A DNA stretch of 64,000 nt, taken from the NCBI RefSeq assembly GCF_038396675.1, contig NC_088928.1:16227501-16291500 (forward strand), in the 5' to 3' direction. The notes under the pieces were generated by a model that searched no databases, was not told where the DNA came from, and saw nothing but the letters and a program-made list of their open reading frames with translations. A program made the translations under genes and the position numbers. This document shows, in pieces, positions 1 through 64,000 of this stretch (the first letter of the stretch is position 1; each line of letters begins with the position of its first letter). This DNA comes from Hydra vulgaris (Eukaryota; Cnidaria; Hydrozoa; Anthoathecata; Hydridae).

Positions 1-3000
1 TTGAGAACTTTCTTTCTTCTATATTTAATATTAGAATTCCAAGTTTTTTAACTAAAATTAATCCTAGAAAATTTTTAATGTATTTCCATTCTATTATCTT
101 TTTACTGAATAAAAGATTCGGTGTATTTAAAAAAAAGGAATAGTATTAGCTTTACTAGATTATGGAATAGGAATAAATGCGATTAAAATTGTTAAGTGCT
201 AGATAACTATTTAATGTTTTTGATGCTAAACCACTTATATAAAATAAAAACAATAATGGTTTAAAAATAGAATCTTGGTATATTCTACAGGGTATAAGGT
301 TTTTTTTGATTATTCAAGTATAAATTGCATCCGGTTTTGATTACACCAGCCTTGATTTTAAAGCAGCTATTATGAATTATTAGTTACTATTTTTATTCAG
401 TAATGTTGATAAGTTTTTAGTTATTTGTTACTTTATAAAGTAACATAATAGTAATATAATATTATATTAAAAGAGTATTTATAGACAAGAAATAAAATTA
501 AAGAAATATATTCAACTTTTTCAAGAATTTTTTGCGGGCTTCCAATAAACAAATATATTGCTTCTAAAATAGCATCTATAAATAAAATTAATACTTCACA
601 TAGGAGGTGGAATGAATAAAACTAACGAATCAATAACGAGTATTGAATAGATGAATAATTTTACGAATCTAACATCCGTATTTTTTTCTCAGAGCACCTG
701 AATCATGTTCTCTTTCTAAAGCAACGCTATTTAATGTCCGTAAATATATTTGAAAAAAATTTATAAAATATAGGTGTAAATAGATTTATTAATAAAATGA
801 AAGAACTTCTTGCAAGATTACTATCATTTGCAAATGACACCGAATTTTTAAAAATAATGAAACTGTTTCCATGCAAAATGTTTGGCAACCTTCAATAAAG
901 TATATATTTCTATTAAATAAACTATTTTGTTTATAAAACTAATTAATTTAAAGGTTCTTGCAAAGATTTAAAATTATCTACAAGCGTTGAAAGAGAATCA
1001 ATTGGTAGCAACCAGAGTTTCTTTGCTAAATCTTCCATTAGCATTTATTTTTCTAAGAGTGCATTTTAGAGCTCATTTATTTTTCTAAGAGTGGTTTTAG
1101 TGCTCCTTTTGAATCTCTTTTACTTTAATGTAACATAAACGGTGAACGCTTCTTGTAAGTTATTATTTACTTTATAAATTACTTATCTAGCACCAAAGAA
1201 GTTTCGTTGTTACTTATATACGACAGTTATACGATAATTGAATATACTGTTGTTAATATATACGACAAGTCTGAAGTTTTTTTGGTTCTAAAATTACTAG
1301 ACAAAACAAAGAAGCTGGAGTAATCATATTGACTTTGACATCTCATTCCACGCACTAATTAATAACTTTAAATGACATTTAATGACACTCCATACACATG
1401 TTACAAAAAACTAATTAACATAGGATTTATGAAGCCATTTAAAACTGCATAAAATGCACCAATTTATGAACGCTCTACATCGCTGACTAAACATTTACAA
1501 GTTACCAAATTAGCTATATTTGTGTTAGGCTTGCTTTATAAAAAGCATTAACACCTTTTAATATTATAGCTGTATTTTTAAAAAAAACAGGTCTCCTTGG
1601 AAACATGTTTAGAGATATTAAATTTATGTGTGGTTCTTTGACAAACAAAATTTTTGCTGAATAAAGTAGTTGTATAAAAAAACATAACTACATTTTGGAT
1701 TTTATCTACATTTTTCATCATATGGAAACTCCACTACCTCGTTTATTACCTCGAGTACAAAAAGTTTAAATAAACAACCAACTCCGCTACTTTATAATTC
1801 AAATAAAATAGTAATGTTCTAATGGTTAGTTTATCTGCATTGTCAGATTGTTTTATCATCCCTAAATAGTTCAGAGGCCAAGAGAAAGGAAAGAATGTGT
1901 CAATGCATGATTGCCACAAACATCTCTGAGAAAGATTGAGAAAGATTGAAGGTTGAGAAAGTCTCAAATAATTTTTTTTTACCGGATTTTGGTTTTTCTT
2001 TTAAATGGATCTATTATTGCTTAAGAATTTTTCATTTTCAAAAATAGACTGAAATAGGATTTGCAAATGACTCTACCTCTTCTATTTTTAACTGCTACCT
2101 TATTTGCTTGGAAGAATTTTTGCAAAACCGTCAAAGCAGCACAAAACAATAAACTTTATCAATAATACATAAAAAATTGAAAAATTAGAAAACTTTACCA
2201 TATAAAATTTCTGGAATATTTATAAGTGTATGAAAAAAAATTCAAATCCAAAACGTTTCACTATGAACATTAAAAAGGATAAAGAACCTATCAACAGAGG
2301 CGGTTTCAAAGGTGGTGTGGAATTGGTCATAACTTCACTTTCCTACAACACTTGTTAACGGTTTTTTCAGGAATATAGTTAACTAGTTGGCATTTGACAC
2401 ATTTCAGTTAGCAGATGTTTAGTTTAAAGGACCTTTTTTTTTCTGAAGACAGTTGGCACTTTTGAAGGGTTCCCTCTCCTACTCTACACCCTCTTCCCCC
2501 AACTTTCTCATTTTGTTCCTAAAATCACCACAGAATTTGCCAGACTTTTTGAAAAAACGATTATGATCAGAAGAAAACCGAATCGGCATATACAACAACA
2601 TTTCAATACCACGATAGCTATAACCAGTAAATAGGGCCATTATGGCTCTAACGAACTGAATAACAATTATATATCGACTGTTTGAACAATAGTGTTTATT
2701 AAAAGTTTTTCTTATTAAACGAAATTTTTGTCTAAATTTATTGTTGTTGTTTTTCAGATATAAAAATATAGAAAATATAAGTCATATAGTTAATGTAAAA
2801 ACGGTTAAGATCTTAAAAATATAATTTTTAATACATATTCGGTATTATTTGTGATCGCCATCGGATCAGGTTAAACACTGAAAGAAATACTCATTAATAT
2901 ACTAATCGTAATGGCCAACGAAACTGGTTTCAAAGTAAAGGAGCAAAATCGTCAGTTTTTAAAAAGAGTCCTCTTTATCTTGAACTTCTTTAAAAAAAAA

Positions 3001-3484
3001 GTTGAAACTTCTTTAAAAAAAAAAGCTCCCCCTCTCAACCTTTCCCTCCCGGTGTCGTCGGCTCTGATTGTCATATTCCGTTTTGTAAAAATCCTGATGA
3101 GATAATAATTACCGATGAAAATATCAAAATGATTTTTTTGCCTAAAATTAAGTAAATGCAAGGATCATATCTTTATCTCTGCAGAACATTTAAAACGCGC
3201 CTAATTTGACACACCAACACAAAAATTATTTCATCTAAAAAATTATTTCACTTTTTGTTTAAGCATGAATGTCAAATTATTAAAAAACTATTTTATAATT
3301 AAAAAATTATTTCACTTTTTATTTAAGCATCAATTTCAACAGCAAATTTTATACCACTAATTAAATTATATAAAAAATCATTTACCGATCAAAATAACGA
3401 CTAGAAATTATTATAATTATTCCAATATTAAATAAACCTTTAGAATACCTTATCATTCTCATTTGTCGATAGTTAAAAGAAACT
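1..3484. other. A+T-rich stretch with no supported gene
   Basis: I see no exon with splice sites, no transposase or polymerase motif and no tandem array. Short reading frames near 1.75-1.97 kb and 2.9-3.16 kb are open on both strands and have no recognisable motif, so they are treated as chance. Confidence 0.5.
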
Positions 3485-3691
3485 CATCTGCTTCAGTTTG
3501 GTTTTAATAATAAGAGTTTCACTCTGCTTGCTAAATTTATTATAAGCAAAACAATTGAAAATTATAAAAGCAACAACTTTCCTACTTATTTATGCTTGCT
3601 AGACACTAAAAAAGCTTTTGACAACTACAAATGCGATATTCTAATGAAAACTTTAATTCGATGGAGAACCTACTTCTCCAAATATATTTAA
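3485..3691 (+). pseudogene. Non-LTR retrotransposon reverse transcriptase fragment
   Basis: About 68 codons are open up to a stop near 3689. They read through a hydrophobic beta strand into LLDTKKAFDNYKCDILMK. The core LDxxKAFD is the first catalytic aspartate motif of LINE reverse transcriptases, normally followed by VxHxxLLxKL. A preceding QFGF segment matches the usual QxGF motif. There is no endonuclease, no YADD motif and no 3' end nearby, so this is a small relic of a LINE. The family (CR1, jockey or L2 type) cannot be decided from this piece. Confidence 0.7.
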
Positions 3692-4069
3692 AAAAGTAGG
3701 TTTTTATCGTTGGTAGAGGCAGATTTTTATTGTTTATTGATATTGTTTATAGATATTATGTTGAGTATAAATAGTCAAAATAATATCTTCTATAACAGTT
3801 ACCATAACAGCAGTACAACTCTGATTTGGAACACAGATCTCAAACCTAGGTTCCAAATCAGTTTCACTTGCTCTTAAGCTAGGTGTGAGTTCTAGGAGTG
3901 AGGAGTGAGGAGGATTCTTGCAAAACAGAACCTTCACTCTCTGAAAAAAAACAAATACCAAACTGCACAACAACCTTAGACAAGCATCAAATAATATCTC
4001 ATAACAAACTCTATCATCTGGGCTTTACGTATTAAATTTGCAAAAAAACAGTGTAAACTCTAATATCCG

Positions 4070-4159
4070 GTTTACACATCCTAGCTATTTTATCCAGTTA
4101 AATAAATCATGAATGAAAATGATTCATTTAACTGGATAAAGTAGCTTGGATGCGTAAAC
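4070..4159. repeat. Near-perfect hairpin (MITE-like)
   Basis: Two ~41-bp arms beginning GTTTACACATCC on one strand and GTTTACGCATCC on the other are separated by about 8 bp. The arms differ at only a handful of positions and share the core TTTATCCAGTTAAAT. The size and terminal symmetry suit a foldback MITE. No clear target-site duplication was seen. Confidence 0.65.
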
Positions 4160-4235
4160 ATCCAAACATGTATTTTTTTGAATTTTTACCTTTTAAACAT
4201 ATTTAGAGAAGGTAATAATGATAAAATAATGTATA

Positions 4236-4415
<180 letters not shown>

Positions 4416-5154
4416 CAATTTCATTTTCAAAATTCAAGTTTATTTAACAAGCTAATTTTTAAGACCGTGCCTACAGTTAAACAATAAAGTATTCAGAGTA
4501 TACTCTAAATAGTTTATTGCTTAACTGTTTAACTTTATTTCTTAACTTGCCTTTAGGCAACATAACTCCATAAACATGTTTGTAACACTTGAGTACATGT
4601 CGTAGCCGAATAACATTTTATTACATTTCTTATAACAAGATTAAACAGAATGTTTACACTAAATTAATAACATACAAAAAAAAGCAATATGTCTTGAATA
4701 ATTGAGTTTATATCTTAATCTCTTAATCCACCTGATAAAATTGTTTGTACGCGTCAATGATATATTATATATCATTGACGCGTAGTTAATTATTGCGTAG
4801 TCATTGATCGAAGTCGTTGAGCGTGACTCGCGAGTCAAAGTCAAAGTGATCGCGAGTCAATGTTCAAGATACGAAATCATTGATCTAAGTAAAACATCTT
4901 GAGTAAATATACACTAGATGTCTAACTTCGATCCGAAAAGTTATGTCCGTGTAATTAATAATAATAATTGTAATAATTATAATTAAGTGATTAATACAAC
5001 ACCTAATCAAAAATATTATCAAAGGAGGGACACCAAATTTTTATTAATAAAAAAATTATGTAAGAACAAAAAACGAAAACTAACAAATGTCACTTTGTTA
5101 AGTAATCTATACTATTCGTTGTTTTCTCTCATAACATCTGATTCTTACAATTAG

Positions 5155-5400
5155 CGCAACGCGTAGTAATATTCGTTAAACGAATAGTAATATTCGTTAA
5201 ACGAATAGTAATATTCGTTAAACAAATAGTAATACTTGTTAAATAAATAGTAATACTCGTTAAACGAATAGTAATACTCGTTAAACGAATATTACTATTC
5301 GTTTAGCGTATATTACTATTCGTTTAACGAATAGTAATATTCGTAAAACGAATAATAATATACGTTAAACGTATATTACTATTCGTTTAACGAATATTAC
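5155..5400. repeat. Palindromic 21-bp minisatellite, first block
   Basis: Tandem units of about 21 bp built on TAATATTCGTTAAACGAATAG. The core TTCGTTAAACGAA is itself a palindrome. Units vary by point changes and the orientation of the spacer flips within the block. Two further blocks of the same repeat lie beyond a SINE and a LINE. Confidence 0.85.
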
Positions 5401-5415
5401 AAAAATTTATTTCTA

Positions 5416-5503
5416 ATGGCCTTGTCACAGTTAAATGCACTTCCGCGGTGCTCTGTGACAAGGCCATTAGATCTTCTTGGGGCACCTAAATAACAAAATT
5501 AAA
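5416..5503 (+). mobile_element. Truncated SINE body with short inverted duplication
   Basis: It carries the SINE-body signature TTCCGCGGTGCTCTGTGACA followed by TCTTCTTGGGGCACCTAAAT and an A-rich tail, in sense orientation. In place of the tRNA-like head there is a 16-bp inverted copy of the body (AATGGCCTTGTCACAG, matching CTGTGACAAGGCCATT), so the 5' end is a foldback. It sits inside the 21-bp palindromic array, which resumes on the other side. Confidence 0.7.
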
Positions 5504-5512
5504 AAATATATA

Positions 5513-5640
5513 TTTATTCGTTTAACAAATAAATGTTCGTTTAACAAATGGTAACATTCGTTTAACGAATAGCAATGTTTTTTTAACGAACAGTTAAACA
5601 AATATTACTATTCGTTTAACAAATATTAATATTACTGCAT
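5513..5640. repeat. Palindromic 21-bp minisatellite, second block
   Basis: The same TTCGTTTAACGAA-type units as at 5155-5400, more degraded, lying between the SINE fragment and the LINE. Confidence 0.75.
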
Positions 5641-5689
5641 AGCTCATTGCTTGGGATGCCGTGCTATAAATGAGAGCCAAGTTCTCTTT

Positions 5690-6728
5690 AAACTTATATC
5701 ATGCCCAAAGAAACCCAAAGTATTAAACATAAAAAACCATCACCACCACCTAACTATTTGAATATATGTTTCACAAATGTTCGTACTCTTTGAATTAACC
5801 TTCCATTAGTTGAATCTTATCGCTTGCAAAATTCACAAGACTTTCTTTCTCTTTGTGAGACAAATTTAAATTCAACTGTTCCTTCTTCAAATCTCAGTAT
5901 TGATGGGTACTATCCTTAGATTCGCAAAGACTCCAAAAGTCACATTTTTGGCATGGGGGTATACTTGTGCATCAATTTACCTATTTGTTGAGAAATCGGG
6001 TTTAAATACTTTGACCATTCTTTTATGTGCTTCCACTTAGCACCTCTTTACTCTATTACCTTTCTCTTTGTTCTTTACCGTTTTCCTTCTTCTCATGAGA
6101 AGTTCAAAAGTTCAGTCTTGCAAGACTGAACTTTTTTAGATGTAACTTCTGATCACATTACACTTTCTTTATACCTCTTTGCCAATATTGTTGATATTGA
6201 TGAGCTTAATGCTCATCACACTCAATGGTTTGGTTCTAAATCCACTGACCCTGGTGGTACTTAATCCCATAAATTCTGCATTTCTCAATCTTTTACTCAA
6301 TATAGTTAACTTTGTGACTCGGTTTCCAGGCAACCCTAATCACTCAAGAACATTCAAACCCCATCCAACTATCGTCCGATCAGTCTTCTTTTTTTTGTTA
6401 GCAATGGTTTTGAGTCTCTGACCAACAAATTTCTAACATCCCACTTTGATTCAAATAAATTACTGTCAGACAATCAATACGGTTTTTGATCCTCTTGCTC
6501 TACGGCTGACTTGCTAATTGCTGTGACTGAAAGATTTTATCGTACATTAGATGGAGAAGACAAGGCTAGGACCTTTTGCTCTTGAAATATCTAAAGCTTT
6601 TGATAAACTTTGGCATGCAGGTCTTTTCTATAAGCTTGCTTCTTATGGTGTATCTAGGATAGTTTTTGAGATTATCACAGGGGTGATTCAAAATTTAAAA
6701 AACAATACTTAATAAAAAAAAAAAAAAA
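5690..6728 (+). pseudogene. LINE (CR1/jockey-like) with endonuclease and RT remnants
   Basis: The first ~450 bp encode an apurinic-endonuclease-like domain: the segment NICFTNVRTL, then ESYRLQNSQDFLSLCETN, the usual beginning of LINE endonucleases (N and E metal ligands), followed by pieces resembling a SDHI/GDFN region. The reading then jumps to a reverse-transcriptase segment containing EISKAFDKLWHAG, the LDxSKAFDxVWH motif. About 500 codons of a normal element are missing between the two, so there is an internal deletion. Several stops and frameshifts are present. A short A-run at 6711-6728 marks the 3' end. The insertion lies within the 21-bp palindromic array, whose units resume immediately after the A-run. 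Confidence 0.8.
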
Positions 6729-6732
6729 AGAA

Positions 6733-6790
6733 TATTAATATTCGTTTAGCGAATAGTAATATTTAACGAACAATAATATTCGTTATTTGG
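6733..6790. repeat. Palindromic 21-bp minisatellite, third block
   Basis: About three degraded units (TATTCGTTTAGCGAATAG type) follow the LINE poly-A, showing that the LINE interrupts an older array. Confidence 0.7.
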
Positions 6791-8700
6791 ATTTGTTTAA
6801 ATTTGATTAGAGAAGTTTAACTAACTTCTCCATTTTAACAACAAATCCATTTTAAGTATTGGATCACCCGACATTCTACAAGAAACTGCTCGCTGTTACG
6901 AGTGATCAAAAATTGTTTCTTAATTTAGAATAAAAGGTAATAATGACAATTTTGTTAGAAAAAATTTGACTTTAGTATGCGAGCTTCATGTAAAAGTAAA
7001 GGTACTTAATTACTGCAAATATTTGCAGGAAAACTCTCCAAAAAAATTTACAAAAAACGATCTTCCCTTAGAAAAAGAAAACATTAAAATTGTGATATTC
7101 AAAATGTTTTCGAAAATAAAGACACTAACTTAAAAATAAAAAATAAAGAACAGTTTATTGACTTTATTTTAAAATTGCAGTCTAAAAAAGTGTTAAACAG
7201 CAATTTAAAAATTTTATTTAAAAATTATTGGAAAAACAAGAGCTGGAATCTAAAACCTGTTTTTAGAATCTCAAAATAAAATAACTAAAATCAACTCGAT
7301 AGAAAAGTAAATTTATACACTAGGGTGGTCCTTAAAACAACTTTTTTTTTTTAATGTCTGCTCTCACCCTCTAAATGTGCGCCATATAATAAAATGATAC
7401 TAGAACTAAAAAATTTTCAAACAAAAAAATATTTTAAGGGATACCCCAAGGCCCTTGAACACTTAACACTTAATTATCCAAAAAAAAAAGTTTTTCAAAA
7501 GTATTTCATGTTGGGTCTCAAAAATGCCATCACTTTTCAAAAATAAATTCATTTTGGGACGTTTAATCAAGACTTAATAATATTACACTTTTTCACCAAA
7601 ATACAAGACCGTCAAAAGATAACCAAAATAAATTTAAATGTATTATAATTCTAGTTTCCTGACTGAAATATTATGTTTTAATTTAATTTTAACTTCTACA
7701 TATTTCTCTTTTCAATATATTTTTAATTTCAATATATTTCTCTCGTGCAGTGGATCATAAATACGACTAAATTTACTTAGGGAGAGTTACCTTAATTGGA
7801 ACAGGGCTTTAAATGGAATACTTGCATTTACTTTTAAATAAAAAATGAATTATGGCTGTATTTTGCATTTTTCTAGTAAAACGTCTAATTTTCTACGTTT
7901 TGACAGATTTTGAAAGTTATTCCACAAAAAATGCATGTGCACCATTGATTTAAAGCTTTTTTGCGTCACTTTTTTTTCGGTGATCTAATTTTGTGTTCAC
8001 ACTATATTGATTGTGCTGGGTAAACTTTACTGCTTTAGGCTATACGGCTTTTTGCTTTTATACAGCTTTTTGTTTGTAGAATTTCAATTTGCCAGGGTAA
8101 TATTAATCCAATTATAAGTTTTGAATGAACTGTTTAAATTTTCATTGTAAAGATAAAAAATCACTTATAATTAATTTCTGTTAACTTTACTGAGTTTTTT
8201 TTTAAAGAAACAACTTCTTCTGATTAAACAAGTCAAAGTGTCCATTTTAGGGAACTAGTTGCCTTGATTGGAACAAAATGTATCTTAGCAAAAACAAATT
8301 TATTTCCAATAAATTTATTTTCAATAAAACATAGTACAACAAATTAAGTCAAACTATGTTTAAAAATATAGTAGGATTGTCTGTTTGTTTTAATCAAATC
8401 ACAAGTGTTTTCATAAATAAGCCATCTTTGGTTAATAAATATTTATTCCTTAAGCGTTTCAATTAAGGCAACTCTCCCCGATGTAAATTTTTGCTATTCA
8501 ACAAATTTTTTTTTATTTTTTTAATTACCAGCTTAACAAGAGTTTTAAATTTTCCTTTGCGGATATAAAACTTAGAAGTGCTTTAAAATTAAACGATGTT
8601 TTCTTAAAATAAAACAAAGTAAATTCCTAAATTAAAGCAAAGTGAATTTATTATTTTGTGCTATACTATCAGCAAGAAATCTAAGTGAAAATGAATATTT
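6791..8700. other. A+T-rich stretch with no supported gene
   Basis: No coding or RNA feature was recognised. The segment from about 7322 begins AGGGTGGTCCTTAAAACAAC, which could be a transposon terminus, but I could not find a matching opposite end. Further exons of the minus-strand membrane-protein gene might lie here; none could be assigned. Confidence 0.4.
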
Positions 8701-8705
8701 GTTTT

Positions 8706-8803
8706 CACCCCCTGACTACACTCTGTCTATTGTATTACTTATCACCCCCTGGCTACACTCTGCCTATTGTACTACTTATCACCCCCTGGCTACACTCTGT
8801 CTA
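8706..8803. repeat. 37-bp tandem repeat, about 2.6 copies
   Basis: Units begin CACCCCCTGGCTACACTCTG and continue CTATTGTATTACTTAT. The copies differ at a few positions (GACTA/GGCTA, TGTCT/TGCCT). The block lies about 40 bp downstream, in the gene's sense, of the transmembrane exon donor site. Confidence 0.85.
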
Positions 8804-8841
8804 GCTAGCTACGTCCATCATACATCCCTAATAACACTTAC

Positions 8842-8959
8842 TTCATTTTCTTTTTCTTTTTTCTTCGGACGCATACGATTAGCAACAGCATTAAAATCAA
8901 AACGCCACCCACGGCACCAACCCATATATAAACAACCGGGAAGTTTGAAGATTTCGTTT
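8842..8959 (-). CDS. Transmembrane exon of a type I membrane protein
   Basis: The minus strand reads acceptor TTAATTGTTTTAG, then a 118-nt exon, then donor AA|GTAAGTG, a very good consensus. In the phase dictated by the flanking sites it encodes a short polar stretch (TKSSNFP), a ~23-residue hydrophobic span (VVYIWVGAVGGVLILMLLL plus IVCV) and a strongly basic stop-transfer run (RRKKKKK). This is the classic layout of a single-pass type I membrane segment with the basic side in the cytoplasm. The exon enters in phase 1 and leaves in phase 2. The entry phase matches the phase-1 donor of the EGF exon at 16275-16589, so both can belong to one transcript, with a 7.3-kb intron. One or more exons may lie between them. 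The cytoplasmic-tail exon(s) further left were not found. Confidence 0.65.
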
Positions 8960-10640
8960 CTAAAACAATTAAAATCACGAATAAATTTTTGATTATTTAT
9001 CTGTCATGATGGTAAACTGATGCAAATAATTAGTTTATAGCAGTTGCTTAGTTGCACCAGTTTAACTTAATCTTTATATGTCGTTAGTTTTTTTTGTTTT
9101 TAAATAATTTCTTTTAATAATAATGTTTAAAAAGAGTAAACAGTACAAAGGTAAAGTAACTTGAATTTTTACAAAAAAGAACAACATTTTTTATTATTGG
9201 CATCGTGATTAATTATGTGAAGAGACCAAGATTATTGTTTAATCTCTTAGAGACCATTGTGAAATTTTTAAATATTTTTTATTTCAAAAATTCTCCTCGC
9301 AAGTCTTTAGTTCATGGTTGTGGCGCTTTAACTATCGGTCAGTTAAATGCATTTCTTATTTTCACCACTAAAAGTGTGTACAAAGAAACGCAGGTTTGCA
9401 AACATGTATTTCATTCAAGTTATAATTATAAAATCTATAATTATTTTATTCTTTCAAATTGTATAAATTGGCTAGATCACAGAAAAAGAACATGTTGTAA
9501 AAATTAGTAAATAAGTCTACAAGATCTTCAGAAATCAGTGCAAAAAAAACAATATTCTCTCACAAAAAGACATGACATTCCTCAGTGACATATAAAACAT
9601 ATTTTTTGACATCCTAATAAATTATTTCCGAACCGAAACAAACTAAAACTTGCAAAATTTTCAAAACAGTGTCAAATAAGCCCTTATAAAGGTTTTTTAA
9701 AAAATACTTTGATCCTTGAGGTAACCTGCCCGGATACTAACCTTAATTACTTAGTAATAACACCTCGTTTACATTGGAACTTATTGGTAAAAAAAGAAAA
9801 TAAACATTATCCTACTGATATTGAAGATGTATGTTTATAGTTTAGTATTTTATTATCAAATAAACTGTATTGTTTATGTATTATATTCTTTACTTTGCTA
9901 TAGCTTCATATACTAAGTTTAAATAAACCATAGTGTTTTACGAAGGTTTCTCCTTTGATAAATAGAAAGCAGTAGTTCCTGACAAACATTTTCGTGTTAA
10001 AAACATAAACATAACTCTGAAACATTGTTTCAAAAGTCCAATACAACTTTAATAGATCATTCACTAACATCATTAACATCAGATTTGGAAAAAATCTTAA
10101 ACTGTTCAACATACTCCCATAGTGATGAGTGACTGTTTAATCATTGTTTATTATTTAAATTGTAAGATTGAACAAGCTAGTCATAAACCTAAAGTTTTCT
10201 CCCACTCTGTAAAGACTTGGTTGGTTTTTCTAGTTTAAAGTTAAGAAACTTTCACAAAAAAATCTTTACTGAATGCCTGAACAGTTCAGGAGCTTGTTTT
10301 GAAAGGAGCATTTATGCAATATCTTTCTCTCTCTGCACCAGAAAGATCTTGCTTTAAAGAAGCAAGTAGAACCAAAGTTTCATAATGGTAAGAAATTAAC
10401 ATAAATGAGATTCCATTTTAACCATTGTGGTATCGATTCCATTTATAAATTTTCATAACGAAGAACATATTGTTGAACGTGCTCTCTGTGTTTTGCTTAT
10501 TGGCTCTTATATCTTGGAATGATGTAAGAATGGCGTAAAGATGTTTTTAAAATTTTCTTTCTTTTAAATATCTGTCAGTTTGTAAGGAAGTTGCAAATTC
10601 AATATCTTAATCTGAGACAACACATGATCTTAGACATAAA
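8960..10640. other. Intronic or intergenic A+T-rich DNA
   Basis: Probable intron of the minus-strand gene. A 100-codon plus-strand frame at 9205-9507 has no recognisable motif or splice context and is not called. Nothing else was recognised. Confidence 0.4.
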
Positions 10641-10820
10641 ACGGCCGTAGCGCAATGCTTAGAGCGCATGCTTTAAAAGAAAGAGATCCAGGGTTTGAAG
10701 CGAGCTCTGGACAAATTTAGCGCCATCGGTAAACTTCTTATGTAAATGCTCTTCCGCGGTGATCTGTGACAAGGCCGTAAGGTTTTCTTGGGGCATCTAA
10801 AACAAGAATAAATAAAAAAA
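10641..10820 (+). mobile_element. tRNA-derived SINE, near full length
   Basis: The head begins GGCCGTAGCGCAATGCTTAG, containing a polymerase III A box (TAGCGCAATGCTTAGAGC), and about 35 nt later a B box (GGGTTTGAAGC). The body carries TTCCGCGGTGATCTGTGACA and TTCTTGGGGCATCTAAA and ends in an A-rich AATAAATAAAAAAA tail. Related copies in this window are at 4336, 5416, 21808 and 22366. The tRNA-like part is too decayed to be a working tRNA gene. It lies inside the long intron of the membrane-protein gene, in the opposite sense. Confidence 0.8.
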
Positions 10821-11011
10821 CGTGTATGAGACCTTGGAGCTTGAATTTGAAAAATATTTTCAAAACATGATATCAAAAGTTCTTCTCTGCAAAAAATGTT
10901 TTGATTGAAAGCCAACTTGCAAAGTTTTACAGTTTTGATGGATTTCTAAGAAAGTGTAACATTTTTTTTTGTCAGTGAAGTTGATGTAGTTGGATCTTGA
11001 AAACACAAACT

Positions 11012-11082
11012 AAGGTGGCGTTAAACCACGGATCTTTATATTCTGAGGCAAGCGTGCTGACCACTGCGCTACGGCTGCTCAT
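11012..11082 (-). mobile_element. tRNA-like SINE head
   Basis: On the minus strand an A-box-like TAGCGCAGTGGTCAGCAC is followed by a T-arm-like GTGG...CCAC stem around TTTAACG, the spacing of a tRNA. The anticodon stem does not pair and the acceptor ends do not match, so this is a SINE head or tRNA pseudogene, not a functional tRNA. The usual SINE body was not found beside it. Confidence 0.55.
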
Positions 11083-11224
11083 AAAAATAAAATCGTGTTA
11101 TTTTAAAAAAAAAATGACATTGTGTATTATATTTATGTTTGTGAAAAAATAAATAAAGAACTTTTTAAAGAAAAAAGAAAAAATTTTTTTTAGCTTCTTT
11201 CTTTCTTATAAGCAACAGTTATTT

Positions 11225-11950
11225 CACGGTAAGTCGAATACTGGTTAATTTAAGCTTTTGTTATCTCAAACTGTTTCATTTAGTCCATTAAAACCCTCTA
11301 ATTGATTGCTATAAAAATTCTCCGGTTCAAACCTCGGATAACTTGAACTTTGTTAAGTCAAACCATTTTTTCGTCCCCTTTCAGCAAATTGCTTTGGATA
11401 AATCGAACCCTTCGTCCGGGAAAAAAAAAGAAATTAAAATAACTGACTTTAATTATTTTTTTAAGAAACCATTCCATATCAAACATAGATAACAGTAGCC
11501 TAATATTTTCTTTTTTATTTATTGTATTTAGATTTTATTAGAGTAGGTCCTTATCAGACGTAAAATAAAGCTATTATAAAATATTGTTAAAAAAGAAATT
11601 ATTTTATACTTTCAATGAATATTTTAACAAAAAGACCGCTAGCTTTTAGACGCAAGTTTATTACCAAATATTAAGGATGTTGTTGTGTTGCTTAACTTTT
11701 TTTGAATGTTATCTTGAGTGTACTGCATGCGTAACTTTTTCACTGAAACATTTGTCACACTTTTATTAGTATAATGGTGTATACTGTTAATTCTTTAACA
11801 TTGAATAAAGAAAAATCGCTTTTAACTCGAACTAACATCTCATATTAGCCAAAGTTGACTTAGCCGAAATTTGTTTTAGTCGAACAACTCGTTAAGTCGA
11901 ACCATTTTTCTTGGTTCCTTGGAGGTTCGAGTATCGGTAATTAACTGTGT
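11225..11950. repeat. Two related AACTCGAAC/TTAAGTCGAACC blocks
   Basis: At about 11330-11410 and again at 11820-11940 there are direct, diverged copies of a TTAAGTCGAACCATTTTT-type block with nearby TCGAAC and ACTTGAAC words. Such motifs occur at the ends of pogo/Tigger-like elements, but no transposase and no clean element boundary were seen, so the assignment is tentative. Confidence 0.4.
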
Positions 11951-12482
11951 AGGTAAATAATGTTATACGTAAATTAGAAATAAACAAAAAAGTTAAAATC
12001 AAGAATAAATAAATTATAAGCATGTATATAAGGTACGATTTTAAGAATGTATAATATTTTTTTACATCCTCAGTTAATTAACAATTAATAAAATTTCGTA
12101 AATTATTTATTATTTTTTTATTAATTTTTATCTTTTTTTTAAAAAAAAAAAAAATTAGTTACAATATATTCATAATGTTAAAAAACTCGGTTTGTGATTG
12201 GGTATTTAGAGGCTGATTATTAGGTTTTGGATCTATAGTTATTTTTTGAGAATCTTGCGCAATATATCGTGCAATATATAGTTTATTTATTTATGATTTT
12301 TTTTTTTTAAACAATGAGTTAAGTAATAACGGCCTAATTTTTTATCAAGTTTAAAAATAATTATAAGAATATGATAAAGATTTAATTTGAAAACATCATG
12401 TGTAGTTTACTTAAAAAACTTTTGAATGATAGAAACTTGATTTGTAATAATAGTAACGTTGATGCCGCATCAAGCAATTTTT

Positions 12483-12555
12483 AGGTTTGTGTATATTTTC
12501 GCATAATTTTGCATACTATAGGTATGCAAAATTATGCGAAAATATGCACAAACCT
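12483..12555. repeat. Near-perfect palindrome, ~34-bp arms
   Basis: Arms begin AGGTTTGTGTATATTTTCGC and AGGTTTGTGCATATTTTCGC on opposite strands, with a ~5-bp centre and only one clear difference. A second hairpin follows after 4 bp. Confidence 0.85.
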
Positions 12556-12559
12556 AACT

Positions 12560-12609
12560 AAAGCTAAAAAGTTCTTAAACCATGACTGGTTTAAGAACTT
12601 TTTAGCTTT
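12560..12609. repeat. Perfect hairpin, 23-bp arms
   Basis: AAAGCTAAAAAGTTCTTAAA continues to CCA, then the loop TGAC, then the exact reverse complement. It is adjacent to the palindrome at 12483-12555, giving two hairpins side by side. Confidence 0.85.
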
Positions 12610-12754
12610 GTACAATACACCATTATTTTTTAAAATTTTTTCTCAATTACTGTTCTGACACTCGCATTTGCAATGATTTTTTTGCATTTTGTGTTTTAGT
12701 TATTTCTGCTTTCAAAAAGGTTTAAAGTTTCACTTTTTTTAACTTTATTGGCAT

Positions 12755-14413
12755 TAGGGCTTCCAGTTCGAACATGTTCAAGTTCGAATGTTCGAGCTAT
12801 TGCCTTTTTTTAAGAGGTTCAAGTTCGAACTTTTTTTTCTCTTTAAGTTCAAACGTGTATATATATCAAAATTATCGAACATGTATATATAATCAAAAAA
12901 ATCATGAAAAAATCGAACATATATATAATGTATATATGTATATATAATCAAAATAACATGCATATATAATAAAAATTATAAAAATCTTTATTATCATTTT
13001 TTAAAAGTTAAACAAGTTAGCAGTTAAACAAAAATTTTTTTACACTTTTTTAGTTTTTGTTACTCTTAATTTTAGAACATTAAAATTAGTTATTTATTAT
13101 TAAATAACTATTTTTATTTTATATCATTAAAAATACTCTTAATTTTAGAACATTAAAAAAGAACAGTTTAAAAATAAAATAATTACGTGAGTTACATTTT
13201 TTAATTGGTAAAGAAATCCTATGGTGATACCCATAAAATAGATTTCTGAATTAAAAAAACAAAAAAACAAGTTAATATAGCTTTGACAACACTAAACCTG
13301 AACATCAAATGTGTTACAACCACGCTATTCATCTATGTGATTGAAGAGCTCTTTACAAAAAACAAGGCTGATGCACATGGTTCTCATAACAACCCTGTTG
13401 ATGCTGGTATGGAATCTGTAGATCGTGATCAAGATTATAGTAATGATGACGATGGGACTGAAATTAGTGATGATATTCAAATTGTTCATGCAGTTAGTAA
13501 AGATTCTATTTTATCATTGAAACTTGAATATCAAGAAACTGTGGCAAAAAATGAGAAATGGCCATTAATACTCTTTCAAAAGAAGATACTGATATTTGTA
13601 TTCTGAAATTGTGATTGAGTTTACCAGAAAAAAAATTCATGAAGCTAATACACCTATAAGTCAACTTGTTAAACAGATATTTGAATATAGAATAATTGAA
13701 AGAAGAAACATTCATTTAACTCATCTCATGAAGTATTTGTCAAATCCTAATGTCTTAAATAAAAATGACCAATTTGGCAACAAGATTAAAAAAAGTCGAT
13801 TACTATTCTTGCTCCTAATCTCAGCGATCACTAATCTCATTTCAGCTATCTGACGATAGCTCTGATGATGACAAGGAAGTAAATACTGATAGTATAATTG
13901 ATAACGTAAAAAGTGTCTTAGATTTTTTTATCAAAAATGAATCTAGCTCAACAACTCAAATTTTTTTATTAAACAATTAGACACTGAAATGAGACCATCA
14001 GGAAATTGAAACAAACCTTGTATTAAAGAAAATGGCTGCTTTTGAACCGAGCAAAGCTAGGATCGAGTATTTAGATTTACTTTTCAAAATTCTTCAAACA
14101 ATTCCTCCTACATCCGTAGAAGCTGAGAGAGCTTGAACTTTTTGCTACTAAAATAAGAAGTTCTTTAAATGACAAAGCTTTGGACGCACTAACTTTTAAA
14201 AAGCAAACTATGAAGAGTACTTATTTATATTATTTACTTTTGTCCTAATTAATAGTGATAAAAAAATAAATACTTTTGCGTATTCTTTGTATTACTTTTA
14301 TGTGTTTTAACATAACTAAAATAAAGTTCGAAACAGTTTGAACTTTTTTCCGTAACAAATTGAACACGTTTATGTTCGAACTTTCTTTAAAAAAGTTCTT
14401 ACTGGAAGCCCTA
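12755..14413 (+). mobile_element. hAT DNA transposon, non-autonomous
   Basis: Terminal inverted repeats TAGGGCTTCCAGT are identical at both ends for 13 bp. The flanks are ATTGGCAT (12747-12754) and ATTGTCAT (14414-14421), an 8-bp target duplication with one mismatch, as expected for hAT. Subterminal TTCGAAC words repeat at both ends. The interior carries a decayed hAT transposase remnant. At 1659 bp it is shorter than an autonomous hAT. It lies in the large intron of the minus-strand gene. Confidence 0.88.
13277..14215 (+). pseudogene. hAT transposase remnant
   Basis: Three open segments in shifting frames. The last contains ILQTIPPTSVEAERA followed, after a frameshift, by a segment resembling FATKIRSSLNDKALDAL. 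This is the C-terminal hAT dimerisation region, whose hallmark is the PxxSxxxER motif. The earlier segments are acidic (SNDDDGTEISDD) or basic and cannot be assigned to the catalytic RNase-H fold. With several stops and most of the catalytic domain missing, it is not functional. Confidence 0.8.
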
Positions 14414-14421
14414 ATTGTCAT

Positions 14422-15437
14422 GGCATGTATTTACATGAACATGAACTTTGAGTTGTGTTGTAGCACTGAATACTCAATTAACCGTGTTAGAATCAAAACA
14501 TAGTATTAGATCAAAAATGCTGGGTGCTGAGAAAAGTAGTAAAACATGCACAATCTCAACGTATGTCTGACGCCACTTGTATGCTAACATAATACCCACT
14601 ATAACATAGCAAAGCTGCTTACCATAATGCTACATTAATCCAGTTTACAGTTATAACATAAAATAAGTATAAATAAACAAATACTAAGAGTCCTTAAGTT
14701 AACGCCAACCAAGTACTACTTGCTTGACGTTAATAGTTGAACGATAACGTTCGAGCAAACAATTTATTGCTAACCCAACAACACTAATGGATTGAACCAA
14801 TTAAGTTGTGCCGTTAGGTCTGTTTGTATCCAAAAGTTCTATTTAGTAAAAAACATTAGTAACGTAAAACTACTACAAAATTTTTCACTTCAATTCCAGA
14901 AAAACAACTTGATTGGTGAACCTTTTTAAGTTGTTCAAAAAAAAAATTTAAAAAACAGACTTCGTGTAACGGAGGTGTACCATATTTAAATTATATTGAG
15001 TAACGTTTAGAACAATTTTCAATTACCAAAGAGTATAGATTTTTATACAAAAAAGTTTTTAACATGTATTGAGTCGTAAAAGGCATTTTTTTTTACTTTG
15101 TAAAATTCTAAAATATTTATAATTTTGCAAATGATTGGTTACTTTTATTTGATATCATGTTTTCAAACTAATAATTTATTTACAAACTGCTTTTATTAAT
15201 CTCTCAGCATTAAAAAACCTGGCTGTAGCTTTTTTTTTTTTTTAAATTAGCTTTTACATTTGTTTGGTTTTTATAGTTGACTAGCTTTGTTTGGTTTTTT
15301 AGAATTGATAAGTCGTAATTATATTTAATTAGTCTTAATTGGACTTAAAATTTAATTGAATCATTTTGTTTTGATTTAACTAAAACAAAATCTTTCTTTT
15401 TATTACAAAAAGCAGGGGAGATCCTTAATTTCTCATT
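14422..15437. other. Intronic A+T-rich DNA, nothing recognised
   Basis: Between the hAT element and the MITE I found no motif, tandem repeat or supported exon. Confidence 0.4.
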
Positions 15438-15671
15438 AGGCCGGGTGAATAAAAATGAGCAATTGCTTTTACTCAGTAATTGGTCAGCTTTACGTGAACA
15501 AAAACTTAAGCAGTTTTACTCAAACTTTTATTTGCGTAAAGTTAAGCAGTTTACTCAATAGTTGTTCAGTTTTACGTGAAAAAACTTAAGGAAAATCGCT
15601 AAAGTTTTTATTCACGTAAAGCTCACCGATTACTGAGTAAAAGAAATTGCTTATTTTTATTCACCCGGCCT
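15438..15671. mobile_element. MITE with AGGCCGGG termini, copy 1
   Basis: Inverted arms start AGGCCGGGTGAATAAAAAT and remain recognisable for ~65 bp, through ACTCAGTAATTGGTCAGC and CTTTACGTGAA. Flanking ATT on both sides gives a 3-bp target duplication. A second copy at 40379-40603 has the same termini and AAT on both sides. The superfamily is not decided. A 3-bp duplication occurs in PIF/Harbinger and some CACTA elements, but the target is not the usual TWA. Confidence 0.75.
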
Positions 15672-16274
15672 ATTGTCGTTCACATACATATCACCACTAA
15701 TGTCGTTCACATACATATGTTATATGTATAATCGCTTAATCATTACATGTGCCTTAAAAACATTCTTCCGTGGTTTTAGGTTGTCTCAAATGCACCTAAC
15801 TATGAAAAAAACTTTTTTTTTTAATTAAATTTTTGTTAATGTTGATAAGTTTAAAAAACATCTTAATGTAAAATAAACAAAAAGTAAAGATTAAAATATT
15901 GTGATCTTATTTAAAATATCGAAAGAAAACACTTTATCTTCCATTTTAAAATTTTTTACATAAAACTTTAAAATTGGAAAAAAAATTAAGACAATCTTAA
16001 GGTTGCTCCTAATCCAAAATTTAATTTTTATGTGTCTAGAAAAGTACTTTTGTTTTTTGTAAATATTTTGTTTTTTGAAAATAAAATTTAGTAAAAAAAA
16101 AAAAAACTATGAGTCCCAAAATACAAGTTGGGCATCTGACCACGTGTTCATAAAAAGTTTGAAAAATACACATTTTTGAATTTAAAATATGTTTGTTTAA
16201 TAAGTACCCTAGGTAAAAAAAAAAAAAAATCGGGAAATAAGAAATTATTTAAATTCATGATTACTAAAATATAC

Positions 16275-16589
16275 CGTTTGGAATGCAATTAAATGACCCT
16301 AATCTATTGACACAAACGCTTCCAGAATAACATATCTGTTTTCGTTCGATGCATTCATTGTAGTCGTTGATTACTTGAATTGGCCCTCCGATATTAGAAG
16401 CTATTTTTTGTATTTGTAGCAAATCTTCATCTGTGATAATCTTGTAAAATACCACTTGAATAATGTTTCCAGGGTCTATGCGAAGGGCATTGGCAATATT
16501 ATAATTGGATAGTTGACTTATTAATTCTGCTAGTACACGAGGAACATCATTAGGAGTTGAGACATATTGAATTTTGTATGAATAATCGT
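16275..16589 (-). CDS. Exon: unknown domain plus partial Ca-binding-type EGF
   Basis: The minus strand shows acceptor ATTTTTCTTAG, 315 nt open in one frame, then a possible phase-1 donor G|GTATAT. It joins in phase with the upstream EGF exon (T|AC restores a Tyr codon). The first ~70 residues form a mixed alpha/beta-looking stretch (for example RIDPGNIIQVVFYKII) that I do not recognise. The last ~30 begin DYNEC and continue with two cysteines, then CVNRLGSFNC: the calcium-binding EGF pattern D-x-N-E-C...C-x-N-x-x-GSF-x-C with four of six cysteines. If the donor is not used, the frame ends at a TAG at 16264-16266 (residues GIF), giving a short secreted product instead. The last two cysteines are absent from the transmembrane exon at 8842-8959, so either the domain is truncated or an intermediate exon was missed. 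Confidence 0.75.
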
Positions 16590-16680
16590 CTAAGAAAAAT
16601 TTTATTGTTCTTAATTAAAACATTTAGCGTTTTATTTTTAATTTTAATTTTTTTAATATAAATAAATTATAAATACTTAC

Positions 16681-16803
16681 ATAGACCACAAGTTACTCCA
16701 TAAAATCCAAAACTGCAATTACAAGACCCATTTAGATTACAAAGTCCGTTATTATTGCAAAAACATGTTTCTTGTAAAACTACCTCGCATATGGTAAACA
16801 ACA
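16681..16803 (-). CDS. Exon encoding one EGF-like domain
   Basis: The minus-strand acceptor is TTTTTTCTGCAG and the donor is T|GTAAGTATT, both good matches to consensus. The 123-nt exon encodes the end of a signal peptide (LLFTICEVVLQ) and then a six-cysteine module of spacing C-x-C-x5-C-x5-C-x-C-x8-C, with the GFYG turn before the last cysteine. This is the tenascin/integrin type of EGF repeat, so the protein is extracellular. It is phase 1 at both ends. It joins exactly in frame to the ATG exon at 17106-17127 and to the exon at 16275-16589. No stop or frameshift is present, so the gene looks intact here. Confidence 0.82.
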
Positions 16804-16925
16804 CTGCAGAAAAAAAAAATCCATTTAATGTTTAGTACAATTGTTATACAGTATTTTAGAAATGCGTCATTATTATTATCATCTCTTATTGTTTGTGCCT
16901 GTCCATAGAATTTCTCAAAAAAATG

Positions 16926-16926
<1 letters not shown>

Positions 16927-16991
<65 letters not shown>
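16927..16991. repeat. (TA)n microsatellite
   Basis: About 65 bp of pure TA inside the first intron of the minus-strand EGF gene. Confidence 0.95.
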
Positions 16992-16996
<5 letters not shown>

Positions 16997-17105
16997 TTTT
17001 ATATCCAAAATAATAAAATAAACAATAAATTAATGAAGGAAAAAAGTTGAAATTGTGTCGCTAATGGGAAAAAGTAACCACTAAAAACTAATGCAATTAA
17101 CTTAC

Positions 17106-17127
17106 ATATCAAAATAGTAAAAGCCAT
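17106..17127 (-). CDS. First coding exon, start of signal peptide
   Basis: On the minus strand an ATG at 17125-17127 opens seven codons plus one base (MAFTILI) and meets a strong donor, T|GTAAGTTAA. Joined to the exon at 16681-16803, the N-terminus reads MAFTILILLFTICEVVLQ. This is a textbook secretory signal peptide, and the first cysteine of the EGF module follows two residues later. A 302-bp intron separates the two exons. The exon is tiny, but the exact phase match, both consensus splice sites and the sensible signal peptide together make it convincing. The 5' untranslated region and promoter were not delimited. Confidence 0.75.
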
Positions 17128-17551
17128 TTATATATGTAATATCTAACTATAACATTTTTTGAGGTTTTTCAATAAAACCTCTGTAAATGTTACATTATGT
17201 ACAAAAAGTGTTTAAAATATACTATATCTATTTTTTACAATAGACATATCCGATTTATTACGCAACTGCCGATTTTCTTGTTGCGCGCATCCGAACTCGA
17301 AACTAATTTTCAATATTCATGCCACTTGATAATAAAGCTATTTTATTGGTTACAAAATAATATCATAAACCTACGTAAACAAAGCTATTTGTAGTTATAT
17401 AAATATATTCGTCGATATTATCATAGTAATGATTCAAATGTAAAAATTATACAATGCAAATATCTTTTTTAATAGTTGAACATTTGCATTTATGAACTTA
17501 ATTTAGCAAGAGTAATGAAAAGAAAAAAGACAGTAAAAGTCTGAAAAGTAA

Positions 17552-17847
17552 AAAGACAGTAACTTAAAAAATCGTTTTAATGTTTTAAACTTTACAAACA
17601 TAGTTTTAATGTTTTAAACTTTACAAACATAGTCAATGTTTTAAACTTTACAAACATAGTTAATGTTTTAAACTTTACAAACATAGTTAATGTTTTAAAC
17701 TTTACAAACAAAGTTTTAATGTTTTAAACTTTACAAACATAGTTAATTTTTTAAACTTTACAAACATAGTTAATGTTTTAAACTTTACAAACATAGTTAA
17801 TGTTTAAAACTTTACTAACATTGTTTAATATGAGAGTTACTGTCTTT
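17552..17847. repeat. 26-28-bp minisatellite between inverted 13-mers
   Basis: About nine units of TTAATGTTTTAAACTTTACA followed by AACATAG fill 17573-17829. They are enclosed by AAAGACAGTAACT (17552-17564) and its exact reverse complement AGTTACTGTCTTT (17835-17847). The inverted ends suggest an expanded array inside a small non-autonomous transposon. Further degraded GTTACTGT and CTTTTTGGCTTT words follow at 17910-17980. Confidence 0.75.
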
Positions 17848-18009
17848 TGGCTTTATAATATTTTTAAAAATAGTACATAGTTTATGTTCCATAAAACATG
17901 ACGCCGTACAGAGTTACTGTAAATGCTACATTTCAGAAAAACACTCAAAAACAATTTTTTAAGTTACCGCTTTTTGGCTTTCTACGGCAGAGTATTAGTC
18001 TTTTACTCG

Positions 18010-18012
<3 letters not shown>

Positions 18013-18051
<39 letters not shown>
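18013..18051. repeat. (TA)n microsatellite
   Basis: Left part of a (TA)n run interrupted by the MITE at 18052-18181. Confidence 0.95.
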
Positions 18052-18054
<3 letters not shown>

Positions 18055-18181
18055 TGCCGGTTTTAGCACTACCAATTAGTTTTAGCACTACTAATTAGTA
18101 AAATAACCAATTAGTTTCGCCCCTTTATATTCGGCGCCCTGGGCCATCGCCCAACCAGGCCCTACCCTAACGCCGCCACTG
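18052..18181. mobile_element. 130-bp hAT-like MITE inserted in a (TA)n run
   Basis: The ends are CAGTGCCGGTTTTAG on the left and, on the opposite strand, CAGTGGCGGCGTTAG on the right. The CAGTGGCGG-type end is common in hAT elements. The flanks TATATATA and TATATACA could be an imperfect 8-bp duplication, but this is uncertain because the target itself is a TA repeat. The element is far richer in G+C than its surroundings. Confidence 0.7.
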
Positions 18182-18282
<101 letters not shown>

Positions 18283-18289
18283 AGAGAGA

Positions 18290-19560
18290 GAAATATAGGA
18301 TTAAAAAAATCACAGTAAGAAATGTTTAGCGGTGAAACGAAGATTGAGTAATAAAATCCGCGAAGTTCTCAAAATCATCTTTAATAATAGAACAATAAAA
18401 GTATTGATAATGAAAGAATATTTTTAATTTTCTGCTCTACCAAAATGAAATTTAAATAAAGTTTGACTGTTGTTATAATTCTAATTATTGTCATGGCATA
18501 GCATTGCCTTGGTAACACTAATAAGCTGTAACGATTTCCGACGATTAATAACTCTGATTAGATCAAAAATGAGGAAGTTTAAAAAATGTTTTTATAGAAA
18601 TAAGTTTTACTTTGCAGTTTATATTTGGTAATACATGTTATACAAACTGTTTTATGCCATGTATAACTGTTTTATGACGTATGTATAGACGGCATTCTGG
18701 TGATAATATTACATCGTATGTAAATGGCAAAATTTATGTTGCATTATACCATATATAAATAGTATAGTTTAATACCATGTAAAAAGGGGAAAAGTGGCAG
18801 ATCCAACTTATCTTTTTATTTCTAACCAATAGGAGTTATTGTAGAGTGAATGACAACTATAAAGTGATTTATTTGGAAGTTGAATAATAAAGCCATTAGT
18901 TAATAATTTTTTTTTACTTTTAAAAAATTTTTTTTTTTCTTCTTTAACCTGTGTTAAAAATCAACCTCATTTATTAAACTTTGAACTGTGTCTATTTCAA
19001 TGTTTAATTAATCTCTTTAACTAACCTAAGATACCATCAACAGCTATGTAGTTTTGTTTTACCTTGGTTTTACCTTTAAAATTACTTTGGTGGAAAATTA
19101 CTTTTATACTTTGGTAAATTACCTTTATACTTCGCAAGTTGGTTAATTAAAGTACTGAGTGAGACCATACTTATTTATAAAACGTAAAAAAGAGTTATGC
19201 ATAACACTACCCAGACCAAAGTAACAGTACTAATCTATATCGGGTAAGTTAAAAATTTTTTGTATGAACACATTTTTTTCATGAAACACAACACAAAAAA
19301 AAAAATTTACACTAGTTTCCGTATAGTCAATGGCTTCTTTACCGCAACCACCACTGCTAAGGTTTAAATGACCATAGACAATTTCCAATTCATGAAACTG
19401 AGTTTAATTATATATCAACTATTGGTATTTAAAAAGTATTATGACCTTTACCGCTTCTGTCAGAGCAAACGACTGTATAACACCCGAAGCATAATAGACT
19501 GTCAAGTAAATTGATATTTAATCAGGCTTCAACAACCCAAAACATCAAGATTGTGCAAAT
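18290..19560. other. A+T-rich stretch, nothing recognised
   Basis: No coding, RNA or repeat feature could be supported. Confidence 0.4.
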
Positions 19561-19726
19561 GAACAAAATGTTGGAAGTCAGGGATTTTGTCGCATATATT
19601 GCAAATGTTAGTAAGTGCCAATTTTCCAGTAATGCTGTTACAGATAGTGGACTGGATGTTTTTAGGGTTAGACACCAAGTTGTTCCTTAATTTCTTACAA
19701 TTCTTGATACTATTATGCTGGTTCTG

Positions 19727-19945
19727 CTATTGTTGGAGTTGTGGTACTTGTTGTAAACTTTGTTGCACAAAGTAGTTACCAATCTCTGATAGCTCTGCTG
19801 TTTTTTCTAACTTTTTTTTTACAGCCTCAAATCCTTGAGATAGTTCAATGTTGCTTACACAGGTCAGAAGTCGGCCGTTTAGGTATGATTTTGAAACACC
19901 CCAAAAATTTATTAAGATTATATTTAAAAAACTATTAGGGAACAT
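19727..19945 (-). CDS. Unrecognised short coding remnant
   Basis: About 70 codons on the minus strand with a heptad-like, glutamine-rich C-terminal part (SQGFEAVKKKLEKTAELSEI, then VQQSLQQVPQLQQ). The composition resembles real protein, perhaps a coiled coil, more than chance A+T-rich DNA. Other frames further left (19560-19720) also look protein-like. No start context, splice sites or known domain. It could be a remnant of a transposon-borne structural protein. Confidence 0.3.
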   Translation of the reverse strand: MFPNSFLNIILINFWGVSKSYLNGRLLTCVSNIELSQGFEAVKKKLEKTAELSEIGNYFVQQSLQQVPQLQQ

Positions 19946-20770
19946 AAAACTGTAAAAATTAAAATCCTGAGGGTAGCTTATTTTTAGATAAAGTATTTAA
20001 AGGGGGTGAACCTACAAAATTTTCATGTTCAATTGAGATTAATAGTAGACATGCCGCAAGTTAAAAAAATATTTCATGCTTATACTTATGTAAAAATTTT
20101 TTTTTTTAGATTTTGGGAAAATAGAAAATGCAATGTTTTGGGGGTATTGACCTCTAAACAAATTTAAAAAAAGTGAAAAAAATTTTTTATTTTAATCTTA
20201 AATCAAGCGAAGTGAAATTAATTCAATTTAAATTGAAAAATTTATTACAAAAAAAAAAGCTTTTTCCCCCTCAAAAAAAAATCAAACTTTTGAAGTGCAT
20301 AAGAAGTTTTTATAAAACTTGAAACTAATCAATAAATTTTGATTCGGTTTAATAGATTACAAAAATATTATCCAAATGCTTATTTTCCCCATAATTTGGG
20401 GCAGATGGCCTAAAATTTAGGGTCTTATTTCTCAGCAACCGCATCACGTAATACATGAGGATTTAAATTATTACTCAAATTACTTCAGGATTTTTTGTTT
20501 GGTATTAAATTTGCTTGAATGACAAAAATAAGATTTTCATATAATTTCTCCCAAGTCAAGTTTCTTCTTTCGGTTTCTTTTAAATTTGTTTTACAAAAAA
20601 GCTTTTTTTCACACCCAAGATGACGCGATTAAAATTAAGTTGAGCAAAGAGTACTTTTAATTTTAATGATTCTTACGAATATTACCTGTTTCTTTAGCTT
20701 TTTCCAGTGAAACTCATGCACTTGTATTTAAATTTATTAAGGTAATACAAGCTTTAATTTTTGATGTAGT
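19946..20770. other. A+T-rich stretch with homopolymer runs
   Basis: Many A and T homopolymers. No supported feature. Confidence 0.4.
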
Positions 20771-20779
20771 TTAGAACCA

Positions 20780-21465
20780 TGCCCTCTAAATTTAAAATAA
20801 AAAGAGAAGAATCATTAAAATTTCTAGGAGTATTCCTTGACGGAAATGTAACATGCAGACATCACATAAAATATATTATAAGGTAAAATACCAAGGAGCA
20901 TTGGTCTACTTTATAGAGCAAAACTTTTTTTAAATTCAAGTTGTTTAAAACTCTTATATTTCTCCTTTATTCATTCTTAATTATGCTAAATATTGCATAA
21001 TATCTTAATTACGCTTGTCATTGCATGGTGCCGTACCAATAAAAATAAATTTAAAAAATCTCTGTAATATGCAAAATCATGCAATCAGAACTATATCCAA
21101 TAAAAGCCGCTATACACCCTGACAACCTTTAATTACTAAGTTAAATATACTAAATATCTACCAAATAAGTATTTATCATATTCTTATTTTCATGTTCAAA
21201 ATTAATAAAAGTTTCAAAAACATTTAAGCCGTTGTTTAAAACTAATCAGAATAAATACTAGATAGTAGATTTTCAAATAACACCTATGTACTACCCAAAA
21301 GTTATATTGTGGCAACTGATTTTTTAATTTCAATTAGAAGACCAAAGGCATGTAATAAAATTCTTACAACGGAACTTAAAACTCTTACAATGTTTAATGA
21401 GTTTAAGGCTAAACTTAGACAGTTATTACTAAAGAAGTATTTATCACAAACCTATTTCTGAAATT
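20780..21465 (+). pseudogene. LINE 3' ORF remnant (RT thumb/connection)
   Basis: It opens with EESLKFLGVFLDGNVTCRHH, the FLGVxLDxxLxWxxHI block that follows the YADD motif in LINE reverse transcriptases. Frame-shifted pieces then match the usual C-terminal region (a segment of type NYAxxxWG, a run of type IRTISN, and the closing block GPKAWN...FKAKLRQLLL in degraded form). At least six stops or shifts are present. It ends just before a SINE. The element is 5'-truncated, as is typical of LINEs. Confidence 0.75.
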
Positions 21466-21807
21466 ACAAAATACCCTAATAATTGATCATCATATATACC
21501 CTTATGATTGACTATCATATCAATGGCATTATATACAGAAGTGTTAAGTACTACATTTGGTCAAATTGAGCTAAGTACACAAAAATTGTCGTATTTTTTC
21601 AAACATAATTGTGCCCAAATATGGAAAGTGTACGATAAATTGTTACAAGTCTACTAATCGTTTAAAATGTTACGAGTCTACTAAATTGTAACTAGTCTAC
21701 TACTTTCAAAATGCTCCCCTGTAAAATCACATCTGTGGCATTTAACACTTCTGTGCATAATGCCATCGATATTTTTTTATCATTATTTTTTATTTTTTTA
21801 ATACTGT

Positions 21808-21990
21808 TATTTAGGTGCCCCAAGAAGACCTAACGGTCTTGTCACAGAGCACCGCGGATGTGCATTTAACCAGAAAGTTCACGCCTCCTTCCTTATCGTG
21901 ACACGAAAATATGCCATAGGCTCGTTTTGAACCTGGATCTCTTGCTTATAAAGCACTCTAAAGTGCTCTAACCACTGCGCCACGGCCGCA
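21808..21990 (-). mobile_element. tRNA-derived SINE, near full length
   Basis: Read on the minus strand the head starts GGCCGTGGCGCAGTGGTTAG, with A box TGGCGCAGTGGTTAGAGC and B box GGTTCAAAACG. The body has CATCCGCGGTGCTCTGTGAC and TTCTTGGGGCACCTAAAT. TTTATCA occurs just outside the head and again beyond the A-rich tail and is a plausible short target duplication. This is the best-preserved copy of the family in the window. Confidence 0.85.
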
Positions 21991-22181
21991 TTTATCACAT
22001 AAATGAAAAGTATATTAATTTTAGAAGAGGTTAAGTTAAACACACTTAGTAACTTTTCAAAATTATTTGTTTTTGTTGTTTAATATGTGTTATTATTCTT
22101 TTTAATTTTTGATCCTTAGATTTTTGCTTTGTGTTCTGAATTTTAATACTAAAAAAAAAAAAATTCTTAATTTAAAGTTAA

Positions 22182-23357
22182 ATCGCCAGTTTAAAAACGC
22201 TTTTGTTTATCTTATTGTTAGCGTTTTTTAGAACCCAACCTACCAATGAATGCATAATTTTTGTAAATAAAGGCGTATTAAGAAGAATATTTACAAGAAG
22301 ATTGTTGACATATTCTTGATTTTTAAAAATCCCTTGTCTTAAATGTTACATTTTTTTTTAAAATTATATTTAGGTGCCCCATGAAGTCCTTACGGTCTTA
22401 TCACAGAACACCGCGGATGAGCATTTAATTGGGAGTTCATGCCTCTTTCCTAACCTCGCAAAACTTCCCCAGAGGTGGGGTTTGAATCATAGATCTATTT
22501 TACTCTGGAACTTCTTAAAGAAGTATAAATGTTTTTTTATTTGAGATATCTTCTTTCGATGATGTTTTCAACAAATACTAGAGGAGAAAAGTTTTATAAG
22601 TTATAACTAAAGATATAATATGATATTGTAATTTTAAATACTATTATGTAAAACTACTATATCATTTAGTAATTGAAAAAACCTAAGGTTCCAAATCAAA
22701 TATAAATTATTGATTGTTTGCTAACTCTAGCATGTCAACTGTAAACTCAAAAAAATTTTTTGTTTGGATTGACAGATTCACCACCTTCAATAAATCTTCC
22801 AGCTGAGAGCTTTTCATTGCTAAACCATTCTTTATGCAGGATAAAGTACTTTCTCATATATCTATAGCTCAACTTAAAGAAATCAACTTTTTATTTATTA
22901 CTTAAATATTTACTTTTATTTAAAAGATTAATTTTAAGTACAATTGTGTCTAACCTTATTTCCTTTTTAATAAATATCAAAGACCAAAAAATTTAACTCA
23001 TATATAGACATATATTTTATATAAAGGCTCATATATGAGCCAATATATTTTGGCAAACATATAAAGGGATCAATGTCACTGTCAATTTAGTTGTTGATAT
23101 TGCTAAATACATTTTGAATATTAGTTTCAATATATTTTAATTGAATAACTATGAAAAGATTCATTAGATCATTACTTTGGTCAACAACGAGCCATAGGAA
23201 GAAGAAAGGGTATTTTTAAATAATATTGGGTATAATGCAATAATAAAAACCAATAATTTTGATAATAAGTCTTAAACAATAATCCAAAGTCGAAAAAAAA
23301 TAACTACTTTAATAGCTGCAAATCTTATAAAAACATAATTTGGTATAAAGTAAAAAG
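22182..23357 (+). repeat. Unknown dispersed repeat, copy A (inverted partner at 37 kb)
   Basis: About 1.1 kb aligns by eye, with many substitutions, to the reverse complement of 37017-38100. Shared stretches include TTTTGTTTATCTTATTGT, AAGAAGAATATTTACAAGAA, AGCTTTTCATTGCTAAACCA and GGGATCAATGTCACTGTCAA. No reading frame is conserved between the copies. Copy A contains one extra block, the SINE at 22366-22500. The two copies face each other and enclose ~13.7 kb of nested transposons. Confidence 0.8.
22366..22500 (-). mobile_element. 5'-truncated SINE inserted in repeat copy A
   Basis: The antisense SINE body (AGGTGCCCCATGAAGTCCTT, then CACCGCGGATGAGCATTTAA) extends to a B-box-like TTTGAATC region but lacks the A-box part. 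The corresponding place in repeat copy B at about 37920 is uninterrupted, so this is an insertion younger than the repeat duplication. Confidence 0.8.
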
Positions 23358-23544
23358 GTCTTTCGGCCTTTTTGGTCAAGGTTCGTGTTTCGGAGTTGTA
23401 GAGTTGAGAGAGGGTTATAACCACAATTAGATTAGATTGGATTAGATTGTATTTGTTAACAATACAGTCTAATAATACAAATGCGTGTCCTTTGGAACAA
23501 ATAATACATGATCTAAAGGACACGCAGGTCCATATTGATGGACA

Positions 23545-23765
23545 CTAACAGCGTACACCGAAATAAATTATGTAACAGCGTACAACATTGAATAAATGCA
23601 GACAACGCCGATATAACTTTTCAAAATTGATTGAGTTAATAACTTTTAAAGATGTTGATATTATTGACATTAACAACATCGAGAGACAACTGACTCCAAA
23701 TGTTAATAACTCGGTAAGAGAAACTAAATTTGCGAATAACTAGTCGACATTGTTGTTTGTTCCAT
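23545..23765 (-). pseudogene. LINE 3' end fragment
   Basis: The minus strand reads VIRKFSFSYRVINIWSQLS followed by LDVVNVNNINIFK. This is the conserved C-terminal block of CR1/L2-like LINE ORF2 proteins (RxFFFSxRVVxxWNxLPxxVVxxxSVxxFKxxLD). Only about 50 codons remain. One edge is close to a (TA)n array. Confidence 0.7.
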
Positions 23766-23776
23766 TAAGTAGCCCC

Positions 23777-25015
<1,239 letters not shown>

Positions 25016-25179
25016 TTTCGGAAAAAACGAGTGCAACAAAATAATGCTAATTTAGTTTCTTTATATAAAAGTGCTGCATTTTTTCAATTTAAAGAAATAA
25101 CTATGTATTTGTTTAGAGACAAAGTTCTTCAAGTTTTATTCATCACAAAGTTCATTATTTGAACACCAAAATTAATAAA

Positions 25180-25230
25180 TTAATCAAAAGTATTAGAAAA
25201 AGTTGATTTTCTTCTAATACTTTTGATTAA
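25180..25230. repeat. Perfect 19-bp hairpin after the transposase frame
   Basis: TTAATCAAAAGTATTAGAA and its exact reverse complement are separated by 13 bp. It lies between the end of the transposase frame and the left end of the element. Confidence 0.85.
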
Positions 25231-25278
25231 CAAAACAAGTGCATTTCGACAAAATGTTGACCAAGCTGTATTTCGCTA

Positions 25279-25998
25279 TCAATATTTTGTGACGAATCCT
25301 TTGTTGTCGATCACAGCCTTGCATCTTCGAGGCATAGATTCGATCAGGTGATCAATGAAACTTTGTGGAATTGCTGCCTAGGCCTTTTGGATTTGTTCAA
25401 ACAGTTGATCCTTATTACGAACACCTTCACGATTAATTCTGCAGTTGACAATCTCCCACAGGTTCTCGATAGGGTTGAGATCCGGAGATTGAGGCGGCCA
25501 AACCATCACCTATAGGTGGTTGTCTTGAAACCATTGCTTGATTACTTTTGCAGTGTGTTTCGGATCGTTGTCTTGCTGAAAAACCCATTTTATTGGCATA
25601 TTCCATTCAGCATGAGGTAGCATAACATCTTTCAGGATATTTTTATTCATGAAACGGTCCATTATTCCAACAGCACGTTGTCTGATTGTTCGGTCCGATA
25701 CAGGCAGCTCTAATTGCTTTTGTATCTCGACTGATGATATCCAGGAATCCTTCTTGATGGATCTGACGATCATAGAATCCTCTCTAGAAGTGGTGGAACG
25801 CGGTCTTCCACCTTTGTTATCTGCTGCCAACTTCCCCGTAGAACGATATTTGGAACATAGTCTTGATACGGTCCAATTTTTCACGCGATGTTTATCACAA
25901 ATACTTTTTTGTGACATTCCACTTTCGTAATCGCCAATAATTTTCTTTCTTAGTTCCAATCCAAGACTGTCGGGAGCCATTTTTGCACTTGAAGTCAT
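25279..25998 (-). pseudogene. Tc1 transposase with deleted catalytic core
   Basis: The first ~110 codons after the ATG at 25996-25998 form the paired-like bipartite helix-turn-helix DNA-binding region (LRKKIIGDYESGMSQKSIC, then GGRPRSTTSRED and SSVEIQKQLELPVSDRTIRQ). The frame then jumps directly to DRFMNKNIL...WVFQQDNDPKHTAK, skipping ~130 residues that should hold the first catalytic Asp. A TAG at 25510-25512 interrupts before PPQSPDLNPIENLWE, which contains the catalytic Glu. The second Asp to Glu spacing is 34, so this is a DD34E Tc1. The frame ends FVTKY at about 25279. It cannot transpose itself, but the DNA-binding part is intact and open for 162 codons. Confidence 0.87.
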
Positions 25999-26264
25999 AA
26001 AAATAATAAAAATAAATAATCACGCTTCTTAAGGCTTACCGTGTTGCATTTACCTTGTGATGATACAATAATGCTCTGTGAACACAACGTCTTGGTTGGA
26101 TGTGGACTGTATTGATGTAATGAAACACTTGTTGTATTTCACTTCTTGTATTGATGTTCTTCGATAAAACACTTTGATAAAACTCACTTCGATAAACTGT
26201 CTTGATAAAACTGACTAATTGACTTCCATATACTGACTCAATTACATGTCGATATACATGTCTC

Positions 26265-26434
26265 TTATATAATAAAAGGAACCTGTGTGAACCTGTTCTG
26301 GAAGATTCTAGATGCTTCTTTTCGATGCTTCTGGAAGCTTTTGGATGCTTCTGAATGTTTCTGGATATTTCTGGATGCTACTGGATGCTTCTTCTGGAAA
26401 CTTCTGGAAGCTTCTGCATGCTTCTGGAAACTTC
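26265..26434 (-). promoter_or_regulatory. Heat-shock-element cluster and TATA box
   Basis: Heat shock factor binds alternating nGAAn pentamers. Here TTCtgGAAacTTCtgGAAgcTTC at 26392-26414 gives five alternating units, TTCtgGAAgaTTC at 26296-26308 and TTCtgGAAacTTC at 26422-26434 give three each, and TTCtgGAA at 26329-26336 gives two. On the minus strand these lie just upstream of TATATAA (26265-26271), about 25 bp from the nearest element. The transposase ATG is a further ~267 nt downstream. The order, spacing and strand are those of an hsp-type promoter. The cluster may have grown from a 10-12-bp tandem repeat (GCTTCTGGAA). Confidence 0.65.
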
Positions 26435-26733
26435 TGGATACTTCCTTTAATTATTAAAAAACTTCCGTGACGTTGACACGGACCAGACTTAAGAAAATGA
26501 AACAAACCAAAAAAGTTGCACTTGTTTTTTTCCGATACAAAATGGCACTTGACAACGAAACTCTGCCTGTGCGCTGTCACCTGTCAGCTGATTGCTCATG
26601 TCATGGCATGCTATGAATCCAGACTCCTGAACTGTTTGCTGTGGTAGTATAGTTCGTTTCGTTTTTAAGACATGTAAAATTAGGAACACTTTTTAGCATT
26701 GTTCGATGTTGGTTGCAAATGTTTTGTCCAATA

Positions 26734-26736
<3 letters not shown>

Positions 26737-26806
<70 letters not shown>

Positions 26807-26821
26807 TATAGATATATATAT
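26737..26821. repeat. (TA)n microsatellite between two transposons
   Basis: About 70 bp of TA, then GATATAGATATATATAT. That variant tail is mirrored at the other end of the next element (29620-29640). Confidence 0.95.
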
Positions 26822-27289
26822 CACACTAGTCCGAAATGGCTCAAAACTTGAACTTGAGTTACCGAAGAAACCCTATGGGGGATTAAAGTACACATGTTCC
26901 TATTTCAAAAAGTGAAAAAATTGAAATCAAACTATTTTGTCCGAGAAAGAATATTGATTTTGAATTTTTAACATTTTATGAAGAAATGCCGGTTGACATA
27001 ATTATTGAAAAAAATGATTTTGACTCATTCTAAACTGGAAACACCATCCAAATGTTTCTATATGTAGCATATTTGTGTGCAGGAACATTCCGTTATTATG
27101 TGTATGGGTTTAAAAAAACATTAGTGTACTAAGTGGTAGTTTTAGGAATTTTGTTTGAATATAACAAAGCATAGTTTTCATAATATTGAGTCTTTTTTAT
27201 CACAATTAAGTTATAATGATAAACACTAAACAATTTTAATTCGCATTTATTCCTCCAAACAAATAAAAATGACATTGATTATTTCTTTT

Positions 27290-28142
27290 TACATTCTACA
27301 AACGTTTGCTGTTAAATTCGACCACTGATGCTTCCAATTTCATTCCATATTCTGGGAGATGATAGGGTCTTTTAAATCTAGTTCAATGAACATTGAAGCT
27401 GTGATGAATAGACTCAGTTGCTTGTTCGCTGTAACGCCCCAAAGACTCTTTTCTATATGAATTTTTTGAACTGCTTTGCTTTCTTTAGATCCTTGCCAGC
27501 ATTTTCAAAGGCTTTGAAACACTTCCGTAATGTTCCAAAAGAGCGAAGATTGCCTTTGAAGGACAGAATTTACATCACACCATATGCATGTGACATTGTT
27601 TGGTTTAATTAGGTTCAGGATTGTTCTCAGATTTTCATAATTTTCTGGAACATCTTCAGCAATGACTACAAGTAATTGACATTTAACACTACTGTCCTTT
27701 CCAAGCTGAGAAGTCAACAACTTTCTTTTAGGTGGTTGAGATGATAGATGCTCCTGGATTTTCTTAAAATCACCCTTGGAATCCAGCTCCATCCTGCCAA
27801 GTTTTACTATATGATCAGTAAAAACTTGTCTTCTCTTCAAAATTTCATCTGTAAATGCAGAGATTTCTTTGCGGTGGACCACAGTTTGATGACTGATTTT
27901 ATTCTGATCATGATGAACATTAATTGTTGTTTGGGTGAAGTGATCAGAAAGCTGCTCACCAAGTTGAGAGAATTTCTCACGAAAGTCGGTCTCAACTATT
28001 TTGGATTTTGACACTTGATTGAGAGTTGTAACAAGTTTTTTAACTCTTGTATTTGACAATCCTGTGTTAGATTGCACATGCACAAAATCTTGGGCAGTCA
28101 ACTCAGATTCTTTTTTGAAGAGTTTCTTTTGACATGTAGGGC
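27290..28142 (-). CDS. Second exon of transposon-borne cysteine-rich protein
   Basis: The acceptor CTACGTTTTTAG opens an exon whose first codon is completed by the G of the previous exon. It reads PTCQKKLFKKESELTAQDFV, then about 190 hydrophilic, probably helical residues (for example LGEQLSDHFTQT, VVHRKEISAFTDEILKRR), then a C-terminal segment with NNVTCIWCDVNS. The frame stops at 27505 but protein-like sequence continues in other frames to about 27290 (segments of the type ESIHHSFNVH and PEYGMKLEASVVEFNSK), so one or two frameshifts break the end. No known catalytic triad is visible. I cannot name the protein. Its position between long inverted termini makes it the best candidate for the element's own replication or transposition protein. 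Confidence 0.55.
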
Positions 28143-28371
28143 CTAAAAACGTAGAAAAAGTGAGAAAAATGAAATAGTCAATTCTATGTAGAATTTTTTT
28201 ACTTTTCATCAATTTGGTACAAAGGTAAGTATTATTGTATTCCTTTAAACAAAGACTTGTCCATGAGAATTTGATAAAAAATCATAATATTAGTTTTTTG
28301 TTTAAATTCATAGGTGAAATTTCAAATATATCTGTATAATAAAAAGTAAAATAAATCTTCCAAAACAATAC

Positions 28372-28549
28372 CTAGTGTTATGGCCAATGGTCTTCCACCC
28401 CTAGATCTTATTATTTTGATGGTTCCATGGGGAGATGCTCATATTCTCCCTGGAGGTAGATTTACTGCAAGTGTGTGGAAAACCTCTTCTAATGATTGTT
28501 AAGCAGTCTGAGCATCATTTCTCAGATTTTGATGATGATGATGATGATA

Positions 28550-28629
<80 letters not shown>

Positions 28630-28976
28630 ATGCTTGATGTTTCCAAAGGGTGTCTCTCACTTAGCTTGAGGTGGCCAATTTTGAAAATGAGACAATCACA
28701 GTCCTGGCCTCTTGTTGAGGAACGGGTTTCAATTTGGTTAAAATTAAAAAGACTTGGAAGTGTCACATTTTTGCCATTGAGCCTTTTTTGAAGGTTAACT
28801 CTGCAGCAATCACAAACTCCCAAGGGAACCTTTTGATCGGCAAAATTAATTTCATCAGAAAATATTTCTTTGACTCGCTCAATCAAGAAGGAGGTTAAAA
28901 CTCTTTCAGACTTTCTCATACAAAGAAAACAAACAGTTTTTCTGCAATCATCATGCAATTTAGCTGATTTAGGCAT
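28372..28976 (-). CDS. First exon of transposon-borne cysteine-rich protein
   Basis: From an ATG at 28974-28976 (another in-frame ATG is at 29001-29003) the protein starts MPKSAKLHDDCRKTVCFLC and continues to VPLGVCDCCRVNLQKR. This C-x4-C-x2-C...C-x2-C arrangement looks like a zinc-binding domain. A later CDCLIF and, past a TGA, CSDCLTIIRRGFPHTC add further C-x2-C/H-x-C clusters. Between them lies a run of ~30 serines encoded by a (TCA)n microsatellite. After that run come the in-frame TGA (28515-28517) and a +1 shift just before the donor CTAG|GTATTG. Spliced to the next exon in phase 1. Function unknown; DNA or RNA binding through the zinc modules is an inference. Confidence 0.6.
28530..28626. 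repeat. (TGA)n trinucleotide microsatellite inside a coding exon
   Basis: About 32 TGA/GAT units, with one AATGAT interruption near 28548. On the coding minus strand it reads as a polyserine tract; length changes in multiples of three keep the frame. Confidence 0.92.
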
Positions 28977-29619
28977 TTTTAATGAAATAGCTTGATTTGA
29001 CACAATTCATATAGCAAAGCAACTAAGGGTCAATGTCTTTTCCCGAAAAAAGAGAAAAAAACGTTTTGCCAGGTTGCCACCCTTATTATGACATTATGCA
29101 AACTACCAATTTAGCATTTTTAGGTTAATTCAAAAAGCATTATTTCTGTCCTGTTATAATTACTTACACTTTGAACTTTTAAATGAGGTGTTTAGAAATA
29201 TACATTGAAAATTTAGGATCTTTAAATATTAACACTCTTACACTAGAATTTTTTGGAATGAGTGAAAATCTTAATAAAAAGAAAGTTTTTATAAACTTTT
29301 AAACACAATAACATAAAAGTTAATTTCCAAACACTAAAATATGCTGCATATAGAAATATTTGAATGGTATTTCCAGTTTAGAATGAGTCAAAATTATTTT
29401 TTTCAATAATTATGTCAACCGGCATTTCTTTATAAAATGTTAAAAATTCAAAATCAATTTTCTTTTTCAGTTCCTATTTCAAGTTCCTAGTTCCTATTTC
29501 AAAAAGTGCAAAAATTTCAATTTTTGCACTTTTTGAAATAGGAACATGTGTACTTTAATCCCCCAAAGGGTTTCTTCGGAAACTCAAGTTCAAGTTTTGA
29601 GCCATTTCGGACTAGTGTG

Positions 29620-29790
<171 letters not shown>

Positions 29791-31549
29791 GACCACACGG
29801 GTAAAACCACAGATGTCACATTTTTCTCATTTTGAGAAAAATGAAATTTAGTGTTTAGTGACATTAGATATCTGCTTATTAATAATATATCTAATTAAAA
29901 ATATATTTTTATGACTATTTAGTCCTAACACAATATATAAATGCAATTTTTGTGCTGAATACAAAAATTATTTATTCACAGTGTTCTTTTAAAAACAAGA
30001 CACCCCTTATTTACTTTAAAAAAATTCAAATAAAAAAATATATGAAAGTTTTTATTTTACTTTATACAAAATATCATTGCAACCTTTTCTCTTCCCCAAC
30101 CTCATCTATTTATCATAAATGATTTCATGATGTCTTTGTACCATCACATTGTATCAAGTTTGTATAAGCCATACAAAAACCAATTGTGAACACACCGTTA
30201 ATAAAAAAGTGTTTTTTTAATTTCAAAGACAAATAAAATAAATTTTTCAAAAATAAGAAAAAGGAATATCAAATGTCTTATTTTGCCCAGTTGGAAAATG
30301 TTTAATGAGTTTTGAAATTTTTAACAAAAAAGAGACAACAGAGCTATGTATGCTTGTTTCACTTTATCAGCCACTTTGACCTTTGATCTAAACATAAGGA
30401 CCATATCACACATAAAATTAAATATTTCCAATTTTCCATATAATTCAATTTTAACTAGCCTTTAATCTTTTAATTTCTTTAAGTGAACATGTCTTAAATG
30501 AACAAACAACCAAGAAGTTTGGCTTTGAAACTCTGCAAATTTCAGAAATTTTTCTTGTATCATGTTTGTATATAATATTGAATTATTATAGTTTTTTGTG
30601 AGATCGTATAGTGTTTCTAACAGACACTTTTGATTTGCAATGGCCATGTTTCTATCACATTCTGTAGGTGTCATGCCTATACAGAATGTAACAGAGTTCT
30701 AATTAGTAGTGAAATAGTAATGCTGTCAAGTTTTTCAGTTTTATGAACTAGATAATAAAATCGATCTAAAAATTTTCATTTTATACTTTGCCTAGCACAT
30801 AAATTGCAAATTAGCTTGATATCTTTTATATTGGAGATAACAAATAATTTAAAATCATGCTGCATAGAACATGCATCATCAGACCAATAGTCCAATAGTC
30901 AAAATCAGTATATTGAGTCGATTTTTTACTTTGTTAGGATAGAAAAGGTACACTTTATGAATAAAAACAAAAGTTGAAATAATTCAAGAGAAAATTTTTG
31001 TCATTATAAAAAAAAACTTATTATATACATCAGGGACGTGGTGGTCCAGTACGAGGGTACGAGGACTTGTACTGGGCCTTTAATCTGGCTCAGGAAACTG
31101 GGCCTCCAATCCTCAAACAGAAAAAATTTATTTCAGTTCAATAAGTTTCTATCAGAGCATTTTTTACAACATTTAATTTAACTTGCTTTCACGTCGGTTT
31201 GTTTGTTTATTTGTTTGTTTGGTGTCCGCTCAAAATAAATACTAGGTCAGCAGTAATAATAAAAAAATACGCTAAACTTTCGTTTAGCGTAAATAAAAGA
31301 AATCGTTAAGAAAAGTAATTAAAGAAACAAAAAATAAAAAACTTTGTCTAGCGTAAATAAATAAAACCGATGATGAATAATAATAATATTTATACTGTAA
31401 AAAAGTAAGTAACGTTTTAATACTTTACTTATAAATAGTAATTAAAAATAATAAATAATGTTTCTAAAGTAAATAAATAAAAAAATATCTTATAAACGTA
31501 GAAATATAAAGAAGAAAGCTAAATATAAAAAAGAATCTGGAAACTGAAT

Positions 31550-31738
31550 ATGATCGATTGTCTTGCTCGAGAAAGAAAACGGAAATTTCGAGCTAGAACA
31601 AATGAGTCAGCTGAACAACGAACATCTAGGCTAAATAAAAGAAGAGAACGATATGTTAAGGCAATGGCGGCTGAAACAAAAGAAGGTAGAGGCAGATGTA
31701 TTGTTAAACTAAAAGAATACCGAAAACAACCATTTTAG
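31550..31738 (+). CDS. Arginine-rich N-terminal motif frame, unrecognised
   Basis: 62 codons beginning MIDCLARERKRKFRARTNES and continuing QRTSRLNKRRERYVKAMAAE. Repeated R/K-rich helices of the form RLxxRRERxRKxxAxE occur ahead of several transposon-encoded proteins in invertebrates, but I cannot assign this one. It lies inside the hAT element and may be an exon of it or a remnant of something else. Confidence 0.4.
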   Translation: MIDCLARERKRKFRARTNESAEQRTSRLNKRRERYVKAMAAETKEGRGRCIVKLKEYRKQPF

Positions 31739-32552
31739 CGAGGAACGATTAAAAAATGTGTCCTCTTTATCTGAAATTAACCATCTCATCAATAAAAAAA
31801 ATAGAAAATTGTTATTGAAAAGTTCAAAACTATAAATATATAAAATCCATGAATTCATTTGCTTTACATTGATAAATATGGTTAATATATGTTTGATAAA
31901 TGATATTGTGTGTTTAATGAGTTTTTGTTATTACTTTCATTCACTACTACTCAATATGCTCCAGTCCACTCGCTATTGGTCCATGGAATTTATAAATAGT
32001 ACAACTCTGTATAAATTCCATGGACCGATAGTAGTTATAACTCAAACGAAAGAAACCAATGCCGTGGTGTCTATCATAGGACTAGTTTTAATTTTATATT
32101 TATTTATATTTCAGGTGAAATAAATGAAAAAAAAAGAAAGAATCAACATTGAAATACAAATCTGGTGCTGAAAAAAATGCTCAAAAAACGACAATATGAA
32201 TAAAAAGCAGCTAGTAATGATACAAAACAATTAAAGTTAACGGCAGGTCTCGCGTCAGTGCAGGTGCCACAAATACAGAGAAAAGCTAGGACATCATTTA
32301 CAGCAACAGGGAATATAGAACTAACATCAACATCCATTGTGAATATCACAAGTAAGCATTATTGAAACAGAGCCAATAAAAGAGATTAGTGACCAATCAT
32401 TTGTTCAAGAAACAGACAATAATCAAGATGTTATAATTGCAGCAGATAAAGGAGCAGAACTAGAATATTCAGACACATTCTGAAACCAAAAAATTACTGA
32501 AACTGAGAGAGTGCCTGTAGAAATGGGTTACTATGAAGTGCCTGTAACTGCA

Positions 32553-32706
32553 GCGGCGGACCAATAAAGATTATTTAGCTACTCAACAACGGCTCAAAGA
32601 TTTTTTAGCGGCTCAAGTGCCTGTAACTGCAGCAGCGGACCAATAAAGATTATTTAGCGGCGGACCAATAAAGATTATTCAGCGGCTCTACCAATAAAGA
32701 TTATTT
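32553..32706. repeat. Tandem repeat of GCGGCGGACCAATAAAGATT units
   Basis: Four imperfect copies of the GACCAATAAAGATTATTTAG block, two of them preceded by GTGCCTGTAACTGCAGC. Located inside the hAT element, upstream of its transposase remnant. Confidence 0.75.
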
Positions 32707-33055
32707 AGAAGTAACCAGATAACGTTGTAAATGCCACCTAAAATGATCCAGCAATATTTCTAGAGCTGAAAAATGCAAAGAAGATTGATAAAAAGCAATT
32801 TAATGTATTAAGGCCAAAAAAGCCAACAAAACATTCAAGGTTATCTAAGTATCACACTGAATCAGTTAAAATTAATGACAATGAAGTTGTGCAGAAAAAG
32901 TCATGGCTAACTTACTCTCTGCTATTGCTTGTTTATGTTTTGGATCAAGATAGGACAGAAATTTTTTACGTGATGGGTTTGATAATTGGTCAAACTTACG
33001 TCACATCATAACAAAGCATTGCATCCAGAAAAACCATCGAAATGCTGCTGAAGCT

Positions 33056-34760
33056 ATGGTCCATGCATTATCAGACTCCACAATTGATAAAATATTAAAT
33101 ATTGAAACCACGAAACATCTGAAAAAGAAACGTAAAGAAGCGGGGAAACTACATCAATACCTAATACGAGTTATTGATGCTATTCGGTATTTGATCGCAG
33201 AGAGTAAAAACTTACGTGGAAATGAGGAAGCCAACTTTTACAATGACTCTGAAAAAAGTGAAATCTTTCAATGTGGCGCGGTTAAATTTCTAAAGTTGTT
33301 AAATTTACTCAGTCAGTATGATGAGGTGCTGAATGAAAAACTTTCAAATGTTCACAGTACTCAAAAACAATCTGCTGGATGGAGTGCTAGAATTTCGCCT
33401 CTTTCTAATATACACAAAACAAGCTAATTCATACTATGACACAGATAGTCAAGAAGGGTATTCCAGAAAAGGTAAATAACTCAGTATTTATTTCAACATT
33501 AGCTGATGGCAACAATGGTATTACACTCTACGAGCAAACTTCTATTGTATTACGCTATGTTATGCTTGCTGCAGAAGAGGTCGTTTTAAAGGAACATCTG
33601 ATTTCAATGGTTGAAACTGGAACAACAACTGGCGAAGGAAAAAGCGAAAAATCAAAGATGAAATCAAATCAGTTAACGTAGATATTTAAAAGTGTATAGG
33701 TATGTCTTTTGATGGTGCAAGCAATATGCAAGGAATAAACAAAGGAGTTGTAACACATTTGAAGCAGTGTTCTTCCATGGCAACAAATATTTATTGTGGA
33801 TCTCATGGAACAATTCTGGTTATGAAAGTTTGTGCAAAATCTTCTGTTGTTTCTGTTCACTTTTTTTGAACAGAAAACAAGCCTGGTAATGTGCAGAAAC
33901 TAAAGACTTTTCTATAGGGAAGCTCAAGGAAACGAAATAATATTTTTGAAAAGTGCAAATCTCTTCTTAAGGATGTGAATCAATCTATTGAACTCGCTGC
34001 TATCCAAAGCGTTCATTTCAGCGCCTTACAAAATGCCACCGACCAACTGCTGACACTATACAAGGCAGTAATCGATTGCCTTGAACAAATTTCAAATGAC
34101 ATGGAACTTAAAATGTATATTCGAAGTGAAGCACAAGGTCTTTTATCCCGATTTCAGTCATATGAAACAATTGTAACTTTATGTCTCTTCAAAGAAATTT
34201 TTACTATCTTGGGTCCCCTAAATAAAATTCTTCAAGGAAAAACACTTGATTTTTTGTTTGCTATAATGTCTGTCGATGTATCACTGGAAAAGCTTAAAGT
34301 ATCAAGGAACAGTGCTGACCAAAATGCTATTTTATCTACTGTTAAAGTTGCAACTGGGGCTCAGCTTGAACAACAAATATTTGATGAGAATAGGACTGGC
34401 AGAAAGAAACGACTGGACTTCGATGAAACAGAAGTTCAGCGACTTACTCAGTGTTTTATACTCTAGTGGATTCAGCAACTGCAATTTTTGCTGACAAATT
34501 TTATTTACAGCGGAAATTTTTAGAAAGCATAGACACCTTTTATTGAAGAATATATGTGAAGATTTTAGTCATAGTTTTCATAACTCTAATTCACAAGAAA
34601 AAAATCAATCAGTGCTTGAAAAAATCAAAATTGGTATCAGTTTAAATGAATTCACTACTGAAATGGTTGATTTTGTGGAGATCTACAGAAAGGCTGCTGA
34701 GAAGGATAACATAACTTTGCCTTCTTTCCTCACCACTTTACTTCACCGGGCCCCTCTTCT
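33056..34760 (+). pseudogene. hAT transposase (TTF/ZMYM-like type), degraded
   Basis: Open segments at 33056-33427, 33436-33681 and 33975-34466 read as hAT transposase of the kind often annotated as zinc-finger MYM-type or TTF-type. They run from a helical region (KLHQYLIRVIDAIRYLIAES, then FLKLLNLLSQYDEVL) into a segment like YTLxEQTSIVLRYV. A region near 33690-33790 resembles the catalytic GASNM/GVVTHL block, and a long C-terminal part follows (LELKMYIRSEAQGLLSRF, then EIFTILGPLNKILQG). Frameshifts and stops separate the pieces. The final PxxSxxxER dimerisation motif was not seen before the right terminus. Confidence 0.75.
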
Positions 34761-34800
34761 GGAAATTCGTACCTGCTTTTTAGGTGCCACCACGTCTTTG

Positions 34801-36414
<1,614 letters not shown>

Positions 36415-36749
36415 GTTTTTTTTTAATGAATTTCTGTGAACGTAATGTTGTTTACTTCATCCGACGTAATTTTCTTAAAGATAAAAGTTAGTCATGTGAC
36501 TTACGCTTTTATTATTATTGTTTTAGTTATAAATAATTTGGACAACTGTGTTTTTTACGCGGTAAACATTGGACATCAGTGGTTGTTTCAAAGTTGCCCT
36601 TTTTTTTAAATGACCGTAGAACCTTAAAACATAGTTTTTTTGTTATGAATTTTCAAACTAAAATAGCTTAGTACTAAAATATCATAAAAATATATAAAAC
36701 TTGAAATTTTTAAAAAGTGGACATCTGTGGTTTTACCCGTGTGGTCTTC

Positions 36750-37008
<259 letters not shown>

Positions 37009-37016
37009 TTTGCTTT

Positions 37017-38100
37017 GTCTTTTTATTTTAAACCAAATAATGTTTTTATAAGATTTGTAACTTTTAATTTTTTTTCGACTTTAAATTATTGTTTAAGATT
37101 TTATTATCAAATTTATTAGCTTTTGTTATTGGTTTGAAAGTACATTGGTTCCTTATTGCATAATACTCAATATTATTTAAAAATGGATTACCTTTTCTTC
37201 TTCCCATGGCTCAGCGTTGACCAAAGTAACTATCTAATGAATCTTGTCATAGTTATTTAATTAAATATTGGAACCAATACTCAAAAGGTATTTAACTATA
37301 TCAACAACAAAATTGACAGTGACATTGATCCCTTTATATCTTTGCCAAAATAAATTGGCAGTCTATATTATGAGTTAAATTTTTGGGTCTTTGATACTTT
37401 TTTAAAATGAAATAAGGTAAGACACAATTGTTCTTAAAATTAATCTTTTAAATAAAAGTAAATATTTAAGTAATAACTTTCATCTGCTTTTGAAAAAAAA
37501 GTTGATTTCTTTGAGTTGAGCTATAGATATATGAGAAACTACTAAATCCTGCATAAAGAATGGTTTAGCAATGAAAAGCTCTTAACTGGAAGGTTTATTG
37601 AAGATAGTTAACCTGTCGATCCAAACAAACAAAAAAATTTTGGATTTAAGGTTAACATGTTGACTTTTAGCAAACAACCAATAATTTATATTTGATTTGG
37701 AACTTAAGGGTTTTTTCAATTGCTATATGATATAGTAGTTTTACATAACAATATTTAAAATTACTATATCAAATTATATCTTTAGTTATAATATATTATA
37801 AGTAAAGACATATCTTTAGTTATAATTTGCAAAACTTTTCTCCTCGATTCGTTGTTGAAAACATCAACGGAAGAAGCTATCTCAATTAGAAAAACGCTTA
37901 TATTTCTTTGAGAAGTTCCATAGTTAAATGTAACATTTAAGTAAAGACATTTGCTAAAATCAAGAATAAATCAACAATCTTCTTGTAAATATTCTTCTTA
38001 ATATGTCTTTGTTTACAAAAAGTGCACTTAATGATTAGCTTAGCTCTATTATTATTAAACGCCGACAATAAGATAAACAAAAGCTTAAACTGGCCTGACT
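37017..38100 (-). repeat. Unknown dispersed repeat, copy B (inverted partner of 22 kb)
   Basis: Reverse complement of the repeat at 22182-23357, alignable end to end by eye with many substitutions and small indels. It lacks the SINE present in copy A. Its inner end begins within ~10 bp of the (TA)n array. Confidence 0.8.
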
Positions 38101-38230
38101 ATGTATTTTATGACTGTGATATGACTATGGTTAATGCAATAATAATGTATGTATTTATTACTTTATCATTTTTTCATTGGTTTATTTTATATAGTTAACG
38201 GAATTGCTGGTTTTAAAATTAAACTTTATA

Positions 38231-38284
38231 TTTACGGAATTTATCAAGGGACTTGGCGATAAGGCCATTGATAAATTCCGTAAT
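38231..38284. repeat. Short foldback
   Basis: TACGGAATTTATCAA and its reverse complement are separated by ~20 bp (loop GGGACTTGGCGATAAGGCCA). Confidence 0.7.
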
Positions 38285-38289
38285 ATTAT

Positions 38290-39190
38290 ATTAGTCTTTA
38301 TACTAATCTTCTTCTGCCCCTGCTACCTCAATATCTTGTTAGTAACTTACCATTGTTTATATTTACCCAGCAAAAAAAAAAAGAGAATGATCACGCAATT
38401 CTTTTTCTTTGTTTCTTTTCGTTTCTGTTTTTCGCTCTGAGACCTCTGTGTCAATGTCTTGAAAATTTGGTTTATATGCGTTCTGGAAAATTTGGTTTAT
38501 ATGCATTAAATCTAAAATGACAAAATCACGTTTTGATGCTTTGTTAATAAAAGGGACGTTAGAAACTCCTTCAGCAACTGAATCAGATGGATTCAAATAT
38601 TTACCACCAAGTAACTGATCAAAACAATGACGTTCCAAAATAATAAGAATAGCCTGGAAAATAACTTTAAGTTACTGCACAGTCAAAAAACTAAACTCAT
38701 CATCATGTGTTTTCAAACAATTTGCAGTAAACCATATCTTGATGAAGAAGACTTGTATCTTCGAAAATTTTTCCTTTGGCAAACAATAAAGAAGAAGTAT
38801 TTTTACAAAGAATTGAAAGTCTAATTTTCAAGCGGAGTAGGTAGGGGTTCAAAACAAAATTGCCATCAAGTGAATCAATATTTCGCCACAGAAAACTTGT
38901 GAGTAGGTTTTCAATAGTTCCAAGCATTAAGAAATTCTATTGTAACACCCTTATGATAATATAGGGCAGACGAATTATAATGCAAAATTTTGACTGAATA
39001 ATTTTTTGTTACTTCGAGGGGAGGGGGGGGGTAAGAACTAGGGTATGGAGCAACACCAGCTTCCTTGCTACCCTTCGAATGAAATGCCTTATATGCGTAC
39101 GAACTAACTTGCAGCACCACTTTTGTTACTTATAAAAGCAAAACATTTTTCTAATTATCTTCTCTAAGGGGCATTTATTTTTTTTAAATT
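38290..39190. other. A+T-rich stretch, possible degraded coding pieces
   Basis: Short minus-strand frames at 38363-38638 and 38703-38927 have somewhat protein-like composition but no recognisable motif and no splice context. A G-run of 10 lies at about 39021-39031. Nothing is called. Confidence 0.3.
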
Positions 39191-39197
39191 TTGTTGT

Positions 39198-39256
39198 TAA
39201 TGTCTTTTAAACATTCTTTACGTTAGAATGTTTAGAACACTTTTAAAAGACATTAA
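39198..39256. repeat. Short foldback
   Basis: TTAATGTCTTTTAAACATTCT pairs with AGAATGTTT...AAAAGACATTAA across a few unpaired bases, a MITE-like hairpin. The outer flanks (GGGGCATTT and AAACGCCC) are only loosely similar. Confidence 0.65.
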
Positions 39257-39368
39257 GAGCGTAACTTTTAAAAACAAACGCCCGTAGGATTGTAACAGAA
39301 TTTAATCAAAAGAATTTAAAACTTTATTAGTTTCAGATGCAAAATTAACAAGCAGATCAGAGAAAAAA

Positions 39369-39779
39369 TCACTCATATCTTTTATATTGTCTTTGACATT
39401 TGGAGAAAATAAACCCCCAATGATTAATTGCGATTGGCAAAAGTTTCTCTCTTAATGCTTTAAATTGTGAGTTAAATAAAGGATTAACTGGACCGAGGTC
39501 AGACATTGTTGATTTAATTGATGTTATTAACTTGGCAAAATTGATTTCTTTTACCATGGCAGAGTTGCTTACAACGTCACAAATATCATCTATAATATTA
39601 TTAAAGTTTTGCAAGACAATGGCTGCATTATCATTAACTACTTCTGACAAACCAAAAGATAACGTTTTCCCACTTTTTTTTAAAATTTGAAAACTTTGAT
39701 TTTTATGGTACTTCTGAGTAGCATCACCATGCAAACAATTGCCAACATTATTGTTTTTTTGTTGTTTTTTTTTTGTCAA
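39369..39779 (-). CDS. Unrecognised coding remnant
   Basis: 136 codons on the minus strand containing LKKSGKTLSFGLSEVVNDNA and VNPLFNSQFKALREKLLPIA. The balanced composition suggests a real protein once. Further protein-like but broken pieces lie upstream to about 40100. No known domain, start context or splice site was identified. A transposon origin is likely from the setting, but this is inference. Confidence 0.35.
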   Translation of the reverse strand: MTKKKQQKNNNVGNCLHGDATQKYHKNQSFQILKKSGKTLSFGLSEVVNDNAAIVLQNFNNIIDDICDVVSNSAMVKEINFAKLITSIKSTMSDLGPVNPLFNSQFKALREKLLPIAINHWGFIFSKCQRQYKRYE

Positions 39780-40378
39780 ATATTTTCAAGCATTGCTTAA
39801 GCAACTTGAAACCAACCTAAAATTGAAGCTCCCTGCATTAATATGTATTTAACAGCAGCTGGTGGCTTTCTAGATTCTAGATATAGATCTTTTTTGCTAG
39901 TTTGTTTAATACCACTTTAATGACTTCGTTGATGCTATTCATACTCACATTCATTGAAAGATATCTACTACTTTAAAAGTTAATATATCTTTATCATCTA
40001 ACAAATAAACCATTATTTCTTATCAGAACCTCTTGTAACTCTTTCGAGTAAAAGCCAATAAACATTTCTAATGCCTTCGTTTCCTGCACTCCACTTTCTA
40101 ATAACTTTTAAACAATTGAGTAAATCACATATCAGAAGCATTTTTTGAGCATACAAAATCTTTATTTATTTACAAGTTCTTGGTTCTCTTCTTTTAAAAC
40201 ATTTGTCTTACTACATAATGATGCAACTTCTTCTTTTTTTAAAAGATTTTCTATTGTTTTCATGAATATAGTTGTTTTTATTTTGAAAAACAAATTTTTA
40301 AATTACTTGCTTTTCAACTTTAGTTTCTCTTTTTTTGATTCAGAAATTTTTGTCTGAATCTTCAAGAATTAAATTAAT

Positions 40379-40603
40379 AGGCCGGGTAAATAAAAAAAAG
40401 CAATTGTTTTCACTCAATGTTTTTGGAGTAATTGTTCAGCGTTACGTGTAGCAAAATTGCTCAAATTTTTTTTAACGTAAAGTTAAGCAATTTGCTCCAA
40501 AAAGGTTGAGTAATTGCTCAGCTTTACGTGAATAAAAATTCGAGCAAATTTACTGAAGTTTTTATTCATGTAAAACTGACCAATTACTGAGTACCCCCGG
40601 CCT
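40379..40603. mobile_element. MITE with AGGCCGGG termini, copy 2
   Basis: Same family as 15438-15671. It has the same AGGCCGGG ends, AAT on both flanks (3-bp duplication), and internal CAATTACTGAGTA and TTTACGTGAATAAAAA words. The left and right arms have diverged more than in copy 1. Confidence 0.75.
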
Positions 40604-40609
40604 AATAAC

Positions 40610-41460
40610 TTATTATATAGTATATAATATATATTATATTATTATGGTGTTTTTTTTTTAATTGTGATATTTTACCTTTGTTTCTTTTCTTAAGGAATTA
40701 ATTTCTTAATGTCTTTTTTCTTTTCAATTGAGTTTCACAGTATTTTAGCTTTTTATTTAAATTTATCTCATAAATAACTTTTTCTTTGATCTAACTAACT
40801 TGTATTCAATAATGTTAAATTTTTCTTCTTTCTCACAATAAGGTTTTTTTTAATAAGGTTAGGATTAAAAACTTTTTTTAAAACAAGCATTTGTAAATTT
40901 TTAACATATCATCAAAATCCTTTCAATGTGCAAAATAATTTAATTTCAAATCCATCATTGATTCAATTTTCCTTTTAAATTTTAAAAATAACTATTTTCC
41001 TTTTTGAGCATTTTTTTTCACTGATTGGGATTGTTTCTCTAGGAATTTCAGAGTAATTTATGTATTATCAGAAAAGTTTGTCACTGATGGAATAAAGGCT
41101 TCACCAACAATGTTAACTTTCTATATTTGCTTCTTTAACTTTCTGGTGTTATCAATTAGTCGAGTTATCTTTATGGATAATGATTTTTCACAGCAAAGCT
41201 GTTGAACATTAAAAATTACACAAATCATAAAATATAATGCATTGTAAGAGGTATCATTTAATGTTAAATACCAATTATAAATTTCTTTATTAAGCATTTT
41301 ATCTAAATAAACGTACAATTTCCCAGAGGTCAAGCCAATTAAATGTATAACTTTAAATCAGTTTTAACACCCCACATGCCCAAATAATTAAAATCAATTA
41401 CATTTTAATTTTTAAAATTTAACATCACAAAAGTTGTTTATTCATCAAAACAATACAAGT
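40610..41460. other. A+T-rich stretch, nothing recognised
   Basis: No supported feature. A 70-codon minus frame at 41121-41333 has no motif. Confidence 0.4.
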
Positions 41461-41716
41461 ACTTTATATATGCAACTTTATATATGCAACTTTATATATG
41501 CAACTTTATATATGCAACTTTATACATGCAACTTTATATATGCAACTTTATATATGCAACATTATATATGCAACTTTATATATACAACTTTATATATGCA
41601 ACTTTATATATGCAACTTTATATATGCAACTTTATATATGCAACATTATATATGCAACTTTATATATGCAACTTTATATATGCAACTTTATATATGCTAC
41701 TTTATATATGCAACTT
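41461..41716. repeat. 14-bp tandem array, about 18 copies
   Basis: Unit ACTTTATATATGCA repeated with very few changes (single C, T or A substitutions in four units). The unit length is not a multiple of three, so all three forward frames read a repeated YICN/LYMQ pattern; these frames are not genes. Confidence 0.95.
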
Positions 41717-42530
41717 ACTGTAAGGTAGAGTAAAACTAACATTTTTCAGAAACTATTCTCCCTGATTTCTATATTAGTTGTAAGAAAACTAAAAAAATAA
41801 GACCAAGATAAAGCAAAATTGGACTTAAAATACCTTAATATACCTTTAAATATCACTTAATATAGATAACAATCTATTTAATATATGGCTAATATTGATA
41901 TCAATACTTAAAATAAATAATCAATACAAGAAATATATTAAAATCCATGCTCTATTAGGAGTTTTAAAACAAACATATTTCTAAATATTAGTAATGGTAT
42001 TTAGTTTGAAATAAAAATATTACTTATAAATTAAAAATATTTAATAACAATAGAACTTTACTATATAATACAGTTTTTAATAATATAGATTAATCAAATA
42101 TGGTTTGTGTTAAAATTACGAGATGAGCATGGATTATATACGTAATATTCAACTTTTTCTATTTTAAAATTTTGTGGATTGTGTAAGTTGTTAATTATTT
42201 TATTGTAAGTTATTTTAAAGTTTGAATTCAGTTTAAATTTAGCCTTATAATATAACTTATTTTGAAAAAAACTTGTTTTAAATTAACAAAATTATTTCAC
42301 TATATTTCTTATAACGTTTTTCTTATATATTACAATTAGCAAAATATATATACATTAAAAAAGAATAAAGCAGCTTTATCAGCAACATCATCAATTAACA
42401 CAATGTATGTATCATCATCAACACAATGTATCATCATTTACATCCTTGACAAGTTGACATCCTTGAGAGTTGTTAACTTTTTTGAGCAGAGCAAAAAACT
42501 CCAACTGAGGACAGAGAAATTAAAAAGAAA
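41717..42530. other. A+T-rich stretch, nothing recognised
   Basis: Contains two copies of ATCATCATCAACACAATGTA near 42410. No gene supported. Confidence 0.4.
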
Positions 42531-42539
42531 CTTTTTTTA

Positions 42540-43517
42540 TAAGGATATTTTTGTAAGAACAGACAAGCCAAACTAATTGATATATCTGATTGTCAATGCA
42601 AAGATCTTAGAAAATGCTGCCATGCTATTATAAGTTAAGATAATATTGTACTAGCTATGGAGCAAATTGTCCTAGTAAATACAAAAAGAGAAAATAAAAT
42701 TGGCTGTTGGATCAATAGATATAGAAGAAAAATAAAGCATGAGCGCTTGAAAGACAAAGTTAACTTGAAAATCAGTGAAGTTCAAGTTAAGACTTGATAT
42801 TTTCATAGTAAAACTATCTCATATAACTAATGAGATTTGAAGGTTGTTTATTTTCAATCTAAAAATCTTAATGTAGAAATACCAAAGGGTGGACTGAAAA
42901 ATGATCATTACAGATCAGCTATGCCATTTTGCAATCAGTACTAAGTGAAATTTGTCCTGCCAATCAAGACCTGGTAAACTGTCACAATCTAGATAGCTTA
43001 CCATTGCCAACAGGGTCCTCAAATTTTATGTTTCTACCACAATCCCTTATCAAATTTAGTAATTATAGCAACATACATTAAGCGTATTTATGCCCTTATG
43101 TTGTTCATCATCAAAAGCAAATGCATTCTTTAATCATCAAGGAAGTATTTTTCTAGCAATGATATAAGATGAGCATCCAAAAGTTCAGAGATCCAGAGAA
43201 AAAAAAAGTATGAAAGCTAATCAAACAAGTTGGCGGCAATTCAGAGTTTCTACTCGCAGTTTAATGGTAAAGTTTACGTAGGACTTGTTACCGTGAAAAC
43301 GCTAAACGTAGAAACGTTACCGTGCCACACGGAAGAAGTAGAACGTTGCGTAAAAATGATGACAGCTGTTTCTGACACGGTTTGTGGTGATATAAAAAGA
43401 GATCGAATGATACGTATCCGCCAGCAATCTGGAAAAAATATGCCAATATTTAACACCAAGTCATATTATAGCATTATTAAGTACAATTTCGGCTCTATCT
43501 ATGTTAATATTATATAG
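42540..43517 (+). pseudogene. Remnant of an unnamed invertebrate protein family
   Basis: The 3' part (43224-43480) is open and unusually rich in G+C for this window. It reads LPCHTEEVERCVKMMTAVSD, then GDIKRDRMIRIRQQSGKNMP and IFNTKSYY. Patterns of the type PCHTxxVExxVKxVTxxSxxVCG followed by RDGxIRxRxxSR I know only from uncharacterised, probably transposon-linked proteins in invertebrates. An upstream piece near 42560-42640 reads LIDISDCQCKDLRKCCHAI, a C-x-C...C-C cluster in the sense expected for the same protein. Stops in between show it is broken. I cannot give a function. Confidence 0.45.
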
Positions 43518-43519
43518 AA

Positions 43520-45272
43520 AATGCACCTGTTCAACTCTAAACGACCTTTGAAAGAATATCTTAACAGACTAGAAAAAACAGCATTCAAAAGGAAAAATAC
43601 TACAAACTATTACTTAAAATAAAAAACGTCAATTATGGCAAGTTCCGTAAATTTGCCAAACTTGACCAAAAATTGCTGCAGGGGGTCTAATTTTGTCTAA
43701 TTTCGTTCATCTTAGTCTCATTTTTTAGTTTCCTTATTACTAATATAGAAATCAGGAAAAATAATAAACTTTACATATAAATCAGAGATTTTCAGTCCAC
43801 TCTGATTTATAGTGTAAAGTTACAAAATGATAAAACTGATAAGTTTGCTTTATATTTAATTGAATTACTCATAAGTAAATCTACTATAAAACTGGAAAAA
43901 AATTGTTTCAGTAAACCTTCAATTAATCGTAGTCAAATAAAAAAATCTATACAATAGTTTTTGCTAGATATACCAACCTAATTATCTTGCATCTATATAT
44001 TTATACAAATAAAAAATTTTATATTTATACAAATAAAAGTTTCTTTTTTCATCTATATATTTATACAAATAAAAATTTCTTTGTTAGACAATTTTTTCCA
44101 CGTGAAAAAGTTGTCGAACAAAGAAATCTGCACATAGTTTTAACTGCGTTTACTATTGTAAGTAAAAAGGGGGAAATGCTACAAACCACCAGTTAGAAAA
44201 CAAAACAACCACCCTTATTAGCCATGATTAAAGTACTATAAATGCATGTAAATAAGAACCTGTTTTCATGTGATGAACTATCTAAATTAACTGGTATTTA
44301 AACAAAGTTGAATCATTTAAAAGTAAATAAATATTTCAATTCAAAATTAAAATGTCTTCTTCACACAATCACACAAATAAATGTTCTACATTTTTTTCTG
44401 AAAAATATTAAATTTGTAATTTTTATTCTTAGACACCTAACTAAATCATTTCTTGAGTTTTTTATACGAAGTTTTTTTAAAACAAACGACGTTTTTAATC
44501 AACTTAACTCTTTACTGCTAGTGTTCGGGGAGGATTGCATAAGTTGAGCGCTTTAACAGGGTATTGTTTTTTGCAGTCGAAATATTATAATATTTAAATT
44601 TGTCTTTGCAGGTTATCATAGTTTAGTCTTTCTACTTAAAGAATATAAATGAATAGTTTATTTAAAAAAATTTTTATACCGAAAATTGCGTTTCTTTCAA
44701 CACACCCTATCATCTCATCTTAGGAAACCAGTTTCCAAAGATGAGCTTTTTTTAATGGAAATCAAAAAAACTCAAAATAACAAAAAATTAATCAAAAAAA
44801 TTTAATTGTATCTTTATGGACCATACTAAAGTAAAAAGTAATTATCTCGACCATTAAAAAAAAAAAAAAACAGTAATAGATCTTTCTTATTTCTAAAAAA
44901 GTTTGCAACACTATTTTTTGAAAAAATTTTCGCTCTTGAAATTTCAAAATAAAGCTCCGAGGAGAGATACTTAAAAAAACGCGCTTTTCTTAATAAAAAG
45001 CTGCATCTAAACTTGAGCGTCTAAAAACGTAACATCTTTAGCAACTTTACCAAGTACTATCATAATTTAAATAGCATGACAACAGCTTATCTTATATAAT
45101 CCATGGAATTAGCAGTAGATAAGCATAAAATATTGAGGATATAATAAATTTTTGATGATCTTGTTTCATTCTGACGTAAATCCAAAATATTGAATAATAA
45201 AAAATTATACCGGGATGGTAAAGTTTATTAACAATCAACAATGAAAGGATATTATTGGGGATGAAAGTTTGA
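43520..45272. other. A+T-rich stretch, nothing recognised
   Basis: A three-fold CATCTATATATTTATACAAA-type repeat occurs at 43990-44075. No gene supported. Confidence 0.4.
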
Positions 45273-45384
45273 TGAAGTAAAACAACCTTTATTATCGTTT
45301 ACTTCTATATAATAATCTTTTACCAAATTACATTAACATAAATATAGTTTTCTTAAGATCTCCATCGCGGAACACATTCTTACA
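45273..45384 (-). repeat. 3' LTR, 112 bp
   Basis: On the minus strand it starts TGTAAGAATGTGTTCC and ends ...TACTTCA. It is preceded (to the right) by the purine tract AAAGAAGAAGGGGAAG. It matches the other LTR with about 11 differences in 112 bp by eye. The LTR is very short for Ty3/gypsy. Confidence 0.8.
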
Positions 45385-45399
45385 ACTTCCCCTTCTTCT

Positions 45400-45774
45400 T
45401 TAAATGAAATGTTTTACTATTTAAGTTCGGAAATGTTTTCATATTTCCTCCATAATTCTGTAGGACGTCTTTCTCTGTTTGGATATGTTTTCGAATTCGG
45501 TTCTTGATAATGCCTTTGTTGCATTGGTATAGTAGTTGTTATTTCCTTTTCGTATATCCATTGGTATTTTCTTCATGTGTGAAGCATTCCAAGTTTTTGG
45601 CGAGTTATCAACGGAAGATTTGGCAGTAATCATTGTACCGTTCTTTGCCGTAATTGTGTAGGGTTTAAACTCAAACGGTGCCGTAGTTTTTTTTATATCT
45701 TTTTTGTTTTATCGGTACTGTATCTTCAGTATTTAAATTTAAATTTTTTGCGTGGTATTTTGAATCGTGGTACT
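45400..45774 (-). pseudogene. Gypsy integrase C-terminal region
   Basis: Continuation of the integrase frame beyond the mariner insertion: KYHDSKYHAKNLNLNTEDTV, then a short open frame (45439-45633) rich in basic and polar residues with KTWNASHMKKIP. This is the variable C-terminal part of gypsy integrases, in more than one frame. It ends before the polypurine tract. Confidence 0.55.
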
Positions 45775-45776
45775 TA

Positions 45777-47090
45777 GGTCGTTAGGAAAGTTCATAGAAC
45801 TTCATCTGTAAAGATACAATGAGACAGGAAATAGTTAAATATTTATATATCATTTTAAACTGTGTTTAATTATGAAAATTTTAAGTACTTGTTGAAATAT
45901 TTTGAATGTTTATTAAAAAAGTTATTTAAATTTTATTATATACGTTAAAAAAAAATTTAAAAATGGAAAAATTTGAATATCGAGCATATATTAAAACCCG
46001 TGCTCTACTTGGAGTTTCAGCACAAGCCATATCCGATGAGTTGGTTTTAGTTCATGGTAACCAAGCTCCAAAATATAGTATAGTCGCCAAGTGGGCTACT
46101 TTATTTAAAGATGGTAGAGAGAGTCTCGAAGATGATCCTCGCTCAGGGCACCCTCGAACCACGTATACAGCTAAGAATATTGAACGTGTACGAGCCATGA
46201 TTGAAGAAAATCCGCATGCAACACATGATATAATTGAAGCCCTAACATCGATTAATCGTTTTACAATCAACGAAATCATTCACAACTCACTTAAAAAAAG
46301 AAAACTAACATCACGTTGGATACCCCACGAGTTAACCGATCAAAATCGCAAGAATAGAGTTGAGGCATGTAAGTAAAATTTAGCCCTTTTCAGAAACGGC
46401 CCATGGAGACTATGTGATATTATTACAGGGGATGAGTTGTGGTTTTATTTGAGACAAGTTAGACACAAATCGGCTAATGCTAGTTGGGTCGGTGAAGGTG
46501 AAAGTCCAAGAACTATAGTAAGATGCGACAGGTTTCAGCCGAAAAACATGCTTTACATCTTCTTCAAAACAACAGGTGTTGTTCATTTGGGTTATGTTGA
46601 AAAGGGAGACACCATTGCTAGCGAATATTATATAAAAAATTGTTTGAAACCTCTTATATGCGAAATAAATAAGCAAAGACCTAAAACAGGCAACTCAAAC
46701 TCAAACTCAAAATTTCAAATTTCTCCATGATAACGCTCGACCCCATGTGACTGAAACCGTCACAAATTGTCTAAACCAAGCTAGAATTACAATAACTTGC
46801 CACCCACCATACTTACCAGACTTAGCTCCATCCGAATATTGGCTATTCGACTTGATAAAAAAAATCTTGATGACGATACAGACGTCGAAAGTCAAAAAAC
46901 TCGCATAACGAAGCTACTTCAAAGAATACCCAAAGAAGAGTATAAAAAAACGTTTGACAAATGGCTTGAAAGGATGCAACCTTGTATAGATAACGATGGA
47001 CATTATTTTGAACATTTGATAAAATAAAATTTAAAAAAACTCTTCCTTTTTATTTTTAATAGGGGAGTTCTACGAACTTTCCTAACGACC
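45777..47090 (+). mobile_element. mariner transposon inserted in the gypsy element
   Basis: Ends GGTCGTTAGGAAAGTTCATA (left) and GGTCGTTAGGAAAGTTCGTA (right, inverted), flanked by TA at 45775-45776 and 47091-47092. Length 1314 bp is typical of mariner. Removing it rejoins the gypsy integrase frame across the single TA. Confidence 0.92.
45963..47027 (+). pseudogene. mariner transposase with Glu at the third catalytic position
   Basis: Begins MEKFEYRAYIKTRALLGVSA, the mariner helix-turn-helix region, followed by GRESLEDDPRSGHPRT. Catalytic residues: Asp in ITGDELWF (46431-46433), Asp in LHDNARPH (46729-46731) and, 34 residues on, APSEYWLF where mariners normally have APSDYHLF. The codon at 46834-46836 is GAA, giving DD34E instead of DD34D. 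Defects: a TAA at 46374-46376, a shift near 46710 within repeated ACTCAA units and another near 46860 in an A-run. The C-terminus ends FEHLIK. The low number of defects suggests a fairly recent loss. Confidence 0.85.
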
Positions 47091-47092
47091 TA

Positions 47093-47610
47093 AGTATTTC
47101 TTTCTGTATAACTTATCATTTTCTTTTCTCTTCTTGGCTTGATCAATAATATTTGTATCAACCCTTGTCTGAAATGAGGGTATTGTGAAACCTGTAAGGC
47201 AATTGAACATGAGTATAGATGATGGTATCCGAGTTGTGCAATGGGGAGTGGTACGGTAGGAGAACAGGAAGTTGTATAACTGCTTTTTCCGGTTTCTTCG
47301 TTCAATGTGTGCTGCTCGTAGTGTTTTCATCAGTGGTTTCATGATTGATTCGGCTTGTGAGTTAGCTTGCGGCCAAAGCGGCGTGAATTGTTTATGTTCA
47401 ATATTTAGTTTGTTAAAAAACATCTTTATTTTGAATGAAGTAAAAGGTTCCGATGGTGTTGGTGTGATTAATAGTTCGGCTGGTGGATTTTGTTTACCAA
47501 GTGCTTGACAAATTGCTCATTGTTTTATATGTTGTTCTACTTTAGTGTCTAGGCCGGGAAAGTAAACTTTCTGTCTAAGTAGTGCTTTGGTTTTCTCGAG
47601 TCCCATGTGG
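47093..47610 (-). pseudogene. Gypsy integrase, zinc region and core remnant
   Basis: From right to left: an integrase HHCC-like part with HNSH and a single recognisable ICQ, then a jump into FKIKMFFNKLNIEHKQFTP followed by WPQANSQAESIMKPLMKT. The last carries the catalytic Glu (codon at 47349-47351). The stretch that should contain the two catalytic Asp residues is missing, about 80 residues. The frame runs to KKYL at the mariner insertion point. Confidence 0.75.
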
Positions 47611-47613
47611 CTA

Positions 47614-48639
47614 TTATGCGCCAGTTGTATAACCGTAATCTCTAGTGATCGTGGAATGATAATTCGATTTTCTTTTTAGGATAATGTCTGATGTTTGATT
47701 TACTGTAAGTTCTTGGCTAATCTTACGGTAAGCAAGTAACTCTTTTTTAAACTTTCTTATTTCTGGAGGACAATTCGGATGTGTTAGTTTATACCAGGTA
47801 TTAGTGGCGACTAACTCTGTAAGTATTCGTAGAATAGGATCGGCTTTGGTTTCTATTTGAATATCTAGTAGTGAAAGGGCTTTAGGACATGCGTATTCAG
47901 CAGTAAAGTTGACATATTTTTCTAGCTTTTCGTTGTCACAAGGGTCTACCGGGTGTCGACTTGGATAATTAGATATATTGTTTTTTCCTTGGACGTAGTG
48001 TAAATCAAAAGAATATCCATGTAATCGTAAAGTCATACGCTCAATGCGCAGTGGTACTGTAGCATTTGATTCGTTTAAAACCTTCACAGCTTTGTAATTG
48101 CTGTACATTTTAAAAGGGTGTCCAAACAGGTATGTCCTGTTGTGTTCGCAGGCGTACACTATAGCTAAACATTCTCTTTCCAGCGTAGAGTTGCGTTGTT
48201 GTACAGGTGACAGCGCTTTTGAATTATAAGATATGAGTTTAAAGTCTTGTTTATTTGGCGTGTTTTGTACAATGATTGCCGATATGCCTACAAGACTTGC
48301 ATCGGTGAAGACTGTAGTTTCTTTATTGGGATCGAAGTACCCAACGCATGAGTCTGATGTCATAGCGTTTTTCAGTTTATCGAACGCACGCTGGCACTCA
48401 AGGTTCCAGTTCCATGATGAATCTTTATGAAGAAGGTTTCGTAAAGGATAAGTAATTGTACTGCAGTGTAGAATGAAACGCTTAAAATAGTTCATAAGCC
48501 CGAGAAAGCTTTGGAGAGCTTTAGTGTTTTCTGGTATAGGCCTGTTTTTGATATTATCAAGTTTTTCAGGATCTGGTTGCTTTCCTTCTTTTGAAAATAT
48601 AAATCCAAAAATTTTACTTTTTCTTTTCCAAATAAGCAT
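47614..48639 (-). pseudogene. Gypsy RT connection and RNase H domain
   Basis: Open for ~340 codons. It contains the RT thumb block (NTKALQSFLGLMNYFKRFI), then WNLECQRAFDKLKN and TVFTDASLVGISAIIVQ, the RNase H Asp motif (48301-48303), RECLAIVYACEHNRTYLFG with the RNase H Glu, and DLHYVQGKNNISNYPSRHP where the final Asp of the usual xADxLSR motif is replaced (NISNYPSR). The right edge overlaps the preceding RT frame, with a frameshift near 48610. Confidence 0.85.
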
Positions 48640-49558
48640 TTTTCAAAGTTTAGAGTTAAACCTCTCTGTTTGAATCTTTTTAATACTTTGTGTAATATTG
48701 AATCGTGTTGTTTTGCATTTAAAGCGAATACTAAAACATCGTCAGCAATATTAGGAGTTCCTTCTATATCTTTCAAAGCTTCTCGTAAAGCGTTTTGTAG
48801 TTCTTCCTGCGCAGAATTTACTCCAAAATTAAGTCTTGTGAAACGTTTAATTTGAGTTTCGGATTGAAAAGTAGTAATTGATCTCGATTCCGGCGCAAGT
48901 TTGAGCTGGTAAAATGCCTTCATTAAATCTAGTCTTTAAGTTTTATAATAACTTCATCTAGGGTTGAAGTCGGGAAACGCGTTCTTCCGATAGCTTTGTT
49001 AGCGGCTCGCACGTCTACGCAAATCCTTAGGTTACCGTCATTTTTTGGAACAATTACCATTGCACTTATCCAGGGTGTTGTTTCGTCCGTTACCGTTTCA
49101 ATTATTCCTTCTGCTTCAAGCTTTGTAAGCACATCTTTAACTTTTTCTCTAAGTGCAAAAGGAATTCTTCTTTCTTTTTGTGCGACTGGTGGTATACTTT
49201 CATTTATTTTCAACTTAGCTTGGTAGTTAGAAAGTTTTCCTATTTTCCCGCTAAAAACAGAATTTTTGTATGAGTTTATAAGTGGTTGTAATCGTTTTGG
49301 AACGTTTAGAAGTAGAACATTGTTTAATTTGCTAATGTTCCGCATGGGTTGGCAAGATTGTTGTTTACTGTCGCAATAATTATTTTGTATTGTTTTTTGT
49401 TTGTTTAAAAGTTTCTCATTGACGTCAGTATGTACTAGAGCTCTATTCAATTGCATTAAACCGAGTAATTTGGCGTCGTTTCCAGATAATAGATTGTTGT
49501 GGTGTGTTTTAATCGCGTGGAATTTGGACTGAAGGAATTTCGTATGACTTTCTATCAC
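48492..49558 (-). pseudogene. Gypsy reverse transcriptase
   Basis: Contains EAEGIIETVTDETTPWISAM and VVIVPK-type fingers (MVIVPKNDGNLRICVDVRAA), TRFPTSTLDEVI, MKAFYQLKLAPESR and the polymerase active site NIADDVLVFA (DD at 48738-48743). A one-base shift near 48926 lies between LKD and LDLMKAFYQL. Otherwise the RT domain is intact to FEKCLFG. This is standard Ty3/gypsy RT, and the closest subfamily cannot be named from inspection. Confidence 0.88.
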
Positions 49559-49599
49559 GGCATTGATTTGCCTTTCAATTTTAAGTTTTGGATTGTTAT

Positions 49600-49740
49600 C
49601 CCCGTAAGTAATAATCTGTGTTTTAGATTTATATAGGCGAAGCGGTCTTTGATAAAAGCTCCGGTATCTATTAAAACGGTTATTGGTATATTTTATATAT
49701 TAATCGTTACCTCGAAGTTTTCGACTGCTTCAGTATTTAT
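49600..49740 (-). pseudogene. Gypsy aspartic protease remnant
   Basis: The minus strand reads ITVLIDTGAFIKDRFA, with the catalytic DTGA at 49657-49668. An upstream stop (INI*NIP) and shifts on both sides separate it from gag and RT. Confidence 0.75.
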
Positions 49741-49825
49741 CTTATTAGCATTTACAGAATACAAGTCTCCTTGATTTAACTTTGCACGAGGATTTTCGGA
49801 TCATTGATATCTTTGTAAATTGTAT

Positions 49826-50560
49826 TTATTGGTTTCGCATAGATTTGTTCATTTCTTTGGTATTTCTCTCGATGGGTTGTTGTATTCTGTTCTTTTTGTT
49901 TCTTACTTTTACAGACTGTTGCAAAATGTCCAATTTTCCGCAGGAGTAGCATGTTTTCCCTAACGCTAAACATGCGTTAGTGTGCGGTAGTTCAGTTCCG
50001 CATCGATTACAAATTTTTTTCAGCGACTTATTTATAATCTCATTTGGTTCTTTACTGATTAGTGGTAAGTTTGTTTTCTTGTTTACTTCGCTTTGTTTAT
50101 TCGTTTCTTTCTCCAGTTCTTCTACTTGATTGTCCATCAGTTTGAATGTTTTTGCAGTAGTTAACAAATCTTGTAAATTTTTATTAGGATTTTGAAAACT
50201 GTATTTACGTAGTTTGGAAATGTTTGTACTAAGCTCAATTTGTTGTTTAATTTCTTTATCTTTATCGGCAAACTCGAATTTAAGAGCTTGTTCGTGTAAT
50301 CGAACGTAAAACTGCTGAGTGGTTTCATCTGTACGTTGAGCCATTTTATGGAAGATAAAAATTTCATAGCTCGGGTTTACTTGGGGTTTGAAGTATTCCT
50401 TAAAAGCTTCGACAGCTTGCTGGTATGTGATCAGCGTATCTTGCGGTATAATGTTTTCATAAATTTCGTAAGTTTTATCTCCAATTAAAGTAAGAAGCAA
50501 CGAAAGTTTTTGCTTATCATCTGTAATTATAAGTGAATCGCAAAGTAACTCGAATCGTTT
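49826..50560 (-). pseudogene. Gypsy gag with zinc knuckles
   Basis: Capsid-like helices (LLLTLIGDKTYEIYENI, then EAFKEYFKPQVNPSYEIFIF and AQRTDETTQQFYVRLHEQA) followed by CNRCGTELPHTNAC and CYSCGK...GHFATVC. These are two CCHC-type knuckles, the second broken by a frameshift near 49935. The retained order capsid then knuckle is that of retrotransposon Gag. The N-terminus begins upstream of 50500 in the same frame without a clear ATG. Confidence 0.78.
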
Positions 50561-50715
50561 AATGTAGCGTTTCCAGCTAGAAAATAACTTAGTTGCAACA
50601 TGAAAATGGTGGAAAGTTTGGTAGATTAAGGTTTTTTATAAGTATGTTAAATGTAATGATTATTTAAATCCTCTTTTTTTTTTTTTTTTTTTTTACAAAT
50701 TAGTCGCCAATTTTA

Positions 50716-50827
50716 TTAAGTAAAAAAACCATTATTATCGCTTACTTCTATAAAAAAATCTTTTACTAAATTACATTAACATAAATGTAGTTTTCTTAAG
50801 ATCTCCATTGCGGAGTACATTCTTACA
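50716..50827 (-). repeat. 5' LTR, 112 bp
   Basis: Starts TGTAAGAATGTACTCC on the minus strand and is followed inward by TTGGCGACTAATTTG, a plausible primer-binding region. Same length as the 3' LTR. Confidence 0.8.
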
Positions 50828-50885
50828 GAATGGATTAACAATAAAACCAAGAAATTAAAATAAATATCACCGCTTTTAGGGTTAT

Positions 50886-51003
50886 TCATTTTATATGCGT
50901 GTCTATTCATTTTTATATGCGTTTCTATTCATTCTTATATGCGAATTTATTCATTCTTATATTACGCGTGTCTATTCGTTCTTATATGCGCGTTTATACG
51001 CGA
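50886..51003. repeat. 23-24-bp tandem repeat, about five copies
   Basis: Units of the form TTATATGCGTTTCTATTCAT and TC, diverged (ATGCGTG, ATGCGAA, TTACGCG, ATGCGCG). It lies immediately outside the left end of repeat unit 1 and shares its ATGCG words. Confidence 0.75.
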
Positions 51004-51829
51004 GTCAACCCTGTCGGCATATCTAGTATTGTAAATACTCGGAGTATTGATCACGTATAACATACCGCCGTTGATACCAGAAAAATGCGCATTTAGTTTT
51101 AAGTTTCGAATTCGAGTTCAATACCACTTATTTATCAAAAATACGTATTATTTAATATTTGATCAAAATCGGATACGATATCGTACCCGATCTCGATCAA
51201 ATATCAACATTTAACGGAAAAACGAAAATCTTTGCTTTAAAGCACATGCTTAAACTGAAATTGTAAAAGCAAAATTTAAATAAAAAAGTTTTTATTTGAA
51301 ATATTTAGTAAAAAGTTTGTCTGGAATGAAATGGAATAGTCAGGAATACATGAAAAGTTGTATGAAGAGATATCGTTCTGCTAAAGCAGTATCGCATATC
51401 TCCAATGCAGCTACAGTACTTTTTTGTACTAAAAAAGTTATTAAAACTTTATCATAAAAATATTTATTACTACTTTTAAATTTATTTTGTTTTATTCTTA
51501 TTTTTTATTATATTCTTATTTTCTTATTATCTTTATTTTATTTAAGTCCTAAATTAATATAATTCAAATATATTATAAATCCTATCATTTCATACCTTGC
51601 TTATTCTATTATGTTGATTATTATTTTATTAACATTTCTGTTATGCTATTACCTTTTTTTTGTACTGTTTTAAAAAATTTAAAAAAATAAATTAAAATTT
51701 CAAGCCAACACTGACATTTTATTGTTGCTAAACGTTAAATTTTGTTATAAGGATTGCAGTTCTTCTATCTGTTTTTTGCTCTTTATTCAATAAGTATTTG
51801 ATTTAAATTAAATATAATTATAATTTGAT

Positions 51830-51873
51830 ATTTTATTACGAGAATATGTTTTTACATATTCTCGTAATAAAAT
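51830..51873. repeat. Perfect 20-bp hairpin in unit 1
   Basis: ATTTTATTACGAGAATATGT and its exact reverse complement around a TTTT loop. Units 2 and 3 have only one arm of it. Confidence 0.85.
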
Positions 51874-53163
51874 ACATATTATATATATTCATATATATGA
51901 ATCTTTTTAGATTTTTTCATGTTATTTTTAAATTTTTTGTTCGCGCAATTTAAGTTATATATGTTTATAGTTTGCATATATGTATATATAATGTTCATAA
52001 TTAAAAAGTTTTTGATAAATATATGTATGTAGTAATATGTGTTATGTAATTGTTTTATAAATGTGTCATAAAAATAGTGTAAAATGTACCTATTGTGAAT
52101 ATAAATATAATATGAGGTTTTTGTATATGTTATATAAAGTTGAATAAATGTATTGTGTTTTATAGTTATTATGTATGTTTATATTATGTTGTTTTCATGT
52201 TTTCAAAGTGTGCGACTTGGCAAACGTGTTGAGCAAGATTTTGCGTAAAGTTGTTATTTATGTTACTAATGTTGTTACATTTGGCTTACCTTAATGTTGG
52301 TGTCCATTGTTAAAAGTTATAAGTGGTTTTATTATTGAAACTCACTGCTTTTAATCATTCACTAAAAGCCACTCAAGAAAAATCATTTTGCCGTATAAAC
52401 ATTTAGTTTATATCTAAATTTGAATTTTTAGAACCATGAAGTACCAACATGATTTGTTTTTTGAAAGCTAACATGAAATAACAATAATTAACAACTACTA
52501 CTCTCTTATCATGACATCTTATCTCTATCAGATATATTGATTTTCGATTTATATTTGATTTTTTTCTTTGTATTTACTTATCAATTACATTTTTTCATTT
52601 CAGATTTATCATATCATAGATTTATGCGATATAAAAGAACAAATGTATGTAAATTTTTATGAATTTTTTCTAGGCTTTTCTAAATGTGTTTCTTATTCAC
52701 ATTTTATTTTACAAGCAAGGTCTGCAAGCAAATTTGAGCTGAAAATTTTTTTTAGCTTCTAAGGAGAATTGGCGTTATTCTTTGTTTTATTTAATTTGTT
52801 TAAATATAGTAGTTCTAAAAAATAAATGTTTGCTTGTTCTTGGTTTTTTACTTGTCTGTTTTCAGATTCTTATAAACTAGGCAACTCAGCTAAGCAAGTT
52901 TTGTTTTATTTTTAAGTGCTATTGGAAAGAGCTGAAAGTTATTTTTTAGAGTGATTGAAAAGAACTGAAGTGTTTTTTAGTTACTTCACACGGTGTAAGT
53001 GATACTGGTTTGAGTAAGTTTACTGATTTGTTTTATTTTATATTGGATTTATTTTATATTTGATATATATTATATTAGATATATATTTTGTGTATTTAAC
53101 ATGAAAAACTGCCTGTAATTTGTTGACACTAAAGTTTATAAACTTAAATCTGCCTATATTTCA

Positions 53164-53370
<207 letters not shown>

Positions 53371-55419
53371 CTTTAGAGTAAAATATACTGACTGACGTTG
53401 CTTCAATATTTTATACAAGATTGTGCATTTATTATTTTTGTTCATTAAGGTAAAAATAATTTTGTTCATTGTAGATTCTTTGTTAAATTAAAAATAATTG
53501 ATGTAAATAAATATTGTTTAATATTTTTGATAAACGACTAATGTATGTAAACATATAAAAAGATATGGATTTCAATAAGTCTTAAGTCTTTGATTAGAAA
53601 AGATCACAATTTGTAGATTCTTTTACGTTCATTTATTCAATTGTAACAATAGAAAGATTACTGTTAATATGATAAAAGTGAAATTGAAATAGATATTATT
53701 AAGCTCAACAAAGTTATTAATGTAAAATGCTAATAGGCAACTTTAAAATAGTTGTCAAATGAAAAAAAGAGATCTAGGCAGGATGAAATTAATCGTTGTT
53801 GAAATTTTAGAAATGTAACTCGAAGTGCAGAAAACTTACTTAACAGAATTCAGTGTCAAGCAGTGTTAATGTCTGTTAATTTAATTTTACTTTAGACACT
53901 TCAGAACAAAGCAAAGTTTAACTATTTATAGTAACAATTAACACTTTTAAATCTAAATAATTTTTTTTTTTTTTAATAATTTCTATCATAATTGTGTTCT
54001 TTTTTTCATTTTTTTTTTTAGTTTGTCTATCCTTTGTCATCTTTTGATTAGTTAGCTAACTGTTGAAACATGGTTTTAATTTTTGTAAATTTAGTATGAT
54101 GTGAAATTTACTCTATTAATCATTAGTCAACAGTTAGAGAGATGCTGGAGCTTAATTAAGAAATGCTGGAAATTAGCTTTTAATCAAGGTAAAAGTAATT
54201 TTGTTTACTGGTAACATAATAAAACCAGTTACTAGTATTTATTCCGTGCTTTTTTACATTTGTTAACATGCTGCTTTGGAAACACTTTCTTTCTCTCTCT
54301 CTCTCTAAGGTGAGTGGGAGATTTAATAAAACTTATGTAATTACTGAGCTCTTACGTATTTCTTAAAACCACAAATGATAATGACCATTTATAAGAAATA
54401 TTTTACCAGTTGCTTGCTATTTTATGATATAGTTGCTCAAATTGTTTAACTATAATTATCCCTTGATTGTTCAAATATTGTAATAAATAAAATCTTTTTA
54501 CTCCAAGTATTTAAGTTAATAAAATATCTTACTAAGTTGTGGTGTTATTTGCCGGTGTTACTACATTGTTTTGTCTAGCCTTTTATAACCTTTTTTAATT
54601 ATTCTGTAGTCACGGAGTATATATTTTCTGTTATTATTATCCTAATTCTACTAACAATAAAATGCAAATAGTACTTTTGTAATTAAAAATTGTAATTTTT
54701 TTTTTAATTTCATTTTTTAGGTATTTGCAGGCTTTACTTGACTTTCCGTTTTTGGTACCTGTGTTGTGACAGATTTTAAAAAGAACTCAACTGATGTTAA
54801 TGCGGTCTTTATGTCGTTAACTATAAGCAATGACGTTGCTGATACGGAGTCAAAGTGAAAATATTTATAGATAAATTTGTATTTAATTTTTTAGATAATA
54901 TATCAAGTTATTAATGTGTTTTTATTGCTATTAATGATTTAAGAACTCATAACCCGTATTACGAGTTGCTTACTGCTAGTCATTATCATTATGTTATGAA
55001 TTCATATTAGTTAATAAAATTGTATTCTCTGGTTATCGTGTTTTATACGTGTTTAAATGCGAGTTTGATACTCAGTAGGCGTCGTATTGTATACCTGTCT
55101 TTATCTGATGACATTTTTAATGCGCGTTTGACACGATAAAATGGCTAACATATATTCGTAAATAATGCGTATTCTGGAAAGTTTTAAATGCGCATGTAAT
55201 ACCAGGAAAATATCGTATTGAATATTCTCTGGTTATCGTGTTTTATACGTGTTTACAAGAGTTTCAAATGCGAGTCTGATACTCAGTAGACGTCGTATTG
55301 CATACCTGTCTTTATACGCATCTAATGCGTATTTCTAATGTTGGTCTCGACACGATAAAATGGCTAACATACATACCACTTCGATACGTATGTAAACGAG
55401 TTTCTAATGCGCATTTTCA

Positions 55420-55466
55420 ACTAAATTTGCCGGCTGGGACGATAACTATCCCAGTCGGGAAATTTA
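55420..55466. repeat. Palindromic junction of units 1 and 2
   Basis: CAACTAAATTTGCCGGCTGG, then an asymmetric centre ACGATAACTAT, then CCCAGTCGGGAAATTTAGTT. This is the head-to-head joint of the two units, with an 11-bp spacer. Confidence 0.85.
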
Positions 55467-56854
55467 GTTGTACATGCGCAGTAGAACTCATTCAAATACA
55501 TATCGATGTGGTATGTATGTTAGCCATTTTATCAGTGTCGAGATTAGAAATACGCATTAGATGCGTATAAAGACAGGTATACGATACAATGCCTCGTTGT
55601 CAAACTCGCATTTGAAACACGTATAAAATACGATAACCAGAATATTTAATTCGATATTTTCCTGGTACATCACATTTAAAGACGCATTATTAGCATTATC
55701 ATATTCAAACGCGCATTAAAAATAGACATCAGATGCGTATAAAGACAGGTATACAATACGACGCCTATATCAAACTCGCATTTAAACACGTATAAAACAC
55801 GATAACCAGAGAATATTTAATACAATTTTATTAACTAATATGAATTCATAACATAATGATAATCATTCACATAAGCATTCCGTAATACGGGTTATGAGTT
55901 ATTAAAACATTAATAACAATAAAACACATTAACTTGATATATTATCTAATACAAATTTATCTATAAATATTTAACTTTGACTCCCTATCAGCAACGTCAT
56001 TGCTTATAGTTAACGACGAAGACCGCATTAACATCAGTTGAATTCTTTTTAAAATCTATCACAACACAGAAACGGAAAGTCGAGTAAAGCCTGCAAATAC
56101 CTAAAAATGAAATTAAAAAAATTACAATTTTTAATTTAAATAGTACAAAAGTACTATTTGCATCTTATTGTTAGTAGAATTAATAATAACAGAAAATATA
56201 TATTCAGTGACTACAATTAAAAAAGAGTATAAAAAGGCTAGACAACACAATGTAGTAACACTGGCAAATAACACCACAACTTAATAAAATATTTTATTAA
56301 CTTAAATACTTGGACTGAAAAGATTTTATTTTTTACAATATTTGAACAATGGAGAACTATAGTTAAACAATTTAAACAATTATACCATAAAATAGCAAGC
56401 AAATCGTAAAATATTTCTTCAAATGATCTATTTTTTTTCATTTGACTACTATTTTCAAGTTGCCTATAAGCATTTCCATTAATGACTTTGTCGAGCCTAA
56501 CACTACCTATTTCAATTTAACTATTTTCATTAAACATATTATCAGTAATCTTACTATTGCTGCAACTGAATAAATGAACGTAAAAGAATCTTACAAACTT
56601 TGATCTTTTCTAATCAAAGACTTAAACTTAAGATTTATTGAAATCCATATCTTTTTATATGTTTACATACATTAGTCGTTTATCAAAAATATTAAACAAC
56701 ATTTTTTTACATCAATTATTTTTAATTAAAAAAGAATCTAAACTACAATGCACAAAATTATTTTTACCTTAATGCATAAAAATAATAAATGCACAATCTT
56801 GTATAAAAAAATGAAGCAATGTCAATCAGTATATTTTACTCTAAATTAATTATT

Positions 56855-56856
<2 letters not shown>

Positions 56857-56937
<81 letters not shown>
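56857..56937. repeat. (TA)n array of unit 2
   Basis: About 80 bp of TA directly followed by the MITE at 56938. Confidence 0.95.
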
Positions 56938-56939
<2 letters not shown>

Positions 56940-57237
56940 GGCAAGATGACGACCTACAGTTATCTCTTTAGCAAAACTAAATATAACAGTTGACTTTAGC
57001 TGAAAGGGAAGTAGATTAATTTTACTAGATTTATCAATGGTTTCTTTTTAAATATTATTTTTGTGACGAAAGCTAAGTATTAAAAAAGTTTTTCTGACAT
57101 TGAGAAAAAAACTTTTTATCCTCGTTTGACTTGATTTATTACATCGCTACATCACCAGCTAAAGGTAAGTTTTATTTTTTGGGACAGACTAAGATACAGG
57201 GTTTTTGAAACAGTCATCATCTTTTCCCATGTTCCCC
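56938..57237. mobile_element. MITE with GGGGCAAGATGAC/GGGGAACATGGG ends
   Basis: A 300-bp block present only in unit 2, absent from the same place in unit 3. Its ends read inward are GGGGCAAGATGACGACC and GGGGAACATGGGAAAAGATG, loosely inverted, flanked by TAT on both sides. It sits in the (TA)n array of the unit. Confidence 0.6.
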
Positions 57238-58463
57238 TATATATCTATTCACATACCTTTAAAAAGTGGTATTACACTTTACACAATGAAATATGGAAAT
57301 ACATCATCATTTTTTTCAACTACTTTCAAAAGGAATTTATTTATTTTTTCTAGTCTGTTATTTTTTCTAACAAAGAATATTTATAAAGATACAGAGAAAT
57401 ATAAAATATACTGAAATATAGGCAGATTTATGTTTATAAACTTTTGTGTCAACAAATTACAGTCAGTTTTCAATGTTAAATACATAAAATATATATCTAA
57501 TATAACATATATCAAATATCAAATAAATCCAATATAAAATAAAACAAAATAGTAAACTTACTCAAATCAGTATCAGTTATACTGTGTGAAGTAACTAAAA
57601 AACACTTCAGTTCTTTTCAATTGCTCTAAAAAATAACTTTCAGCTCTTTCCAATTGCACTAAAAAGAAAAAAAAAACTTACTTAGATAAGTTGCCAAGTT
57701 CATAAGAATCTGAAAACAAATAAGTAAAAAAACAAAGAACAAACAAACATTTATTTGTTAAAAGTACTATATTTAAATAAATTAAATTTAAAAAAGTGTA
57801 ACTCCAATTCTCCTTAAATGCTAAAAAAAAATTTTCAGCTCAAATTTGCTTGCATACCTTGCTTGTAAAACCATGTGAATAAGAAACACATTTAGAAAAG
57901 CCTAGAAACTACTTTAAGATGACAAATGCAAAATTGAAGTTTGAACGTTGACTGGACTAATTATTAGCAGATGTTTTTGAAAAATTCATAAAAATTTACA
58001 TATATTCGTTCTTTTATATTGCATAAATCCATCATATGATAAATCTGAAATAAAAAAATGTAATGGATAAGTAAATACAAAGAAAAACATCATATATGAA
58101 TCACAAATCAATATATCAGATAGAGATAAGATGTAGTAATAAGAGAGTAGTAGTTGTTAAGTATTGTTATTTCATGTTAGCTTTTAGAAAACAATTCATG
58201 TTGGTACGCCATGGTTCTAAAAATTCAAATTAAGATATAAACAAAATGTATATGTGGCAAAATGATTTTCTTGAGTGGCTTTTAGTGAATGATTAAAAGC
58301 AGTGACTTTCAATAATAAAACCACTTATAATTTTTAACAATAGACACCAACATAAAGGTAAGCCAAATGTAACAACATTAGTAACATAAATAACAGCTTT
58401 AAGCAAAATCTTGCTCAACACGTTTGCCAAGTCACACACTTCGAAAACATGGTCCATAAATAT

Positions 58464-58648
58464 TATAAGAAGTGTTTATATATATATTGTATAAATTTAA
58501 ATAAATATATTGTGTTTTATAGTTAGTATATATGTTTATATTATGTTGTTTCTATGTCATGGAAACAACATAATATAAACATATATACTAACTATAAAAC
58601 ACAATATATTTATTTAAATTTATATAACATATATAAACACTTCTTATA
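58464..58648. repeat. Long inverted duplication, ~88-bp arms
   Basis: The left arm (58464-58552) and right arm (58562-58648) are reverse complements apart from a two-base slip in a TA stretch, around a 9-bp loop TATGTCATG. Units 1 and 3 carry a single arm at the corresponding place. Confidence 0.88.
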
Positions 58649-60516
58649 TTATTTATATACACAATAGATACATTTTATACTATTTTAAAAATACATTTAT
58701 AAAACAATTATATAACTCATATTACCACATACATATATTTATCAAAAACTTTTTAATTATGAACATAATATAAACACATGTGCAAACTATAAACATATAT
58801 AACTTTAGTTGCGTGAACAAAAAATTTAAAAATAACATAAAAAAATCTAAAAAGGTTCGTATATATTTATATATAAAGACGTATATCTCGTAATAAAATA
58901 TCAAATTATAATCATATTTAATTTAAATCAAATACTTATTGAATAAAGAACAAAAAACAGATAAAAGAACTGCAATCCTAACAACAAAATTTAACGTTTA
59001 GCAACAATTAAAGTATCAGTGTTATCTCAAAATTTTAACTTATTTTTCTAAATTTTCTAAAACAGAACAAAAAAAGGTAATAGCATAACAGAAATGTCAA
59101 TAAAATAGTAATCAACGGAATAAAATAAGCAAGGTATGAAATGATAGGATTTAAGGTATATTTGAATTATATTAATTTCATACATAAAACTAAATTAATA
59201 AATTTAAATGTAGTAATAAATATATTTATGAAAAAGTTTTAGTAACTCTTTCAGTGCAAAAAAGTACTGTAACTGTACTGGAGATAATTTACTAAATTGC
59301 TCAAGAGAAACCTTTTTAATTTAAATTTTATTTTCGCTATATTAGTTTAAGCATGCGCTTTAAAAGCAAAGATTTCATATTTGTTAATATTTGATCAAAA
59401 TCGGGTTCGATATCATATCCGATTTTGATCAAATATTATAAATACGTATTTTTGATAAATAAGTGGTATTGAACTCGAATTCAAAACTTAAAAGTAAATG
59501 CGCATTTTTTTGGTATCAATGGCGGTATGTTATACGTGATCAATACTCCGAGTATTTACAATACTAGATATGCCGACTGGGTAGAGAATATTCAATACGA
59601 AATTTTCCTGGTATTACATGCGCATTTAAAACTTTCCAGAATACGCGGTATTTACGCATATATGTTAGCCATTTTATCGTGTCAAACGCGAATTAAAAAT
59701 AGACATCAGATGCGTATAAAGACAGGTATACAATACGACGCCTAATGAGTATCAAACTCGCATTTACACACGTATAAAAAGCGATAATCAGAGAATATTC
59801 AATACAATTTTATTAACTATTATGAATTCATAACATAATGATAATGACTAGCAGTAAGCAACCCGTAATACGGGTTATGAGTTATTAAATCATTAATAAC
59901 AAAAAAAATACATTAGTAACTTTGATATATTATCTAAAAAATTAAATACAAATTTATCTATAAATATTTTAACTTTGAGTCCCTATCAGCAACGTCATTG
60001 CTTATAGTTAACGACATAAAGACCGCATTAACATCAGTTGAGTTCTTTTTAAAATCTGTCGCAACACAGGTACCTGAAAAGGAAAGTCAAGTAAAGCCTG
60101 CAAATACCTAAAAAGAGAAACGAAAAAAAAATTACAATTTTTAATTACAAAAGTACTATTTGCATTTTGTTAGTAGAATTAGGATAATAATAACAGAAAA
60201 TATATATTTTGTGTCTACAGAATAATTCAAAAAGATTATAAAAAAGTTAGACAACACAATGTAGAAACACTGGCAAATAACAGTACAACTTAATAAGATA
60301 TTTTATTAACTTAAATACTTGGACTAAAAAGATTTCATTTATTACAATATTTGAACAATCAAGGGACAATTATAGTTAAACAATTTGAGCAACTATATCA
60401 TAGAATAGCAAGCAACTCGTAAAATATTTGTTATAAATGGTTATTATTATTTGTGGTATTAAGAAATACGTAAGAGCTCAGTAATTATAAGTTTCATTAA
60501 ATTTCTCTCTCATCTA

Positions 60517-60551
<35 letters not shown>

Positions 60552-60566
60552 AAGAGAGAGAGAGAA

Positions 60567-60649
<83 letters not shown>

Positions 60650-60664
60650 AAGAGAGAGAGAGAA

Positions 60665-60741
<77 letters not shown>
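60517..60741. repeat. (GA)n microsatellite with AAAG interruptions
   Basis: About 225 bp of GA with regularly spaced GAAAGA variants. The matching place in unit 1 (54291-54307) has only a short (TC)n, so the array expanded in unit 3. Confidence 0.95.
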
Positions 60742-60742
<1 letters not shown>

Positions 60743-61688
60743 GGAAAGTGTTTCCAAAGCAGCATGTTAACAAAAGTAAAAAAACACGGAATAAATAGTA
60801 TTAACTGGTTTTATTATGTTACTAGTAAACAAAATTATTTTTACCTTGATTAAAAGCTAGTTTCCAGCATTTCATAATTAAGCTCCAGCTTCTCTCTAAC
60901 TGTTGACTAATGATTAATAGAGTAAATTTCATATCATACTAAATTTACAAAAATTAAAACCATGTTTCAACAGTAAGCTAACTAATCAAAAGTTGACAAA
61001 GGGAAGACACACTAAAAAAAATGAAAAAAAGAACATAATTATGATAGAAATTATAAAAAAAGTTAAAATTATTTAAATTTAAAACTGTTAATTATTACTA
61101 TAAATAGTTAAACTTATACTCTGGTTTGTTCTAAAGTGTCTAAAGTAAAATCAAATTTACAGACATTAACACTGCTTGACACTGAACTCTGTCAAGTAAG
61201 TTTTCTGCTTGCCGAGCAGCATTTCTTACATTTCAACAACGATTAATTTCATCCTGCCTAGATTTTTTTTTTTTTCATTTGACAACTATTTTCAAGTTGC
61301 CTATTAGCATTTACATTATTAACTTTCTTGAGCCTAATACTATCTATTTCAATTTTACTATTATCATTAAACATATTACCAGTTATCTTACCATTGTTAC
61401 AACTGAATAAATGAACATAAAAGAATCTTACAAATTGTGATCTTTTCTAATCAAAGACTTTATTTAAACTTAAGATTTATTGAGATCCATATCTTTTTAT
61501 ATGTTCATATACATAAATCGTTTTTCAAAAATATTAAACAATATTTATTTACATCAATTATTTTTAATTCAACAAAGAATCTAGACTACAATGCACACAA
61601 TTATTTTTACCTTAATGCACAAAAATAATAAATGCAAAATCTTGTATAAAAAATTGAAGCAATGTCAGTCAGCATATTTTACTCTAAA

Positions 61689-61801
<113 letters not shown>

Positions 61802-64000
61802 CATTTAAAAAATGGTATAACACTTTGCACAATGAAATATGGAAAAACATCATCATTTTTTTTCAACTACTTTCAAAAGGAATTTATTTATTTTTTCTAT
61901 TCTGTTATTTTTTCTAAGAAAGAATATTTTATAGACGCAGAGAAATATGAAATATAGGCAGATTTATGTTTATAAACTTTCGTATCAACAAATTAGTCAG
62001 TTTTCCATGTTAAATACATAAAATATATATCTAATATAATATATATCAAATATAAAATAAATCTAATATAAAATAAAACAAAATAGTAAACTTACTCAAA
62101 CCAGTATCAGTTATACCCTATGAAGTAACTAAAAAACACTTCAGTTCTTTTCAATTGCTCTAAAAAATAACTTTCAGCTCTTTCCAATTGCACTAAAATA
62201 TAAAACAAAACTTGGTTAGCTGAGTTGTCTAGTTTATAAGAATCTGAAAACAGATAAGTAAAAAACCAAGCAAAAACAAACATTTATTTATTAGAACTAC
62301 TATATTTAAACAAATTAAATTAAACAAAGAATAACGCTAATTCTCCTTAAAGGCTAAAAAAAAATTTCAGCTCAAATTTGCTTGCAGACCTTGCTTGTAA
62401 AACCATGAGAATAAGAAACACATTTAGAAAAGCCTAGAAACTACTTAAAAATGACATATACAACATTGAAGTTTGAACATTGACTGGACTAATTATTAGC
62501 AGATGTTTTTAAAATTTTCATCAAAATTTACATATATTCATTCTTTTATATCGCATAAATCCATCACATGATAAATCTGAAATAAAAAATGTAAGGGATA
62601 AGTAAATACAAAGAAAAAAATTCATGCCATGATAAGAGAGTAGTAGTTGTTAAATATTGTTATTTCATTTTAGCTTTTAGAAAACAATTCATGTTGGTAC
62701 GTCATGGTTCTAAAAATTCAAATTAAGGTATAAACAAAATGTATATGCGGCGAAATGATTTTTCTTGAGTGGCTTTTAGTGAATGATTAAAAGCAGTGAG
62801 TTTCAATAATAAAACCATTTATAGTTTTTAACAATAGACACCAGCATAAAGGTAAGCCAAATGTAACAACATTAGTAACATAAATAACAACTTTACGCAA
62901 AATCTTGCTCAACATGTTTGCCAAAGTCACACACTTAGAAAACATGGAAACAACATAGTATAAACATATATAATAACTATAATACACAATACATTTATTT
63001 AACTTTATATAACATATATAAACACCTCATATAATATTTATATACACAATAGATATATTTTATACTATTTTAATGACACATTTATAAAACAATTATATTA
63101 ACGCATATTACCACATACATATATTTATCAAAAACCTTTTAACTTTGAACATAATATAAACATATATGCAAACTATAAACATATGTAACTTATTATTATA
63201 TAAAAATAATTGCCGAACAAAAAATTTAATGATTCATATATATATATATTCATATATAAAGACATATATCTCGTAATAAAATATCAAATTACAATCATAT
63301 TTAATTTAAATCAAATACTTATTGAAAAAAGAGCAAAATACAGATAGAAGAACTGCAATCCTTATAACAAAATTTAACGTTTAGCAACAATGAAATGTCA
63401 ATGTTGTCTCGAAATTTTAGTTTATTTTTCTAAATTTTCTAAAACAGAACAAAAAAAAGGTAATAGCATAACAGAAATGTCAATAAAATAATAATTAACA
63501 TAATAAAATAAGCAAGGTATAAAATGATAGGATTTAACGTATATTTGAATTATATTAATTTAGGACTTCATAAAACTGAATAAATAAATTTAAAGGTAGT
63601 AATAAATATTTTTATGATAAAGTTTTAGTAGCACTTTTAGTGCAAAAAAGTACTGTAACTGTATTGGAGATATGTGATACTGCTTAGCAGAACGATATCT
63701 CTTCATATAATTTTTCATGTATTTCTGACGATTCCTTTTCATTTCAGACAAATTTTATAAAATATTTCTAAAGAGAAATCTTTTTATTTTAAATTTTGCT
63801 TTTGCAATTTCAGTTTAAGCATGCGCTTTAAAGCAAAGATTTTCGTTTTTCCATTATATGTTGATATTTGATCAAAATCGGGTACGATATCGTATCCGAT
63901 TTTGATCAAATATTAAATAATACCATAGTTTATAGGCTTCACTGGTTTGGAAACTCCGTAAAATCTATTGTTTAAGAGCCGTTTTTTCTAAGAATCAGGC

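Follow-up and report, generated by a model that had tools for sequence, protein, structure and literature searches.

When a copy of a Tc1-type transposon in Hydra vulgaris was found to have a cluster of heat-shock elements (HSEs) in front of its transposase frame, the question arose whether the transposon carries a stress-inducible promoter of its own. We analysed the whole 64,000-nucleotide stretch around this copy (contig NC_088928.1, positions 16,227,501 to 16,291,500; hereafter the window) and searched the host genome (911.5 Mb, 15 contigs) with the element as the query. The features of the window copy are listed in Table 1.

Table 1. Features of the transposon copy, in positions of the window.
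Feature	Position	Strand	Basis or remark
Whole Tc1/Sleeping Beauty-type element copy	25015..26736	-	Boundaries shared with other genomic copies; TA-flanked, within long TA repeats
5' outer direct repeat of the IR/DR terminus (GGACAAAACATTTGCAAC)	26712..26729	-	Sequence and family layout
5' inner direct repeat, mutated copy	26515..26533	-	Sequence and family layout
Imperfect 10-bp tandem array making up the HSE block	26296..26444	-	Array length differs among copies, mostly by multiples of 10 bp
HSE 1, three perfect alternating pentamers (AGAAGTTTCCAGAAG)	26421..26435	-	Pentamer scan and family majority
HSE 2, five perfect alternating pentamers	26391..26415	-	Pentamer scan and family majority
HSE 3, near-perfect in this copy (one mismatch) and perfect in the family majority	26328..26342	-	
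HSE 4, proximal, three perfect pentamers (AGAATCTTCCAGAAC)	26295..26309	-	Pentamer scan
TATA box TATATAAG	26264..26271	-	23 nt below the proximal HSE
Initiator-like motif ATTGAGTCAGT (family: ATTCAGTCAGT)	26232..26242	-	Sequence
Putative 5' leader	25999..26238	-	Ends at the transposase ATG
First open piece of the transposase frame (162 codons), with the HTH region followed by the catalytic domain without its deleted first part; in-frame stop at its end	25510..25998	-	
Deletion point, about 300 bp of the family transposase gene absent	25668..25669	-	In many other copies the matched parts are separated by about 300 bp more
Next transposase piece: C-terminal part of DDE_3 with the catalytic Glu (NPIENLW), between two in-frame stops	25378..25509	-	
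3' inner direct repeat, mutated	25228..25245	+	Sequence and family layout
3' outer direct repeat	25020..25037	+	Sequence and family layout

We scanned for perfect runs of at least three alternating nGAAn/nTTCn pentamers and compared the block at 26280-26450 with dinucleotide-preserving shuffles of itself. Three perfect runs were found in the block against a shuffle mean of 0.006, and none of the 1000 shuffles reached three. When up to one mismatch was allowed, the block gave 12 overlapping three-pentamer sites, whereas the shuffles averaged 0.155. Elsewhere in the window we observed one perfect run, at 40355. A chance origin of the block is ruled out by these shuffles and by the genome-wide reversed-pattern controls given below. 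The original prediction had counted four HSE blocks, and three of them are perfect, including the one with five pentamers, whereas the remaining one is near-perfect in this copy and perfect in the family majority. It had also placed a TATA box below the HSEs and then a leader running to the ATG, all on the minus strand, and this arrangement holds (TATA at 26271-26264, ATG at 25998). One correction concerns the HSEs of this copy, which sit within an imperfect 10-bp tandem array. The locus has at least three contiguous alternating pentamer units above a core promoter, as a heat-shock promoter should. The predicted transcription start, at about 26238, lies 33 nt downstream of the first T in the TATA box. 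A small intron may lie between a GT in the leader, at 26053, and an AG at 25988; alternatively, this AG may serve as a splice acceptor.

From the 5' end, on the minus strand, the element consists of a terminal repeat, the HSE block, the TATA box, the initiator-like motif, the leader and the transposase ATG. Its termini had been predicted at 25015 and 26736. Other copies confirmed the end at 26736 (CAGTATTGG... adjoining TA), which is family-like as a 5' end, while the 3' end at 25015 proved to be a slightly damaged form of the family end CAGTATCGG.... As seen in the translations, the same short sequence occurs beside a TA array at 26800-26930 and, in the opposite orientation, at 29517-29640; it probably marks where another repeat ends. 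Neither an Rfam scan nor a tRNA scan of the 64-kb window gave any match.

To place this copy in its family, we aligned the best 40 of 2,119 first-look candidates, the window copy among them. No copy was dropped, several are truncated, and the near-identical pairs L027/L031 and L039/L045 are included. All 40 copies, which are the best matches to an HSE-bearing query and not a random sample, have perfect HSEs above the TATA box (two in 10, three in 24 and four in 6). In 36 of the 40 the proximal HSE is intact, and its start then always lies 38 nt above that of the TATA box. Exact matches to the TATA box were found in 32 copies and to TTCAGT in 35. In the alignment majority all four HSEs are perfect, and TATA and initiator are ordinarily spaced. 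The array mostly measures 170, 180 or 190; six copies are off by one to a few bases, one measures 100 and two were unmeasurable. Outside the 260 nt above the TATA box there is no perfect HSE run in the 77.7 kb of element sequence from these copies. Terminal inverted repeats next to the TA target duplication (up to three mismatches) were recognised at the 5' end in 32/40, at the 3' end in 27/40 and at both ends in 22/40, the other ends being truncated or altered beyond the pattern. The IR/DR layout was measured in one copy, L016, where the direct repeats lie at 18 and 214 on the 5' side and at 11 and 207 on the 3' side, so that outer and inner repeats are spaced 196 bp apart at both ends.

Genome-wide, the proximal HSE with its flank (31 bases, up to three mismatches) matched 2,247 sites and the 5' terminus (29 bases, up to three mismatches) 2,300 sites, and both reversed-pattern controls gave 0. 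The two totals are nearly equal, and the check that they fall in the same places covers part of the sites: of 39 exact 5' ends listed on contig C1 below 38.85 Mb, 29 are near an exact proximal site or a five-pentamer HSE, with exact matches alone considered. The check proposed along with the original prediction was whether full-length copies share the HSE block, and the copies examined do. Since all 40 aligned copies, several truncated ones included, have the block, and 2,247 proximal sites compare with 2,300 5' termini, it is a property of the family and not a local insertion. An unrelated HSE block inserted into a single copy is ruled out by the same numbers.

The transposase frame that had been predicted behind the HSE promoter is present in the window copy, but it is broken. 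Because about 300 bp, including the region of the first catalytic Asp, are absent and two in-frame stops interrupt the rest, this copy is unable to make transposase. Its pieces gave HTH matches of the Tc1/Sleeping Beauty type below the Pfam cut-offs, a DDE_3 match above cut-off and a Sleeping Beauty match in PDB. Among the 40 aligned copies, 38 are without a full-length open transposase frame, and the frame of 341 codons is open in two, L023 and L044. In both, HTH_Tnp_Tc3_2 and DDE_3 were found above cut-off; HTH_SB was found in L044 only, below cut-off. L044 has D155, D245 and E280 with 34 residues between the second D and the E, which is the DD34E spacing, and its outer 5' end is absent. L023 has Gln at 280 instead of the catalytic Glu. 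When compared to the Sleeping Beauty catalytic domain (PDB 5cr4), the L044 protein matched with an E value of 7e-54. By its termini, its HTH and DDE_3 matches and this spacing, the element can be assigned to the Tc1/mariner superfamily as Sleeping Beauty-like (DD34E). One scan of viral contigs for relatives of the transposase found none.

We then compared conservation along the element. Mean column identity over the 40 copies is 93.5% in the HSE cores, 92.6% in the spacers, 97.7% in the 5' terminal repeat, 96.7% in the coding part and 97.8% in the leader from TATA to about 26016. No other part of the element is as poorly conserved as the HSE array, partly because the array varies in length. 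Substitutions in the aligned copies are spread over codon positions 1, 2 and 3 as 426, 412 and 415, and the copies have decayed like dead DNA, without sign of selection. A uniform neutral rate would leave the proximal HSE intact in 29.4 of the 40 copies, compared with the 36 observed (P 0.009); since the local substitution rate is lower in that stretch, we do not count this excess as proof. For TATA and the initiator there was no clear excess of intact copies over the uniform neutral rate. Taken over column identities, codon positions and the neutral-rate comparison, selection on the HSEs within the family gave no clear signal. The copies differ from the majority by 3.4% on average, which suggests recent transposition activity, and they seem to descend from a recent founder that already had the HSE block. 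Because of this shared founder, the presence of the block shows the founder's state and not selection on the HSEs, and conservation within so young a family cannot prove a function of the block.

Next, we looked at how much the family contributes to the HSEs of the genome. Perfect five-pentamer HSEs occur 2,342 times against 22 in the control. Eight loci (four distinct places) fetched from this list were all inside the Tc1 element. The first 100 five-pentamer matches listed, all on C1, represent 65 places, of which 45 were checked: 40 adjoin an exact end or proximal site, two more were aligned to the element and three belong to another repeat. Three-pentamer HSEs number 27,538 against 12,789 in the control, an excess of 14,749. 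Of the first 100 listed, which span 4.5 Mb of C1, 41 fall into six clusters; four of these were aligned to the Tc1 element, the fifth has an exact proximal site and the sixth was assigned by spelling alone. The other 59 correspond to 13.1 per Mb, against 14.0 in the control. The excess amounts to 6.6 HSEs per proximal site, a value similar to that of the sample (6.8 per cluster over the six clusters). As far as sampled, these counts point to a large young Tc1 family that supplies most of the genome's excess of strong HSEs.

The host encodes an HSF: the HSF_DNA-bind domain was found above cut-off at five places in the genome, four of them stop-free. For comparison with host heat-shock genes we took 14 stretches upstream of HSP70-type matches, several of which are inverted twins, so that not all are independent, and one of which (L053) starts within the gene. 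Eleven of the 14 have at least one HSE with up to one mismatch within about 800 nt, and two have a perfect three-pentamer HSE. The strong HSP70 matches (L049-L057, on C12, C10 and C11) are mostly paired, with mostly imperfect HSEs in their upstream regions. Three pairs are inverted (two on C12, one on C10) and have identical scores within the pair, and one pair on C11 is on the same strand. We also inspected six other Tc1-type copies, four out of 150 scored Sleeping Beauty-type matches and two from the window, and found no HSE run of three or more pentamers in the 600-945 bp upstream of them. The two in the window, at 23945-24637 (+) and 35182-36060 (-), belong to different families. The true promoter of the copy at 23945 may be missing from view because a TA array lies directly upstream.

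Three of the HSE-rich loci belong to another repeat (L087 at about 1454, L088 at about 1484 and L089 at about 1516; G000:C1:34643154, 38177484 and 38201816). They have 6, 6+4 and 7+3 perfect alternating pentamers, respectively, followed by a GTATAAAA box and a leader. This repeat is unlike Tc1 in sequence and older, its copies being 77-81% identical over the shared part, and its two downstream ORFs matched no Pfam family above cut-off. By this layout it is a second repeat with a putative heat-shock-type promoter.

Taken together, the HSE block probably serves a Tc1/Sleeping Beauty-type family as its native promoter, one that is present at about 2,250 sites of the genome and would be induced by stress via HSF. 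The HSEs, whose starts cluster 38-174 nt above the TATA box, would recruit host HSF upon heat or other stress, and RNA polymerase II would start near 26238. The transcript of intact copies would encode the 341-aa DD34E transposase, which would bind the IR/DR ends and move the element. The stress-inducible promoter put forward in the original prediction is to this extent partly supported, while HSF binding, the start site, induction and stress-timed transposition are what we infer from the sequence. The window copy cannot act because its transposase gene is broken; it is a dead descendant that at most offers HSEs to its neighbourhood.

The same array could have arisen without any role in transcription, as a 10-bp minisatellite (unit about CCAGAAGCTT) which grew by slippage within the element, the real promoter being elsewhere or constitutive. 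A 10-bp repeat of such a unit always reads as alternating GAA/TTC pentamers. The array is indeed an imperfect 10-bp tandem repeat with lengths mostly of 170/180/190, its HSE cores are hardly above the spacers in conservation, and it is the part of the element conserved least. However, it stops at the canonical distance above a TATA box and initiator, and the proximal HSE AGAATCTTCCAGAAC differs from the array unit and keeps a constant position whenever it is intact (36 of 40 copies). In addition, the layout recurs in the second repeat, which does not resemble the Tc1 element in sequence and spells its HSE cluster differently. Growth by slippage would also be compatible with HSF binding, and we regard a mere by-product as unlikely. 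Even less probable, in our view, is that an ancestral transposon took over its promoter from a heat-shock gene of the host. By eye, the stretch from the HSEs through TATA and initiator to the leader looks like a complete hsp promoter and 5' UTR, but the 14 upstream stretches, a comparison limited to the HSP70 type, are dissimilar to it (best match 17 nt, E 0.14). None of them has an HSE run longer than three pentamers and none resembles the transposon promoter. With the leader as a query, the best 40 of 202 candidates were the window and 39 matches at 96-98%, and since all 40 are this close, the search showed nothing more distant. Capture from a host HSP70 gene therefore finds no support, as there is no upstream similarity.

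It is possible, if somewhat doubtful, that the HSE block was functional formerly and is now mainly silenced. The lack of a full-length open transposase frame in 38 of the 40 aligned copies would fit this, as would the fact that, in the one 4.5-Mb stretch, HSEs belonging to none of the six clusters have a control-like density. On the other hand, the mean distance of 3.4% from the majority speaks for recent activity. Moreover, as far as the cited account of Hydra transposons goes, TcMar-Tc1 elements are expressed in a cell-type-specific manner; this is reported for the group and not specifically for the HSE family (PMC12220107).

If the native promoter is real, its consequences might reach beyond the transposon, and here we can offer only a tentative and rather unlikely extension. 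One Tc1 family would be the main bearer of strong HSEs in this genome (about 14,700 three-pentamer HSEs above control, 6.6 per promoter site). Heat shock would license its transposition and at the same time attract HSF to thousands of its copies, which would buffer or rewire the heat-shock response, and at least one other repeat would have come independently to the same layout.

Whether transposons respond to stress by way of promoters that they carry themselves has long been asked (McClintock's genome shock), and we know of few animal cases in which the promoter is defined. A cut-and-paste Tc1 of an experimentally tractable animal, with a textbook-like putative heat-shock promoter at about 2,250 sites, makes this directly testable. 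It would also show that the takeover of a genome's HSEs by one kind of transposon, as by the Helitrons of nematodes, has been repeated in another transposon class and another phylum. In Brassicaceae, ONSEN/COPIA78 and related heat-responsive COPIA elements have heat-factor sites in their own promoter which drive their activity; ONSEN/COPIA78 is a plant LTR retrotransposon, unlike the Hydra Tc1. Sleeping Beauty has a paired-type HTH, IR/DR ends and a TA target, and to our knowledge no comparable HSE array is present in its leader. The likeness of this fish Tc1-like element to the Hydra element lies in the sequence match of the DD34E transposase (PDB 5cr4). A full-text literature search found neither a Tc1/mariner element with an HSE promoter nor an HSE transposon in Hydra; the search was not exhaustive and does not prove absence. 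The closest case, as described in the cited part of Garrigues et al. 2019 (PMC6927752), is Helitron1_CE of Caenorhabditis, with HSEs clustered in the promoter of its own transposase gene, as in the Hydra Tc1. There are 14 of them in the promoter of F33H12.6, a gene reported to be up-regulated by heat shock, and almost two thirds of the genomic HSEs of C. elegans are within Helitrons (PMC6927752). The comparison with nematode Helitrons drawn in the original prediction was thus apt (PMC6927752). However, Helitron1_CE is a Rep-helicase Helitron of a nematode, whereas the Hydra element is a cut-and-paste DD34E Tc1 of a cnidarian, with a putative heat-shock promoter. The Cryptococcus LTR retrotransposons TCN3 and TCN12 are described, in the text cited, as having putative HSEs in their LTRs and moving more at 37 C (PMC12810828). 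Unlike the Hydra Tc1, they are fungal retrotransposons, with one or two putative HSEs each (PMC12810828). Tc1/mariner elements of C. elegans supply sites for LSL-1, LSY-2, EFL-1, LIN-15B and other transcription factors, a likeness to the Hydra Tc1, but there, in the portion cited, the HSEs are credited to Helitrons (PMC8896005). Transposon-borne HSE promoters are therefore known already from nematode Helitrons, and what appears to be new here is a Tc1 family with a putative HSE promoter.

The window also contains other decayed elements. At 45930-46730 (+) we recognised by eye broken mariner-like transposase frames, of which 45930-46373 gave an HTH_32 match below cut-off only. A decayed Gypsy-type retrotransposon occupies 47082-50635 (-): Pfam found RT RNase H in 47617-48642 and nothing in 48932-49699, and pieces resembling integrase and gag were seen by eye. 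The stretch at 16264-16614 (-) matches a calcium-binding EGF domain and is likely a host-gene exon.
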